A DNA stretch of 64,000 nucleotides from Acanthamoeba castellanii str. Neff (lineage: Eukaryota > Discosea > Longamoebia > Acanthamoebidae), in assembly GCF_000313135.1 (NCBI RefSeq), contig NW_004457654.1, forward strand, positions 637,506 through 701,505, written 5' to 3'. Shown here one piece after another: positions 1 to 64,000 of the stretch (the first letter of the stretch is position 1; every line of letters begins with the position of its first letter). A program made the translations under genes and the position numbers. The notes below the pieces were generated by a model, which was given only the letters and a program-made list of their open reading frames with translations, searched no databases and was not told the DNA's origin.

Positions 1-1771
1 TCGTATAGTCGTCGATGAATGACACGAAGTAGCGACGGCCGCCTGGCGTTTCAGCAAGTGGCCCGCAGAGATCGGAGTGTACAAGCTCCATGACGGTTTC
101 GGCGCGCTGAGTTGGACCAGCACCGATGGGTGCCCGTGTTTGCTTCGCGCGGATGCACACTTCGCACTGCTCGACGCTGTCTCCGCGCGTGACGATCTCG
201 GCCGCGCCAGTTGACGCGCGGACGCGCCGTTCGCTGATGTGCCCTAGCCGACGATGGAGCAACTCCATGTCGACCGGCGGCGCCTTGACCGTCAGCGCTC
301 GCTCGCCGGGGGCCATGTCGATGCGCAGGGAGGCCACCAGCATGCGCCCCAGGTCGACTGGGCGAAGCACTGTCTGGCGATCGCGCCTGGAGAACACCTT
401 GCACCCCTGGGCCGAGATCTTGATGGTGAGCCCGGCGGAGGCGAATCGGGACGTGGACAGAAGGTTGCGCGCCAGGTTAGGCACGTGGAGCACGTCGTGG
501 AGCTGGATCCTCTGTCGCCGACCTGCGACGTCGACGCTGGCCTCGATGATGCCGCGTCCAGCGGCGTGGATTGTGCGATCGTCACCAAGCGCGACGGGGT
601 GGCTCGACAGTTGCTCGTAATCGCGGAACCAGTCGCGGTTGGCAGCCATGTGCGATGTCGCGCCGGAGTCTAGGTACCACAGTGTGACGTGCGGATCAGC
701 GGAGACGAGCGCGAGCTCAGTCTCAGCGACCACCAGTGCCACTGTGTCGGCCAGATCGGCGGGCTCGACCGCCTCGACTTCGTGGGCAACGTTGGCTTGC
801 TCGGTGTCAGCCAGTCGGCGACGGCAGACTGCGCGCAAGTGTCCCGGCCTGCGACAGTAGTCGCAGAGAGGGCGATCGCGCTTCTGGAACGACGGCTTCG
901 GCGACCGGCTATCGCTGCTTGTTGCTGATGCTGGGCGGCCGCCGGGGTGACGAGACCGGTGAGTGTCGCCGTTCTGCCGTTGGCCATGGTGTGCGGTTCC
1001 ACGGTGAGGGCCGCGAGTGTCCTGGGCCTTGGCGTAGAGCAGCTTGTCGCTGCCTCCGTGGCTGCTGGGACTGTCAGCGCGGGCGATTTCCGCTTCACGC
1101 TCGCTGATCTTGGCGCGTGCGCGGTTCGCGTCGAACTCTGGCCAGTCTCCGATGATGGCCCTGGCCATCTCGTACTCCTCCGGCAGCCCGGCCAGGGCGA
1201 CGGCGGTGGCGTGCTTCGTGATGTAGCGACGGAGGAGGTCGTTCGAGTACGTGATCGTGAACGGCGACAGCTGTCCGACCACGAGCGCGTTGGGATCCGG
1301 GAGGGCGACACGGTGCTTGATGTCCTCGGCGGCGTCAGCTACCGTGAGCGTGATGAGCCCGTCGAGCTCGGCGAAGTACGCGGCGACGCTCTGCTCGGGC
1401 TTCTTCTTGAGCGAGAAGAGCTTGCAGATGGTGGCGATGAACCGTGCCGTGTTCTTTGCTACAAGCTGCGCTTCGAGGATGTCGAGCGCGGCTTTTGCGG
1501 TGGTGGCACCCTCGATCGACGGAAGGAGGTCGTCATCGACCAGCTTCTTGATCGTGCCGAGCGTCTGTTGGATGTGCTTCTCGTGCTCAAGGCGTCGGAT
1601 TGCCAGCGAGAGGTCCGTCTCGCTCTGGTGTAGCTTCTCGGGCACGACGGTTAGCCCTGTCGCGTGGTCCTTGAGGCCCAGCGACTCGAGGTGTGCGATC
1701 ACTTTCGAGTGCCACCTTCGGTAGTCGCTGGTGCCATGGAGTAGTGGTATCCCCTTGTGAGCCTTCTTCAT
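1..1771 (-). CDS. Gag-Pol polyprotein of the copia-like element (N-terminal 590 codons, partial)
   Basis: The frame starts at ATG 1771-1769 (MKKAHKGIPLLHGTSDYRRW) and stays open to base 1. Residues about 1-270 are a copia-type Gag (UBN2/DUF4219-like). Near residue 300 is a CCHC zinc knuckle, CDYCRRPGHLRAVC. Near 360 is WYLDSGATSHM, the DSGA active-site motif of the copia aspartic protease. A GAG-pre-integrase zinc-binding segment follows, with LLHRRLGHIS and then CEVCIRAKQ (HHCC ligands). The frame ends in the first strands of the integrase core, VHSDLCGPL and FVSFIDDYT, where the first catalytic Asp lies. Reverse transcriptase and RNase H should follow to the left. Identification is from motifs. 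The protein is expected to form virus-like particles and integrate the cDNA. Confidence 0.92.
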   Translation of the reverse strand, partial: MKKAHKGIPLLHGTSDYRRWHSKVIAHLESLGLKDHATGLTVVPEKLHQSETDLSLAIRRLEHEKHIQQTLGTIKKLVDDDLLPSIEGATTAKAALDILEAQLVAKNTARFIATICKLFSLKKKPEQSVAAYFAELDGLITLTVADAAEDIKHRVALPDPNALVVGQLSPFTITYSNDLLRRYITKHATAVALAGLPEEYEMARAIIGDWPEFDANRARAKISEREAEIARADSPSSHGGSDKLLYAKAQDTRGPHRGTAHHGQRQNGDTHRSRHPGGRPASATSSDSRSPKPSFQKRDRPLCDYCRRPGHLRAVCRRRLADTEQANVAHEVEAVEPADLADTVALVVAETELALVSADPHVTLWYLDSGATSHMAANRDWFRDYEQLSSHPVALGDDRTIHAAGRGIIEASVDVAGRRQRIQLHDVLHVPNLARNLLSTSRFASAGLTIKISAQGCKVFSRRDRQTVLRPVDLGRMLVASLRIDMAPGERALTVKAPPVDMELLHRRLGHISERRVRASTGAAEIVTRGDSVEQCEVCIRAKQTRAPIGAGPTQRAETVMELVHSDLCGPLAETPGGRRYFVSFIDDYT

Positions 1772-1829
1772 CTTGGTCTTTGCAGGTCAGCGGACGGGCG
1801 AGACACGAAGTGACTTGAAAATGGGAGAA

Positions 1830-2036
1830 GCGCGGTCACGAGGTCGTGTCACTTGACGTCGTGCGGGCGCTCTTGCGTGGCGGTCACGCGGTTCGACAAG
1901 GTCGACGGGCGTGCGGGCGAGCGTAGATGTGGCGCGGTCACGCGGTTCGACGGTGTCGACGGGCGTGCGGGCGCGGGTAGGGTGGCGCGGTCACGCGGTT
2001 CGAGTGGTAGTCGACGGGCGTGCGGGCGCGTGTAGT
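1830..2036 (-). repeat. Tandem repeat, about 53 bp x 4, in the retrotransposon leader
   Basis: Four diverged copies share the core GCGCGGTCACGCGGTTCGA followed by GTCGACGGGCGTGCGGGCG. They lie between the primer site and the gag ATG, so they belong to the element's untranslated leader. Their role (promoter, packaging or structure) is unknown. Confidence 0.8.
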
Positions 2037-2105
2037 CGTTACGCGGATCGTTGCGACCGATGGGCGTAAAACGAGTGGTAGGGTGGTTTAAAACGCTGGT
2101 GAGCG

Positions 2106-2118
2106 TGGGCCCATAACC
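2106..2118 (-). promoter_or_regulatory. Primer-binding site for an initiator-Met half-tRNA
   Basis: The minus strand reads GGTTATGGGCCCA directly after the LTR. This complements the anticodon stem-loop of eukaryotic initiator tRNA-Met (…GGGCCCATAACC…). It is the internal-tRNA-fragment priming used by Drosophila copia and Ty5, not priming from the tRNA 3' end. The tRNA assignment is from known tRNA sequence; no iMet gene is in the window. Confidence 0.8.
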
Positions 2119-2448
2119 TGTTGGAGCAGGATTATGTGTAGTGGCGTAGTGGTAGAAGAGATGTATTTGAGAAGAGAGAAAGAAGGGATGAAATAAACAG
2201 AAGAACGCAGTGTTCTTTTAAAGGGTTCTATGGTCCGTTCTAATTGGTCGGTCAGCTCAGGTCTTTGAGCAACGGGAGGGAGTTCGGAGTTGACCGTTGT
2301 TCAACGTGAGCGACTTGACCGACTGGACAGGTCTGACAGGACGTCGCCGGTTCGAGTCCGAACACCTCAACCCTCCACCACCACTTTTTGTTCGAATTCC
2401 GCCTCTGACTCGACCGATAAAATTATTGTACCAACGCAACGCTCAACA
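2119..2448 (-). repeat. 5' LTR of the copia-like element (330 bp)
   Basis: In element orientation it begins TGTTGAGCGTTGCG at 2448 and ends CTGCTCCAACA at 2119. The ends are the usual TG...CA with a 5-bp inverted repeat (TGTTG/CAACA), and the primer site follows without a gap. The right edge is uncertain by a few bases, because the paralogous host intron also ends in CAACAG. The partner LTR is outside the window. Confidence 0.8.
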
Positions 2449-3173
2449 GCCAACAACTACACGTTCAGCATCACGCCGGCCTTCTTGAAGTTCACCCTGC
2501 GCCTCGACCGCTGGAACTGGTCCTCCAGGTATGTAAATAATAATTTTGCTCTCCCTTAATAATTGAAAGATGAGCTGATAGAAGTTGGCAATGGCGACAG
2601 TGACAATAAGCTGGAGTTCCAGATGGTGATCGACCCGCCGTTCGCCACCAGTAAAGTGCGCCTCAACACGCCGCAGGCCGACACAACCACGATCTTCCTG
2701 CCGAGCGCGGCGGACAGCCAGGCGGGCACGCTGGTGCGGCTGCTGGACTTTGGCCTCACCAACACGAGCCAGCGCGTGGCGTGCTCGAGCTCGGCCGATG
2801 AAGCGAGCTCGTCGATCACCCTCACCTTCGCCCACTTCGACACCAACCTCGACTAAGACCCCGGTACCCATTCTCCCACATTCTCTCCATTCAATGCCAT
2901 CACATTTCTCATCACAATCGCCGCTGGACTGAACAATGGTCTACAGATATTTCGCTGCTCTTGGGCGGTCGAAAAGATGGGGATGGAGGTGGTGGAGGCG
3001 GTACGGAGTGGGTGATCGCGGTGGCGGTGGCGGTTCCTGTGGCGGTGGCGGCGGTGGTGCTGGTCATTGCGATCGTCTTGGCAGTGACCTTCGTGCGCAG
3101 CCGCCGGCGGAGTGCCGCGCTGGCCGTCAACTTCGACGACAGCGACGGTCGAGACGGTGGAGCAGAACTTTAG
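2449..3173 (+). pseudogene. 3' exons of a surface-protein paralogue, separated by the retrotransposon and carrying a nonsense codon
   Basis: Three exons correspond one-for-one to the last three exons of the intact gene at 3438-7201. They are 2450 to about 2528 (NNYTFSITPAFLKFTLRLD), about 2587 onward (KLEFQMVIDPPFATSKVRLN), and about 2947-3173 with a Gly-rich stretch, one transmembrane helix and a basic RSRRR stop-transfer sequence. The intact paralogue has TAC (Tyr) near 6851; here the codon is TAA at 2854-2856, so a product would end before the membrane anchor. The remaining 5' exons would lie left of the LTR, outside the window. The protein similarity is very high, so duplication and inactivation look recent. 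Alternatively it could still make a secreted, anchorless product. Confidence 0.8.
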
Positions 3174-3437
3174 TTGTTTGTGTGGGGGGGGGGTCAAGAA
3201 CAATGTATTGGAAGTGATGATGACGTCCCCAATTGTAAGCGGCACCTTCATTAGTCCCGAACCCAATGGTGATTAGAGACACACGTGCTTTAAGACTAAA
3301 TTCAGTAAAACTACTCCAGGTCGCCCAATGGCAGGCGAGGTAGGACTTACCACAAGTGCATTCGAGGAAGTGTATGCCCTATGCCTTGCGCCTGCCCGGG
3401 GCTGTGTTTGTGTCGCCTCTCACCAACGCGCTACAAA

Positions 3438-6400
3438 ATGCGGTGCGCTAACTACTTGGCCTTTCTCGTGACCCTCTTGAGCTTGTGGGCCTGCTTCTCG
3501 CCTGTATCTGCCACGAGTTACGTCAAGCCCCCCCCCCCTCAATCACCCGCCCCGACACTCATCTTCCGTTGAGTGCTTACTTTTTTTCCGTAGCAGCCCG
3601 CGATGTGTGTCCGACGATGGCGTGCCCCTTCACCAAGATTCGCGACGCGGTCATGGCATCCGGGCCGGGCGACATTGTCCGGGTGGCAGGGGGGAATTAC
3701 CAGGAGAATATGACAATCCCCACCGCCTCGATCACCATCGAGTTAATAACCTCCACACCAGTTTTTATTGATGTAACAGTTATCTTCATCTTATATGTTC
3801 TTTTATTTCATGTTATAGTATGGGGTTGCGGTGTGCTGACATGTAATTAACTCCCCAAGGACCAGTTTGCCGGTGACCATCACCATGACAGATGCATCCT
3901 ACACTCAGTGGCTCGTCATCAATACCAACATCACAGTGCGGCTGAACGGCACACTCCAAGTCGCCAGCTGTACGACCACCACTTTCGTCTTTGTCTTTGT
4001 CTTTGTCTTTGTCTTCATCTTCGTCTTCGTCTTCTCTCTTTTTCCGTGACCCTTGCAACAAAAAAAATTTTTAAGTTGGCGTGGGACAGCGCTTCACATC
4101 GACGGCGGCACACTTGAAACGTATGGGACGCTCAACATCACAAATGGACCAGATCCCAGGCCATGTACAGACCTCCCCCTTTGTCGACCCATCTGTGCAG
4201 CGGCTGATGACACCACTGACCTCGTCGTTGGTGTCGTGCTTGCAGTGGTGATGGTGACCCACCCGGGCCAGTGGCTCCACCACGGGCACGTCGAGCTCGC
4301 CACCACGCTGCTCTCCGCAGTCGCCCTCGAGGGAGGAACCTGGGATCAATTCGGCTCCGCGAACCTCACCACCCAGAGCGGCCTCTGTACCACGCCACCT
4401 TTGAGTGTCGTGTGTTACGATGATGCTTCGGCGTTGCAATGCGTGACGTGGCGCGGTATGCATGTGGTATGTGGGCCAGGCGTTGCACTGCTTCCATCAA
4501 ACGGCGGCGTGGCCACTTGGAATCAATATGGGAGCACCCAGTTGGAAGTCGCCCACTATGGGACTGGTTCGCCCCCCCCCCCAATCTCCGCTTTTCACGC
4601 TGTGGCTGACCCTCTCTGCGCCCACCCACGTGGAACCCATTGCAGCGGCCGAAATCGGCCCCACCGGGAGCTGGACGCAGGACGGGACCCTGGACGTCAT
4701 CGCCTCCAATTATGCGACCGGTGCGTGTGCGAGCGCATGGTTGGCATTCAGCCAAGGGGGGTGTGTGGTGTGCGCGTGCGTGCATGTGCAAACGGTGAGT
4801 GGTGCGTTGCGCAGGCGTACTGGTGCGCGGGGAGTCACTGTACCTCCAACGCAACACCAGCTCGTTCGTTCTGGACGCAGGCACAGTCGGTACGTTAAAG
4901 TGGGCTTTTCCTCCCAACTTGTGGTGTGTGTGTGTGTGTGTGTGCGTGTGTGTGTGCGTGCGTGTGCGTGTGCGTGTGACTGATCAACAGATATCGATCC
5001 CCACCAGGAATCAGTGTTGAGGGGCAGTGGACACAACGGTCCACCACCCACATGACCGTGCAGGAGGAATGCACCGGTACGTCGGGCTCACTGCGTTGTG
5101 TCGGTGAACGTTCGACCGAATTAATTGAACCAATCCTTCTTCTTCTTCGCTGCGTGATTGTACGCAGGTGTCGAAGTGCGCACAGAAGAGGCTAGTTGGA
5201 GGCAGCAGAACAAGATTATTCTCGACGTCACTGGCTCATCGGCCACACACTACGCCACACGCCACACGCCACACGCCACACGCCACACGCCACACGCCAC
5301 ACGCCACACGCCACACGCCACACGCCACACACACACACACACACACACACCACACACACACAATGACACACGACGCCACGCTGTCGTCGCTAACAACACA
5401 CGACACAACATACCGCAGGAGTTTTCTTCACGACGCCAGCAGCCAAGTGGGAGCAAGTTAGTGGCCCCGTAGAGATCAGTGTGAATGGAAGCGACTCCGT
5501 CGGTACTGCCTCCACGCACGCACTACGAGTCGTTGAGACCACCAACTACCAGCCCAAGGGCTGATATGCTTTCCTATTCTCCCACTCCCTGCCTAGGCGT
5601 CCGCTTCAGCGCGAGCGGGCAGAGGTGGGAGCAATCAGGCGACGTCACCATCACCGTGCCGGGCGCCGAGAGCTGTGGTACGCCTCTGGCCGTCCTTGTT
5701 ACACCGCAGAAGCTGGGGTAGAAAAATATGTAAAAGCTCAATGGCCTGGGCACAGGCGTCAACCTGGACACCGCCGGCCCGAGCGTGTGGCAGCAATTCG
5801 GACCCAAGCCGACGGTGAGCGCCACGGGACTGCACTCGGCCGGTACGCAACACCTGTCACTCCCCTTTCTCGAACAACATAGTAATATGTAATTAATATG
5901 TTGACGCCAATGCGTTAGCAATATGTCCGGCACCGCTGCCCAGTGTGTCGGTGAAGGCGGTGAAGGCGCGCATCAACGACACGGCGCCCAGCGTGGTGGT
6001 CATCCCTCGCGACCCCTCGCCAGACGCAGCGGGCCAGGCGGCGCAGGTGGACTTCCTGAGCCTGCGCGAGGTGACGCCCGCCGGCGACCTCGTCTGGGCC
6101 GCCCACCTCCAGGACGGTACGCCAATTACTCCCCTCTCTCCAACCCACCCCCTAGGGGGGGGCGACGCTGACCGGGGTCCTCGATCATCATTTCCAGGTT
6201 GGGTGCAGAGCGGGGAAGGTACCAACAATGTGAGCTCCACGACCACCTTCACGAGCCGGCTGGCCAACAACGCTACGCTGACCTATGAATTCGCCACGTT
6301 CGACGCTGATGCCGCCCTCACCCTCGGTACGTGTTGTCAAACCTCCTGCACCCCACCGCCCCCGCCGCGTGGTATAACGCGCATTCCAATGCCGCACCCT

Positions 6401-7201
6401 CTGACAACAAAACGCGACACACACAACAGCCAACAACTACACGTTCAGCATCACTCCGGCCTTCTTGAAGTTCACCCTGCGAATCGACCGCTGGAACTGG
6501 TCTTCCAGGTGTGCTACATTACCACCAGCCACATGGAATGATGAAAGAAGAAGCTGATCCGCGTTGGTGGTGGTGCGGGCTACACGCAGTGACAACCAGC
6601 TGGAGTTCCAGATGGTGATCGACCCGCCGTTCGCCACCAGCGAGCTGCGCCTCAACACGCCGCAGGCCGACACGACCACGATCTTCCTGCCGAGTGCGGC
6701 GGACAGCCAGGCGGGCACGCTGGTGCGGCTGCTGGACTTTGGCCTCACCAACACGAGCCAGCGCGTGGCGTGCTCGAGCTCGGCCGATGAAGCGAACTCG
6801 TTGATCACCCTCACCTTCGCCCACTTCGACACCAACCTCGACTACGATCCCGGTACCCATTCCCCCAACATTACCTCCATTCAATACGGTCACATTCATC
6901 ATCTTCGCCTTCATCATGATCAAAGTCATTATCATCATCATGAACATCACCTTGGGCTGAACGATGATCGGCTTCTGCAGATATTTCGCTGCTGCTGGGA
7001 GGCCGAAGGGATGACGGAGCCGGCGGTGGAGGCGGTACGGAGTGGGTGATCGCGGTGGCGGTGGCGATCCCTGTGGCGGTGGTGGCCGTGGTGCTGGTCA
7101 TTGCGGTCGTCTTGACGGTGACCTTCGTGCGCAGCCGCCGGCGCAGCACCGCCGCACTGGGCGTCAACTTCGACGACAACAACAACGGAGAAGAACTGTG
7201 A
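3438..7201 (+). CDS. Type I membrane surface protein built of about ten W-x-Q-x-G repeat coils, one per exon
   Basis: ATG at 3438 begins a signal peptide (MRCANYLAFLVTLLSLWACF), and the last exon (about 6987-7201) encodes Gly-rich residues, one transmembrane helix and a short basic tail ending NNGEEL. The exon at 3594 reads GPGDIVRVAGGNYQENMTI, typical of pectin-lyase-like right-handed beta-helices. Exons between about 4080 and 5860 each encode one 25-30 residue unit with the core W-x-Q-x-G-x3-[V/L], for example TWDQFGS, TWNQYGS, SWTQDGT, KWEQVSG and RWEQSGD. These exons mostly start and end after the first base of a Gly codon (phase 1-1). Three non-repeat ectodomain exons precede the anchor. 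The likely role is an extracellular recognition or adhesion protein (inference); no characterised homologue is recognised. Introns hold simple repeats (3990-4035, 4922-4978, 5246-5360). Exon edges are assigned by eye. Confidence 0.72.
5246..5360 (+). repeat. Intronic (ACACGCC)n passing into (CA)n
   Basis: About eleven copies of the heptamer ACACGCC are followed by a CA-rich tract, inside an intron of the repeat-built surface-protein gene. It is one of several unit-length variants of a CACAC/CGTGT simple repeat in introns of this window. Confidence 0.85.
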
Positions 7202-7436
7202 TGGTGGCTGCACCGTCTTTTCTATCTACGTGCTATCCCACCCATGGAAGGACCCAACCAATGCCCCCATGTGGCCCAGAGCTTCATTCGTGAGAAGATG
7301 AGGGGATCGTGTGAATGAGGGAGTAAAAAGGCCAACGCCGCCAGGAAGAAGGTGATCAAGAGGCAAAAAGGACTACGGCAAGACAGAAGAGGGCAGGGAA
7401 GGAAGGAGAGGGAACTGGAGTGAAAAGCAGCAAAAA

Positions 7437-7554
7437 GAATACGGCACGGTGGATTCCCGGGTGGTCGCCCACCCCAGTACTAACACCGCCTGGCGCAGCT
7501 TAACTTCGCTGTTCGGATGGGAAGCGGTGCTTTCTGCGCAGTATGGCCGTATCC
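7437..7554 (-). rRNA. 5S ribosomal RNA, copy 1
   Basis: The minus strand from 7554 reads GGATACGGCCATACTGCGCA and contains the conserved CATCCGAACAGCGAAGTTAA and GTACTGGGGTGGGCGACC segments of eukaryotic 5S. It ends GTGCCGTATTC, which pairs with the 5' GGATACGGC to close helix I with one G-U pair; length 118 nt. A TTTTT pol III terminator follows immediately (plus strand 7432-7436). About 40 bp upstream of the gene (7555-7600) is nearly identical to the second copy and may carry a promoter element. Confidence 0.96.
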
Positions 7555-9238
7555 GTCAGCTCTCGCAACTCTGCCTCCATCACATCCCCCCTTTCGTGCT
7601 CCACGCCACCTTATCCAGCATTTGTATCTGACAACATGAAGTGCTTCTCAATATCTGCCCCTCTCCTGCGCCTCCACAACCAGCATTGTATCCTTTCCCC
7701 ATCTATGCTAACAATTCACATCTTTCTAAGAGGAGGAGGAGGAGAATGGAACCACAAGCAAGGAGGTATGAGTTAGTTGACAGCCTCAGCCCACTCATCC
7801 ACCCTGGGCAGGCACTGCTTCCTATCAAGTTCTCCCTGCTGATCTGGGGGTTCCTCACACATTCTTGGGAGGGACAAATTTGATCTCCAACATTTAATTG
7901 GTCTGCAACAAGTGAACAAAGCAATTGTTATGGCCCATCAAATACATGTCTTCAAGAAGGTGGATTGGATGATTCAGCCCAGTTTTTTGTTTTGTTGGGT
8001 GGTGGTGCAGGTGTGTGTCATGTTGTTGATTTTGGTGGAGGAGAGCATACAGCTGCTGTGCTTTCTTGCCTGGCCTGGATGTGAACCCTGATGTGTTTTG
8101 CTTGAGGATCTTCTTGACAGTGCTGTGTCCATGCAAAGTTGGTGAACTTCTCAATTCTGTTGTAGGTCTTGAGGTAGTGAGGTTTGCTGTAGTGCCAGTT
8201 TTGGTTGATTTTTAAGAAGTTAAAAGAGAAATATTGCAGCAGATTCATTAACCCTCCTTTACATACCCCTCCTCACTGCAGCCCTCCTTATTCCACATCA
8301 GCCAAGCTTGGAGCATGTTGGTGATAAGGGTGCTTCAGTGGCAGATGAGTCTCCCATGCTTGGAGACCTCCTTGATGTGGCACTCCTTGACATGCACCTG
8401 CTTCTTGATGGCTGCCCACTTTCTCCTCTCCCCAGCCACAGCCATCAGCCAGGTGTGCATGGCAGCAGCTACTCTCTAGTGGTTCTCCTTGATGGCAGCC
8501 TTGGCATTGTTGCATTGCAGCTGCAACTACAGCTTGAGCATGTGAGATTGGCAGGCACTTTACCTAGTTACAAAACAATATCAACATTAGCTAAGTTATG
8601 GTGCAGCCACACTGATCTTTGGGGACAATGACATGGGTGTTGCTGATAATGTGCACCACACCAGAGAAATTGTTGCCAAAGATGGCACATAGATCCTTCT
8701 TCCTACCATCTGCTGGCATTAGTGATCTGCACCAAAGTAGCAGCCAGGGCAGTAAGGATGGTTGAGCACAGCATTGGTATAGGGCTGGATACTAGCCATG
8801 AAGACAGCAAGCTCATAGCTGGTCTTGGTTCTCTGTGGAAGGGCCATCACAAAAAATTGCAGCCACATCAAAGCAAGTGAACAAATTTGGCCTGAAAAAG
8901 TGTGCAGTGCCTAGAAGCTTCCTGCCTCCAGTCCCTTCCTCAGCAGCTTTGATGTACTCATCTGAATGGGTGTCCATCTCCACAATTTGGTGTCCTCAGC
9001 CACTCACTGCCATCCCAAATCTCAGTGCTATTTTGTCACCACACATTTGCAACCCTGCTCTGAAGTGTGATCTTGTCTGATCTGCCCAATTCCTTACTCA
9101 TTCACCAACTGCATTCCACTTCCCCACACCTCCTGCATACTGACCAACAACTTACAAATAAAGACAAGGACTGCAGGGTTAGTTAGTAAGGACAGGCAGT
9201 GTGGAGGCCCTCCACTACAGAGTGAAAAGCAGCAAAAA
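7555..9238. other. Spacer between the 5S genes, CpG-free from 7671 to 9238
   Basis: No intact gene is seen. From 7671 to 9238 there is not one CG dinucleotide, while TG and CA are abundant and base composition is otherwise moderate. Short minus-strand reading frames broken by stops are found around 8290-8520 and 8600-9000, so part may be a decayed coding or repeat sequence; its origin is not recognised. The left end (7615-7650) is related to 9411-9460 beside 5S copy 2: where copy 2 reads CAACACGGAGTG, the left copy reads CAACATGAAGTG. Confidence 0.8.
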
Positions 9239-9356
9239 GAATACGGCACGGTGGATTCCCGGGTGGTCGCCCACCCCAGTACTAACACCGCCTGGCGCAG
9301 CTTAACTTCGCTGTTCGGATGGGAAGCGGTGCTTTCTGCGCAGTATGGCCGTATCC
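9239..9356 (-). rRNA. 5S ribosomal RNA, copy 2
   Basis: The 118-nt sequence is identical to copy 1 as far as can be read by eye, with the same TTTTT terminator (plus strand 9234-9238) and the same upstream block (9357-9400). The two genes lie 1.8 kb apart in the same orientation, so this is a dispersed pair and not a tight tandem array. Confidence 0.96.
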
Positions 9357-9605
9357 GTCAGCTCTCGCAACTATGTCCCCATCACATCCCCCCTTTCTTG
9401 CTCCACCCGTGTTTGTATCTGATCGCAGTGTGGGCGTATCCGACAACACGGAGTGCTTCTAATCATTCCGTTGAGTCACTCAGTCTTCTGCTGCGTTACA
9501 GGGAGGCGAGGTGTCCAGTAGCATAGCATTCAAGAATCGGAGTCGGTCTCGAGCCAGAAACACGCCGCTAAGCTACTCCACCAGCCTCCAAGTCTCGAGA
9601 CTCTC

Positions 9606-11432
<1,827 letters not shown>

Positions 11433-11476
11433 TTATGTGTTGAAGGGAAAAGAGACGGGAGAGAAGCAGATCAGCT

Positions 11477-12966
11477 TCAGGGCTTCATCACGAGGATGGC
11501 CTTGCGGTTGCGCTGCGCCTGCGTGGTGCGGTTGAGGGCGGCGGCAAAGTCTTCGAGCGGGTAGCGCTCGGCCCACATGCGGAGGCGCTTGGACTTGACG
11601 AGGTCCCAGCAGGTGTTGATCATGGCGAGGCGCTCCTCGGCCGAGTGCTCCTCCACCCAGCGCGAGAGCCAGAAGCCGCGGAGCTGAATGTTGCGGAAGA
11701 TGAGGAGCGACGTGGGCACCTGAACGGGCTTGCGAGACATGCCGCCATAGGTGACCAGCGTGCTGTCCTTCTCGAGCACGCGGGCGATCTCGGTGGCCGA
11801 CGTGCCGCCGACGCAGTTGAGACCCAGCTTGGGCTTGGGCAGGTCGGAGATGAGCCTGTGGAAAGCGGGGGTGCCCAGCTTGTCCTCGGTCACCACCATG
11901 TAGGCGCCGTACGACTTCATGCGCTCGACGGTGTCGCCAAGGTCGGGCCTGTCCCTGATGATGTTGATCGTCTTCACCTCTCGCTGGGCCGCAAGCTGGA
12001 TCACAGCCTGACCAACCGCGCTGTTGGCGCCGTTCTGGATGATCACATCACCTGTTGCAATACGTCACACCATGCCACATTGTCGCAGAGCGCCGTGAGA
12101 AGGCTCATCCACTAACCGTTGTACAGGAGCAGGCTCAAGAGTGCGAGCTGGGCGAAGTGTGGCGATGACGGTACCAGGCTTGAGGTCGGCGAAATCGTTG
12201 AGCAGCCTGTAGGCAGTGCAGGGGTTGACGGCGATGGCGGCAGCATACTCGGGCTTGATGTCCTTCTTCACCTTCAACAGGGAGCTCTCGGGAGCCACGG
12301 CATGGGTACGCCATGTGCCTGGAGAGCGCCACCACACAGCAAGGCAGCAACGTCAACAAAAAAGGGCGATGCATACTCGCAATTGAGCGAAGCTGCCACT
12401 TGCGCTGGCGCCAATTAAAATGGCGAAGCAGCAGATGAGTAATTAGCGCCAAATTTGGAGGAGGAGGGCGTACCGAAGCCAGGCTTGGCGGGGATGACCC
12501 AATCATCGACGGCGATTCCCTTGACCTTGGAGCCCACAGCGAGCACCTCCGCAACACCCTCGTTGCCACCAACGGCGGGAGCCTTCGGGCCGATCGGGTA
12601 CACACCCTCCACCATGTTCAAGTCGGCGGGATTGATGGGCGCGGCGAGGAAGCCAACGAGCACATCGTTGTCTCCCACCTGCGGCAGCTTCTCGGTTTCG
12701 AGCCTGCAGCGATTTGTAGCCAATTTCGTCCGAGTAAGCAAATGATCTACCGCATCATAATACTGGCTAATGGGTTGCGAATGAATGCGGGGGGGGTGTG
12801 CGTACTTCAGAACCTTCTCGGGCTGGCCAGTGGCGTGATATTTGATGACCTTAGCCTCGGAAGGCAGGGTAGCGAAGAGTCTCGCGGAGAGGACCACCGG
12901 GTTGGCCTGAAGCGAGCGAGTGAGAGTTCGGGGAGCGACCCCAGTGATGGTGAACGTGCGCTTCAT
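11477..12966 (-). CDS. MECR: Mitochondrial trans-2-enoyl-[ACP]/CoA reductase (MECR/ETR1 type)
   Basis: This medium-chain dehydrogenase/reductase performs the last, NADPH-dependent step of mitochondrial type II fatty-acid synthesis, which supplies octanoyl-ACP for lipoate. Four phase-checked exons (12966-12806, 12703-12474, 12318-12175, 12051-11477) encode 369 residues. The first 40 residues are basic, hydroxylated and free of acidic residues, as in a mitochondrial targeting peptide. NPADLNMVEGVYPIGP contains the Tyr that is catalytic in yeast Etr1. NPCTAYRLL and the NADPH-binding NGANSAVGQAVIQLAA are family signatures, and GGMSRKPVQVPTSLLIF and LRGFWLSRW are typical of MECR. It lies head-to-tail with GMD (213 bp gap), but each should have its own promoter. 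General zinc-free quinone reductase is the main alternative; the VYP and GFW motifs favour MECR. Confidence 0.93.
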
Positions 12967-13245
12967 TTCCAAATGCTCTCTGTCTAAATCACAAATAGAT
13001 CTCCTTGTGTTTCTTCTTGCCCCCCCCCCCCGCATAAAACCCTCTTTTTTGCCGGTTTTATTGCGACCCACCAGGTCCATCACAAGTAGAGGAGATGGTG
13101 CAGATGCGCCTGTACAGGTGCACAGCATGCCCGAAAGGAGATAGGAACTTGGCAGTAAGAGAGTAGATGTACACAATGGCGGATGGTGGAGAAGAAAAGA
13201 ATAGAAGGAAGTAGGAAGATGAGAAAACGAGGGAGTTGCGCTTTC

Positions 13246-14505
13246 TTACTTCTTGAGCGGCGTCTTGAGCTCGCTGGCGATCTCCACGAGCACGCCGTTG
13301 AGATCGCGCACGTAGGCCACGACCTGACCCCACGGGAGCGTCTTGGGCAGGGAGACCGACCGCGCCCCGGCCTCCACTGCGCGCTTGTAGTCCCGATGCA
13401 CATCGATCGACGACAGCGCGATCTCCAGGCCCGGCGGGTGCGCGTTGATGTCGTTTGGTCGGAAGTCGATGTGGGCCAGGTTGTTGCGCGCCAGCTCGTT
13501 CGAGGCAAAGGCCAGCGCCGTGGACCCGGTCTCGAGCTCGGCGTACTGCTTGGTCTCGTGCACGAACCGTCGTCGCAGGCCGAATGCGCGCTCGTAGAAG
13601 TCCACCGTCGTCTCCACCTCCCTCACGTACAGTATCGTCTTGCCGAACCTCAGCTGTCGCGGCGCCTTGCCGTAGCTGCCGCCGCCGTCCATCGCATCGT
13701 CCGCCAGCGCGGGCGACGATGTCGACAGCTTCTTCTTCTTCGGCGGCGGCGGTCCCACCAGGCCCGACCCAGCACCCACGATGCTCGCTCTCGGTGGCGG
13801 CGGAAGCGAAGTCTTGGTGGTTGTCGTCGACGTCGCGACTCGCGTGGGGTCCGCCGCAGCCGCGGCGGCGGCCTCAGCTTCGGCCTTGGCAGTGTCCGAC
13901 TTGCGCTTCCGCCCGGCGCCCGCGCGTCGGCCACCGCGGCCGCGCTTGACGATCTTCTGCGTGTTGGCGGGCACCTCACCACTGTCATCGGCGGCCGGCT
14001 GCTGCAGCTGCTGCGTGGTGGCGTGGTGGTCGCCTTCGGATGGCGGCGGAGCCATGAGGCCCAGCTGCTGTGCGGTGGTGCCGTCGAGCGCGGCGGCCGG
14101 CGAGAGGGCACCGGCGCCTTCTTCATCCATGGAGACGAGCTGGACGTGCTGCTGGTCTGGGTGCTGGTGGTGCTGGTCCTTGACGTCGTCGTGTTCAAGG
14201 ACGTGCTCGTGGCCGTGTTCTGAGAGGCTGAGCGGGAGCAGGTGGTGGAGCTCAACACCGACGTCGGTGGGGTGATCTTGATCGTCATCGTGGTGCTCAA
14301 GATTGTTGAGATCGAGCTGCTGAAGATGATGATCCTCCACAACTTCTATGTGATCCTCGTGCACCCCGTGGTGTCCCACATCGGCAGCAGCAAGGGTCGC
14401 CCCCATCATCTCCTCGAAGCGCTTCGAATCGACATCTAATTTGTGATTATGGTCTTCTGCGTCGCTCGCCATGGCTTCGCCTACCTCCACCTCCTTCTCG
14501 TCCAT
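13246..14505 (-). CDS. Intron-less protein with an AT-hook/NLS-like basic segment and a C-terminal VOC (glyoxalase/bleomycin-resistance) domain
   Basis: One 419-codon exon. Residues 1-190 are acidic and rich in His, Gln and Asp. Near 190 the segment VKRGRGGRRAGAGRKRKSD resembles an AT hook or bipartite nuclear signal. An Ala-rich, low-complexity region is followed by the basic PPPKKKKLS. Residues about 285-415 form a VOC fold: GKTILYVREVETTVDFYERA, then AELETGSTALAFAS, AHIDFRPNDINAHPPGLEIA and a closing LNGVLVEIASE. VOC proteins use paired beta-alpha-beta3 modules and often bind a metal; some candidate acidic ligands are present, but no specific enzyme can be named. The C-terminal half resembles bacterial single-domain dioxygenase/glyoxalase relatives, whereas the N-terminal half is eukaryotic in style. 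It is the only clearly intron-less gene in this intron-rich window, which may indicate retroposition or transfer (inference). Confidence 0.8.
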   Translation of the reverse strand: MDEKEVEVGEAMASDAEDHNHKLDVDSKRFEEMMGATLAAADVGHHGVHEDHIEVVEDHHLQQLDLNNLEHHDDDQDHPTDVGVELHHLLPLSLSEHGHEHVLEHDDVKDQHHQHPDQQHVQLVSMDEEGAGALSPAAALDGTTAQQLGLMAPPPSEGDHHATTQQLQQPAADDSGEVPANTQKIVKRGRGGRRAGAGRKRKSDTAKAEAEAAAAAAADPTRVATSTTTTKTSLPPPPRASIVGAGSGLVGPPPPKKKKLSTSSPALADDAMDGGGSYGKAPRQLRFGKTILYVREVETTVDFYERAFGLRRRFVHETKQYAELETGSTALAFASNELARNNLAHIDFRPNDINAHPPGLEIALSSIDVHRDYKRAVEAGARSVSLPKTLPWGQVVAYVRDLNGVLVEIASELKTPLKK

Positions 14506-14794
14506 ACGTCTTAATCTTTCTCTTCGATGTGCCCTTTGCCCCTCGCAAATCCCTCAATTTGATTTGTGTAAAATCGATCTTTGGTCTTGCCTGTCACGTG
14601 GGGCGATTGGTGCGGCCCCGGCCAGTCCTCATTCAAAAAAAAAAAAAAAAAAAAAACGGCCGCCATTTTAGCCGAACGGTCGACAACGGAAACCAGGAGC
14701 ACAAAAAACAAAGAAGAAGAAACACCTTTTTGTATTATTTATTTTTCGGTATTGTGTAGAGCGACGTTGCGACCAAGACTTTGAATTCGATCGA
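14506..14794. promoter_or_regulatory. Divergent intergenic region between the VOC gene and STAT
   Basis: Both genes start outward from these 289 bp, so it should hold both promoters. A run of about 20 A lies at 14636-14656. No convincing TATA box was identified. Confidence 0.5.
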
Positions 14795-17759
14795 ATGGAG
14801 CCGCAGTGGCCTGGTGCTGGGGACGAAATAGGAGGCCTTTCATCCTGGCTCCTCGAGCTTGGGTTCGGCTCTCCTCATTTTGTTTAATCTGCATCCCCCC
14901 TCCACTTTTTTGTCTGGCTCCTCGAACTTGTCCATCCGTAAATTAAATTACGATTTCGTGTTTGCTGGGCTCTATTCAAATTGCGTTTCTTTATTTGCTT
15001 GTAGAGTGGAAGGAGGCGGCCTGAACCACAGCGGCAATGGGCTTGGCAGTTCCGGGAACAGCAGCGGGGGCCTCCTCAACTCGGGCGGCGGCAGCTTGAG
15101 CGGAAGTGGCGGCAGCGGCAGCGGGGCGTGGGGCCTCGACCGCAGCCTCGTGGCCGACTTCATGGAGAACATCTTTGCCGACACTGCCCTGGGCAGCAGC
15201 GGCAACACCCCGCTCTCTCTGTCCGGCAACACCAACAACTCTTCTTCTTCCTCCTCTTCCTTCTCCACCGGCGCCATGCCCTCCTTCGCTCCCCAGACAA
15301 CATCACAGCAACAGCAACAGCCACCACAGCTCCAGCTGCACTACTCCACCTCTCCTTCTACTTCTTCTTCTGCTTCCTCCACGTCTTCCTCTCCCACAGC
15401 GCAGATGCCCACACTCCAGCTCCATCAGCAGTATCAGCAGCCGCAGCAGCAGCCCCAGTTTCAACCGCAGCACCCGCAGCAGCAGCACTACTCGCAACTG
15501 CCGCCCTTCCAACCGCAGCAGACCCAACAGCAGCAGCCTCAGTTCCAGGGCTACCAGCCGCAGCAGCAGCCGCAGCCGCAGCAGAGCGTGGCGATTGGCG
15601 GCGGGAAGCAGATCAGCATTCCCTCGTTTGCGCCGCCGACGCCCACGCCGGTGTTTCCGCCGCAGACGCCGCCCGGGCTCGCGCCGTCGCTCACCCCGAT
15701 GGGGTCGCCCGCGCCCATGTCGCCCACGGGCGGGCTGCGGCTCGAGATGAAGCCCAAGCTCGAGTACACCGAGTCGGCGTCCATGACGAGCGGCAAGGTG
15801 GTGCACACGAGCTTCCTGCTCCAGCGCCAGCCCGTGCTCGACTCGCTGTGGGACCTCCAGCGCACCCAGAACACGCAGCTCGAACTCGTGCGCGCCAAGC
15901 AGAAGCAGCTCTTCCTCGCACCTGAGAAGAACCTGTTCGAGGTACTATTACGGCGTTAGCACAGCTCTGGTTTGATAGTGCTGGGTGAGCTGAACCGTGT
16001 GTGTGTATATATATATATATATATCTACGACAAACGCAGGAGGTGTACCGATTGCAGGTCGATTTGCGCAACCGGGTTGACGCCGAACTCAGGGCGGTGG
16101 AGCAGCTCTATCAGAACACGGTGCTCACTCTCGGCGACCTGAACAAGTGGCTCTCCCTCAGGCACCAGGTATTGGCCATTGGCTACACACTTGCGCTCGA
16201 GCCCGCACACTTCTAAGACGCAACTTTGTTCGACGTGCAGTTTGCCATTCAGTCGAGCCAGCTGGACCTCTACCAGCGTGAGCTGCTCCAGCTCACCGAG
16301 CACAAGGCCGGCGGGGCGCAGTGCTTCGCCACGCTGGCCATGACGGAGCGGCCCGCCTCGTCCGTCATCTTCAAGGGCAAGCACTTTGGCCAGCCCTACG
16401 TTGTACATCTACTCACCGGTAACTACTCTACTACTACACGCATTCCACGCATTCCTCGACACACCAGTCGCGCTAACCGCATTCGGTGCCAATCGCGCAG
16501 GCGCAAACGTGGACTTGACGTGCGTGAGCAAGGTCAAGGCGTCCATTGTCTGCGAATCGCACCTGTGGAAGGGCAAGGTCGCCAAGAAGTCCATGAACGA
16601 GGACACCAAGGTGATCGAGCTGCACCAGCACGTCGTCCAGTTCCAGCCCAAGTTCCTGGTAGGCACGCGCAAGAACGCGGTCAACCTGCGGTTCTCGGTG
16701 GCCGTGCGGAGCGACGACGCCGTCCACACGATCGAATCCGACCTCTCCAACCCATTCATCGTCATCACCAACGAGTGCCAATGGGCCGAAGCCGAAGGCA
16801 CACTCATCAAAAAAGGTATGTCGCACACGCGTATCGCACGCGCACGACCGCACACGCACACCGAGGCTCACACCTGTGGATGTGTTGTTTGTGCAGAGGC
16901 GTTTGGAGGCCACCTGGAGATTCCCTGGGCGCGGTTCGCCAACGTGTTCCACATGCACTTCATCCGAGCCACGCGGCAGGACGTCAACAAGCCAGCGCGT
17001 GCCTTCCACGCCGGCGATTTTGAGTACCTGCACGACAAGTTTTTCGGCAACAAGCAGATGGTCTCCTACAAGGACTTTGATCAGGTACGCCTCTCTCTTC
17101 TCTTCTTTGTCATCTCTCCAGTTTACTCACCCACCCACACACACACACACCACCGCACACACTGCACACCACACCGACCGCGCGCGCACACATCACACAC
17201 ATCACACACACCACAACAGTTCTGGTCGTGGTTCGGCAAGGGCCTGCACATCTTGCGTTATCAGCGGCACGTGGGGAACCTGTGGAAGAGCGGTCTCGTG
17301 TACGGGTTCATCGCCAAGGACGCCGTGCATCGGGCTCTCTCCAACGAACGGCCGGGCTCCTTCCTCGTCCGCTTCTCCGAGAACCACGCCGGCTCCTTCG
17401 CCGTCGCCTACAAGCACATCGAGGCACTCACCTTCCCATTGCCTGTGTGTCGTGCGTGTCGCGTGTGTCGTGTGTCGTGCGTGTCGCGTGTGCCCTCGTG
17501 ATCTGATGATGGTGATGATGACGATGTGCAGGAGGTGAAGCACTATCTGGTGAAGCCGGACGACATCGCGGGGCCGAAGAAGACGCTGCCGGACTTCCTG
17601 CAGGAGTGACCGCAGTTCGTCTACGTGCTGCGCCTGGCCATCGACCCCGACGGGCGGCCGCTCCTCACCTCCCACCGCAAGGACGCCGTCCTGGACCCCT
17701 TCCTCTCCCACCGCCCGTCCGTCTCCGCCCCCGGCTACGACGAACTTCCCCACGAGTGA
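14795..17759 (+). CDS. STAT-family transcription factor with an in-frame UGA near the end of its SH2 domain
   Basis: Eight phase-checked exons: 14795-14862, 15005-15941, 16040-16168, 16241-16418, 16501-16815, 16897-17084, 17220-17444 and 17532 onward. Residues 1-270 are Gly/Ser- then Gln/Pro-rich, as in Dictyostelium STATs. A coiled-coil segment follows ([20 protein letters not shown]), then the STAT DNA-binding fold, with [20 protein letters not shown] and [15 protein letters not shown]. The linker is [18 protein letters not shown], and the SH2 domain has [19 protein letters not shown] with the phosphate-binding Arg in LVRFS. The frame meets TGA at 17607 after LPDFLQE (705 residues) but continues cleanly in the same frame as [16 protein letters not shown] to a second stop at 17757. 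That tail contains [11 protein letters not shown], a candidate for the C-terminal tyrosine that STAT SH2 domains bind on dimerisation. The start uses ATG 14795, whose 68-nt exon joins in phase. Confidence 0.92.
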
Positions 17760-18143
17760 GCGAACGGACGAGCAATCGAGCTCCTCTCCTCTTCTCCTCT
17801 TTCTCCTCTTTCTCTTTTGCTTCTCTCCTTGTGTACACAAAATAGTCTTAGTTTGCATTTCATGCCATTTTTCCTCATCATTGCGGGTAGCACAATGACA
17901 CAATCTTGTCTTGGCTTGTATGCCTTGGTGCCAGGCAGATTGATGATCATGTGCCTCATCAAGACAAACACTTGTGGAGATGGAGCAGCCAGTGCTACTA
18001 TGCAGAATGTTCAGGAGCTAACTTGCTTGACCCATTTCTCCAGTATTTTCTTGGCTGTAGTTTATTGAATTGAATAAATTAATTTGCCGTTGGTTGGGGA
18101 CAACCTGCCTGGCCTCCGCGGGTGTTGTTGCGAGATTGCATAG
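17760..18143. other. Intergenic region after STAT with a CpG-free stretch
   Basis: No gene is seen. A pyrimidine-rich tract (17780-17830) follows the STAT stop. From 17886 to 18087 there is no CG dinucleotide. The RhoGEF gene begins at 18144. Confidence 0.6.
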
Positions 18144-21100
18144 ATGGAGGGTCCCACCCCGAGGGGGCGAGCCGCCACAACGGCCACGTCGGCCCTCGTG
18201 GGCCTCATCCAGGATGCCGCCTCCGCCCGCCAGCTCCTCGACGAGGTACTGCTGCCCCATGTTGCCCCAACATCATTATTGCCACAAGGTTGTGTTGTGT
18301 CGCGGTCTTGGCTTCAATGTAGATGGGGGGGGGCAATGCAACTCAGGCGCAGGCGGTGTTGGACGAGCGCCGGCGAAGCGACCAGAGAGAAGGTGGTGGT
18401 GCAAACGAGGCGGTTGTCCAGGCGCACCAGGCGGTGGAGGTGCTGGTGGCAGCGGCTCTGGCCCACGAAGACGTTGCGATCACACCATCGTCGTCGTCTT
18501 CTTCTTCTTCTTCTTCATCAACACACCAACAGCAGATGGTGCTGCCCCGACCGAGCGCGCAGCGGCAGCGCGTCCAGTTGCGTGCGGCGACGCGGAAGCT
18601 GCGCGCGGCGCTCCACCTGGCCCTCCACCCGCCCTTCGCGGCCTCGCTCCTCCTCTCCCACCACTCTGCGCGCCACCTGTGGACCTCCAACCCGCTCGGC
18701 CCGCTGGTACTCCTCATTCTTCGTTCTTCTTCGCTCTTCGCTTTTCGTTCTTTGCTTCGTTCTTTCCTCAACCCACTCGCGATGACGGCGCCCGACACCT
18801 TAAACAGGCGTGCACGATGGAGTGGGATCGCTTTAAGAAGGCGTTCGTGGCCTATGCCAAGGAGCACATCGACGTGCCCACGAGCCGGGAGCTGGACCTG
18901 CTGTGCCGCGTGCTGACCGACGCACCGCAAGGCGCGCCGACATTGAGCGCCGCCGCCTTGACCACCAGCGGAGGCGGGACCAAGCTGCAGCAGGCTCCGG
19001 TCACCCTCGTCGGTCTCGCCCTCTTCACCGACCGGTGGGGCGTCCTCGGCTCCTTTCTTCGACTCACCCGCAGCGGTGCGCACCTAGATTCGACACGACA
19101 CGACACGACACGACACGACACGACACGACACGACACGACACGACACGACACGACATGACACGACACGACACGACACGACACGACGCACGCACGGGCGCGA
19201 AGGGTGGAATCGCTGATGATGATTTATTGGGCGCGGCCGCAGAGGCGATGCCCAGGCTGGGCGGGGAGGTGGTCGTGGTCGAGGGCGTGGGCGAAAAGGA
19301 TCTGCTCTACGGTATCGTTCCCCCTCTCCCCCTCACACAATGTGCAGATTTCTGATCGGCAGCCCAACAGGCGAACCTGTGCGCGCCTATCTCGACGCAT
19401 GCGGAACGGTTCATCGCGTACGTGCTCACCGCTCCTATAATGTGTAGATATATGTCAACATATCAATATATACGCTTATGTGATGACGATGACGCTTGCT
19501 GCTTAACGTGATTGTCGTTATCAGTACCGGGCGGTGAAGGGCGGTGTGGCAGTGGAGTTCGAGGAGGAGAGCGGCGTGATGTACCATATCATGGGCGACG
19601 CGAAGGAGAAGGGTCCGCTGGCCAAGAAGAAGGTCGCGCCCGCGCCCGCCTCGACGACCTCAATCGACGACATCGCCCAGCTGTTGGGCAAGGCCAAGGC
19701 CGGCGGCAAGCAGAAGAAGGAAAACTCCAAGATCTCTTCGGCCCTTCTCGAGGAGTTCCTCCTCCAGCACAAGCTCCTCGAAGACGAGGTGCGCCATCGC
19801 CACGTCAGCAACCACCTTCATGATAGCAACAACCACTCTTCGGGGTGATGCGATGACGTCACGCGGCTTTCTTAACCGTCTGACTGGCGTGTGATTGTTG
19901 ATTGGTTGGTCGGCCAACAAGGTGGTGGCATTGGAGAAACGGGTGGCGAGCGAGGCCGGCGAGGAGGCGGCGTGGAGCGTGGCCGAGATCGAGAGGAAGC
20001 GGGAGGAGATGTCCTTCGCGATGAAGGTTCTCGACATCCTCTCCCCGCCCTCCGTCAGCAGCGGGTCGGCCATCATCACCTCCTCGCGCGACACCAAGTC
20101 CAACAAAGACAAGAAGGTGTGTGCCGTGCCGTGTCGTGCCGTGCCGTGTCGTGTCGTGTGTGTACACTGATGGCGGGCGGCAGCAGAACAAGAAGAAGTC
20201 GCTCTCGGAGGCCAAGGCCAAGCGGCTCACGGTGGACCTGTCTTCCCTGCGCAAGAACTCGTACCGCATCAACCCGGCCGCCACCCGATCGGCTGACCCG
20301 CTCCTGTCTCCTCGCTCGTACGCCTCCTATTCCCCCCCCTTGAACTGAGGCGACCGCTCATCAACGCAATGTGCAGTGGAGGCGAGGCCGCCTCGTCGCC
20401 GTCTCCGTCGCCTCCGCCTTCGCCGTTGTCGTCGTCATCGTCGTCGCCCTCTCGGGGCATCTCGTTCGTGCAGCCCTCGGCCGGCGCCGCCGCAGGGTCG
20501 GCCATGCCACCTCCGCCGCAGCTGCGGCTTCAGCAGATGTTCGACCCGCCGCCGCCTGTCGTTCGCATTGCGCTTCCATCACCCGACATCGCCGCCGCCG
20601 ACGCCGACGACGACGCCGGCTCGATGCCACCGCCGCCGATCCCCACGCGGCTGCAGTTCGAGCCGAGACCCGATCCCAGCTTCACGCCCATACCCTCGCC
20701 CCACTCGCCGCCCGCGTTGTCCACGCCGCCTCGCCCCTCGTCGACCCACACGGCGAGGGGACCGTCATCGCCGCTATCGATGTCGACAAGCCGCCGCAGT
20801 TCGACTCCCGGCGGCGATGGTAGCGATCATAAGATGACTACCACCGTCGCGGCTGCCGCTTCGAATGGTGCCTCGGCGCAGCTGCACGCGGCGGCGGAGG
20901 TCGACGTGCCGCCTGCGAGGACCAGCGCGCAACACAAAGAAGCGTCGCGACGGCATCGATCGAACTTGGCCACCGAGATCGAAGACATATTTGGCCGTGT
21001 AAAATATCTCGGTATGTCTATGTGTCGTGTGTCGTGTGTCGTGCCGTGTGCGGTGTAAAGAAACACATGTGGCTGAAGATTGGTTCGGCTCCCGATGATC

Positions 21101-24100
21101 ACAGAATCCACGTTTGCGGAGAAGGAAGAGGAGCTGTGGGCGCTCGAAGAGCGGCTCGAGCGCGACCGGACGGCACTCGACCAACGCGTCGCCGCTGCTG
21201 CGCGCACCCAAGCCGAACTCCACGCCGCCGCCGCCGAGATCGAGCAAAAGCGTCGGCAAGTCGACGAGAAAGACGCTGGGCTCGCCGAGCGCGAGCGCCG
21301 CGTGGCCGAGGCCCAGAAGCGCAACGACGAGGCCCAGCGCGACCTCAGCCGACGCGAGGCCGACTGCGCGCGGCGGCAGGCCGAGCAGGAGGACGAGCAG
21401 GCCCGGCTGCGCGACGAGAAGGAGGTCCTGCGCAAGGACCGGCAGCGGCAGATGGCGTTCCTGCTGCAGGCCGAGCAGGACCTCGAGGCCCGCGACAGTG
21501 AGGGGCAGCAGCTGCTCAAGCAGCGCCAGGCCCTCGTGCGACAGAAAGAGGACGAGCTGCAGCGACGTCAGCAATCGGTATGAGCCCGCCGCACACAGCG
21601 CACGCGTGTTGCATTCTTTGAATTCTGATCCATTTGTGTGGCGCAGTTGTTTGAGCGGGAGCAGGAGCTGGAGCGATCGGGCGGCGGGGCCGGTAGCGTG
21701 ACGGGTGTCGACCACAAATCGCAGGCGGCGACGGAGGAAGCCCTGCGGCTGGCCAACGAGGCCGTCGCCCGCCTGGAGCTGGCGGCATTTGAAAAAGACC
21801 AGGAGATCGCCCGGCTCACCAAGGCCCTGGAGGCGTACGTTCCTCGAATTTGTTTTTCATGTGGGCACCCCCCCCCAATGATCTCACACATGCGTTTGTG
21901 TGGTGATGCCAGAGCGGCGGCGGCAGCGGCTGCGGCGACAGTGACGGCGCAAGAATCCAAGGCCGTGGGCAAGCTGTCCGTGTGCGCCATGTGCAAGGAC
22001 TCCATCAGCCATTCCCTCGCCGAGCCCAACGACCCCGACGACGACCCGTCGACCATCTCCTTCGCCATGGTCAAGGGCCGCTTCCCCGTACGCACGCACT
22101 ACTCCCATGCGCAAACATTCGTCGAATCATTTTGTTTCTTCTTTTCATTGTTCACATTCCTCGCTCTCGGATTTCAGGCGCCGCCTCGGGTGAGCCACCC
22201 GACGCCGGGCAGGTCGCGGACGGCCTCGTCCGAGGTGGTGGCGGGCACAACCACCGGAATCTCGCTGCCCCCGCCACTCGTGTTCCACGCCCGGCCAACG
22301 GCGACGATGACGTCATCTCTTCCGCCGGCCCTGCCGCTCCCGCCACCGATCACGTCGTCGTTGCTGACGTCAGCATCGTCGCCATCCCCGGTGCCTCGCT
22401 CCCTCCCGCCTCCGCCCGTCGACGACACCGCAGACTTTGCGGCGTTGTCGGCCGACAGTTCGTTCTTTTCGGTGCCCACCGACCTGCCCTCGCCCTTCAG
22501 CACGCCGCTCCCGCCTGTCGACATGTCGACACCATGGGCGCCCACCGACCTCCCGCCGCCGCCGCTGCCCTCGCCCTTCTGCTCCCCGCGACCCTTCGAC
22601 AGTGTCGACGACGACAATAATGGGAACGACGACGATGACAGGTTCCTGGGCCTGCAGCCTGCGACCACCCCGCCGCCGCCACCGCCGGCGCCGCTGCTCT
22701 TCATCCCGTCGGCGCTCACCCTCACCCTCACGCTGGCCACGCTCGAGCGCCTCTCGGCCCTGCCCGACGCGGCCGTCCGAAGAATGCAGAAGGTATGCGC
22801 ACGTGGCGCCGTGAGGAATGTGAACGTGTGCATTCCTCAATCATTGGTCGTGATGGGCCACGCGCTGTCGTCATTAGGTGGTGCGCGGGTGGCTCTTCAG
22901 GCGGAGGGCGAGGCGGCTGACGTGTTGGGTGGCCTCCACGCCGGAGATCGACCTCATTCGCACCCGCAACCGGGCCTTTGACGAGTTGGTCGACACCGAG
23001 CGGTCCTACGTCCAATGCCTTAACGACTGCCGCGAGGTGCGCCCAGTCCGTGCCATCGAACCAATCTGACATTCTTATGTGCGTGTGCGGTGTGTGCGAA
23101 GGCTTATTTGGCGCCGTTGTACTCGGCGGCGGCTGCGGCGCGGTCCCTGGGAGACGACAGCTTCGTCACCGAAGAACAGCTCAAAGGTGAAGCCGGGCAA
23201 AAATCTAAAACTCTTCACATTCCTCATACTTTACCTGTCCGAGTGCAGAGATATTCGGCGACTTCGAGCTGATCGTGCAGGTCAATCTCAAATTCCTGGT
23301 CGAACTGGAAGACTGCGCCCGCGAATGGCACAACAAACCGCACGCCGGCCCCATCCTACACGCCTGGGCACGCCTCCACTCTCTCTCCCCACCACTTTCC
23401 ACTTCTCCTGACTGTGCGTGTGCGGTGGTGTGCGGTGTGTGTCGTGTGTGTGTGCGGTGTGTGTGGTGTGTGCAGATGCCGGTGATGAAGCTCTACGCGG
23501 GGTATGTGAAGAACTACGACCAAACGGAGGCGGCACTGCACAAGCACGAAAAGCGCGCGCGGTTCGCGGCCCTCATCAAGGAGTGCAAGGCCATGCCGGC
23601 CAACCGACGCAAGCTGCCCCTGTCGGCCTACCTCATCATGCCCATCCAGCGCGTCGCCAGGTATGCCGCAACCGCACACGCACACGCACTGCCGCACACA
23701 CTCACGAACCGCACGCGCACGAATCCAAGGTATCGGTTGCTGGCGCTGGAGATCCTGCGACACACGCCGGAAGAGCACCTGGATCGGAGCCAGATGGAGG
23801 CGGCCGTCGAGCAGCTGCAGGCGCTCTGCGCCACCATCAACGACTCCAAGCGCGACGCCGATTCGCGCAAGATGTCGCTCCACCTCATCGCCCACCGCAT
23901 TTCCGGCGCGCCCGTACGCATTCCACACATACCTCTGGCGCTGGCGCCCATTTGTTGACGCTAACCACCTTAAACACACGCACACGCACCATCGCACACG
24001 CACCATCGCACACGCACCATCGCACACGCACCATCGCACACGCGCACACAGGCGTCGCTGGCGTCGCCGTCGCGGGTGTTCATCATGGAGGGCCCGCTGT

Positions 24101-24572
24101 CGGTGGTGGAGACGCGGACGAAGGAGTTCCATTGCTTCCTCTTCAACGACCTGTTCGTGCGCACCAAAGCGAAGAACAAGAAGAAGAGCAAGAGCAAGAA
24201 GAACAAGCCGGCCAAGGACGGGTGCGTGTGGAAGGGCGAGGTGCCGCTGGGTAACGTCGCCCTCGTCGATCTCGACGACACCCCCTCGCGACGAAACGCA
24301 TTCCAGGTACCGCACACGCACACACGACACACACGCACACACGACACACACGACACACGACACATCGCTGTATCTCAATTTTGATGAGTGTGCGATGGCA
24401 GATACTGAGTGAGTACAACGGCCGACCGGCCACGATTGTCGTGTGCGCACCGACAGCGGGGGCGAAGAGCGAGTGGATGCTGGCCATTTCGCTCCACCTC
24501 ATCTCCCCGGCATCGAGTTCGCTGTCGTCGTCCTCTCGCATCACCGTCTCCTCTTCGCCCCATGCGGGCTGA
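18144..24572 (+). CDS. Multi-domain RhoGEF (DH-PH) with linker-like N terminus and central coiled coil
   Basis: A Dbl-type guanine-nucleotide exchange factor that should activate Rho/Rac GTPases at membranes. ATG 18144 (MEGPTPRGRA) opens a segment ending in MEWDRFKKAFVAYAKEH and VTLVGLALFTDRWGVLG, similar in pattern to the linker ahead of SH2 in the SHK/PLD gene of this window; no SH2 follows. Lysine-rich exons (19530-20230), Pro/Ser-rich stretches (20370-20950, 22190-22790) and a long charged coiled coil (21104-21640) come next, then CAMCKDSI. The DH domain runs from about 22950 to 23900: AFDELVDTERSYVQCLNDC (CR1), then KLPLSAYLIMPIQRVARYRLL (CR3, the most diagnostic helix). The PH domain runs from about 24050 to 24530 (FHCFLFNDLFVRTKAKNKKK). 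The stop is at 24570. At least 15 exons. The N-terminal half could in principle be a separate gene, but no stop, promoter-sized gap or new start was seen. Confidence 0.82.
19088..19183 (+). repeat. Intronic (CGACA)n minisatellite
   Basis: About 19 near-perfect copies of the pentamer ACGAC lie inside an intron of the RhoGEF gene. Confidence 0.9.
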
Positions 24573-25616
24573 AAGTGGTGTTTCTTGAAAACAATTTCCT
24601 CTTTCTTCTCGAACGACAGTGGTGAAGAGGAGGTTGATTGTTGGGGTTTTGGTTAAAAGAAGAGGAGGAGGAAGAAGAAAAAGGAATGGTGGGTGTTTCT
24701 TCGGGCAGGATGTACTGCTTCTGGAATTACAAACCGACCAGAGTGGTAAGCTCCTCTCCGAGGATTTCGTCATTAGAAACAACCCGATCTTGACATCGAA
24801 CCGCCTCCCTTCTATATCCAGGAGCAGCCACCCCATCCCCAGTCATTGTGGTACACAGCCTGGAATTCCAGGATTGCTGGCAGGGTAAAAAATTGCTGGC
24901 TTGGAAATCACAAAGGAAATCCAAATTTGCACCTTGCAACATCTCCTTTATTGGGTTTGGTCGCTGGCCTCGCCGAGCGTGCTCCAGCTTCAGATGTACC
25001 ACCTGACCTAGCCGCCGTCCTTAACACCGCTATTTGTGGCATGCACACGACACACGACAAATGGCGCACGAGGCGCACACGACGAACGGCGCACGAGGCG
25101 CACGAGACTCATGACACACGACCCGATCGATACGCACAGGGCGCGATCAGGGTGCAGGCGCACAGGCCTCTGGTGCGGGCCTTCGAATGTCTGTGGTGGG
25201 AACAAATCGAGGCGCACATCCGGCGATGGTCAAGGCCTTCGCTACCTCGAGCTGCTGCCGCGCACCACCATCATGGTTCTTCAAGATGGTGCGGCACGCC
25301 CATGACAAGGGCCACGCGCCCGACGTGGATCCCGGGTGTCCCCCTACATGGCCCCTGCCAGCTGGGCCGGCGCGTCTTTCTGGACTTCAACGTTCACAAC
25401 CTCAACGCGAGTAGGAACTCATCATCTCCACTCCACGCTTTTGAAGCGAGCGACCGTGTACGACATGCAGAGGACGGCTGGGAGGAGGTGTCACTACGCG
25501 AACAGGGCGTGTTCGAGCCGCGGTGCACTGCAAAATTGCTCAAATTTTCTCGAAACCAAAATTGCGTGTCACTCGAAGAATTCCACAAAAAACAAAAAAC
25601 AAAAACCAAGAGGAAG
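24573..25616 (+). other. Intergenic region with possible gene remnant at about 25140-25400
   Basis: No intact gene is supported. 24807-24961 is CpG-free and 25036-25110 is an ACGACACAC/CGAGGCGCAC simple repeat. Between about 25140 and 25400 plausible protein stretches occur in different plus-strand frames without introns between them: HPAMVKAF, then YLELLPRTTIM, then FFKMVRHAHDKGHAPDVDPG, then RRVFLDFNVHNLN. This is what a frameshifted pseudogene would look like, but the family is not recognised. Confidence 0.35.
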
Positions 25617-27623
25617 ATGGAGCAGCCGGCTGGCCACGCGACCAAGCGACGGCGGCTCGTACCGGCAACAACCACTGGCACAGCTCCAAGAGGCCACCAC
25701 CGCCAACCACCATTGCTCACGCCATCGCCAAGCGGGCTTGTGGGCTTCCTCTCCTCCTCCGAGGGGGGCACCATCGTACGCACAGCCTTGCCACCCCCCC
25801 CCGGAGGGGTGTTCACTCGAGCAGCAGCGGTTAAACCTGGCCTCGCGTGTGCCGTGTGTGTCGTGTCGTGTGTCGTGTGCCGTATGTGAATAATATAGGG
25901 AACGGAGTGGGCCGTGGCGGTGGAGCGGCCGCGCGGCACGGAGCGGATGGGGGATGCGGCCGCACGCGTACGGTGTTCCCCGGCCCTGCGAAGACGCCTG
26001 GCTCCCCACCGCGCCGCTCTCCGCCACGTACGTTGCAGCGTTTCAAGGAAGTTGTGTGGTCTTTGCTTGTTGGCACTCACGTCGTGTCGTGCGTCGTGTG
26101 TCGTGGTGTGCCGTGTGTGTCGTGTGCTGCTGACTGCGTAGAGGCTGGCAGAGAGCAACGACGCGCACAGCTTCCTCGTGGAAGTGGCCGACGTGCTCGT
26201 ACACGTCTCCTCCTCCAGCTATCAGCTGTGTGTCGCCATAGTATGGTCATTGCTGACGACCTACATGTCATGTGGTGGTGGTTGCTGCTGCTGCTGGTGG
26301 TGGCTGGTGGTGAGTTGCTGCGGAGCAGAGTAAGACGACGACAGGCGGCGGTGGAGGAATTGGAGGAGTGCGGAGCGGAGGAGTGCCGCCGCGCGGGGGC
26401 GGGTTCTACAGCCGGGTGGTGGCCGAGATCGACGCCGTCGGGTGGTCCAAGCTGGTCTCGGCCAACGACTCCCTCACCCGCCTCTCCCTCCGCACCACGT
26501 AACCACTCCCCTACCCCCCCCAATTGTTGCTTTAAGGTGGCGGTCGGCGTCATGCTGACGAGGATGGATGGTGAACTGCGCTGTTAGGGACGAGGCCGGG
26601 CGAGAGCACAGGCTCGAGGTCGAACTGATGCCCGACCACCCGCGCACGGCGCCCGTGTGCACCACGGACCTGCCCCAGGCGCTGGCCCTCCGATGGGACC
26701 CGGCCCAGCCGTCGACCCTGGCCGACGTGGTGCGGCAGTTCGAGGAGGCCCTGCGGGGCTACCAGGCCTTGTGGGCCGTGCTGGAGGACATCGACCGCCA
26801 CACGTGGGTGCTCGAGCCCGAGCGGCCCACCCTCGCCACCTCCATCCGTCGCATTGCCCTCGGTAGAGGCTCAATCATCACCCACTCCACACATTCCTTC
26901 GTTCTTTTGTGTGCGATCGTGCCTGATCGTTTTCATTTTGTGTTGTGTGTTGTGTGTTGTGTTGTGTGTTGTGTGTTGTGTGTGTTGTGTGTTGTGTTGT
27001 GTGTGTGTGTGTGTGTGTTGCGTGTTGCGTGTTGGGCAGGCAATCACTGTTCGTTGCAGGTGGTGATCGACGCTGCGGCGCCAGCGTCGGTGCCCCAGTG
27101 CCGATTTCTGGGCAGCGAGACACGCGTGGCGGCCCTCCGCGAGAACCTCAACGCTAACCTCGACCTCTGGTAGCCCCCTCCCCTCTCCCCGCTGCTATCG
27201 CTTTTCGCATTTCGCTTTTCGTTCTCTGATGGTCGTGGTGCCACCAGGGACGAGGGCCAGGCGTTGCACGTGAATTTGGGGCGCGTGTTGGGGTGCGAGC
27301 TGCCGGGCAAGGAGGCGGCGGCGACGGGGGACAGGGCGAGCATCGGATGCGGAATCTGCTACGCGCTTCGGTTCAAGGGCGACATCCCGACCGTGCTTTG
27401 TTCGCTCGCCTCGTGCAACAAGGCCTTTCATGAGGTACGACGCAACACACACACAACATCCCCAACACAACACGCGCTCTGACGCTATGCTGTGCATGTC
27501 TTCGCGCAGGCGTGTCTGGTGGAGTGGTTGCGGGTGCTGCCATCGACGCGCCAGTCTTTCGGGACCCTGTTCGGGACGTGCCCATACTGCTCCACGCAGA
27601 TCGTCGTCAAGACACGCTCATGA
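25617..27623 (+). CDS. FANCL: FANCL, Fanconi anaemia RING-type E3 ubiquitin ligase
   Basis: FANCL monoubiquitinates FANCD2/FANCI in interstrand-crosslink repair. Exons at 25617-25775, 25899-26027 and from 26142 join in phase from MEQPAGHATKRRRL; the short N-terminal ELF-like part (FLVEVADVLVHVSSSS) matches the family only weakly. The DRWD/URD region is clear: GFYSRVVAEIDAVGWSKLV, then WAVLEDIDRHTWVLEPERPT and SIRRIALGNHCSLQVVID. The last exons encode the C-terminal RING: CGICYALRFKGDIPTVLC, then CNKAFHEACLVEWL, STRQSF and CPYC. All eight zinc ligands are present in the FANCL spacing, and EWLR...TRQSF is diagnostic of FANCL. The stop is TGA 27621. Predicted length is about 400 residues, against 375 in human. 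An intron at 26930-27050 is a GTGTT simple repeat. No other core-complex gene is in the window. Confidence 0.93.
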
Positions 27624-27843
27624 TTCCTCCCCCTTCCCTTTCCCCTCCCAGTTGGTGGCTAAACATAAACATAAACATAAACATAAACATAAACATAAAC
27701 ATAAACATAAACATAAACATAAACAAAAAACATAAACAAAAAACATAAACGTGTTTGTACACACATGTTGCGTCATCGAGTAATTAAACTCAATAAACAG
27801 ATAACTAAATTATATAAATAAATAAAGAATAGTACATCTGAGG
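27624..27843. repeat. (TAAACA)n tract between the convergent FANCL and ankyrin genes
   Basis: 27660-27730 holds about eleven copies of CATAAA/TAAACA, then variant copies with extra A. It lies between two convergent 3' ends and may supply poly(A) signals (it contains AATAAA-like strings at 27790-27830 on either strand). It is not the usual telomere sequence. Confidence 0.7.
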
Positions 27844-29819
27844 TCAGCGAAGCATCTTCAGGGCAAAGTGGTAGAGGCTGAGGAGGCCGGCAAAGGCCAC
27901 GAGTCCTCCGCCCAGCGACGACGACACGCGCACGATGGTGGTCTCCGATCGCGCGGCTTCCTCGCCGCCTCCGCTGCCGCCAGGGAGCACTTCCGGCGGC
28001 AGCGACATCGGCGGTGGAGACGACGAACTCCACCAAGAGAAGAAAGAGAAGAAGAACGAAGACGACGCTGGTGGCGGCGACGACAGAGCTGTCGTCGCGT
28101 TGGCGATGTTGGCCTGGTGCTGGGCGCTCAGCAGGGCGTAGTGGTGGTTGTCGGCGTCGAGGCGTCCCATGTAGTAGCCGCACAGGTGGCCGCCCACCAC
28201 GGCCGCGAGCGCGCTGAGCAGGCAGAGGAGGAGGTAGATAGTACGCTCCTCGTCGACTCGCTGCGCCCGCTCGCGCCCGATGCGAGCCCACTCGCGCTGC
28301 TGCTCGGCCATCCAACGTTGCTGCTGCTGCTGCTCCTCCTTCGTAGCCGCCAAGGCCGCAGCTGCGGCCCGCTGCCCCTGGTCGTCGTCGTTATTGTTGT
28401 TGTCGACAGCCACGTCAGCGGCGGCAGCGACGGTCGGTGGCGACGATGGTCGGCTGCGATGCTTGGTGAGGGTGGACTGTTTCTTCTTCTTCTTGATGGT
28501 CGAGCTCTTCCGCCGGACGCCGCTGCCGCCGCTGCTGAGGGTGTCGCGCGGCGAGGTGAGCGGCGACGACGAGAGCGATGCCGTGGTCGATGGCGGCGGC
28601 GGCGGCAGCGAGAGCGAGAGCGAGTCATCACCGGCGGCGTCTCGGTCTCGTCGGCTCTCCTTGGGCGACGATGGCGACGACGCCGGCTTCGGCTTCGGCA
28701 AACTGTGCGGAGAAAGCGATGACGGTGATGACGGTGATGACGGTGATGATGACTGCGAAGGCGAGGCGAGAGATGAAGACGAAGACGACGAAGAAGAAGA
28801 AGAAGAAGAAGAGGAAAAGGACGCCTCGCTGGAGCTAGAGAGGGAAGAGAAGGATGAGTCGGTCGTGCTGATGCTGGGCAGGTCCGCCGAGCGCCGGATG
28901 TTGAGGCGCGACGAGGCCTTGGTGAGTAGGGGTCCGCTGTTCGACGGCGCGCGGCTGTTGAGCAGCAGCTTCACCGTCTCCTCGTTCTGCGCCAGCTGCA
29001 CGCACGTCTTCCCTCTGATGATGTTGTTGTTGTGTGGTGATAGTGACGGTGATGAGCACATGTTGAGGAATGCATCGGATCAGCACAAGTTGCGTTCTAC
29101 GTGGCGACGAGATGAAGAAGAAGACGTACTTGGCGGTGATGGTGGGGTCGGCCCCGAGGATGAGGAGGTGGCGAATGATGTAGGGTGCACAGCCGCGGCT
29201 GACGGCGAGATGAAGCGGCGTCATGCCCTGTCCGTTCTTGGCGTTCACCAACGAGCCTGTTTGTTTTGTGGATTGATTCAACGGATGCAACTACGTTCAG
29301 CAATTTTCTACTTGCAAGTAGAAAGAGATGGCGCTGAGAAGATGGAAGAGAGTGGACTTACCTTTGGTGGGCGATTGGAGAAGAGTGGACAAGAGAGGAA
29401 GGAGGGGGGATCTCGGGAGGGTGGGCGGCGAGGGGGGAGAGTGCACGCGAGGCGAGTAGAAGATGGATGGGCAGCCAGCCGGCGAAGTCGCCGCCAGCTG
29501 GTTCGCCCACCTCCTCGGGCGATGCTGAAGCGGGCGAGATGGCCGACAAGAGGAGGCCATGGATGGCCACAAGGTCGCCCTGCTTGCAGGCCTGGTGCAG
29601 AGGCCCAAAATTTCGCTTTCGATCTTGGATTACCGAGGAAGATGCTGGATTTGTAGAGGCAGAGGTAACTTGAGGTGCCGAGTCATCGCCTGACTGAGAT
29701 AAACCAGAGGCTTGAGGCGAATGGGGGCGGTGGCGTGGCGATGAGGTGGGAGAGGAAGATGACGAGCGATCGAGGCCTGCCAACGGCAAATGAAGTGCCA
29801 AATCCTTCAACTTTCGCAT
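27844..29819 (-). CDS. Ankyrin-repeat protein with C-terminal membrane segments
   Basis: The minus-strand start MRKLKDLALHLPLAGLDRSS is at 29819. A Ser/Pro-rich head is followed by ankyrin-type sequence FGPLHQACKQGDLVAIHGLL, a longer insertion, and GWLPIHLLLASRAL. The next exon (about 29258-29115) is a textbook repeat: VNAKNGQGMTPLHLAVSRG and ILGADPTITAK. The last exon (from about 29013) begins KTCVQLAQNEETVKLLL and becomes very Ser-rich and acidic/basic. It then has a hydrophobic helix (YLLLCLLSALAAVVGGHLCG), a Ser/Pro spacer and a second hydrophobic stretch near the C terminus (GGGLVAFAGLLSLYHFALKM). The stop is at 27846-27844. The join between the first and second exons did not resolve in phase, so that intron is uncertain. 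It is likely a membrane-anchored scaffold; the partner is unknown. Confidence 0.72.
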
Positions 29820-30285
29820 CCGCGTTCAAGATGTCGAAATGTGAGTTGCGATTTCAAATGGAATCGTGCCCCAATCTAGAAGGCAGGCGTGGATCACGGT
29901 GCAGGTGTGAAATGAATGAATGAATATGTTGCCTGCTCAGGATTACCTCAACTGTCACGTTATGTACCTCAAGTTGGTTGCTGACCACCATCGTTGCGGG
30001 CGCCCGGTTGCTCGCGTCCAGAAGCTAGGACCACGGCTTCGCACCAGGTTGCACTACGACCAATATTTATTTACGCGGAGATAAACGCACACCCGAGATA
30101 TACACTTAGCCCAAGATATCGAGCTCTGCACACGTTGCAATCTCTGACTGTGCTTGCAGTGCTTTGCCTCTTCTGTATGAATGGTGTGAGAAGGGAATGT
30201 TGCCATGATAAGATGAAGGCATCAACCACCTTTTGTCTTAAAAATGTTGAACAGATCTACAATGTGGGCTGATCAAGGAGTGGGA
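29820..30285. other. Intergenic region upstream of the ankyrin gene, partly CpG-free
   Basis: No gene is seen. The part next to 29820 should hold the ankyrin-gene promoter. 30135-30304 lacks any CG dinucleotide and reaches into the lectin 3' end. Confidence 0.5.
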
Positions 30286-32353
30286 TCAGAAGAACTTCTG
30301 CTTGCGGTGCAGGTGGGCCTTGTACTGGAAGTAGAGGACGGCACCACAAGTGACGAGGAGGACGATGCTGGTGATCCACGACAGCAGCGACGAGCCAGCG
30401 GCCTCTCCGGCCTCCTTGGCGTAGGTCGACGCCGAGACGACCTTACGCTCAATGTCGTGCAGCCTGGTCTCGAGCGCCTGGTTGCTTCTCTGTTTTTAAA
30501 AGAATTGTATAAAAATAAATTGAAATAAATATGAAAGTCAGAATTGTCCATCAAGATTCCATCGTGACTAGTGCAGTACTGAGGTGGGACCAATCTCATA
30601 CCTCAACGGTCCTTCGCAGGTCCGCCACGTTGGTCTGAAGCTGGGGGTCAGCACTACTCACGCATACCAAGCATTTTTGTAAGTTTGTAGCAATCCCGGC
30701 AAACGACGGCTGTGGAGGGACGTACACGGCTCCGGTCTCCGACTGCCTGCCCTCAATAGGGGCGCCAGAGGAGAGCTTGTCCAAGAGGGTCTGGAGCTGC
30801 TTCTTCGACTCGGCGAGCTCGTGCTGCACCTGGCTCAGCGCACGGCCCACGTTGCTGCCCTCTCCGCACTGTACAAGAGATTTAAGGCCGACAGTCAGTC
30901 AGTCAGTCAGTCAATAATGGCTACGCTGAGGTGAAGGCTGGGGAGGGACGTACGACGGGCAGATCCTGGGGCTTGCCCTGGGGATCCAGGCCGCGCACAA
31001 CAAAACGGTGAACGTCATGGTTGTCGGCAAGCTGGCCTGTTGGCGCACATGGTCAGAACATCCAAACGTGCCATGTGCGGTGTGTGCGGTGGTGCGTGTG
31101 CGGTGGTGCGGAGAGTGCAGTACCGGTGGCCGCAGTGAACCCGAAGTAGTGACCGGGCTGCAGGTCGATCTTGTTGACGTCGATGCAGCGCGTGAAGGCG
31201 CCGTCCTCCAACGACGCCTCGACCTGGATGAAGTCGCGTTGAGTTAGCGAGCGAGCGAGCGGGTTGGCAGCTGCTATCAGTGTTTCGTTTTGTAAGCTGA
31301 GCTGGCGAGCGATCGAGCCGTACGGTGAGTCTGTGGTTGAAGTAGGTGATCCGGAGAGTGGAGGGCGTCTCGAGGTTGCGCACGTGGAGGGTGCATCCGC
31401 CCAGCTCCAGCTCGCCCTCGTCGTGCTCCTTGTGAACGCCGTGCTCGTGCTCGGGGTTGAACTTCTTGGTGCCGTCGTTCTGCAACAGCATGACATAGGG
31501 GTGCACGCCAGCGCCGTCATTGTCGTACCTGGCGGCGTGCGCGGCGTGCGGCGTGTCACGGTAAGAAAAGAAGAAGGAAAAAAGAAGAAGTTGGTGGTGG
31601 CGAGTACGTGTCGACGACGATGCCGATGCCCTTGAAGTACTCATCGTTGCCGAACAGAGAGCCGGCCTTGTCGATCTTCTCCGTGTACCAAAAGGCCAGA
31701 CCATCAGCACCATAGGTGCTCACCTGATGGCGCAGAAAACAAACAATAACAATAGATAAATAAATAAAAATAATGTCGGGCAGTGAGTTCAACTACGTAG
31801 CGCCGGCCACACGACGGCCATCAATGGGCACACGCGCACGGCGGAGGGAGCGACGTACGCCGTGAATGCGGAAGGAGAAGGTGACCTCCCAGTTGGCGAA
31901 CATGTTGGGCTGCAGCAGCACACAGAGAGAAGAGAGAACGGGTTGGCGACATGGAGCCAGGCGGTGCAGGAGAGGCCGGAGCAGATGCCGTACCACAACG
32001 TTCCAGAGCGAGCCACGCTTGTTCTGACGGTCCTCGGCAAGCCGCACAAAGTTCTCCGTCACTTGCGCATCTGAACGGATCATGGGCGAGAGATTAAGCC
32101 GATTAAATACGCCAATCATTCGTAACGAAATGCGCTCACTACTCCGGCACGTATGCAGGGTGTGCAGGACAGGCAAGACGTCCGATTTCTGGAAATCATT
32201 GAAGCAAAAATTGAAAAGATTTGGGCCGGTACTTCCTTGCATGCTCCAGAAGGGCAGGGTGAAAGGTCCCTTGAGGGAGTGCACATCTTGGAACTGAGCG
32301 GAGGCATAGACAGCCAGGCCGAGGAAGACCAGCAGCGCCAGACGAACGTACAT
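30286..32353 (-). CDS. L-type lectin cargo receptor of the early secretory pathway (ERGIC-53/VIP36 type)
   Basis: ATG 32353 opens a signal peptide (MYVRLALLVFLGLAVYASA), and HSLKGPFTLPFWSMQG starts the legume-lectin-like fold. Further exons encode NMFANWEVTFSFRIHG, YGADGLAFWYTEK, GIGIVVDT joined to YDNDGAGVHPYVML, LRITYFNHRLTV and LQPGHYFGFTAATG, all conserved in LMAN1/LMAN2. The Asp/Asn residues around VVDTYDND are in the calcium/mannose-binding position. A coiled-coil stalk (ALSQVQHELAESKKQLQTLL) and one transmembrane helix (SWITSIVLLVTCGAVLYFQY) follow. The cytosolic tail ends KQKFF at 30286-30300, combining a KxKxx COPI retrieval signal with the terminal FF used for COPII export in ERGIC-53. 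The stalk favours ERGIC-53 over VIP36. It should cycle mannose-rich glycoproteins between ER and Golgi. Confidence 0.93.
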
Positions 32354-32744
32354 TCTCCTGCTTACGACCTTTCTGCCCTGGCGAACGAACGGCGAAAATG
32401 CAATAAACTCTTGAAAGTCGTGCGAAAGTCCACCTAGCCAAGCTTAGCGAAACTGTTTTGCTTCCAAACGAAACGAATTGCGTTTCAGAATGGGCTTGAG
32501 TGAAAAAGAAAAATTATCAAAATGCCACCGCGCCCAAGAAGGGAAGATGCCTGCGTGTCCGTTGCTTGAAATGGAAGGGGTGCGGTCCTTCTTTGGAAGA
32601 AAGAAGGCTACTCGATCGCACTGAGGAGAGAAGGAAGACGAAGACGGCAGAGGACGGCGAGCGCTTCGCGATTTACTACCCCACCCCCGATCGCAATCTC
32701 TGGTATAAATTGAACCAAGCTGAGAATCGACGTCCTACACGCAA
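32354..32744. promoter_or_regulatory. Divergent promoter region between the lectin and HA-domain genes
   Basis: Both genes start outward from these 391 bp. TATAAAT at 32704-32710 lies about 35 bp before the HA-gene ATG and could be a TATA box for a gene with a very short leader. Plus-strand reading frames here are short and unsupported. Confidence 0.45.
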
Positions 32745-35700
32745 ATGCAAGATCTCGATGAGGACGAGACCATACAGAGCCTCGTACAGCTCAAAGATCT
32801 CCGCAGCTTCGAGCAGCAGCAGGCCAGCGGCACCAAGATTGAAGATAAACAAAGAGAGAAGGAAGAGGAAGATGGCGAGACTTCGAAGACATATGTCCCG
32901 GAAGCCCTGGCACCGTCCACCGAGAGCGTAAGCACCCTGGCAGGTGCCACACCGCCGAATGAGTACGATCCCTATCTTGATTGCGCACTACGAAAGTTGC
33001 AAATTTCGTTCGCTTTGTTGACGATGACGTAAAGGCTTGTAGGAGGCGTTAGAGCGTGTGTTTGCTTGACTAACAGAGGCTTTCGATCTTCAATCAGGGA
33101 GGAAGAATTCAGGCCTCCGCGTTCGATCGCTGCAATCACGAATGAGGAAAAACTCAAGCGAGCCGAGCGACGCAAGGCAGAGGGCAAGGGACGTAAGCAC
33201 GATCAAGATGAGAGCGACTCTGACTTCGAGATGAACGAAAGCGAAGACCCTGAAGAGGAAGAGGAGGAGGAGGAAGAGGAAAGCGAAGATGCGAGCGACG
33301 ACGAGTACAGCGAAGGTGAACGCAGCCGCCGCCGTAGCTCGAGGGAGAGCGGTGCGAGCCGCAGACGCGAACACTACGACAAGGAGACTCTCTTCTACGT
33401 CAACGGCACTCTCCGCGAGCGCAACTTTTCAGATGGAGGGAACGCCTCACCGTCGTCGTCGCTCCTGCATGCGCCGGGCAGCGCTGGGGCCAACGGCCGC
33501 ATGGCGGCCATGCTGGACAAGTCCGCGGCGAGCAAGCGTAAGTACAATCGCTTCAACCGCCGCAACCTCTCGTTCGACGATCGCTGCCAGCAGCTGGTCG
33601 AGTTCAAGCACACGTACGGCCATTGCCACGTACGTCTACACCTTTCACCATTTCGCTGCTCCTGTCGACCTGACAGAGCCTCATGCCCTTGCTTCGTCGT
33701 CGCTTCTATATCGCTTTCGGCTCCTCTCCAGGTGAAGCGAACGCATCCCGGCGAGACGAAGGGACTCGCCTACTGGGTCGAAAGGCAGAGGATGGCCTGG
33801 AGGAAGGGCACGCTCGAGCTCGACAAGAAGAAGCGGCTGGACGACATCGGCTTCGTGTGGGAGGCCGGGACCAATGGCAGCGGAAGCGACGAGCTTCGCG
33901 AGTACGAGGCCCTGCACGCCAGCAACCGAATCAAAGCCGAGTTCGCCGAGTCTCAGTCGAATCTGCTTGCGGAGCCGCCAGGCGCCTTTGAAGGTGGCCA
34001 CTACGAGGGCAGCGAGAGCGCAGCGCAACGAGACCCAGCCGAGGGCGACGCTCCCGCCGCCGGAGGCAGAGGAGAAGCAGAGCGCAGTGTCGTCACGGGC
34101 GAGGCTCCAGTCCCTCGTGAGGAGAGCAGGGAGCGTAGTCGAGACGACACAGTCACGCGCAGAGGTCGGCTAAAGCTCGAGGAGGCCAAGTCCTTCGACG
34201 ACTGGTGTGCCCTGCTACAGCAGGTACGTCGTCGTTGGTTTAAGACTGCGAGCGTCTGATGCTAAACGCTTCTCATTCTCGTCGCTCGCTGATGGTGGTG
34301 CCGCGCTCAGTTCAAGGACAAACACGGCCATTGCGACGTCAAGAGGCGCTACTTTGGCAAGAACAAGGGGCTGGCGTACTGGGCCGAAAGGCAACGAGCA
34401 TCGAGGCGTAAGGGCAGTCTCGAGGAGGAGAAGATTAACAAGTAAGCTCCTAACCGCCCCATCCACGTACTCGGCATACACTCACACGTCATTTTATTGA
34501 TAGGTTGGACAGTATGGGGTTCGTGTGGGGGAACAACGATGGCACGGTGACGCCCAGGAAGTCGTCCAATGGCAATGACTCTATGGACTACAGCTTCGGT
34601 AGGTTATCCCCCTCAATCCCTTTCTCCTGAGGCGAAGAGATCTCGGGCGTGATGCTGATCAGAGGCCCTCTGATATGCCGCGCAGACGCTTCGGCGGATG
34701 GAGAAATGGAAGAGACTGCGTCGCCGATGGAAGCCGCATCGAACGACGTAGCCACCACCTCAACCACTACCAGCATCACCATCACCCCTCCTCCTGCTGC
34801 GAGACACGGCGTACCGAGAGCGGTAGCGTCAGCTCTAGAAGACCTCGACAGCGGCCGGCAGCACCATCATCAGGATTCGAAGAAGGCGCTGGAGTGGGAG
34901 CGAGTGCATCGAAAGGACAGGGAGCAGCTCGAGCTGCTCAAGCGCAAGCTCGAGGAAGAGGAGCGCAGAGCGAGGAACAGGGAGAAAAAGAGTCGCGAGG
35001 AGAAGCGCGAGTGGGAGGAAGAGAGCATCAACCTGCAGCTGGAGAACTGTCTGCTGAAAGAGAAGCTCTTGACGCTCGACGAGGAGCTGAGGGCGAACTC
35101 GCAAGGAACCACCACCGTCTCCGCCTTCAGCGCCAAGCGAAAGCGGCATGACGAGGCCGAACTGGTCGGCCAGGACCTCACCGACGAGATGGACGCCGCG
35201 GAGAAGCGCAGAAAGACGACGGAGGCCCACGAAGGCGGTGACGCCGCCGCAGCGGATGGCCAGAAAGCACTCCTTCCGGCGCTGCCCGCACCGGCCCACG
35301 TATCCGCTGACAAGTCGTCCGCTTCTTCTTCGTCATCGTCGACCGAGCCGACCGATCTCTGGGCCCTGCTGTGCGCCCTCGAGGGGCACCTGCGGTCGCT
35401 CGTGCACGACCAGAAGGCCATAGCGACACATCAGCGCGTCCTTCTGGACATGGCCAGCACGGTGGTCGCTACAAGCGCCGCCGACGTCACGACCGCGACC
35501 GCAGCCGACGTCGACACAGCCGCCGACAGCCTGATAAGCACTGGTGGCAGCGAAGCCGACGTTGCCGCGCCCACCGCAGAGAGCTCCACGCCGGCAGAGA
35601 TGATGGAAGTGGAAGGCGAAGGAAAAGACCACGCCGCTCCGGTTCTGGACGAAACCGACAAGGAGACCCGCGCCACCGTCAATGAGACGGCGCTCATTGC

Positions 35701-35836
35701 CACGAGCGAGCAGATGGAGACGGCCGGCCCCGAACAAGCGGTCGAGCCACCCCAACAAGGCGAGACCGAGAGCGTGGCCGCCAGCGAGCCTCCGCCCGTA
35801 CAAAAGTCCGAAGAGGATCCGCAGCCCAGCCTCTGA
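32745..35836 (+). CDS. Nuclear-type protein with two helicase-associated (HA) domains and a coiled coil
   Basis: Six exons join in phase: 32745-32962, 33077-33629, 33732-34223, 34311-34441, 34504-34598 and 34686-35836. The N-terminal part is charged, with a Lys/Arg-rich stretch and a run of about ten Glu near 33260. HA domain 1 spans exons 2-3: FDDRCQQLVEFKHTYGHCHV, KGLAYWVERQRMAWRKG and LDDIGFVWE. HA domain 2 spans exons 3-5: FDDWCALLQQFKDKHGHCDV, KGLAYWAERQRASRRKG and LDSMGFVW. Both HA domains are split by an intron at the same point (after GHCHV/QQ region), suggesting exon duplication. The last exon carries a coiled coil (KDREQLELLKRKLEEEERRA), the NLS-like KRKRHDEAE and an acidic, Ala/Thr-rich tail. 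There is no helicase ATPase. HA domains are thought to bind nucleic acid; the function is otherwise unknown. Confidence 0.85.
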
Positions 35837-36146
35837 GGCTACTCTCATGAAAGCTGCACGTTCTGGGTATTGAAAACAAGAACCTCCTCCTTCAAATCAT
35901 TGCCTATGGTCTGTATGATTTGAGCTGCAGGTTGTGTTGAGTGTGGGTTGGCCCATTCACCACACACATTCAACACCAAGCTTTGTGAGGCAAGGAATGG
36001 GAACCACCAGAGCAACTAGAGAGAAAGAGAGAGAGAGAGAGTGTGTGATGAGGTTGAGGCCTCAGCTGGTGGAACAGGTTGAACTGCATCTAAATTCGAA
36101 AGCGTTTTCTGAAAGCTGTGCGCAAAGATTGGAGACATTGGCCATC
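35837..36146. other. CpG-free spacer between the convergent HA-domain and Piezo genes
   Basis: 35861-36096 has no CG dinucleotide and includes a GAGA tract (36020-36042). No gene is seen; it should carry both 3' ends. Confidence 0.7.
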
Positions 36147-39100
36147 TCAGTCGTGCTTGGTGTGCTTGAAGAGGACAGGACGGCGGCCGGTGACTTCGAG
36201 GATGAGGCTCGGGTCTCGGTACAGTTCAATTAGCTCCCAGTACAATTCCTCTTCCAGCAGCAGATTGTCAAACTGGCGCGCGATGAATAAGTCCTCGCAC
36301 AGCGAAATGATGAACTCCACGTTGGGCAGGTCCTCATATCGGATCTGATTGTCGTACACACACGCGCGCGCGTAAGTCGCCGTGTCGTGTGCCATGTGTG
36401 CGTGTGCATGTGCGTGTGCGGTGTGCGTGTCTGTCGCGCAAAAATTACCTTGGGCACGAGGCGCGAGAGGGACATGCGGAGGAAGCGGCCGACGGAGAGC
36501 ACCACGGTGATGTAGAGGCCGATGATGCCCGTCGCCATCACCTTGCGCGTGAGCGAGTCCGTGGGCACCATGGTCGAGAGGGACACCACCTGCGGACCCT
36601 CTTCGCTGAACAGCGGTTCATCCGTCTCGCTCGACGATACATCCGGACGCGTCGCCATTGCGTCTGTGTGGTGCGCGTGGCGTGTGCCATGTGTGCGGCG
36701 TGTTGTGTGCGTCAGAGATGAGCACGACACGCGCAGTTGGGCGGCGGCGGCGGCGGAGTGACGTACGGAGATTGGACGAGGGCTGGACCTGCCGGGCTCG
36801 CCAGGCCAAGACCAGCGAGTCGACCTCCATCTCGCCGGTTGGCGTTTGCACCTGCAGCGCCCGTGTTAGGCACAAAATAGTATAGAAATAAAAAGAATAA
36901 TAGCAAAAACTAAATAAATAAATAGAATAAGATAAAAATATAAATATCAATGCGCGTACCTTTTGTGTGAGGAGCTTGCGGTAGAGGGTGAGCTGCAGGC
37001 CCACGTACTGGTTGGGACTCGGAATGCTCACCGCCTCCGAGAGTGGCAGCCTGTTGGCATTGTTGAGAGCAATTCAGTATCATAGTGTCGTGTGTCGTGT
37101 GTCGTGTGTCGTGTGTCGTGTGTCGTGTGTCGTGTGTCGTGTGTCGTGTGTCGTGTGTCGTGTGTCGTGTGTCGTGTGTCGTGTGTCGTGTGTCGTGTGT
37201 CGTGTGTCGTGAAAGAGGCAGCGCGCGAGAATGACGTGAGGCACGGTACCGATAGGCGCGCGGGAAGGCCTTGGGGATGGTGACGTTCCACGACCCGGTC
37301 GCGTTGGTGGCCAGCATGCTGTAGAGCTGCGCCTTGAGCTCCGGCGTCAGCGCCCTCACAACTCGACCACCTGTTACACACCGACACATTAGACGCGCTC
37401 CCTACATTCTTCTTCCCAGCGGTATGCGTGTATGTGTCGTGTCGTGTCGTTGGTCGTGTCGTGTCGTGTCGTACTGGTGGTGGGCGACGAGGCCGGCTGA
37501 TCGCGCGTGAACGAGTACGTGAAGCTCAGCTCCACCCTCTGTTCAACAACGCCCGACCGTTAAACATTTGCTTTCAATAACAACTTCAAAAAAAACGTAA
37601 AAAGGAATAAAAGATGAACAAATAAATATCATATAAATCATAAAATAAAATAAAAAGCGTGTACGTGGTCGCTCTGGAGGGAGAAGAGGAGGGTCTCGAG
37701 ACTCTCGGCGGTGATCCACCAGTAGACTTCGGAGTAGGGCTGGAACGATATGAGCTGCGTGGTGGGCTGCTCGTCGTTGAGGATGAACGGGAAGAGGCCC
37801 CGCAGCCGCGCGAACTGGGCGTTGGTGGCGAACGAGACGTTGGTGGCCTGGTAGCTCCGGTAGAAGGGCTCCCAGCCCTCGATCCCCACCGTGATCGTGC
37901 TCTGGTGCACCTGGTTCACACTGTTGCCCGGCGTGTCCGATGCCTGTCGTGTTGCGTGTCGTGTCGTGTCGTGTCGTGTGTTGTGTGTCATTTGGCGTGT
38001 GTCGTGTGTGTCGTGCGTTGCGCGTGGGGCGGGGGGAATGACGTACGAGGAGGAGGAGGGGGAACCAGATGACGAGACAGAGGATGAAGAAGAGGCCCAT
38101 GCCGATGAGGAGCTTGATCCAGAGGGGCTGGGCGTCGCCCGGCTTGCGCCCGCTGCGCTCGCGGTCGGCGTTGCGGCACTTGATCTCGAACAGGTCGGCG
38201 TAGAGGTCCTCGACCTTGAGCCACTCGAAGAAGTCCAGGGCCGTGCGGTGGATGGTCCAGTTCAGGATCGTCGACAGCTCGTACCCGAACGGAATCGCGC
38301 GATAGGCCATGACTGCAAGCGAAAAGTTAAAAACAATAGATGAAGTGAAGTATTTAAATATCTAAATACCTAAATATCTAAATATCTTATTTGATATAAC
38401 ACGTGATGCAGGCGGGCGTACAGAGCCAGTAGCGGATCTTGGAGGGGTCCTTGGAGTTGGTCAGCGCTCTGTTCGCCGCAAACAACGGATACCCAAACCT
38501 ACGAACACCCCCCACTCATGTCAGCACGAGGCACACACCACACACACACACACACACCACACACACACGCACGCACGCACACACGCACACACACACCCAC
38601 ACAACACCGCACACATACAACACGCACACGCTGCAAAACACGTACCGGAGCTGAAGGGAGGAGAGGTAGAGGTAGAGGCACTGGAGGAGGTAGAACATGA
38701 GGAGCAGCGGGGACGAGGCGAAGCTGCGGCCGTTGGACGAGGGCAGCTGGAAGCAGAGGCCCCAGTGGTAGAGGACGACGAGCGCGTAGTGGAGGACCAG
38801 CTTGGCCCGCGTCGACTTGAGCAGGTAGATGATGCGCTCCACGATGATCAGCAGGAACTGGCCCACCAGCAGCCACACGTACTTGGACGGGATGCGGCTC
38901 TGCATGAAGATGTCCAACAGACTCGACGTCTCCACCCCTAGAGGCCGTGGTACATCGTGTGTGTGTGTGTGTGGTACGGTGTGTGTGGTGTGTGTGGTCG
39001 TGAGTGTGTTAGAATCTCAGGAATGAGAGGAATGAGAGACGGACGCACCAGTAAAGTCTTGCTGGAACAGGATGAGGTATAGGAATGACAGGAATTCTGG

Positions 39101-42100
39101 GGGGTTTGGAATGCGGAGAGAATGTTAGCAAAAAACAGGTGGCAAAGAAGAGCTGTGGTGCGTACGGATGAAGAGCATGGAGGTGTAGAAGTCCTTGTTG
39201 GGGCTGAACTTGGAGAAGAGGCACCGGTAGTACAGCATCACGCCGTTCCACGCGCCCTTTGCCTTATCGACCGCCCACGTGGCCCCCTCCCGCAGCGCCT
39301 CCTTCCTGCACATTCATCCACCGTCAACGTCAGGCCTGCAGCACCACACACACACACACACAACATGCAACACGCACACGCGCCACCGCACACGCACGAG
39401 ACGATACAACGCGCGGCACGTACCACTCCTGGATGTGGACGCCGCCCTGGGGGGCGTCGGGCGGCAGGGTGTGCTTGAGGTCGACGGGGAGGAGGAGGGT
39501 CGAGTGGCGGCTCGACAGGATGCGCGAGCCGCGGATGCCGGTGATGGGCAGCATCGAGGACGAGCCCAGCAGGTGCGGCGGGAGGGTGGGCAGCCGGTGG
39601 TGCGCGTGGGTCTGCCGCTCGAGCGAGAGCCAGCCCATCCACTGCTTGCGCGACTTCTGCAGGCCCTTGAACTCCTGCTTCAGGTCCACCGCCAGATCCC
39701 AGTAGCCCTGTGTCACCAGACACGCCGCATTGTCAGACCAAACAACGACGACGACGATGACGATGAAGATGACGACGATAACGATGGGCGAAGGGAGATG
39801 GCGTGCCTTCATTTTCATTTGGTGTCGGTGCCAGAGGACGGCGAGGATGAGGACCACGTCCCACAGGGAGCCCTTGAGGAAGAAGCCCGTCACTTTGTAG
39901 ATGCCGATCACGTACGTCAGGCCCAGCTGCGTATCGTAGGTCTGTGTGCCGACGCAACACAGGTCAGACGTTCAAAGAATGTAGTGCACGCGATTTGTTG
40001 GATTGTTGGAATTCCGTAGGTACCTGTTCGAAGCGGCAGGTTTCCAGTTCGCAGGTGGGCTGCACGGCGTACTCCTCGCCGCTGGCGGTGTAGCACACGC
40101 ACAGGAACGAGAGCTGGAAGAGGAATTTGACGCACACCACCACCGACGAGTAGGCCAGCACCAGCCGCCAGTAGGTCTTGGTGGGCCGCGGGGCCGCCAG
40201 CGCCGCGTAGATGAACAGCGACACCGGATACACCACCGATAGAACCGACGCATACGCTGCAGGCACACGACACGACACGACACACGACATAACACGACAC
40301 AACACGACAATTGACGATGACGATGAAGATGACGATGATGATGATGAAGGTGGTGATCGTACCGGCGTGGTTGACGACGAGGGCGAGGTAGCAGATGATG
40401 TTGGTGTTGGTCGAGACCCACTTGACCCACGAGTTGTAGGCCCGGCCCAGCTGCTGGCGCCACCACCGGGCCGAGTTGTGGACGACCGCGCTCGTGTCGT
40501 CGTCGTCCGGGAAGTCTTCGGCTGCGTCCGCCGAGGAATCAAAGGTCACGCCGGCCTTGGCCGCGCCCGCCAGCAGCTCCTCGCTCTGGGCCGAAATTTC
40601 GGTCTCGGTCTGCGACGCCGATGTCGACGTCGGCGGTACGGCCTCGTCTTCCGACGCGCACTCAGAGTCGGACGAGTCGCAAGACGACGACGCCGATGAG
40701 GTGGAGCTTTCGTCTTCGCTGCTGCTGCCGTCATCGGCCGCGGACGACGACGAAGAGTCGTCAGAATCGGAGGCCTCTTCTCCTTCGGCGCCGGCTGCGG
40801 CGGAGTCCTGTCGACGCAAGTGGTGGCGGTAGTCGTTGGCAAACAGGATCGTCTCGTCCAAGCCCCTCTCCTTCAACTTGGCATGCACGTCTGTCGATAA
40901 CAAATGCATTAGCAGTGTGCGTGTGTGTGCGGTGGCGTGTGCGTATGTGTGCGGTGGCGTGTGCGTACCCTTTTCGAGGTGCTTCTCGGCCAGCCACTCG
41001 AGCAGGACCACCGTACGCTCCATGGCGGCCGCCGAGTACTCCCTGAACAGCGGGACCAGCATGCGCTTGGCCGCCGCATACCAGCCCTTGATCTTCTTCC
41101 ACAGATTCTCCTGCGGCGCGGCCGCCTTCTTCTTCGGGCTCGGGCGCGTCGGTCGCCTGGCGGCCGTCGCCTGCGGGGCAAGCTTGCCGTCGCCGCCCCC
41201 GGATTCTTCGAATTCCTTCTCCTTGCCCTTGCGCGGGCTGGCCCCGCTACGCGGCCCGCGCGGGGACTCGGGCCGGGGCGAGGGCGCCTGACTGTCGATC
41301 GGACTCGCGCCCTCGCTCTGTAGAGCTGACGTCAGCTGACTCCGCAGCCGAGTTTGCTTCACTGCAGTGGAAAAAAACAAAGAGAGCGGAATGTGAGCAA
41401 TGTGCGTGTGTGGTGGTGTGTGCGGCCGTGTGTGCGTGCGTACGGTGGGCCAGGCGGGTCTTGCGTGCGGTCTGCTCCTTGCGAAGGAGATCGAGCGCCT
41501 TCTGGAGCTCCTCCTGGCGGACCTCGTCTTCGGCCTGCGCGCGTACGCGCTCCCAGCCCTCGCGAATGAGCAGGTAGTCCACCACCAAGTTCATGTCGTC
41601 GAGATCGAATATCTGCATATCATATGACGCATCATGTTTGTCGTGCGTGTCGTGCGTGTCGTGCGTGTCGTGCGTGTCGTGCGTGTCGTGTGTGTCGTGT
41701 GTGTCGTGGTCAATAATTGTCAACAGCGCGGTGCAGGCAACGGGTGGATGGGGAGCCGTACGTAGCCTTGTACGGACAAGAGGCAGAAGATGACGAGGTC
41801 GGACCAGGCCGACAGCTCGCCCACCTCCATTTTCTCGAACCCGATCACCTTCGCATAGCCCTGGCATGGCCAGATGTTTGTGGGAATGTGAGCAAATGCA
41901 CAACATGTAAAATGCAAGCTTATATGATGAGTGTTTCGCATCACGTCAAACATGTACCTGCGGGTCGTCGTCTTGCGGCAGCCAGGGCAGGGAGTAGAAG
42001 GCCAGGGCGGCGAGCACCAGCAGGTTGTAGGCCCTGAGCCACCACCACCACGCGTTCTGCTTCAGCAGCAACGTGCCTGACATTCCAAAGCATTAACAAA

Positions 42101-42738
42101 ACAGTAAAAATATTAACAAAGCGGCTGACGACAGCAAACCAATGATGGTGGGAGTTGGTAGGTACCGCCGTGATAGAGGAGGGCGAGCGAGAAGATGAGG
42201 TAGCCAGCGGAGAGGAGGTCGGTGTGGACCAGGCCGACCACCATCACCACCACGAGGATGCCCCGCGAGCTGTACTGCAGGACCTGGAACTTGAGTTCGT
42301 CGTTCCAGCTGCGCGGCTTGAGGGTGAAGTCGTAGCGGAGCGGCGGGTGGGCCTCGGGGAACGGGTGGATGTGGCTGGGCACGTAGAGCAGCAGCACCGC
42401 CAGCCACAGCAGCATGAAATCGAGCAGCAGCATCTCTGCAACACATTCAAAATGTAGATTAGATATAGAACTAATAAATATAATGATAAATTTAAATGTT
42501 TCATATTTATAAATTAAATAATAAGTAAATGAGGGAAAAGGCAGCGTGTGTACCTGGGTAGGGTCGGTCGAGGCCGAGCCAGGTGGTCACCTCTTCGGCG
42601 AGCAGGTCGGGTGGCCAGACGATGTCCATGAACGGAGGGAAGCCGAGCAGCGACGCGTACTGCGCGAAGATGATGCTCGCCTGCACGGTCACGAACACGG
42701 GCAGCGCAACCACCAGACTGTCTCCGGTCACACCACAC

Positions 42739-42782
<44 letters not shown>

Positions 42783-45700
42783 GAGATGAAACATTGGAGT
42801 GGTGAGCGACCTGCGAGAGCGCTCGAGGCGGTGGCTGGCGTACGTCGAGAAGGGGAAGACCATGCTCGCGGCGAGGAGGACCAGGTAGAACCAGCTGACG
42901 GCGTCGTTGCGCACGAAGGCCACCACGAGCAGCATGAACCCGAACAGGTGCTGCCCGTGCAGCGCGAACGCGTGCGAGGCGTACCACTTGGCGTAGTTCC
43001 ACACCACGGCGAACCGGAGCCGACGTCCGTGCTGCACGGTCTCCTTGTCGACCGGGAACAGCGTCAACTCCGACATGTCCTCACCACTCTCTTCGTCTGT
43101 GCGTGTGCGCGTGCGCGTGCGGTTGTCAAAAACATTCCAAGAATTCGAACGGTTTTCTGCGGATAGAGTGCGTACCGTTGTGGGAGAGGGCGGCCACGGA
43201 GTACCACTGGGCCAGCCACGACTGGCCGTAGCGCGCGATGAGGACGACCACCATGGCGCTGAGGCCGCTGATGACTCCGCCTATCTGGCCGTCCTCGTGC
43301 GCCCGGTCGAAGCCGAACCACGACGGATTCCCGCCCGACACGTCATCAAACGACGGGAAGAAGAACACCAGCTGCGCCAGCACCACCGCCTGTGTGTGTG
43401 TGTGTGTGTGTTAATCGCTTGAATGGGCTTGAGGGCCACAGAGACGTGGTACCTGCGAGTAGATCAACGAGACGAAGGTCACCACGTGGTACACTGTACG
43501 CAGAAACGAGCAGAGTGAGACACGGCGATGAGACACGATAGCACACATGACACACACACGACACACGACACACACACACCGGTGGCGGTCCAGCTGAGGG
43601 AGTCGGAACGGCAGCGTGCGCCCCACTTGATGAAGATGAGGGAGACGACGGCGAGCACGAGGAAGCCCGAGCGGATGACCGTCACGAAGGTGCAGCCGAT
43701 GATGGCCAGCACCCACACCGCCGCCGACCGGCCGTGGAGCATGACCAGCCGCCGCACGCCGGCCACCAGCCCCTCCCACCAGGCTAGCACCTTCACCCCC
43801 TCCTCCCGCTCATTCTCCTCCCCGATCAGCGAGCCCAGCGTCTACACATCGACAACAATGATGAGTTTCATACCGTCGTGTGTCGTGTGGTCGTGTGTGT
43901 CGTGTGTGTCGTGTGTGTCGTGTGTGTCGTGTGTGTCGTGTGTGTCGTGTGTGTCGTGTGTGTCATGTGTGTCGTGTGTGTCGTGTGTGTCGTGTTGTTA
44001 CCTTGGTCCAGTGCTCGCCGTTGAACATGCGGAGCTGGAAGACGGAGAGGACGAGCACGATGGCGTTGGGCAGGAGGGCTACAAAGAGCTTGGTCGGGTA
44101 CTGCTCGAAGCCGAGGTCCTTGAGGCCCAGCGGGAGGAAGTCGTCGGGGTAGACGTCGTCGATGATCTCCGCCAGGTCGTCGAACTGGTACAGGTACCGA
44201 CACGCCAGCGCTCCGCCGGCGAAGAACACCAGAAACGGCCACATGCGCCGCACGTAGACTCGACCCTGGTCGTGGATGTGTGCGCAGCCAATTTAATATA
44301 TTATTACAATATATATCACTCCATATTACCACATATATGTGGTAATATATGTGAAAACGGGGGCATACCGGTGCCTTGGTCTGGAAGTGGACGATGATGC
44401 AGGCAAAGATGAAAGTAACGTAGAGCACGTTGATCATGTTGGCTGTACATTATGACCATTACGACACACGACACGCAACATCTTTTGGTTAACATGCAAA
44501 GAAGAAGAAGAAGAAGGAAGAAGAAGGAGAGTTGTGATTGGGGGTGGTGGTGGATACCCGGGGTGAGGAGGGCCAGCAGGAGGATGCCGAGGTAGGAGAA
44601 CGACAGGAAGTAGCGCACCACCATGGTGTACCCGAACACGATGAGCGTGTACACGTGCCGGTTCAGGTGAGTACGCAGCCCGCGAAGCGTCCCGTCTCCG
44701 TATTTCCTCACTGTGTGCGTGTGCGGTGGCGCGTGTGCGTGTTAGTGAGCGTGTTGACGAGAGAGAGAGAGAGAGAGGAGAGTGTGGGTACGTTGGTCGG
44801 GCGTGGGCTTCTTGAAGAGGAAGCCACGGGTCGAGACCTTGTTGAGTTCGTTTTGGGCCACGGAGAAGCCGAGGATGGCCATGTGCCACCCGAACCCAGC
44901 CCACACGTTCGGGAAGTGTTGAAATCCGATCAGACTCGTCAGCGACGAATCCTCCGGCAGCCACGGCAGCTGCCACACGTAGAGCGCCAGCAATACTAAA
45001 AGAAATATATCGAGACACACACACACACACACAACACACACAACACACACAACACACACACACACGGCCACGGATCTCAGCATTATGTGCCGAAACACAC
45101 TTACAGTTGAGGCAGAGGCAGCGTACCGGCTTGGCAGTAGAGCACGAGCAGCACCCAGAAGCGGGTGGCGAGCTTCTGCCAGAGGACGAAGACGATGAAG
45201 ATGGCCATGTAGCCGCCGTTGAAGACCGACACCTCCATGAGCGAGCAGATCCACAACCCGCACAACGCGAACCTGTGTCATCACAACAGCACCAATAAAA
45301 TGATAAAATATTCAACAAAATATTTCACTCGAAAACGAATAAATATTAAAATAGATAAAATGATGGAATGTGGAATGTGTGGAATGAACGTGGCGTACTT
45401 GTGGGATTCGTGGAGGAGAATCTGCCAGACGAGGTTGAGCAGGGCCAGCATGGACTGCTTGACGGTGGCCGTGACCAGCTTGACCACGTGCCAGAACTCG
45501 GCGGCCTTGTCCCGCAGGTGCTTGCGCCCGTCGGCGGGCTCGTCCATGAAGCTGGCCGACTCGGCGCCGTTCCCGCGGCCGTGCATGGGCGGCTCCCGAT
45601 TGTAATCGTCGTCATCGTCGTCCGTCAGGCCCGTGTGTCGATGCGCGCGCTCGTTTTGCTCTTCGTCTCCTCCGTGACCGACGACGTCGTCAGCAAAGCG

Positions 45701-48700
45701 TGGGACCCGGCTCTCCTTGCGCGAAGGCGCCGACGAAGACGCGCCGTAGTTTGCTGTGAACGATTAGATCGATGAGTGTCGTGTCGTGTCGCGTCGTGTT
45801 GTGTCGTGTCGTGTGCTGGCAGGGGGGGGGGCATACGCTCAGAGCCGGACTCGGCGGCCAAGAGCGCGGCGGTCTCCTCGACGGAGGGCAGGTGCTGAAG
45901 GAGTCCGCCGGGACCCGGTCGGCCCACGAACCACGAGTAGTACGCTTGCTTTTTCATCACGCCCACCTGTGCGTGCGGTGTGTGCGGTGTGCGGTGCGTG
46001 TGTGCGATCGCGGACCATGTCAGCATCACCCAAAAGGCTGGCGGGCGGCGGGCGTACCATGGCCCACTTGCGATAGAGCGTGAAGAGGCGCCAGTACACG
46101 GCCAGCCCCAGGGCGAGCGCCCACTGCAGTCCGATCCGCACGAACGGCAGCTCGTACTCCACAAGTCCCATCCCTGACCCAGAAATGGTGACGATGACGT
46201 CAGCACCGCGACCTTAAGGGGCTGCTTGAGAGGGGGTAGTACCGGAGAGGCTGCGGGCCTGGGGGAAGTCGAAGGGGATGTTCCACACGTACTGGGCCGA
46301 CGACACGGCGATGACGTAGAGGAGGGTGGGCAGCGTGCCGAAGACGACGTAGCGCGGCGGCAGCAACGCGCCGGCCATCGCCAGCACCAGGATGACCAGC
46401 GAGAACAGGTTCACGTTAGCCACGCTCACGAACAGCATCGCAGCCAGTAGGCCCCTATTTGTGTGTCACCACAGACGCACCGCACGCACCGCGCCGCACA
46501 CACATGAATGTCAGTGAGGTGTGCGAGGCGGGATCGAGTTGAACGCCGCGACGTACCGCCATCCGTGTTGGGCGAGCCATTTGGCGACGATACGCGTGGT
46601 GTGCTCCTTTTCGGCTCCACGGCCCCGGCCTCGGCCCCGGCGGGAGAACACGGCCAGCATTGAGGTCGACGCCGTGATCGACGGCTGCGGCGCGGGCACC
46701 TCCTCGCCGCTGGCCAAATGCTGCATTTGCTTGCGGGCCTTGTACAGACTCCGCGCACGCGAATACCGACAGACCTAATGTTTTAAACATTCCACCAGGG
46801 CGAACCACATTCCTTTGATCAATAGAATGTACATTTACCACAGCAAAGGAGGGAGGGTTGTAAATACCCAAAAATAGAGAACGATGAGGGCGGCCAAGCC
46901 GACCACGGCTTGCCAGAGCGACGTTCCGAGGTCGCTCCAATTGGTGAGCTGTTCCCAGTGGTACAAACCTGGAAATGACGCCGCAGTCAGGCGTGTGCAG
47001 AATAATAATAATAATAATAATAAATACAACAAATAGCATGAGAGACGGACGGTACCGAGGAGGTTGGTGAGGTGCGTCGGCGTGTGGTCGCGAATATAGC
47101 GGAACTGGTAGGCGTAGATGATGCCCAGGTGGCTCATGCTCAGCAACAGCAACGCCGGCCACAGCCTGCACCACCGCACACACGCACACACCACCATTAC
47201 TGCACGATGCACAACACACGACACACACGACGACACGACACGCGCCAAGACGCAAAAGGAGAAGTGTACGCTTGGAAGAGGCGGGGAAGTGATGCCGAGT
47301 AGGCAAGGCCGAGGAGGCCGAGGACGTAGAAGAAGAGGTAGGGCAGGCCCAGCACCGACGGCACGGAGAGACCCACCACCGCGGCCACCAGAAACGTCGG
47401 GTAGCAATAGTAGTGCAGCGGCCACACTGTCATCCACCACACACGCGCGCACGCCAATGCGAGTTAGGAGTCGACACAATCAACGACATGACACACACGA
47501 CACACATGACACACATGACACACATGACACACCGCACGACACGACACACACGACACATCATGGTCGGTACCGAGTTCTTCGGTTGGCTGGGTGGTGGGGC
47601 GTCGCGTCCAGGCGCGAAGCAGCACCGTCAGGGAGAGGAGGAAGACGATCGGGTCGGGCGCGATCTGCCGGATGTTGTTGAGAATGATGTGGTCCTTCAC
47701 GTAGTCCACCCTCTGCCAGCCTGCGCGCGTTCCGCGTGTGTTGTGTGTGTGTGTGTGTGTCGTGTGTTGTGTGTGTCGTGTGTGTGTGGGTCAGCTTGTG
47801 AAGGCAAGGCGCATGTTGAAACTGGCGAAAGCATTCGTGCCTGCGTAGTGGAGCAGCTCCTCGACCCACCCGTACTGTCGCAGCCAACCGTCTTCGCCGT
47901 CGCCCTCTTCCAGCCACATGCTCAAGAACACAGCGTGCCCTGCAACCAACCAATCGTCAATCAATCAATCATTAGTCAATCCCTCAATCAATCCCCAATC
48001 AGACACTGCGGCCAGTGTGGTAAATGGTGGGCGGCGCGAGTCCCAGTTGCTGTTGGTTGATTGCAGCGTCGTCGCGGCTACCGACACACACCCCCCACTT
48101 GCATGCGAGCAAGGGCGGTGGGTGGGCGGTGGGGGCGTACCGAGCACGGCAAAGCCGGAGACCAGGCAGACGACCCGCACGATCCAACTGCACACGCGCT
48201 CTGCACGACCATCAGACACGTCCATCAGCGGGTCGGTCGCTGACGAGAGGAGGACAAGGAAGAAGAAGAAGAAGACGACGAAGAAAGACTTGTAGAAGAG
48301 ATGACGTCACGTACGTCGGACGGTGGAGAGCGAGTGCTCGGCGCAGGCGAGAAGAAGCGCGCACGCCAACAGATACGCGCCCGACACCATGCTCGTACGC
48401 ACGGCTCCGCCTGTACACGTGTGGAGCGTGGAGCGTAAGAGAAGAGCATCGCGCCGAGAGCAGGAAAATGGCGAAGAGATTATATTTTTTGTTTTTTTGA
48501 AAAGAAAAAAAGTGGGTAGAGCGTACCGAGGGCGAGGGCGAGCGGAAGGGCGATGCTCCCCAGCAGGGTGTCTGTGGCAACCACATACAACACAACAATT
48601 AATTATTACTTATTGTAATTATTATTGTGGTCTTCTTTTGATTATTAATAATAATTTTACTGTTTATTTGGCTGTGATCATCTCGCGCTCGTGTAAAATC

Positions 48701-48864
48701 CAGGTTGTCAGCACGTAAATAAATAAAAACAATGATGAAAGCTCAAAATCAGGCGCACCGATGAGCCAGGGAGCGGAGAGCCATGGCGGGCGGGGCGGAT
48801 GCGGGGCGGCCCCGTCTTCTTCAGCGCCGCCGGGTCCCGGCGAGCGTGGTTCGACCCTCTCCAT
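36147..48864 (-). CDS. Piezo mechanosensitive cation channel
   Basis: A minus-strand gene of about 12.7 kb with several dozen short exons, most encoding one or two hydrophobic helices, as expected of the Piezo blade. ATG 48864 (MERVEPRSPGPGG) joins GDTLLGSIALPLALALG and GAYLLACALLLACAEHS. The C-terminal pore module identifies it. Anchor: AIPFGYELSTILNWT and FFEWLKVEDLYADLFEIKC (38300-38170). Outer helix: LLIGMGLFFILCLVIWFPLL. Extracellular cap: about 37920-36770. Inner helix: GIIGLYITVVLSVGRFLRM (about 36530-36470). C-terminal domain: YEDLPNVEFIISLCEDLFIA then LLEEELYWELIELYRDP. A Ser/Asp/Glu-rich cytosolic stretch (40840-40560) and a Pro/Lys-rich one (41290-41100) lie in the central region. 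Many introns are CGTGT/CACAC simple repeats. Exon edges were checked only at the two ends and the pore. It should form a homotrimeric, stretch-gated plasma-membrane channel. Confidence 0.93.
37085..37211. repeat. Intronic (GTGTCGT)n minisatellite in Piezo
   Basis: About 18 perfect copies of the heptamer lie in the intron between two cap-domain exons. Confidence 0.92.
41637..41708. repeat. Intronic (GTCGTGYGT)n in Piezo
   Basis: Eight copies of a 9-mer, changing from GTCGTGCGT to GTCGTGTGT along the array; the two forms differ by one C/T inside the repeat. Confidence 0.88.
43871..43996. repeat. Intronic (GTCGTGTGT)n in Piezo
   Basis: About 13 copies of the same 9-mer as at 41637, in another Piezo intron, with one CATG variant near 43963. 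Confidence 0.9.
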
Positions 48865-49114
48865 CTCTCCTCAAGTGATCTGTTGCGTGCGTGTGGTGCG
48901 TGCTGTCCAACGTTCTTGTGTTGGCGGCTTGTTGTTCGGGCGCCCGGGAGTTCGACCAGGTTGCTGTTGCTCCCCCTCCGCGCCAACTGGAATTAAAACA
49001 AAAATAAGCAGAAAATGAAAAACCGTTCATGCACGACACGACATCACTTGTGGTTGGCTCGAAGAACTGCGGTATCCGCGTTTGCAGGACACCCACAAGA
49101 AGACAAGGTAAAAG
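48865..49114. promoter_or_regulatory. Divergent promoter region between Piezo and the 49115 gene
   Basis: The two genes start outward from these 250 bp. No specific element is recognised. Confidence 0.45.
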
Positions 49115-49819
49115 ATGAGTACGCTCAGGAGAGGCGAAGATGGAGAGGAGGGTCGGTTCTACCTCTGCACACGCAACGGCGAATTCAAAAAGACCCGCTG
49201 GACTGGTGCACCTTCCCTTTCGATCTTTTATCTCCCCCCCCTTCGTTCTTTATTATTCTTCTTTATATTTATTCTCTTACTTTATTTCCTATTTTATTTA
49301 ATTTTTTGTTTTAATCGTTAATTTATTTTATGTATTCCAGAGGGAGGTGTGGAGCGAACGCGGGGCGAGTTGGACGCAGCGCTCCGGCGATACAAGCAGC
49401 TGGCCAAGGCCCTGCGCGAATGTGAGGCACGACGCGAGGAGACGCGCAACGCGCTGGTGGCGCGCGACGCCGCGCTCAAGGCGTCCGAGGCCCGGCTCGA
49501 GGACATGCTCCAGCGCACCGTCGACGCGCTGGTCCTCATCCACGAGCGCGACGAGAAGCGGAAACCGAGGCAGCAGCCACAGCCTGTCAAGGAGAGCGAA
49601 GCGACGAACATGAACACGACGACGCCGGTGGAGGAGAAGGTGGAGCTGATCATGAAGACGATCGTGGGGCCGCTGTTGGACGGCGTGGGCACCACCAAGA
49701 CGAACACGAACGTGCGAAAGACCGCAGCGGTAAAGCCCGTCAAGGTCAAGCGATCGCGCCCCTCCAAGGCCAAGCAGCAGCAGCAACAACAACAGGTGGC
49801 GGAGCCCGTTGCATCGTGA
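49115..49819 (+). CDS. Small coiled-coil protein of unknown function
   Basis: Two exons (49115-49205, 49341-49819) sum to 190 codons in phase, with an unusually AT-rich intron ending TTCCAG. The protein starts MSTLRRGEDGEEGRFYLC, followed by a long heptad-like helix (ELDAALRRYKQLAKALREC through ARLEDMLQRTVDALVLI). A charged linker, a second amphipathic stretch (EEKVELIMKTIVGPLLDGV), a basic tail (KVKRSRPSKAK) and a short poly-Gln run complete it. No family is recognised. The basic tail could be a nuclear signal. The stop is TGA 49817-49819. Confidence 0.7.
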
Positions 49820-50086
49820 GCATGTAGTAATATCCCTACGCACAAAGATTCGTCTTCTTGCGTCTCGTGTAGAAGCGTGAGAGCAAGGCTTTGCTTCGTG
49901 CGACTGGTCCAACGGGGCTCGTCAAGAAGATGCGCACTCTCTACTTCGTCTTAATCCTCAGGGAGGAAGCCACCGTTTATTCCTACTAAAGCCATTAATC
50001 TTGTTTTCGTCGTGGATTACTTCTTAAGTACATGATGAAGATGAGTCGAGGAAAGTGAAGGGCACCACGCGGCGGGCAGAGAGAGC
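49820..50086. other. Short spacer between convergent genes
   Basis: Nothing beyond the 3' ends of the two flanking genes is seen. Confidence 0.4.
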
Positions 50087-50659
50087 TCACTCGCTCAAAT
50101 CCTCATTGAAATGGAAATCTTCCTTGCTGGCATCTTCAGGCGACGCACGCGCTGCATTACAAACAAAAATTATGAATCATCTGTGCAATGAAGTGGAAAA
50201 AGGAACCGTACCACGCAGGGTTGCTTGCTGTCCCCTTTGGTTGAATTCGAAGAAGGCAACCAGGTTCTGTACCCCCTCGGCCTGAGGAGGATATGGCGTC
50301 TGTGACTCTGCACGCCTCCTTTTGTAGGGTGATGCCCGAGTAGTTGTGGCTGTGGCCTGCGGCTGGGTGGCTAAACCAGAAAGTTTCAGACAGAAAACTA
50401 CTACATGGGAGCTGCACAAGGGAGGCGAGGGGCAGCTACCAGGGCACTGATGGTCAAGGAGTCTTTGTTGGGCGTTGCGGAGGGCTTGCTGGGCGTTGCG
50501 GAGGGCTTGCTGGGAGGTCGCGAGGGCTTGCTGGGAGGTCGCGAGGGCTTGCTGGGTGGCCTGAAGAAGGTGATTGTTGTCATCAAGCTGTTCGCGCATT
50601 TCCTGCAGGGTCTCACGAAGGGCCTGCTCCATCCTTTGAAGCCACACCCCTTTGACCAT
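50087..50659 (-). CDS. Small protein with a 7-residue Gln-rich coiled-coil repeat
   Basis: ATG 50659 gives MVKGVWLQRMEQALRETLQE, then five tandem heptads (QQALATS twice, QQALRNA twice, QQRLLDH) encoded by a 21-bp repeat at about 50464-50568. A basic KRRR segment precedes VQNLVAFFEFNQRGQQATLR. The donor GTACGG at about 50213 joins in phase to a last exon ending DFHFNEDLSE, stop 50089-50087. A second intron between about 50433 and 50365 (GTAGCT to TTTAG) is possible and keeps the frame. No family is recognised; the design suggests a self-associating coiled coil. Confidence 0.6.
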
Positions 50660-50936
50660 GGTGATTGTGAGTACTTTGTGAGCTTGCTGTGTAGTACGAA
50701 AGAAAGAGAAAAAGATGTGGGGATGCCAAAAGAGGGAAGAGGGGACAGACCTGGTAGGCTGGTGAGGACTTGTTGGGTGAAGGCGGATAGGATAGAAGAA
50801 TGAGAGCAGGTCGCAAGCAGTTGTACTCACCGCCAAACGTAGAGGGTGAAGCAGAAACTGTCTCTCGCGCCAAGGAGGTAAAATGGGGCAAAATGATGAA
50901 TTTGTTGTTCAATTTGTACAACGCGGGCGTAGGGGC
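50660..50936. promoter_or_regulatory. Upstream region of the small coiled-coil gene
   Basis: 277 bp between the Hsp40 stop and the next start on the same strand. It presumably holds a promoter; no element is recognised. Confidence 0.35.
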
Positions 50937-52249
50937 TCAATACGAGGCTGTGCCGAGGGCACGTTGGACGAGGCTCTTCTGGTCGGCGTCAAGTTTCCGC
51001 GGGAAGGCGATGTTGAAGCGGATGCGCAGGCTGCCCTTCTGGCTGGGCGTCTTGGAGACGGGCATGCCCTGGCCGGGCACCACCTTGACGTAGGACGGGT
51101 CCACCACGGCGTCGCGCAGGGGCACCGTCAGCGGTCGGCCGTCGAGTGTTCGCAGGCTCACGTCGAACCCGGTCAGCGCCTGCGCCAGCGTGATGTTGTG
51201 TGTGTAGATCAAGTCGTTGCCCTCCCGCTTGAACACCGCATGAGGCTTCTCCTCGATCACAAAGACTGTAGCAAACAAACAAACAACAAACAATCAATTA
51301 GAAAAAGCATCATTGCTTTGCGTTGAAGTGGAAGTGGAACGTACCGATGTCGGCAGGCTCGACGCCGGGCCGCTCGTCGCCCTCCTTGGGGAAGGTGATC
51401 TTGGTGCCGGCCTTCCAGCCGGGCTTGACGTCGATGGTCAGGATCTTCTCCACCTGCACCGACTTGCCGCTCGGGTCGACCAGCGTCTTGGTGACCTTCA
51501 TCTTCTTCTGCACGCCCGTGTAGAGCTCCTCGAGCGTCACCCGCAGCTTGTGCACCACCGGCGGGGCCTGCGGCGTCTCCTCTTCCATGCCGCCCATGCC
51601 ACCGAACGCTCCACCGAACGGCGACCCGCCCATTCCGCCCATTCCTCCCATTCCGCCGAAGGGTCCGCCGGCCGCCCGTCGACGTCCGCCGCCGCCGCCC
51701 ATTCCAGGCATTCCTCCCATTCCGCCCATGCCGGCGCCGGTGCCCATGCCGCCGAAGTCGCCGAAGAACGAACGGAAGATGTCGTCGGCGTTGGAGGGCG
51801 TGAACCTGAAGCTCTGGAAGCCGCCGCCACCGCCGCCAGGGAAGCCGCCGAAGCCCTCGAAACCGCCCGCGCCGGCAGGGCCGCCGCCACCACCGCCCTT
51901 GAGTCCCTCCTACACGACCGCACCACAAACCAGTCAGCAAACATAAATAGATGGTCAGCTCAACTGGATGAAGTAAATCAAGTAAAAGGAAAAAATAAAA
52001 TAAAATAAAATAAAATAAAGAGGGGCGTGGCGGTACCTCGCCGAACTGGTCGTAGATTTGTCGCTTCTTGGGGTCGGAGAGGACTTCAAAGGCCTCGTTG
52101 ACCTCCTTGAACATCTCCTCGGCCTTCTCTTTCTTGTCCTGGTTGCGGTCGGGGTGCCACTTGAGGGCCATCTTGCGGTAGGCCTTCTTCAGCTGATCGT
52201 CATTGGCGCCCTTGTCCACCCCGAGAATCTTGTAGTAGTCTTTCCCCAT
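50937..52249 (-). CDS. Type II Hsp40 co-chaperone (Sis1/DNAJB1-like)
   Basis: Three phase-checked exons (52249-52037, 51909-51345, 51265-50937) encode 368 residues. The J domain at residues 4-70 ([20 protein letters not shown]) contains the HPD tripeptide in KWHPDRNQ, which stimulates Hsp70 ATPase. A long Gly/Phe-Gly/Met region (about 75-190: [10 protein letters not shown], repeated GGMGGM) replaces the cysteine zinc finger, making this class B. Two client-binding beta domains follow ([54 protein letters not shown]), and the C-terminal dimerisation region ends [13 protein letters not shown]. No EEVD-like tail and no signal peptide are present, so it is cytosolic/nuclear. An in-frame ATG further upstream (52357) gives a non-family extension; MGKDYYK is the expected start. 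Confidence 0.96.
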
Positions 52250-52684
52250 GTCTAGGTGTGCTGTGTTGTGTAAGATGTGTTTCGCTTGTTGTGAAGTGCG
52301 GTGCGTTCTGTGTGGGGTTAGGGTTGTGCAGAACACTGTGGTTCTGTGACGTGGCAATCCTGGCGTATTTTCCGCCCCCTTCCGTCAAAACTTCCGCGAG
52401 CCTGACAGCAGGTTTCAGATTCCGATAATTCCAAGCATTCTTCTGTGTTTTATGTCTCTTTTCCCGCAAGCTTTTTTCATTTCTCAGGTCGGAGTTCCAA
52501 CAGAAATAACGGGAGTGCGAGTCCGGGTTTTGGACGTCGTTGTAGTCGTCACTGCCCTCTCGCTTCGCCCTCGCTTCTTGCTCTCGCGAACGGCCATACG
52601 ATTTCATTTTCCATTCTACGCCACCCATTTCGGCCAAATAATCTCCAATCTCCCCAAAATTAATTTCATTTAATTGGAAACATA
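52250..52684. promoter_or_regulatory. Divergent promoter region between Hsp40 and fatty acyl-CoA reductase
   Basis: 435 bp from which both genes start outward. At 52417-52431 the bases TTCCGATAATTCCAA contain inverted GAA-type half-sites that could belong to a heat-shock element, but the spacing is not canonical. No gene is seen. Confidence 0.45.
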
Positions 52685-54592
52685 ATGGAAGCCTCCCCGA
52701 ATCGCGCTACTTTGCCGTCTTCTTCCTCCTCCTCTTCTTCTTCCCAGCCGGGCAGCGAGGGCGTGGGCGTGGGCGGGTGGTATGCCGGCCAGACCATCCT
52801 CATGACCGGCGTGACGGGCCTGCTGGGCAAGGTGGTCCTCCACAAGCTCCTCTCCGTCCTCCCCGACCTCCCCGACCCCTCGCCGTCGCACCATCAAGCC
52901 GGCGGTGGCGAAGATGGCGAAAGCCACGGCGGTGCCGATGCCGCTGAGCTGGGCTGCCGCATCATGGTGCTGGTGCGGCCCAAGGCCGCGGCCAAGAAGG
53001 GCGGCGACGCCGTGCCCGGGCGCGTGCGGTTCGCGCGCGAGGTGCTGACCAGTCCGCCCCTCCAGAGCCTCCTCACCACCCGCCCCTCCCTCGCCCGCTA
53101 CATCCACGTACCCCGCACCCTCTTCTTTTTTGTTTTTAAATCTATTAGAATATTTCTAAAAGCTTTAGAAAATAATTACAACCATTAATTCCATATTATT
53201 TGAAATAAAATTCTATTTTTTGATCATATTAAATGCTTTGCGGGCAGGTGGTGGAGGGCGATATTGGTGAAGAGGGCCTGGGCCTGTCGGAGGCCGACCA
53301 CAACTTGGTCACGTCCCAGGTACGCGGCCCCGCTCGCACATCCGCGCGTCGTGTACAGTCGTGCGCTGTCGTGCGCTGTCGTGCGCTGTCGTGTGGAGTG
53401 TACGTATGTTAACAGTTCGTTGTGGCGCGTTAGGTGACGGTGATTTTGCACATGGCGGCCACCACCCGCTTCACGGAGCACATCCAGGTTGGGCTCCTCG
53501 TCACTCTCTTCTTCCTTGTTCCCCGACATTGGCGCCAATCACTTTTCTCACGCGTGGCGGCGGCGGCGGCGGCGGCGGTGGTGGTGGTTGCGCGTGACAG
53601 CTGGCCATCCAAATGAACGCCCTCGGCGGCCTGCGCGTGCTCCGCTTGGCCAAGCAGTGCGCCCGCCTCCGCGCGCACGGTACTCCACCACCGCCGCCAC
53701 AAGGCCCAGGCCACATCAGTCCTTTCACACTTGTTTTCGTGTGCGTTCGTGCGTGTGCGGTCGTGTCGTGTCGTGTCGTGTCGTGTCGTGTCGTGTCGTG
53801 TCGTGTCGTGTCGTGTCGTGTCGTGTCGTGTCGTGTCGTGTTTTCAGTGCACGTGTCGACGTGCTACGTCAACTGCACGCTGTCGGGGCCACCGGGCTCC
53901 GATCCCCGCGAGATCGACGAAACTATCTACCCCATCCGCACCCTCATGCAGTACCACCTTCTCTCTTCTTCGTTTTTTTTTGCTTTTCTTTCGCTTTCGT
54001 TCTTTTCCCCTGGGCACGATCGTTGAACGGCCTGTACGTGTGTCGTGTGTGTCGTGTGTGTCGTGTGTGTCGTGTTGCAGGCGACACATGGATCCCTACA
54101 AGACGGTGAGCACGATCGAGGGGATGACCTACGAGCACGCCGAGAAGATGACCCGCAAGATCATCAGCCCGTACCCCAACACCTACACCTTCTCCAAGAT
54201 GCTGGGCGAGCAGATGCTCCAGAAGGAGAAGGGCTCCGTCCCGCTCTGCATCGTGCGGCCCGCCATCATCGGCCCCGCCGTGCGCGACCCCTTCCCGGGC
54301 TGGGTCGACTCCCTGATCGGCCCCGCCGGTGCGTTGCCCCCCCCCCCACAAACTCTCATTGTGTGTCGTGTCGTGCGGCTGACACGCGACACGACACGCA
54401 TGACACGACACGCAGGCGTGTGTTTGGCGGGTGGTATGGGTGTGCTGCACGTGATGCGAGGCAAGAGCCGGCAGGTGGCCGACCTCATTCCGGTGGACTA
54501 CGTGTGCAACACCATCCTCACCGCCGCCTGGCACACCGCCCGAAACCCGCCCGGCCGCCGCATCCCCATCTTCCACTCCGCCTCCTCCGGTA

Positions 54593-54642
<50 letters not shown>

Positions 54643-55335
54643 ATACATCAATACATCAATACAATGCGTCATCATCTCTTAACGCATTGGTGTGATCGCC
54701 TTTGCTGTGCGCAGGCAAGAACCCGACGGACTGGTGGACGATCATTACGGTGGGCATCCAGTGGTTCCGACGGAACCCGATCAAGCACGAGCTCAAGCAG
54801 TTCCCGTTCGCGTTCGTGGTCAACAACTTCTGGCTCTTCCTCATCGCCCACATCATCTTCCACACGACGCCGGCCGCCATCGGCGACGTCCTCCGCATGC
54901 TGCAGGGCCGCAACGCGAAGCTGGTGGCGGGCTCGAACCACCTCTACACGGTCATCACCCAGCTCACGCCCTTCACGTCGCGCCAGTGGCAATTCCTGGC
55001 CGACAACGTCGACACCAAGCTGCTGGCCTCCATGTCCGAGCAGGACAAGAACATCTTCGAGATCGAGGTCCGCAAGATCGACTGGGAGATCTACACCATC
55101 ACCCTGGTTCGTTCCCCCCCAACACGATCATCATCATCATCACACACAACACACAACACACACACACGACACGACACGCCGCACACGCACACGGTGCAAC
55201 GCACCACCGCACGCACTCATGGGGTGGCGTGTGGTGCAGGCCAAGGGTCTGGTGCAGTTCCTGCTCAAGGAGGAACTCACGAACAACCTCGCCGCCGCCA
55301 TCCTGGAAAAGAAGAAGTTCACGGCCGCCCTGTGA
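52685..55335 (+). CDS. Fatty acyl-CoA reductase (alcohol-forming)
   Basis: It reduces acyl-CoA with NADPH to a fatty alcohol for wax or ether-lipid synthesis, on ER or peroxisome membranes. Exon 1 (52685-53107) starts MEASPNRATL, then a poly-Ser tract and the Rossmann motif TILMTGVTGLLGKVVLHKLL. Later exons give VEGDIGEEGLGLSEADHNLV, VILHMAATTRFTE, VHVSTCYVNC, the catalytic Tyr/Lys in NTYTFSKMLGE, and LCIVRPAIIGPAVRDPFPGW with LIPVDYVCN. The C-terminal FAR domain begins FHSASSGKNPTDWW. A hydrophobic stretch FVVNNFWLFLIAHIIF is a likely membrane hairpin. The last exon ends LEKKKFTAAL, stop 55333. About ten exons; several introns are simple repeats (53757-53841, 54597-54645). No part is missing. 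Confidence 0.94.
53757..53841 (+). repeat. Intronic (GTCGT)n minisatellite in the reductase gene
   Basis: About 16 perfect copies of the pentamer, the complement of the RhoGEF intron array at 19088. Confidence 0.92.
54597..54645 (+). repeat. Intronic (ATC)n
   Basis: About 16 trinucleotide copies directly after a GTACATC donor. Confidence 0.9.
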
Positions 55336-55493
55336 TCCTTCCTGCCAGTCAGCCACCCCGCCAGTCCAATCCAAGAAGACGAGCGACGCATTCACTCACC
55401 CCTTTTGTGCCCTTTCTCCTTCTATCAAAAAGAAAAGCAATGCATTTTTGTTCATTTTGATGCGAACTTGGTGCACACCACTGCAGCAAAGCA

Positions 55494-57477
55494 CTACACG
55501 CTGGAGCTGCTGCCGCCGAGTTCCTTGTGGCGGTTGATGGCGGCGAACAGCTCCTCGGCCTCGTCTCTGCGAGATGCGCGCAGGAGGTACAGGACCGGCT
55601 TGCCCTCCTCCACCGCCGACACCTGGAGGTGTCCCAACCACCACGCAACCACCCACACCACCAATCGTCATGGTCACACTCTTCTTCATTCGCACCACCA
55701 CCATCGCCATCGCCATCGACATCATCACCATCCGTGGAAGAGAGACGAACCTGTACGCCTTTCTCCTGCACCCTCTTGGTGATGGTGTGCGGGAACAGGG
55801 CGGTGTTGAGGATCAGACGCAGCGCTCCCTCGGCGCGCATGACTGCCATTTCGGCCACGAGTGGGTCAATGGGTGGGTGGTGAGTTGGCGGTGCATTGGG
55901 TGCCTGGAGATGGTGGGGCGGGGCGGGGGGTACCGAGTCTGGCGTAGGAGTGGTCCTTGGCGACGTTGAGGTGGAGCTGGCCGGAGCCCCTCTCCTTCCA
56001 GGCCTGGCTCTCCGGCTCCAGCTTGAGCAGCTTGGCCCGCACCTGCACATATGTGTAAGGACCACCATCCACCATCCATCCACCGTCAACACAGGTCGCC
56101 GTACCGAGTGAACGCGCTCCTCGTTCTCCTCGCCGGTCACCACTTCGACTGTTCCAGTAGACGACCACCCGCGGAGTAGAGCGTCGTTAGGCGAGGAAGA
56201 AGGAGAAAGACGCGCGTGTAGAGAAAGAGAAACAGAAGAGGAGGAGGAGGAGAGGCCGACCCTTTTCGGCCACAGACGTAGACGAGCTCTCAGCGCCCTG
56301 CAACAAACAAACAAAAGTAAAGACTGTGAGAGGAGAAAGGGAAGAAGTAGAATAAATAATTATAAACAAATAAATAGAAAAATATTTAAACTAAACTAAA
56401 CTAAATAAATAAATGCGTAGCGAAGTGAGAAGAAGTGACTGTGGTGGTACCGAGGAGAAGAGGAGGGAAGACGACGAAGAGCTGAGGCTGAAGGCAAAGT
56501 CGGAGGAGGTCGAGGGCGCGGAGGAGGAGAAGAGGGTGAAGCCCGTGGAGGTGAGCGAGGGCGTAGCAGCGGCGCTGCCGTCCTTGCTGCCTTCGCCGCC
56601 AAAGAGGGAGCCGAAGGGCGTCGGCGACGAGAAGTCGATGCTGAACGGGCCGGGCGTCGACCCCGCCGCGCCCAGGTTGAAGCTGAGGGGCGCCGCGCCC
56701 GCGTCGGCGGCGCCGGACGACACCGACGAGAAGGAGAGGGGACCGGCCGCGAGCGACGAGAAGCTCGAGAAGCCCTCGCCCGACCCCGTCGGCCCCAAGA
56801 AAGCCAGCTTGCCGCCGCCGCCGCTCTCTTCCGCCTTCTGTTCCTTCTTGTTCTTGCTCTCCTCCTCTTCCTTGTTCTCCTGCGACTCTGTCTCCTTCGT
56901 CTCCTCCTCCTCCTCCTCCTTGCGAGCACGCCTGCACACACGCGAAGATCACGAAGTCAGACAACACAACACGACACACGACACACGACACACGACACAC
57001 GACACACGACACACGGCACATGACACACTACGCACACAACACGACATGGCACACGACGTACTTGGCAGGTTGCTGCTCTCCCTCGTCGTCCTGCTCGTGA
57101 CGTCACCAACAACAACGTGCCGGGGAGAAAAGAGAGAGCGTGAGACCAACGAGCGAGCGGGAAACAACAACAAGGAGGTGAAGAAGATGAAGATGAAGAT
57201 GAAGAGGTAGGGAGCTGTACCGCGCCGTTTTCGGCTGACGCGTCGGCGGCGGGAGCGGCCACAGCGGACTCACCCTTGGGCTGCAGCTCCTCGGCCTTGA
57301 GGGCCTCGTCCTCGGCAGGTCGCTTGCGGGAGACGGGCGAATCGGCCGCAGTGGTAGTGATGTTTGATGCTGCCGTGCAATTACAATTCACAAAATACGA
57401 TTAAAATTGAGATTGGATCTCGAGTGTGTGAATAATTTTGAAAATGAAGAATCGCTATGGAAGGAGGAGAGACCCAT
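55494..57477 (-). CDS. Ran-binding-domain protein with FG-like repeats (Nup50/RanBP3-like)
   Basis: Likely function is binding RanGTP at the pore or in the nucleus during transport. The proposed start is a 4-nt coding exon (ATGG, 57477-57474) spliced to 57369, giving MASNITTTAADSPVSRKRPA with an NLS-like KRP; no other ATG fits the frame. Further exons: DDEGEQQPAK, then a long acidic/Lys segment, then Ser/Phe-rich sequence with PTPFGSLFGG, SFNLG and FSIDF resembling degenerate FG repeats. The C-terminal RanBD (about 56160-55497) reads EVVTGEENEERVHSVRAKLL, WKERGSGQLHLNV, LRLILNTALFPHT and DEAEELFAAINRHKE. Stop TAG at 55496-55494. The N-terminal NLS, FG centre and C-terminal RanBD fit both Nup50 and RanBP3, which cannot be separated here. 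Confidence 0.85.
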
Positions 57478-57737
57478 GAGAACGAGATGCAGCGGGACAC
57501 GGGCGATTGAGTGTGGCTTGTTGCAATCGGCAGAGGGAGGAAGAAAGAGGCGGGAAAACAGATGTTAGGTTTTCATTTTGAGTTTCCTTTTGGCCAACAA
57601 AGAAAAGGAGTGAAAATGTCGGAGTTGCGAGAGGTGGTCGTTAGGACGACGCAATTTCGCTCATAAGTCTGCAGCCCGCGAAGCATTGATTGAGCCATTG
57701 ATTGAGGTGCGATCCAATCAATCTATCCATCACCACC
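57478..57737. promoter_or_regulatory. Divergent promoter region between the RanBD and SH2-PLD genes
   Basis: 260 bp with both genes starting outward. No specific element is recognised. Confidence 0.45.
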
Positions 57738-60700
57738 ATGGGGGCGGAAGCAAGCGTGCCGATGGAGGTGAACGAGGCCGACGTGAGCTGGGTGGCGGCC
57801 CCTGGTGGCAAGTCAGGGGTGGGGGTGGTGCGGTGGCGCTCCAAAGTGCTCCACGCCTCGCCTCTCCTGCGCGCCCCTCACCCCGCCCGCGCGGCGCACC
57901 TCCTTCGCCAATGGAAGTACGGCACCCTGCTTGCCTTACTTGTAGCACTTTTTTTTATATTATTTATCAATATTTATTTCTAATAATAATAATGGCTTTG
58001 CTACTTGATGTGCAACACAATAACAGGGCACATGAGGCCAAGCTGAAGAAGCACCCACACGTGCTAAAGATAGTGGGCGTGCTACGTGTGGCCAAGACCG
58101 ATGTGTGGCACATCCTCACCGAACCCTACACCGTACGTACTACTCGCCACTTGCTACATTCTACTTGCTACTTGCTTTCTCGCTTCTTGTTGTTGTTGCT
58201 CGATGGTAACGAGGCCTTGTTGGCGTGGTTGCAGAAGGTGATGGAGCTGCCGCTCATGGAGGACCTGGCGGGAGGGAAGCGCGGGGTGGTGCCCCTGTAC
58301 AGCCGACTCGAGATCGCCCACCAGGTGGCCCAAGTCGTGGCCCTCCTCCACCAATGCGACATCGTACACGGCGCCCTCACGCTCGACCAGGTCGTCATGG
58401 TACCGTCCACTTCCCTCTACACCTCTTTCATCATGACGGCCTCGACTATCCGATCGCCACCAACCACTAACCACTACGTTCTACGTTCTACGTTTTACTG
58501 ATGTATATTTATACATTTGCTTTGCGCTACTTATGTGCAGACGGACCGAGGGTTCAAGGTGAAGGGGATCGGGTGGAACTGGGTGCAGGACGAGGAGGCG
58601 GACCCGCTCTACCTGCCGCCGGAGGCCATGGACCGGATGTCGAAGCAGGACCTGGGCCACACCAAGGAGGCTGACATCTTCGCCCTGGGCTACCTCCTGG
58701 GCGAACTCTACACCAACCGCTCGGTGCGCGACGTCTTCCTCAGCGAACCCCAGTTCAAGGACGCCAGCGGCAAGCCCGACAAGTACCCTCCATCATTCCA
58801 CACATTCCACATTCCGCACTGTTCGGTGGAGGCCTAACGCCTTCCTGATGCGCCAATCAGGGCGTTGTGGAAGAAGCACGTGGTGCTGCACAAGTTCAGT
58901 CCGGTGCAGGAGCACGATGTGAACAAACAGATGTCCAAGCTGCTCACGTCGTGCTGGAAGCGCGACACCGACAAGCGACCGTCGGCGCAGGAGGCGCTCG
59001 ACATGCTCACCGAGGCCATCCTCGAGAAGGTCCTCCGTAACCGCTTCGCGCGCACCATCTGGCAGGCCGCCCTCGACAAGCAATACGAAGTACCTCCTCG
59101 CCCCTGTCGCGGGTGTCGTGTGCGTCGTGATGCGTGTCGTGCGTGTCGTGCGTGTCGTGCGTGTCATGCGTTTCGTGTTCGTGCGTGTGTCCGTTGATAA
59201 CAACGTGGTCCATGTGTGCAGTTCAACAGGTCGGAGGCGAATCCCTTCGAGGTGAAGTGGCAACACTTTGCGTGGGCGTTCTACGTGAAGCATATGGGCC
59301 TCAAGATGCCCAAGCCCAAGAACATCCCACCCAAACGCTACCACCTGCGCTTCACCGAAATCCTCGGCCTGCTCTTCATCCACGAACTCCTAACTCGTAC
59401 GCATTCCTAACGCGCCAAGGCTTGTTGCTATACAACAGACGCTGACACGATACACGACACGACACGAACGACACGCACACGCACACGCAAAACAGGCGAC
59501 GAGGACGATGAGAGCAAGCGGCTGAGCACGCTGCTGTTGTCCGGAAGCGGGAGCGGCATTGGTGGTTCGGCGGTGCGGGACAAGAAGAAAGAGAAAAAGA
59601 AGAAGAAGAAATCCGACAACGATCTCCTCAGCGCCAAGGGCATCAACGTGCAGGCCGCCTCGCGCGGTGAACTCCGTGGCATCGTCCCGTACGCTCGACC
59701 GCGCACGCACACGCACCTCCGCGCACGCGCACGCGCTAACAGCTGAGTGTGGTGTTTTGAACGTCATGGGACAGGTTGGATGATTTCTCATCGTTCCTGC
59801 TGTGGTTTCCGCTGCTTGGCCCGGCAGGCGACACTACGCTCCTGAAGGACGTGGTGCACGTCATGGGCCACAGGTGACCCTCCACCTTTCCTTTTCTTCT
59901 CTTCTCTTCTCTTGACACAACTCTCACTTCAATCAATCTCTTTGGCGCCGCCCAGATTCTTCCAAGCCATACGCACCAGCGGTGAAGCCGTGCGCCTTCT
60001 GAACAAGCAGCCCAAGGGTACGCCTTTCTTCGGCCATCGCCGTCGTCTACATGGATTACATTCCTGAGACCAACGGTGGCGTGGGCAACGACATTGCAGG
60101 GACGTTCTTGATGCGGTTCAGCGGAGAGCCGGGGTCGTTCTCGATCTCGTACGTGCTCGACTTCGTATCCAAGCCCTCTCCGCGTACCGAGCTGCGTCAC
60201 CTCCGCTTCTCGCGCCTTCCCGAGGGCCGCTTTGCCGTCGTCATCAACAATCGGTATGGCGACCACACACGACACACACGACACACACGATACACACGAC
60301 ACACAACTAACGTTCTCGCGTGTGTGCGTGTGCGGTGGAATGCAAAGAACGGAGAGCTTTGCGTCGCTGGACGAGCTGCGGAAGGCGCTGGTGCGGCAGT
60401 CGGCGGTGTGTCTGGAGAAGGAGTACGTCAAGCAGTCGGGCAGCAGCCTCGACGAGCTGCGCGCCCTCTGGTCCATGGTCGAGGAGGACCCCGACGAGCT
60501 CGAGGACCTCGGCTATCGCCCCATCATCACCTACGCCACCGCCAAGACCTCCTCCGAGGTATGTTTCATATTTCCATTTCATTTCAGTTTCAGTTTCAGT
60601 TTCGTTTCAGTTTCGATTAATCAGGTTTTACTTTTCTTGTAGGCGGCGGTGGCGGCCGGGCTGAAGGAGGGCCAGGTGCGGGAGACGATCGAGGAGCTGG

Positions 60701-63700
60701 AGGGCATCCTCACGTACAAGGGCAAGGCGCGCCTTGTCTCCATCCGCCAGGGCGTGCTCATGATCTACTCCCTCAACGAAGACGGCAAGGTACCACCGCC
60801 TTTCATGTCATGACATATCATCACGTGCAACAGACCATGAAGGCTTTACAATGTAACGCTCTCTTGTTCGTTTCGGTCGAATCCAGGGGTCGGCCGAAGC
60901 GTTGGTGGGTCCGCTGAGCCAATCGGTGGGCGGCCTAGAACTGGTCAACGCGGCGGAGCTGCGGCTCTCCCTCAGGGCCAGCGGCGCGCTGGTGGAGTCT
61001 TCGTCTTCGTCAACACCGGCCGTCTCATCATCATCGTCATCATTGTCGGTGTCCTCTTCAAATTCCTCGGCGTCCGTGTCGCCCCGGCCGTCGACGTCGG
61101 GCATCCGGTCGAGCAGCAACGAGGCCCTCCTCTCCAAGATTCGCACCGGCCGCCACCACCCCCACAAGGTGGTCGTGCTGGACGGTGCCGCGGTGACCGA
61201 ACTCAAGGGCGAGATGTCGTTCCGCCTCGAGTGTAACGGGTGGGTCGGCGTGCTCAGCTGCGACAGCGTCCCTGCCACAGCCAAGGTACCAACATCACTG
61301 CACACGACACACACACGACACGCACCATCCCACACGCACACACTAGAAGGAATCTAAAGCGTGCGGGCGCTGTGTAGTGGATTACGTGCATCTCGCACTG
61401 GTCGTTGCAGGGCAAGCGGAACAGGTATTCGTCGTTCCGCCCGCCGCACGCGTCCATCCCGGCCCAGTGGTACGTCGACGGCGAGGACACGTACGAGGCC
61501 ATCGCCGACGCCATCGAGTCGGCGCGCAACTGCATCTTCGTGGCCGACTGGTTCCTCATCATCGAGACCTACCTCCGCCGCAAGCACCCACCCAGCATCC
61601 ACAACCGCTTCGACAAGATGATCCTCAAGAAGGCCCAGGAGGTTCGCATCGCATTTTATTTACCTGTCGTGTGTGTCGTGTGTGCTAACAATGTTGTTGG
61701 CAGGGAGTGCATATCTATGTGCTGCTCTATTTCGAGGTCAACCTGGCGCTGAAGCTCAACAGCCAGGCCACGGAGCGGAAGCTGGCCAACCTCCACCCCA
61801 ACATCCACATCATCCGCCACCCTCGCCTCCGACCCTTCTCCTGGTCCCACCACCAGAAAATCGGTATTTCCCCTTCCACAGTCGTTTCTGTTCTTGACCC
61901 ACTTTGACCTACCAGCTTTGACTATGTTCCAATGGTTGACTTGACTTTGTGTGGACTTGACCACGGCCGTATGCAGTGGTGGTGGACTACGACACGGCGT
62001 TCGTGGGCGGGCTGGACCTGTGCTTCGGGCGCTGGGATCGGCGCGACCACCCGGTGGCGGACCCGTGCCACCTGGCCACCCTGTGGCCCGGGCGGGACTA
62101 CTACAACCCCGAGCTCGAGGGTCTGTCCAATCAGAACGTGGAGAACCCTTTCGTCGAAACCCTCGACAGGTACTACTACTCGCCTACTGCGCCACCCCCT
62201 CAGCCCTTTTGTGTGGTCGACAAGAAGAATCAGCCAGTTGCTGACGACAGCGGTGTCGACAGGAACAAGCAACCGCGTATGCCGTGGCACGACATCCACA
62301 TGCGGGTCGGAGGCGAGGCTGCGCGCGACGTCGCGCTAAACTTCATCCAACGTTGGAACCACCACAGGTCGGCTCTCCGCGCGCTCCGAAACGGTCGTGA
62401 AATTCACGCCGTGCTAAACTTCGCGTGTGGCGTGTGCGTGTGCGGTGGTGCGTGTGCGTGTGCGTGTGCAGGGACAAGAAGAACGAAACGATGCGTGCGC
62501 AGGTGCCCTACCTGCTGCCGTCCGTTTCGCCGCCGCAGACGCCCGCCGGGACGTGCGAGTGTCAGGTGGTGCGCTCCCTCTCCGATTGGTCCGGGTGCAA
62601 CCGCACCGAAGACTCTATTGCCCAGGTATATATTTCTTCTACATATACATATATATAATATCACTTTCCACATGCTCTTTTGCTTGATATATATTATGTA
62701 TACGAGACTAAACATCACTGTGTCGTAACGTATCGTGTGCGGCAGGCCTACTACGAGTTGATCGAGGGAGCACAATATTTTGTGTACATAGAAAACCAGT
62801 TCTTCATTTCCTCGACGGCGGGCTCCGCCGTGCAGAACCGCGTGGCCCAGGCCCTCGTCAACCGCATCATCCGCGCTCACAAAGAAAAAGGTACGTGCGC
62901 ACACAACGCAACGCAACACGACATGACACGACACACGCCGCACGACACGACACGACACGACACACACTCATGGCATGATGGTGGCGGTGGTGGTGGTGTC
63001 ACGTGTGTGCACACAGAGGTGTTCCGGGTGATCATCATCCTGCCCAACTTCCCCGAGGGGAGCTTCTTTGCGCCGGAGGTGCGGATGGTGATGAAGTGGA
63101 CCTACGAGACCATCTGCCGCGGCGACACGTCGCTCCTCGCCCAGCTCCAGCGCGCCGGCGTCAACATCCCCGAATACATCTCCTTCCACCAGCTCCGCTC
63201 CTGGGGCCACCTCGACCAGGTGCGTACCCTCCCGCCCAAGCTTGCGTCAGCATGACGTCAGCGTGTGTGCGTGACGTCACTCACTCACCAACACACGATG
63301 CACACGACACACACGACGCACAGGGACCAGTGTCGAATCAGGTGTATGTGCATTGCAAGTGTATGATCGTGGATGATGTGTGGACGGTGATTGGGTCGGC
63401 CAACATCAACGATCGGTCGATGCTGGGCGTGCGCGATTCGGAGGTGGCGATCATCACGCGCGACAAGGCGCCCGCCGACGGCAAGATGAACGGCCGCAAC
63501 GCGCGCGTCTCCTCCTTTGCCCAGTCGCTCCGCATCTCCCTCTGGCGCGAACACCTGGGCCTCCTCGGCGTACGACGGCTCTTCTCGCACGCAAGTTTCC
63601 GCACACGCGCGCGCATGTCTGACGCGCCGCACACGACACACGCCGCACCGCACATGACACACACACTACGCAGAAGGAGGGTGGATCGGAGGACGCGCTG

Positions 63701-64000
63701 CTGCTGGACCCGATTCACGCGAACACGTTCCACGGGCTGTGGCGCAGGGTGTCGCAGAACAACACCACGATCCACTGCCAGGTGTTCGCCAACACGCCCT
63801 CCGACGAGTACAAGACGCTCAAGGACTACTCGCGCGCCCTCGAACGGCGAGAAGGTGCGCCCCCCCCCTCTCTATCTCCCAGCCCACATCGTGGCACTGA
63901 CCACGCTCACCGACTATCGTGTCGTGCGGTGTGTGTCGTGTCGTGTTGTGTCTCGTCGTTGATGTGTCGTGCAGCCAACCCGATTTCAGCGCGGGAGGTC
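57738..64000 (+). CDS. Pseudokinase-SH2-PH-phospholipase D fusion (partial, runs off the right edge)
   Basis: Twenty-three phase-checked exons give 1335 codons without a stop. Start ATG 57738 ([18 protein letters not shown]). Residues about 60-290 are kinase-like: [35 protein letters not shown] and [20 protein letters not shown]. However, the HRD loop is HGALTLDQV (140-148), DFG is GIG (159-161) and no VAIK lysine or glycine loop is visible, so it should be catalytically dead. A linker ([18 protein letters not shown]) precedes an SH2 domain with [18 protein letters not shown], phosphate-binding Arg 489. This order is that of Dictyostelium SHK proteins. A PH-like region (about 615-785) is followed by PLD: HKD1 has H914, K916, D921 (HQKIVVVD) and HKD2 has H1194, K1196, D1201 (HCKCMIVD), both intact. 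It should hydrolyse phosphatidylcholine to phosphatidic acid at membranes recruited through phosphotyrosine. Confidence 0.9.

Follow-up and report, generated by a model that had tools for sequence, protein, structure and literature searches.

A pseudokinase, an SH2 domain and a complete phospholipase D joined in a single protein of Acanthamoeba castellanii

The gene described here lies at the end of the window (the whole stretch of 64,000 nucleotides from Acanthamoeba castellanii that was analysed) and encodes one single protein composed of a degenerate kinase, an SHK-type linker with SH2 domain, a PH-like region and a full phospholipase D (PLD) module of the PLD1/2 type. This fused architecture is not unique to the window gene; it is transcribed and conserved. 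Judged from its sequence and that of its relatives, we suggest that the protein is probably a phosphotyrosine-targeted phospholipase D. We claim novelty for recognising that the fusion constitutes a family and for the function proposed, not for the bare sequence, of which a deposited example already existed.

The gene occupies positions 57738-64126 of the plus strand and consists of 23 exons and 22 GT-AG introns in consistent phase, coding for 1387 amino acids with zero internal stops (Table 1). It ends 126 bases beyond the window, with the final stretch taken from the same contig, and its genomic span is 6389 bp. The window corresponds to bases 637506-701505 of contig C44. A profilin frame elsewhere in this genome matches PDB 1acf (profilin I of Acanthamoeba) over 125 residues with two differences in the alignment, in agreement with Acanthamoeba as the organism. 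In exon 1 the reading frame is already open from 57702, i.e. 12 codons upstream of the first ATG, and an AATAAA is found a short distance 3' of the stop codon. A database protein of 1390 residues (P0001, source 'lgn'), encoded on a contig of 4294 nt, is identical with residues 1-1383 of the 1387 in the gene model. The difference is confined to the end, where the seven deviating residues of P0001 presumably represent sequencing adapter. Since the 4294-nt contig encodes the whole gene, the genomic span of which is considerably longer, the underlying transcript is spliced. P0001 is moreover independent of the hand-drawn model because it moved the start of exon 14 from 61411 to 61378, and identity with such an independent protein over this length means that the gene did not arise by chance in the modelling. 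Hence, a spliced transcript spans the region from the kinase through the PLD. The initial annotation had proposed a single phase-consistent chain of 23 exons, which is now sustained by the complete model together with the identity of P0001; the transcript break between SH2 and PLD exons (about 60250-61400) that it had named as counter-evidence is contradicted by this one spliced transcript, seen as protein and not as reads. When the SH2 part and the PLD part were used as queries against the own genome, the best candidates included exon-wise matches to the gene but no intronless copy. Among the 120 database matches listed the full-length protein is present from source 'lgn' only (12 member sequences), and because no NCBI-named Acanthamoeba entry occurs among them, the protein may be divided up or missing in public gene models. 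The downstream neighbour gene on the opposite strand (L006 8300-9900, minus strand) has, judged by eye, the look of a Ras/Rab-type GTPase.

Table 1. Features of the window gene, with positions counted from the first base of the window and residues from the start of the predicted protein.
Feature	Position	Strand	Basis
Exons 1-6	57738-57916, 58027-58132, 58235-58399, 58541-58782, 58861-59089, 59222-59396	+	
Exons 7-12	59496-59688, 59775-59873, 59956-60017, 60100-60253, 60348-60558, 60643-60789	+	
Exons 13-18	60887-61285, 61378-61641, 61704-61863, 61977-62169, 62263-62367, 62472-62625	+	
Exons 19-23 (exon 23 crosses the window end)	62746-62890, 63017-63219, 63324-63569, 63674-63854, 63975-64126	+	
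Pseudokinase	57738..59002	+	Pfam Pkinase at residues 65-278, with a short N-lobe ahead of it
HGA replacing HRD, residues 140-142	58367..58375	+	Alignment; coordinates from exon table
GIG replacing DFG, residues 159-161	58565..58573	+	Alignment; coordinates from exon table
Kinase-SH2 linker with Lys-rich stretch inside	59003..59980	+	Homologous to the linker of the own-genome predicted SHK-type kinase
SH2 domain, residues 472-545	59981..60378	+	Pfam
Codon of SH2 Arg489 (betaB5)	60114..60116	+	Sequence; present in all 4 fusion proteins
PH-like region, divided by a Ser-rich insert	60700..61410	+	Pfam PH in paralogue; structure model of P0002
Phospholipase D catalytic module	61411..64126 (beyond the window from 64000)	+	
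First HKD motif HQKIVVVD, residues 925-932	61851..61987	+	Interrupted by intron 61864-61976
Second HKD motif HCKCMIVD, residues 1205-1212	63351..63374	+	

The domain content was determined with the curated cut-offs of Pfam. The first run used a model of 1376 residues, eleven residues short, and was repeated with P0001, giving near-identical values. In the 1376-residue model Pkinase (E 7.5e-12), PK_Tyr_Ser-Thr (7e-9), SH2 (1.2e-6), the PLDc motif in two stretches (1.5e-13) and PLDc_2 (3.7e-13) all exceed their cut-offs. The fused architecture that had been read from the bare sequence is thus borne out by Pfam on the joined protein, by the spliced transcript and by three relatives.

These relatives were sought in a protein database with the 1376-residue model, again eleven residues shorter than the final one. 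Of the 7984 candidates that were scored 147 matched, and among the 120 matches listed only three (P0001, P0002 and P0005) carry an SH2 domain. P0002, a EukProt transcript, is 44% identical over 89% and comprises SH2 and PLD; it starts within the kinase, for which the Pkinase match remains below the cut-off (24.3 bits versus 31.7). P0005 comes from Balamuthia mandrillaris, bears the database name 'Phospholipase, variant 2' and contains kinase, SH2 and PLD (32% identity over 53%). Directly past the second HKD motif its C-terminal end diverges from that of the other fusion proteins. The third relative, paralogue B, is a predicted gene on C133 of the own genome (38.4-Mb assembly), with the order kinase-linker-SH2-PH-PLD as in the window gene and with an SH2 exon located 5 kb from a PLD exon. 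Located at about 68000-78000 of C133, it is nearer to the Balamuthia protein, and both have a Lys/Glu-rich insert between the PLD halves. Five own-genome loci were matched by the PLD query, namely C44 (the window gene), C133, C93, C201 and C124, and a motif search added C250 as a further PLD locus. Only two of these six, C44 and C133, have an SH2 match listed less than 10 kb away. When residues 1-593 alone served as query, none of the 7996 candidates scored matched at E 0.01, presumably because generic kinase words dominated the search. In a profile search four of 7991 scored candidates matched, namely P0002 and another three proteins with a kinase domain. Since it missed P0001 and P0005, which are members of its own query, this survey of relatives represents a lower bound.

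The phylogeny was reconstructed for the PLD domain only (33 rows), with a program that stars branches from 95/80 upwards. All four fusion proteins fall on one side of a branch with 94/90, present in 96% of 200 bootstrap trees, which narrowly misses this star and includes paralogue B as a prediction. They form two pairs, each supported at 100/99, in which the window gene is joined to P0002 and paralogue B to Balamuthia, and the next-nearest PLDs (85/79) possess RasGEF, cyclic-nucleotide-binding and GRAM domains instead. The simplest reading of this topology would be one fusion event followed by a duplication before the split of Acanthamoeba and Balamuthia.

The kinase part of the window gene has lost three motif residues, as is evident from alignment: the lysine of VAIK is replaced by Ser41, the aspartate of HRD by Ala142 and the aspartate of DFG by Gly159. 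The degeneration to HGA and GIG that the initial annotation had pointed out is therewith confirmed, and the catalytically competent TKL kinase domain of an SHK kinase is missing. The DFG aspartate is absent from all four fusion proteins; its place is taken by Gly in the window gene, by Asn in Balamuthia and by Glu in both P0002 and paralogue B. The term dead kinase is firmest for the window gene, because the HRD aspartate is retained in Balamuthia P0005 and paralogue B, in the former together with the VAIK lysine. We infer that the pseudokinase serves as a docking or allosteric part without phosphorylating activity.

A predicted kinase-linker-SH2 gene of the own genome on C143 (Pfam kinase E 2.5e-56, SH2 E 4.5e-16) is matched by a profile built from the four fusion proteins, covering the end of the C-lobe, the linker and the SH2 domain, over 212 columns (hhalign probability 98.9, E 1.5e-17). 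This match assigns the front half of the fusion to the SHK type. Both the order kinase-linker-SH2 and a homologous linker are found in this comparison, so the early label SHK-like was justified with respect to the own-genome predicted gene. Judged by eye, the predicted chain at C143:194500-203499 also includes stretches that are RhoGAP-like and WD40-like, and it continues past the SH2 domain; these additions may be separate genes. Another linker-SH2 frame occurs at 16344-17501 of the window (plus strand), with its SH2 match at 17301-17423, and resembles a STAT.

The SH2 domain itself gives a modest Pfam score (28.9 bits versus a cut-off of 21) and a best PDB match of E 0.0032, and its fold is of low confidence in both structure models; the model of three fusion proteins has a mean pLDDT of 36.2. 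Its pocket did not decay alongside the kinase: Arg betaB5 and Arg betaD6 are present in four of four fusion proteins and His betaD4 in three (Asn in Balamuthia), with the positions named as in Src. The intact Arg489 noticed at the outset is the betaB5 residue and was kept in all four. In linker and SH2 the window gene shares only 30% and 35% identity with the members of the other pair in the tree. Directly C-terminal to the SH2 domain follows Tyr561, invariant across the four fusion proteins.

For the PH-like region Pfam PH gives no match in the window gene, where it is below detection also with P0001, but predicted paralogue B exceeds the cut-off (E 7.1e-6). The structure model of P0002 exhibits strands and a C-terminal helix in this region, the first half with low confidence. 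PX (PF00787) was not found in the window protein, P0001, P0002 or P0005 among families up to E 1. The Foldseek and VIA matches listed are of the PLD fold, without SH2 and PH folds among them; this silence says little, given how low the model confidence is for the SH2 domain.

The PLD part matches human PLD1 with E 1.4e-126 and has both HxKxxxxD motifs within a full catalytic domain, as is typical of PLD1, PLD2 and PLD-zeta. That both motifs are intact had been claimed before and holds true for the family: His, Lys and Asp of the first are kept in four of four proteins and those of the second in the three of three alignment rows that reach it, and predicted paralogue B shows VHSKLIIVD at the second position. 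No PLC family appears in Pfam of the window protein or P0001, i.e. there is no PLC X/Y barrel and the catalytic part is a PLD. Since the kinase was lost while SH2 pocket and PLD motifs were retained, it can be argued that binding and lipid cleavage are the selected functions.

According to the function proposed, amoebal tyrosine kinases would phosphorylate membrane proteins, e.g. at the phagocytic cup, and the SH2 domain would bind the phosphotyrosine and thereby bring the PLD to (or open it at) its membrane substrate. The PH-like region may contribute a phosphoinositide check or additional lipid binding, the PLD would produce phosphatidic acid on site and the pseudokinase might dock or restrain the enzyme. 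As a whole the protein would operate like animal PLC-gamma with PLD substituting for PLC. The setting for such a role is given by reports of 22 tyrosine kinases in A. castellanii together with 48 SH2 proteins (PMC4053784), of Dictyostelium Shk1 requiring its SH2 domain for plasma-membrane localisation (PMC1420674), of phagocytosis by A. castellanii being hampered by a Src inhibitor (PMC3431265) and of the adaptor Grb2 acting at Y169 of animal PLD2 in ruffling, i.e. in trans (PMC11507850); none of these facts bears on the window protein itself. The complete scenario of a tyrosine-kinase-operated PLD that stems from one fusion preceding Acanthamoeba and Balamuthia, persists in two old paralogues, forms an independent counterpart of PLC-gamma, has a pseudokinase as regulator and is possibly phagocytic appears to us evenly poised.

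Alternatively, the SH2 domain could act within the molecule or a dimer, where its own phosphotyrosine would hold the PLD shut or open and the pseudokinase would be packed on the SH2 domain. The constant order kinase-linker-SH2 in the window gene, predicted paralogue B and Balamuthia is as expected of touching parts, and the invariant Tyr561 just past the SH2 domain fits as well. However, common descent also accounts for the conserved order, the interdomain models are not confident and we know of no phosphosite in the window protein, so we consider this reading rather unlikely. Clearly less probable still is that the SH2 domain lost its ability to read phosphotyrosine and that the remnants of kinase and SH2 merely form a passive spacer on an ordinary PLD. 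The decayed kinase motifs and the modest SH2 match would agree with this, but a spacer is not expected to keep Arg betaB5 and Arg betaD6 in four of four proteins when the linker-SH2 identity is as low as given above. Finally, that SHK-like and PLD genes were wrongly joined or linked by rare read-through is hardly credible: just one species-matched transcript-derived protein is available, via the protein database, but it agrees with the model at 1383 of 1387 residues, the fusion recurs in Balamuthia and P0002 and is predicted in paralogue B, and the PLD part places all four in one group.

With PLD1, PLD2 and PLD-zeta the window protein shares the whole catalytic module, both HKD motifs and, ahead of these, a putative PH region, but in contrast to the PX-PH-PLD superfamily it has no listed PX domain, the place of which is occupied by pseudokinase, linker and SH2. 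Animal PLC-gamma is the textbook case of phosphotyrosine-to-phospholipase coupling in a single chain. It likewise combines SH2, PH-type parts and a phospholipase in one chain that leads from tyrosine kinases to a lipid messenger, whereas the window protein has a PLD fold, one SH2 domain, no detected SH3, a pseudokinase and another product. To our knowledge, coupling of PLD to phosphotyrosine is known only via separate adaptors such as Grb2. If the phosphotyrosine-targeted PLD is real, the wiring of phosphotyrosine to phospholipase would have been found more than once, with a different lipid product, and there would be a testable handle on phosphatidic acid in amoebal phagocytosis and on the service of a pseudokinase to a lipid enzyme. 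The Dictyostelium SHK kinases (Shk1-5, TKL with SH2; PMC1420674) are described with the same kinase-linker-SH2 order, but the window gene differs by its lost kinase motifs and the PLD after the SH2 domain.

No description of an SH2-PLD was found among the papers listed by the literature searches, with supplementary Figure S4.4.3 on SH2 architectures (PMC4053784) outside that scope, and Balamuthia mandrillaris together with SH2 domain gave no literature match. The genome paper on Acanthamoeba mentions phospholipase a single time in its main text, as phospholipase C (PMC4053784), and Figure 6 of a Physarum paper sorts SH2 proteins by architecture (PMC4758236). The initial statement that no PLD of such arrangement had been described therefore agrees with this literature but has to be qualified in that the Balamuthia protein was already deposited under its phospholipase name. 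The nearest other PLD domains (85/79) are those of P0003 from Planoprotostelium and of P0004, in which the PLD also stands behind large signalling modules; in contrast with the fusion proteins these modules are RasGEF, cyclic-nucleotide-binding and GRAM domains, and no SH2 or kinase is listed. P0003 additionally bears a terminal molybdenum-cofactor radical-SAM domain, which may be a gene-prediction fusion.
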